A stretch of 6,113 nt of DNA from a bacterium (GTDB taxonomy: Bacteria > ARS69). The notes beneath the pieces were generated by a model, which saw only the letters and a program-made list of their open reading frames with translations, searched no databases and was not told the origin of the DNA. Below, piece by piece: positions 1-6,113 of the stretch; position 1 is the stretch's first letter; the number at the start of each line of letters is the position of its first letter. The stretch is from assembly GCA_025774865.1 (NCBI GenBank), contig JALGZO010000547.1, forward strand, positions 1-6,113, read 5' to 3'. Made by a program: the position numbers and the translations under genes.

Positions 1-1
1 T

Positions 2-832
2 GAGCACGCCCCGGGCCATCGGAACGCGGCCGAGGCTCTCCGCGTGGCGCACCACGTTCTCCTCTCGCACGGTCTGGCGGTGGCGGCGATCCGGGATCGC
101 GTGCCGCAGTCCCAAGTGGGAATCGTCCTGAATCTCACGCCCGCCATGCCGGTCGACGCGGAGGCAGACGACGACGCCGTGCGCCGGTTCGACGGCCTGT
201 TCAACCGCTGGTATCTCGACCCCGTGTTTCGGGGGCGCTACCCAGAGGACGCGGTCGCAGAGCGGGTTCGGTGCGGCCACCTGGAGAGCACGGATCTGCC
301 GTTTGCGCGGGTCGGGGACCTCGAGACCATCGCGGCGCCGCTGGACTTTCTCGGCGTCAACTATTACGGGCGCGTGGTGGTGCGGGGCGGCGGAAACGGA
401 TGGCCGGAGGCGGTGCCCGTCGCGCCGAAGGAGAAGCTCACGGACATGGGATGGGAGGTCTACCCCCAGGGATTGCACGACCTCCTCGGCCGCATCCACC
501 GCGATTATTCTCCGGCGGCCATCTACATCACGGAGAACGGCGCCGCATACGCCGACGGTCCCGACGCCGCCGGCCGGATTGCTGACGAGCGGAGGATCGA
601 ATTCCACCGCGCCCACCTGCTGGCCGCGCACCGGGCGCTGACCGACGGAGTACCGGTCCGCGGCTATTTCGCGTGGTCGTTCTTGGACAACTTCGAGTGG
701 GCGCACGGATACTCGAAGCGGTTCGGCTTGTACTGGGTGGACTACGTCACCCAGCAGCGTCTCCCGAAGGATAGTGCGCGGTGGTACCGGGATGTCGTCA
801 CTACGGGCGCGGTCGAGGAGACCGCGCCGTGA
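2..832 (+). CDS. GH1 family beta-glucosidase, C-terminal part (5' end cut by window edge)
   Basis: Retaining beta-glycosidase of family GH1, which typically hydrolyses beta-glucosides, cellobiose or related oligosaccharides in the cytoplasm. The frame is open from base 2, so the true start lies outside the window; the in-frame GTG at 44 falls inside a conserved block (EHAPGHRN...AHHVLLSHG) and is not a start. About 276 residues of a usual ~450 are present. Fragment numbering: LDFLGVNYYGR at 114-124 is the conserved Asn-Tyr block; IYITENGAAY contains the nucleophile Glu178 (codon 533-535); AWSFLDNFEWAHGYSKRFGL at 224-243 carries the sugar-binding Trp225, Glu232 and Trp233. The acid/base motif (NEP) would lie upstream and cannot be checked. 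No signal peptide can be judged. It ends 20 bases before the next gene on the same strand, probably in one operon. Family assignment is firm; the exact substrate (glucoside, galactoside, fucoside) is not determined. Confidence 0.95.
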   Translation, partial: EHAPGHRNAAEALRVAHHVLLSHGLAVAAIRDRVPQSQVGIVLNLTPAMPVDAEADDDAVRRFDGLFNRWYLDPVFRGRYPEDAVAERVRCGHLESTDLPFARVGDLETIAAPLDFLGVNYYGRVVVRGGGNGWPEAVPVAPKEKLTDMGWEVYPQGLHDLLGRIHRDYSPAAIYITENGAAYADGPDAAGRIADERRIEFHRAHLLAAHRALTDGVPVRGYFAWSFLDNFEWAHGYSKRFGLYWVDYVTQQRLPKDSARWYRDVVTTGAVEETAP

Positions 833-841
833 CCCGAACCC

Positions 842-852
842 AGGAGGGTTTC
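842..852 (+). promoter_or_regulatory. Ribosome binding site that favours the GTG start at 853
   Basis: AGGAGG at 842-847 is a full Shine-Dalgarno match, followed by five bases and the GTG at 853. This decides the chosen start of the large glycosidase/barrel gene. A competing signal exists: GAGGAG at 815-820, inside the GH1 gene, lies eight bases before another in-frame GTG at 829 that overlaps the GH1 stop codon (GTGA, 829-832). The second option would add eight residues to the N-terminus and give translational coupling. Both leave the signal peptide intact. Confidence 0.65.
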
Positions 853-3800
853 GTGATCGCGGTCTTCCGACAGGCGCTGTTGCGTACGGCGGGGGCCGCG
901 ACCGCGGCGGTCTTCGTTCTGTTCTCGAGCTTGGCAGCCTCCGGCGCACAGACCGCTCGCGTGGTCTCGGACGAGACCGGGCGCCGCCTTCAGGTCGACG
1001 GCCGCGATTTCTTAGTCTTCGGCATGAACTGGGGCCACATGCCGATCGGTCAGAACTACACGTACAACCTGTGGGATCAGCCGGACGACGTCATCGAAGC
1101 GGTGCTCGCGCGCGAGATGTCGCTGCTCCGCGGCATGGGTGTGAACACGATCCGTCAGTACGTGGGGATCCCCGCGCGCTGGATTCAGTACATCCACGAG
1201 CGTTACGGAATTTACACCGTGCTGAACCATCCGCTGGCGCGCTATGGCTACACGCTGGACGGCGTCTGGATTCCGTCGGTCGATTACTCGGATCCGCGTC
1301 TGCGGGAGGCCTTGAGAGCCGAGTTCCTCCGCACGGTGGAGGAGTTCCGCGACACACCCGGACTCCTCATGTGGCTGCTCGGCAACGAGAACAACTATGG
1401 CCTGTCCTGGAAATCGGCCGAGGTCGAGGCCTTGCCGGAAGGCGAGCGGCAGGCGGCCCGCGCGCGTTACCTGTACTCGCTATTCGGAGAGGTGATCGAC
1501 GCCATCAAGAAGGCGGACCCGGACCACCCGGTCGCGATCGCCAACGGGGACGTGCAATACATCGACATCATCGCCCAGGAGTGCGAGGGGCTGGACATCT
1601 TCGGCTCGAACGTCTATCGCGGCATCTCGGCGCGCGATCTTTTCCAGGTCGTCGAGGACAAGTTGGGCGTTCCCACGATGTTCACCGAGTTCGGGGCGGA
1701 CGCGTGGAACGCCCGGGAGATGCGCGAGGACCAGGAGGCGCAGTGCCGGTACCTGGTCGGCCAGTGGCAGGAGATCTACGAGCAGTCGGCCGGGAAGGGA
1801 CGGGTCGGCAACGCGATCGGCGGGATCATCTTCCAGTGGAGCGACGGCTGGTGGAAGTTCGGGCAGGAGGACCGGCTCGACGTCCACGATACGAACGCAT
1901 CGTGGCCGAACGCGGATTATCCGGAGGACTACGTCCCGGGCGAGAACAACATGAACGAGGAGTGGTGGGGAATCTGCGCGAAGGGGACGCCGGACGACCG
2001 CTTCCTCTACGACCTCTATCCCCGCGCCGCGTACTACGCGCTGCGGCAGGCGTTTCTCCTCGATCCGTATGCGCCCGACACCGATCTGGACGCGATCCGC
2101 GCGCACTTCGGCACGATTCAGCCGACGGCGTTCTCCCTCGACGCCCGCGGGAATCGCGCGCAGCTCGCCACCGACGAGCTGACGCGGGGGCGCCTGAGCG
2201 GCCTGCGTCTCGAGTTCGAGACCTACAGCACCGGCGGCGAGCTCATCAGTACGCCGGACAAGGGTTCGCCGGCTGCGAGGCTGCCCGCCTTTCTCGGTTT
2301 CGATCAAATGCAGTCGTTTTATGCGGACTTCGAGTCGCGCCCCGCCGGGAACCTGATGGGCCGGCTGTCGCTCAACTTCCTGTCGCGAGTCCCGCTGAAC
2401 CCGATCGACGAGATCTTCTACGAGAATCGCGCGAGGGGGGTCGACCTCAACGGAAACCTGGTTGACCTGGAGAGGCTGAAGGTCTACCAGGCCGAGCTCC
2501 GTTGGGAGGATCTCCGCTTCGTGCTCGACGGGTTCTACCGCACCGGGCACTACCACTGGGGATACGAAGGGGACTTCTTCGGCCTCTATCGCGAAGCGAA
2601 TTACGGCGAGAACATCGACATCTACCGGGGTGAGGCGCCGTCCGGTTTCGAGCTGGCCGCGAGGAAAGAACTGGAGGGGCTGAAGATCGCGTTCGGGCCG
2701 GAGCTCTGGTGGGGCGCGAACCCGGCGATCATGGCGAAGTACCGGCGCCAGTTCGGACGCTTCGATGCGACCGCGGTCATCCAGGAAGACATCGCCGCGG
2801 CGGCGGAGGACCTCTTCGTAACGGGGGGCACCTCGGCCGCGCAGCCCGTGCCGGAGACTCGCAAGGCGACCATCCACGTGAAGACCACCGTCGGTCCGTT
2901 CGGTGTGGAGGCAGGCGGTATCTGGGCCGGCGAAGACAAGATCGGGGAGCCGTTCCAGATCGTCGAGGGAACGAGTGGGAACTACACCGTCCTTCGGGAC
3001 GAAGTCGTCGAGTCGGATGCCTTCGGATACAAGGGAAAGATGACCTGGGAGCAAGGGCGGTGGCATTGGTACGCCCAGTTCGCGCAGCTGGGAATCGTGG
3101 CCGAGGGGTACCCGGACCCGACGATCACCTACACCGGATGGACGCTCAAGGACAGCGGCTCCGGCAATCAAACGCATTTCCTGACCGGGCTGGCGATGAA
3201 CGTCGGGGACTTCCAGATCTCCCCGAACTTTCTCTGGCAAAAACCCATGGTCGCGCCGATCCCGATCGACGCTCCGCCCCCGGCCCGCCCGCGCAACGTC
3301 TCGGTCGGGGGCGATCCGTTCTTCGTCCGCGGTAACCGGGAGACGACGGGCTACGAGCTGATGCTCACTTACGACCCGACGCCGGCGACCTGGATGTGGG
3401 TGTGGGACGCGATCGTGCGCGAGGACGCGCCGTTCGCGGCGAGCCTGGGTTTCGTCTACCGCGTTCAGCCGACGACCGTGGACGCGTTCAGCAGCTTTCT
3501 TGCCGACGGCACCACCCGCTTCGTCTTCCCGAGCGGAACCCCCGCGCGCGATCTCTACGAGGTGAACGCACGCATCATCTCGAAGCTGGGTCACCACGTC
3601 CGCATCGTGGCGGGCCTGTACGGGGGGAACGGCGAGCCGAACGGGAGCGACCCGCGGGAGATCTACCGGGCGGGCGGCGATCTCCGGATCGCCTGGCGCC
3701 AGGTGGCGCTCGAGACCTACGCGAAGTTCGATGACTGGGGACCTTACGACTACCACCGGGACTTCAACTTGACTTTTCCCGAGCAGCTCATGGGAGATCT

Positions 3801-4011
3801 GTCGTACACGTTCGGCCGGCCGCTGTGGTTCGGGTATCCCCAGACGAAGCTGGGAGCGCGAATGACCTGGCGCTCCCTCGACCAATATTCCCCGCGCTAC
3901 TGCCCCGCGGAGGTGCCGGACCCGAGCGGAAATCTGGAGTGCGATCCCCTCGCGCCGGGACCGAACGGCAACGAGTGGGAGTTCCGCACGTATGTCCACT
4001 TCGCGATGTAG
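853..4011 (+). CDS. Secreted GH-A/GH2-like TIM-barrel glycosidase fused to a putative outer-membrane beta-barrel
   Basis: A 1052-residue exported protein in two parts. Residues 1-32 form a signal peptide: a short n-region with Arg6 and Arg11, a hydrophobic core at about 14-30, and cleavage near ASGA/Q. Residues ~38-405 form a (beta/alpha)8 glycosidase of the GH2 C-terminal type. WLLGNEN holds the likely acid/base Glu179, FTEFGAD holds the likely nucleophile Glu279, and IIFQWSDGWW (325-334) is the strand-8 Trp block; YPRAAYYAL (389-397) closes the domain as in GH2 enzymes. The usual GH2 beta-sandwich domains are absent. After a linker (~406-475), residues ~476-1052 show repeated amphipathic strands rich in Tyr/Trp/Phe, such as 501-513, 542-551, 554-563, 610-620 and 672-691. 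The last strand, EFRTYVHFAM, alternates hydrophobics like an outer-membrane assembly signal. It follows the GH1 gene by 20 bases and converges on the transporter operon. The catalytic assignment is good; substrate unknown; the barrel is inferred from pattern, not homology. Confidence 0.85.
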   Translation: MIAVFRQALLRTAGAATAAVFVLFSSLAASGAQTARVVSDETGRRLQVDGRDFLVFGMNWGHMPIGQNYTYNLWDQPDDVIEAVLAREMSLLRGMGVNTIRQYVGIPARWIQYIHERYGIYTVLNHPLARYGYTLDGVWIPSVDYSDPRLREALRAEFLRTVEEFRDTPGLLMWLLGNENNYGLSWKSAEVEALPEGERQAARARYLYSLFGEVIDAIKKADPDHPVAIANGDVQYIDIIAQECEGLDIFGSNVYRGISARDLFQVVEDKLGVPTMFTEFGADAWNAREMREDQEAQCRYLVGQWQEIYEQSAGKGRVGNAIGGIIFQWSDGWWKFGQEDRLDVHDTNASWPNADYPEDYVPGENNMNEEWWGICAKGTPDDRFLYDLYPRAAYYALRQAFLLDPYAPDTDLDAIRAHFGTIQPTAFSLDARGNRAQLATDELTRGRLSGLRLEFETYSTGGELISTPDKGSPAARLPAFLGFDQMQSFYADFESRPAGNLMGRLSLNFLSRVPLNPIDEIFYENRARGVDLNGNLVDLERLKVYQAELRWEDLRFVLDGFYRTGHYHWGYEGDFFGLYREANYGENIDIYRGEAPSGFELAARKELEGLKIAFGPELWWGANPAIMAKYRRQFGRFDATAVIQEDIAAAAEDLFVTGGTSAAQPVPETRKATIHVKTTVGPFGVEAGGIWAGEDKIGEPFQIVEGTSGNYTVLRDEVVESDAFGYKGKMTWEQGRWHWYAQFAQLGIVAEGYPDPTITYTGWTLKDSGSGNQTHFLTGLAMNVGDFQISPNFLWQKPMVAPIPIDAPPPARPRNVSVGGDPFFVRGNRETTGYELMLTYDPTPATWMWVWDAIVREDAPFAASLGFVYRVQPTTVDAFSSFLADGTTRFVFPSGTPARDLYEVNARIISKLGHHVRIVAGLYGGNGEPNGSDPREIYRAGGDLRIAWRQVALETYAKFDDWGPYDYHRDFNLTFPEQLMGDLSYTFGRPLWFGYPQTKLGARMTWRSLDQYSPRYCPAEVPDPSGNLECDPLAPGPNGNEWEFRTYVHFAM

Positions 4012-4021
4012 ATCGAAGGGC
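4012..4021. other. Ten-base convergent intergenic gap with no visible terminator
   Basis: The stop codons of the glycosidase/barrel gene (TAG, 4009-4011) and of the ATPase gene (TGA on the minus strand, 4024-4022) face each other across ten bases. I see no GC hairpin followed by a T-run on either strand here. Transcripts from the two sides must therefore end inside the opposing coding sequence or be Rho-terminated. Confidence 0.7.
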
Positions 4022-4978
4022 TCACTCGGCCAGATGGCAGGCGGCGGAGTGCCCCGAGGCCAGCGGGAGTAGCGCGGGCTCTTCCTCGCGGCACTGGGGC
4101 ACGGCGCGATCGCAGCGGGGATGGAAGCGGCATCCGCTCGGCGGACTTTCGAGGCTCGGAGGGGAGCCCGGAATGCTCTGCGGCGAGCTCTCCCCATGGA
4201 GCGACGGGAAGGCGCGAAGAAGACCCTGCGTGTAGGGGTGCTTGGGAGCGCGGCGGATCTCGTCGGCCGGTCCCATTTCGACGAGCCGCGCGGCATAGAA
4301 CACCGCGACCCGGTCGGACACCTGGAGCATTCGCGCGAGATCGTGCGTGATGAACAGCACCGCGAAACCCAGTTCGCGCTGCAGTTGTCGGATCTGGTCC
4401 AGAATGTCACGCTCCACGATGACGTCGAGCGCCGTCGTGGGCTCGTCCAGGATCACCAGCGACGGTTTCAGGGCCAGGGCCAGAGCGATTCCCGTGCGTT
4501 GGCGCATGCCGCCCGAAAGCTGGTGCGCGTAGCTGTCGAGACGGTCCGCCGGGATCCCCACCATATCGAGCAGTTCGGCGGCGCGCCTCCGCGCCGCGCG
4601 CGTGTCCATCGCATCGTGCGCGACGAGCGTGTCGACGATCTGCTCGCCGACGGGGATCACCGGGTTCAAGGCGTCCATCGCGCTCTGGAATACCATCGAG
4701 ATCCGGCGCCAGCGGAGCGTACGCAGTTCCTCTTCGCCGAGCCGAAGCACGTCGCAGCCCTCGAAACGGATCTCCCCGCGCGAGATGACGGCGGGTGGCG
4801 GCAAGATCCGGAGAAGCGCCTGCGCCAGCGTGCTCTTTCCGCATCCTGACTCCCCGGCGACTCCGAGAATCTCGCCCGGGGCGACATCCAGGGTGACGCG
4901 GTCGACCGCGCGCACGGGCCCCTGGTCCGTGATGTAGTCGACGCAGAGGTCCCGGATGGAGAGAAGGGGATCAGACAT
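4022..4978 (-). CDS. Opp/Dpp-family ABC transporter ATP-binding protein (DppD/OppD-like)
   Basis: A 318-residue nucleotide-binding subunit that powers inner-membrane import by the adjacent permeases. Walker A is GESGCGKST (42-50), the Q-loop Gln98 sits in VFQSAMDALNP, the signature is LSGGM (154-158), Walker B is LVILDE (174-179) with catalytic Glu179, and the switch His212 is in ITHD. The C-terminal oligopeptide-transporter extension begins near HPYT (247-250) and has four cysteines, 283, 289, 296 and 314. In some DppD/OppD proteins this pattern binds a 4Fe-4S cluster. Its ATG lies within the end of the upstream permease gene (8-base overlap) and no clear Shine-Dalgarno is visible, so translational coupling is likely. 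All motifs are intact. Length fits the family. The partner ATPase (DppF/OppF type) usually encoded next does not follow: the convergent glycosidase gene begins 10 bases away. The Q-loop wording suggests the oligosaccharide branch rather than a strict peptide transporter, which is inference. Confidence 0.95.
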   Translation of the reverse strand: MSDPLLSIRDLCVDYITDQGPVRAVDRVTLDVAPGEILGVAGESGCGKSTLAQALLRILPPPAVISRGEIRFEGCDVLRLGEEELRTLRWRRISMVFQSAMDALNPVIPVGEQIVDTLVAHDAMDTRAARRRAAELLDMVGIPADRLDSYAHQLSGGMRQRTGIALALALKPSLVILDEPTTALDVIVERDILDQIRQLQRELGFAVLFITHDLARMLQVSDRVAVFYAARLVEMGPADEIRRAPKHPYTQGLLRAFPSLHGESSPQSIPGSPPSLESPPSGCRFHPRCDRAVPQCREEEPALLPLASGHSAACHLAE

Positions 4979-5903
4979 GGTCGGTGACGACGGGCGTGGA
5001 AGGCGTCGCTACCTGGCCGTGCTTGGCGAGGTACGCGCGCCAGGCCCGCTCCATCCGCAGCCGGGGGTTCGTGATCTCGTCGAACGAGGAGTTCAGCATC
5101 GTCAGCCCGAATCCGACGAGGGCGACGCAGAGCCCCGTGGGGACGAACGTCCACCACGCGCCCGTGAGAAGGGCAGCGTCGTTCTGCGCCCAGTAGAGAA
5201 TGGTACCCCAGGTGATGACGGAGACGTCGCCGAGGCCGAGGAACTCCAACCCGACCTGCGCGCCAATCGCGTATACCGTGCTTCCGATCACCTGCGAGAC
5301 GAGCAGCGAGGTCATCGTGGGCAGGATCTCCCGCGTCACGATGCGGAAGCTCGATTCGCCCGCGACGACGGCGGCCGAAACGAAATCCCGCTTGCGTTGC
5401 GCGAGTGTCTGCGCCCGCAGGACACGCGCATTCCACGCCCAACCCGTGACGATGAGGACGAGCGCCACCGTGTAGGGGCCGGTCGGAAGGTACGCCGCGA
5501 TGACGATCGCGAGCGGAAGGCCGGGAATCACGAGGAACACGTTGAAGAGAAGGGAGAGGACGCCGTCGACCCGGCCCCCGAAGAACCCGGCGGTGACCCC
5601 GACGATCGCGCCGATCAAGACGACCGCCAGCCCCACACTGAAGCCGAGCGCGAGGGACACCCGCGTTCCGGTCACGAGCTGCGCGAGAACGTCCTGGCCC
5701 TGGCCGGTCGTGCCGAGCCAGTGCCCGACGGACGGCGGCTGGAGAGGAATGGCGACGAGATCGTGAGGATCGCCGACGAACAGCGGACCGAAGCACGCGA
5801 CGAGCAGGAACCCACCCAGCAGCCCGGCCCCCAGGCTCGCGCGGCGATCTTGCCGGATCGCGCGCCACCACACGGAAATGCCCGTCGAAGGCTGGCCGTT
5901 CAC
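4971..5903 (-). CDS. Opp/Dpp-family ABC transporter permease (DppC/OppC-like)
   Basis: A 310-residue inner-membrane permease that pairs with the DppB-like subunit to form the translocation path. Hydrophobic segments lie at about 23-43, 84-106, 114-139, 144-158, 198-224 and 250-270, the six expected for DppC. HWLGTTGQGQDVLAQLVTGT (61-80) is the family block before the second segment; the cytoplasmic EAA loop that docks the ATPase is AAVVAGESSFRIVTREILP (177-195); GLEFLGLG (218-225) and NPRLR (279-283) are also characteristic. The start is GTG at 5903-5901, which overlaps the TGA of the upstream permease by four bases (GTGA), with no obvious ribosome binding site, as expected for a coupled operon gene. 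The hydrophilic tail after NPRLR, about 27 residues to the C-terminus, overlaps the ATPase gene. TTGQGQDV replaces the common TDxLGRDV of peptide permeases, hinting at the sugar-transport branch. Confidence 0.95.
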   Translation of the reverse strand: MNGQPSTGISVWWRAIRQDRRASLGAGLLGGFLLVACFGPLFVGDPHDLVAIPLQPPSVGHWLGTTGQGQDVLAQLVTGTRVSLALGFSVGLAVVLIGAIVGVTAGFFGGRVDGVLSLLFNVFLVIPGLPLAIVIAAYLPTGPYTVALVLIVTGWAWNARVLRAQTLAQRKRDFVSAAVVAGESSFRIVTREILPTMTSLLVSQVIGSTVYAIGAQVGLEFLGLGDVSVITWGTILYWAQNDAALLTGAWWTFVPTGLCVALVGFGLTMLNSSFDEITNPRLRMERAWRAYLAKHGQVATPSTPVVTDHV

Positions 5904-6113
5904 GACGAAGCGTCCCGCGTACGGGGATCGAGCCAGAGGTAGAGCAGATCCACGAGGAAGTTCGCGGCGAGCACCGCCATCGTGATCACGAGGAAGATGC
6001 CCTGCATCAACGGGTAGTCCTGGTTGAGGACCGCCTGCACGAGCAGGTACCCCTGACCGGGATACGAGAACACGATCTCCGTGAGCAGCGACCCGCCGAG
6101 CACGAAGCCGAGG
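5900..6113 (-). CDS. Opp/Dpp-family ABC transporter permease (DppB/OppB-like), C-terminal fragment
   Basis: This is the last ~70 residues of the first permease of the transporter; the gene continues past the right edge of the window. The frame is open to the edge (LGFVLGGSLLTEIVFSYPGQ...), so the GTG at 6103-6101 is internal and not a start. Recognisable DppB features are GGSLLTEIVFSYPGQGYLLV followed by the NQDYPLMQG block, one strongly hydrophobic segment (IFLVITMAVLAANFLVDLLY) and the terminal DPRTRD motif that normally ends this subunit. Its TGA at 5902-5900 overlaps the GTG start of the DppC-like gene by four bases. The B-C-D gene order is the standard one for this family. A substrate-binding protein would be expected further upstream, outside the window. 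Confidence 0.93.
   Translation of the reverse strand, partial: LGFVLGGSLLTEIVFSYPGQGYLLVQAVLNQDYPLMQGIFLVITMAVLAANFLVDLLYLWLDPRTRDASS

Follow-up and report, generated by a model that had tools for sequence, protein, structure and literature searches.

A widespread fusion of a GH158-like glycosidase to a predicted outer-membrane barrel, possibly an enzyme-pore for beta-1,3-glucan uptake

The window analyzed here is a stretch of 6,113 nucleotides, the whole of one contig from a 4.7 Mb draft genome with an estimated contamination of 8.3%. It encodes a polypeptide in which a clan GH-A glycosidase, structurally nearest to the GH158 and GH157 endo-beta-1,3-glucanases, is joined to a predicted transmembrane beta-barrel of about 24–26 strands. 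We incline, with modest confidence, to the view that this protein is an enzyme-pore for the uptake of beta-1,3-glucan with an endo-glucanase placed at its periplasmic mouth, the transport, the activity and the location of the enzyme being inferred.

The fusion gene and its genomic context

An earlier note on this DNA had proposed that a signal peptide, a GH-A glycosidase and a barrel share a single frame, and this frame is indeed intact (Table 1). Only 20 bases separate the stop codon of the preceding GH1 gene from the GTG of the fusion. A GH149 fragment was located elsewhere in the same genome (G000:C739:3219-4268), on a different contig from the fusion, and the window's contig also cuts the GH1 gene, which indicates that the locus has been split by the assembly. 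This fragmented genome yielded no GH16. Given the estimated contamination of the draft genome, the identity of the host is uncertain, a point on which the fusion gene itself does not depend. A chimeric assembly as the source of the fusion could be ruled out by the existence of at least 581 relatives, the best 80 of them full length.

Table 1. Features of the window, with positions counted from its first letter
Feature	Position	Strand	Remarks
GH1 beta-glucosidase	2..832	+	5' end lost at contig edge; likely co-transcribed with the fusion
Shine-Dalgarno AGGAGG	842..847	+	five bases 5' of the GTG, direct read
GH-A glycosidase/outer-membrane barrel fusion	853..4011	+	1052 aa, uninterrupted frame, GTG start
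Sec signal peptide	853..948	+	residues 1-32, cleavage placed by eye after ...FVLFSSLAASGA and before QT
GH-A TIM-barrel domain	949..2178	+	residues 33-442, nearest GH158/GH157
N178 and acid/base E179 codons	1384..1389	+	motif LGNENNYGL; invariant 80/80; equivalent to BuGH158 N136/E137
Nucleophile E279 codon	1687..1689	+	motif TEFG; invariant 80/80; equivalent to BuGH158 E220
Transmembrane beta-barrel (predicted)	2188..4008	+	residues 446-1052, about 24-26 strands
OppD-type ABC ATPase, probable oligosaccharide importer	4022..4978	-	
OppC-type ABC permease	4971..5903	-	

The glycosidase half

The first half meets the criteria of clan GH-A, i.e., a (beta/alpha)8 fold, an Asn-Glu pair containing the acid/base and a Glu as nucleophile. 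The two glutamates (179 and 279) that the earlier note had singled out as catalytic, and N178, are invariant in the alignment of the best 80 of the at least 581 relatives, and the glutamates fall on E137 and E220 of BuGH158 in a phmmer alignment. In that enzyme N136, E137, and E220 are essential, and E137 and E220 are the proven catalytic residues (PMC7157763). A sequence search of solved structures gave GH158 at the top (9oro with E about 1e-6, and 6pal with E 3e-7 when a profile was used), with GH2 enzymes scoring close behind. Foldseek on the enzyme domain also put GH158 first, and VIA-align 2 put GH157 first (Z 28.3), followed closely by GH158 and GH2 enzymes. Among the structural relatives of one member of the fusion family there is also a GH72 glucanosyltransferase. 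The identity to GH158 is only about 22%, and the C-terminal Ig-like domain of the BuGH158 type is absent, since in the model helices connect the TIM barrel to the membrane barrel. The CAZy family of the enzyme is not settled.

The barrel half

The second half has no sequence match in Pfam, NCBIfam, or PDB, and its nature is deduced from structural models. Two AlphaFold2 runs with 80 sequences, one for the full-length protein (pLDDT 85, pTM 0.77) and one for the barrel only (pLDDT 83.9, pTM 0.81), agree on a beta-barrel of about 26 strands. The alternation is weak in strands 12 and 13, which may form a hairpin, and 24 strands would then remain. With the barrel-only model, Foldseek returned strong matches to TonB-dependent receptors and MOMP, and VIA returned AlgE at the top (Z 16.4) together with Occ porins, chitoporin, and the 24-strand usher FimD, which matches the model from end to end (residues 1–615). 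Every strong structural match in both searches is an outer-membrane barrel. The in/out hydrophobic alternation of the strands reaches 3.35 against 2.06 ± 0.21 for shuffled strands, and 0/1000 shuffles were as high. Within the limits of prediction, the criteria of an outer-membrane barrel are met, namely a signal peptide, an even number of amphipathic antiparallel strands and a C-terminal strand, with long outer loops and short periplasmic turns; closure of the barrel is inferred. The identification as an outer-membrane barrel made in the earlier note is therefore upheld by models, structural matches, and hydrophobic alternation, and the minimum of 14 strands that it had named as support is well exceeded. 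Two of its details had to be corrected, as the start of the barrel lies near residue 446 instead of 476, and the barrel is larger than the 16–18-strand porins to which it had been likened. The folds that would have refuted it, a soluble beta-sandwich, a propeller or a carbohydrate-binding module, did not appear and were rejected for want of structural or Pfam support.

The outer loops are rich in aromatic residues and strongly conserved. The longest one, between barrel strands 5 and 6 (residues about 566–594), belongs to the best conserved regions of the barrel and carries the motif HxHW..EGDFFG; loops of outer-membrane proteins are normally variable, so that a conserved loop is unusual.

Distribution and conservation

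The relatives span more than ten phyla, and the 80 aligned come from Gemmatimonadota, Eisenbacteria, Krumholzibacteriota, Zixibacteria, KSB1, Calditrichota, Ignavibacteria, Delongbacteria, Rhodothermota, Myxococcota, and Bacteroidota. Both halves are kept in all of them, so that conservation of the fused form across genomes, which the earlier note had named as support, is fulfilled, and 79 align with the window protein at 53–67% identity. Even samples of genomes were also surveyed with a barrel profile, which detected the protein in 34 of 395 Bacteroidota genomes, plus one weak match, and in 36 of 298 Gemmatimonadota genomes. Almost all of these frames have the length of the fusion, the exceptions being the weak match and some shorter frames that contig ends have probably truncated, and no clear stand-alone barrel was found among the 395 and 298 genomes. 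In the ten genomes checked, each half gave one strong match, namely the fusion, which is thus present as a single copy. A weak barrel match at G133:C314:3450-3623 (E 1.9e-5, profile positions 1–59), in a 536-codon frame with an internal TAA, could be a fusion that has decayed or a relative with the GH alone.

In the tree, Bacteroidota and Ignavibacteriota each form one group and Gemmatimonadota are scattered over several places. The pairwise identities of the two halves correlate only moderately (Pearson 0.61, Spearman 0.36), for which reason this correlation was set aside as a proof of co-inheritance. Cultured carriers include Flavobacterium paronense and the human gut bacterium Bacteroides finegoldii (WP_022275059.1), where the NCBI label of the protein is 'glycoside hydrolase family 2 TIM barrel-domain containing protein' and where the fusion has behind it a protein weakly matching Big_2, a GH16, a fimbrillin-like protein and bglX. 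A related locus with bglX at its end may also be present in Bacteroides thetaiotaomicron. The B. finegoldii record NZ_OY725931.1, labeled 'plasmid 29', bears rpsA and a valine-tRNA ligase and is probably a mislabeled piece of chromosome.

Topology and the side of the enzyme

The 25 loops of the barrel alternate between long and short along the chain, with a mean of 19.8 residues for loops after odd strands versus 5.0 for turns after even strands (p = 2.8e-4), and dropping the weak hairpin 12–13 leaves this parity unchanged. As a rule, outer-membrane barrels have their long loops outside and their short turns in the periplasm; the predicted start of strand 1, the end of the enzyme domain and both barrel termini would therefore be periplasmic. 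Of the two placements contemplated in the earlier note, strand parity thus favors an enzyme at the periplasmic mouth, a location that is inferred, and display at the surface is less favored yet possible. The pTM of the full-length model suggests that enzyme and barrel are set firmly against each other, since by our own estimate roughly 0.5–0.6 would be expected with the enzyme placed randomly relative to the barrel; this docking is also inferred.

Display would mean that the barrel passes its own N-terminal enzyme to the surface, with a helix left in the lumen, and serves as an anchor and not as a nutrient channel. The order of passenger and then barrel, and the signal peptide, are those of type Va autotransporters, BuGH158 is predicted to be active at the cell surface (PMC7157763), and the full-length model predicts a helix some 19 residues long immediately before strand 1, owing to which an autotransporter-like path is not excluded. 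However, at about 24–26 strands the barrel is about twice the size of the 12-strand autotransporter type and gives no autotransporter Pfam match, the conserved aromatic outer loops fit a pathway for sugars, and the loci yielded no further outer-membrane transporter, as far as the sampled flanks and the plug genes among the matches listed can tell. We regard display as unlikely.

Gene neighborhood and probable substrate

Eighty loci were surveyed, with short flanks cut by contig ends and the 25 commonest families considered. The recurrent neighbors are catabolic and importing: GH16 (52/80), CBM-type lipoproteins (39/80), MFS_2 (31/80), GH149 and GH3 (27/80 each), ROK (23/80), GH1 directly upstream of the fusion (22/80), and Opp-type ABC genes (7–11 of 80). 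The order of the window, GH1 and fusion on one strand facing OppD and OppC on the other, recurs in four loci (L016, L017, L049, and L056), and the same placement of OppD also in L007 and L012. The GH149 phosphorylase is securely identified (6hq6, E=0), the GH16 matches beta-1,3-glucanases, the GH3 matches glucan exohydrolases, and the ABC solute-binding protein is nearest to a chitin-oligosaccharide binder. A crude scan with uncertain starts detected lipoboxes in 14/42 GH16 and 13/37 CBM proteins and in none of the GH1. Within the short flanks and commonest families of the 80 loci no SusC/SusD was found beside the fusion, and in ten genomes no TonB plug gene appeared within about 9 kb of it among the matches listed.

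Proteins of about 300–540 aa, one with a match to the FlgD_ig C-terminal domain (PF13860), occur upstream of GH1 in 23/80 loci (L005, L008, L016, L044, and others), mostly on the opposite strand, and might bind glucan as secreted or surface proteins. In five Bacteroidota loci (L076, L080, L081, L053, and L066) the fusion adjoins a Y_Y_Y-domain regulator of about 950 aa, and the B. finegoldii locus (L149) has a DUF6377 protein; both are likely glucan sensors.

The GH149 and the laminarinase-type GH16, and also the GH3, make beta-1,3-glucan (laminarin) the likely substrate, an inference in which linkage specificity could differ at an identity of about 22% to GH158. The same catabolic enzyme-pore could instead act on a different beta-glucan, with mixed linkages or beta-1,6 branches, or carry out glycosyl transfer, considering that its structural relatives cover GH2, GH157, and GH158, that one member matches the GH72 glucanosyltransferase and that BuGH158 is broadly active on beta-glucan (PMC7553746). 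The GH149 and GH16 neighbors point against it, and we hold this version to be quite improbable. Export and trimming of the cell's own glucan, in which the pore would secrete a polysaccharide edited by the enzyme, in the way that hydrolases edit the secreted polysaccharide of exopolysaccharide systems, has in its favor only the match to the alginate exporter AlgE and is in our view very unlikely, as there is no glycosyltransferase or synthase among the recurrent neighbors.

A proposed enzyme-pore and its closest known relatives

The most economical reading, and the one we favor, is an uptake pore free of SusCD and provided with its own endo-glucanase, in which substrate, pore function, side of the enzyme, and coupling are all inferred. 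Lipoprotein GH16 and CBM-type lipoproteins would bind and cut a laminarin-like glucan outside the cell, and the fragments would enter the wide barrel, lined by its conserved aromatic-rich outer loops. At the periplasmic mouth the fused GH158-like domain would cut the emerging chains again, and it may also plug an otherwise plugless pore. An MFS_2 symporter or an Opp-type ABC importer would then carry the oligosaccharides to the cytoplasm, where GH3, GH1, and GH149 would process them; for these last steps the genes are present and the flow between them is inferred. The fusion would replace SusC/SusD in these loci. On the other hand, a plugless pore of 24–26 strands without TonB energy would be unusual. 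A bolder proposal, tentative and in our opinion somewhat unlikely, is a new class of importer with the enzyme as gate, in which an endo-glucanase occupies the place of the TonB plug, passage and cutting are coupled without TonB, and SusC/SusD are replaced for beta-1,3-glucan across many phyla.

SusC/SusD systems likewise combine a large barrel in the outer membrane with lipoprotein partners in a locus for glycan use, but the fusion has no Plug or TonB receptor match in Pfam and carries a catalytic domain in the N-terminal place, and SusD was not found in the flanks sampled. BuGH158, from the Bacteroides 1,3GUL (PMC7157763), shares the GH-A fold, the N-E and E catalytic residues and the GH16/GH3 partners, whereas it is a separate protein with an Ig-like domain and works beside SusC/SusD. 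The predicted barrel superposes partly on sugar porins such as maltoporin and chitoporin (Z 13.6–14.1), which also have conserved outer-loop aromatics, although it is larger, has no sequence match to them and bears an enzyme. The nearest precedent found is the MFS-GH17 fusion of Formosa, where a laminarin locus likewise encodes a laminarin-active enzyme joined to a transporter, in that case an inner-membrane MFS and a GH17; its authors stated that no such transporter-CAZyme fusion was described for other bacteria (PMC6246565). A survey covering 76 families of outer-membrane pores describes fusions with additional domains as rare, and the words enzyme, hydrolase and catalytic are absent from its accessible portion (PMC4827864). 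No description of an outer-membrane pore-glycosidase fusion was found in the literature, from which subscription papers and preprints were outside our scope, so that one cannot be ruled out.

Implications

Laminarin-type beta-1,3-glucan, an algal and fungal sugar, ranks with the largest flows of carbon on Earth, and SusC/SusD are usually regarded as responsible for its uptake. Searches for PULs based on SusC/SusD, of which there is an example in PMC7553746, would miss the loci of the fusion, which is poorly annotated. As it is widespread, occurs only once in each of the genomes checked, and is present in a culturable Flavobacterium and a human gut Bacteroides, it makes a direct test of the coupling between cutting and import feasible. 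If the inferred coupling is true, the fusion may represent a new way to link the cutting of glucan with its import.
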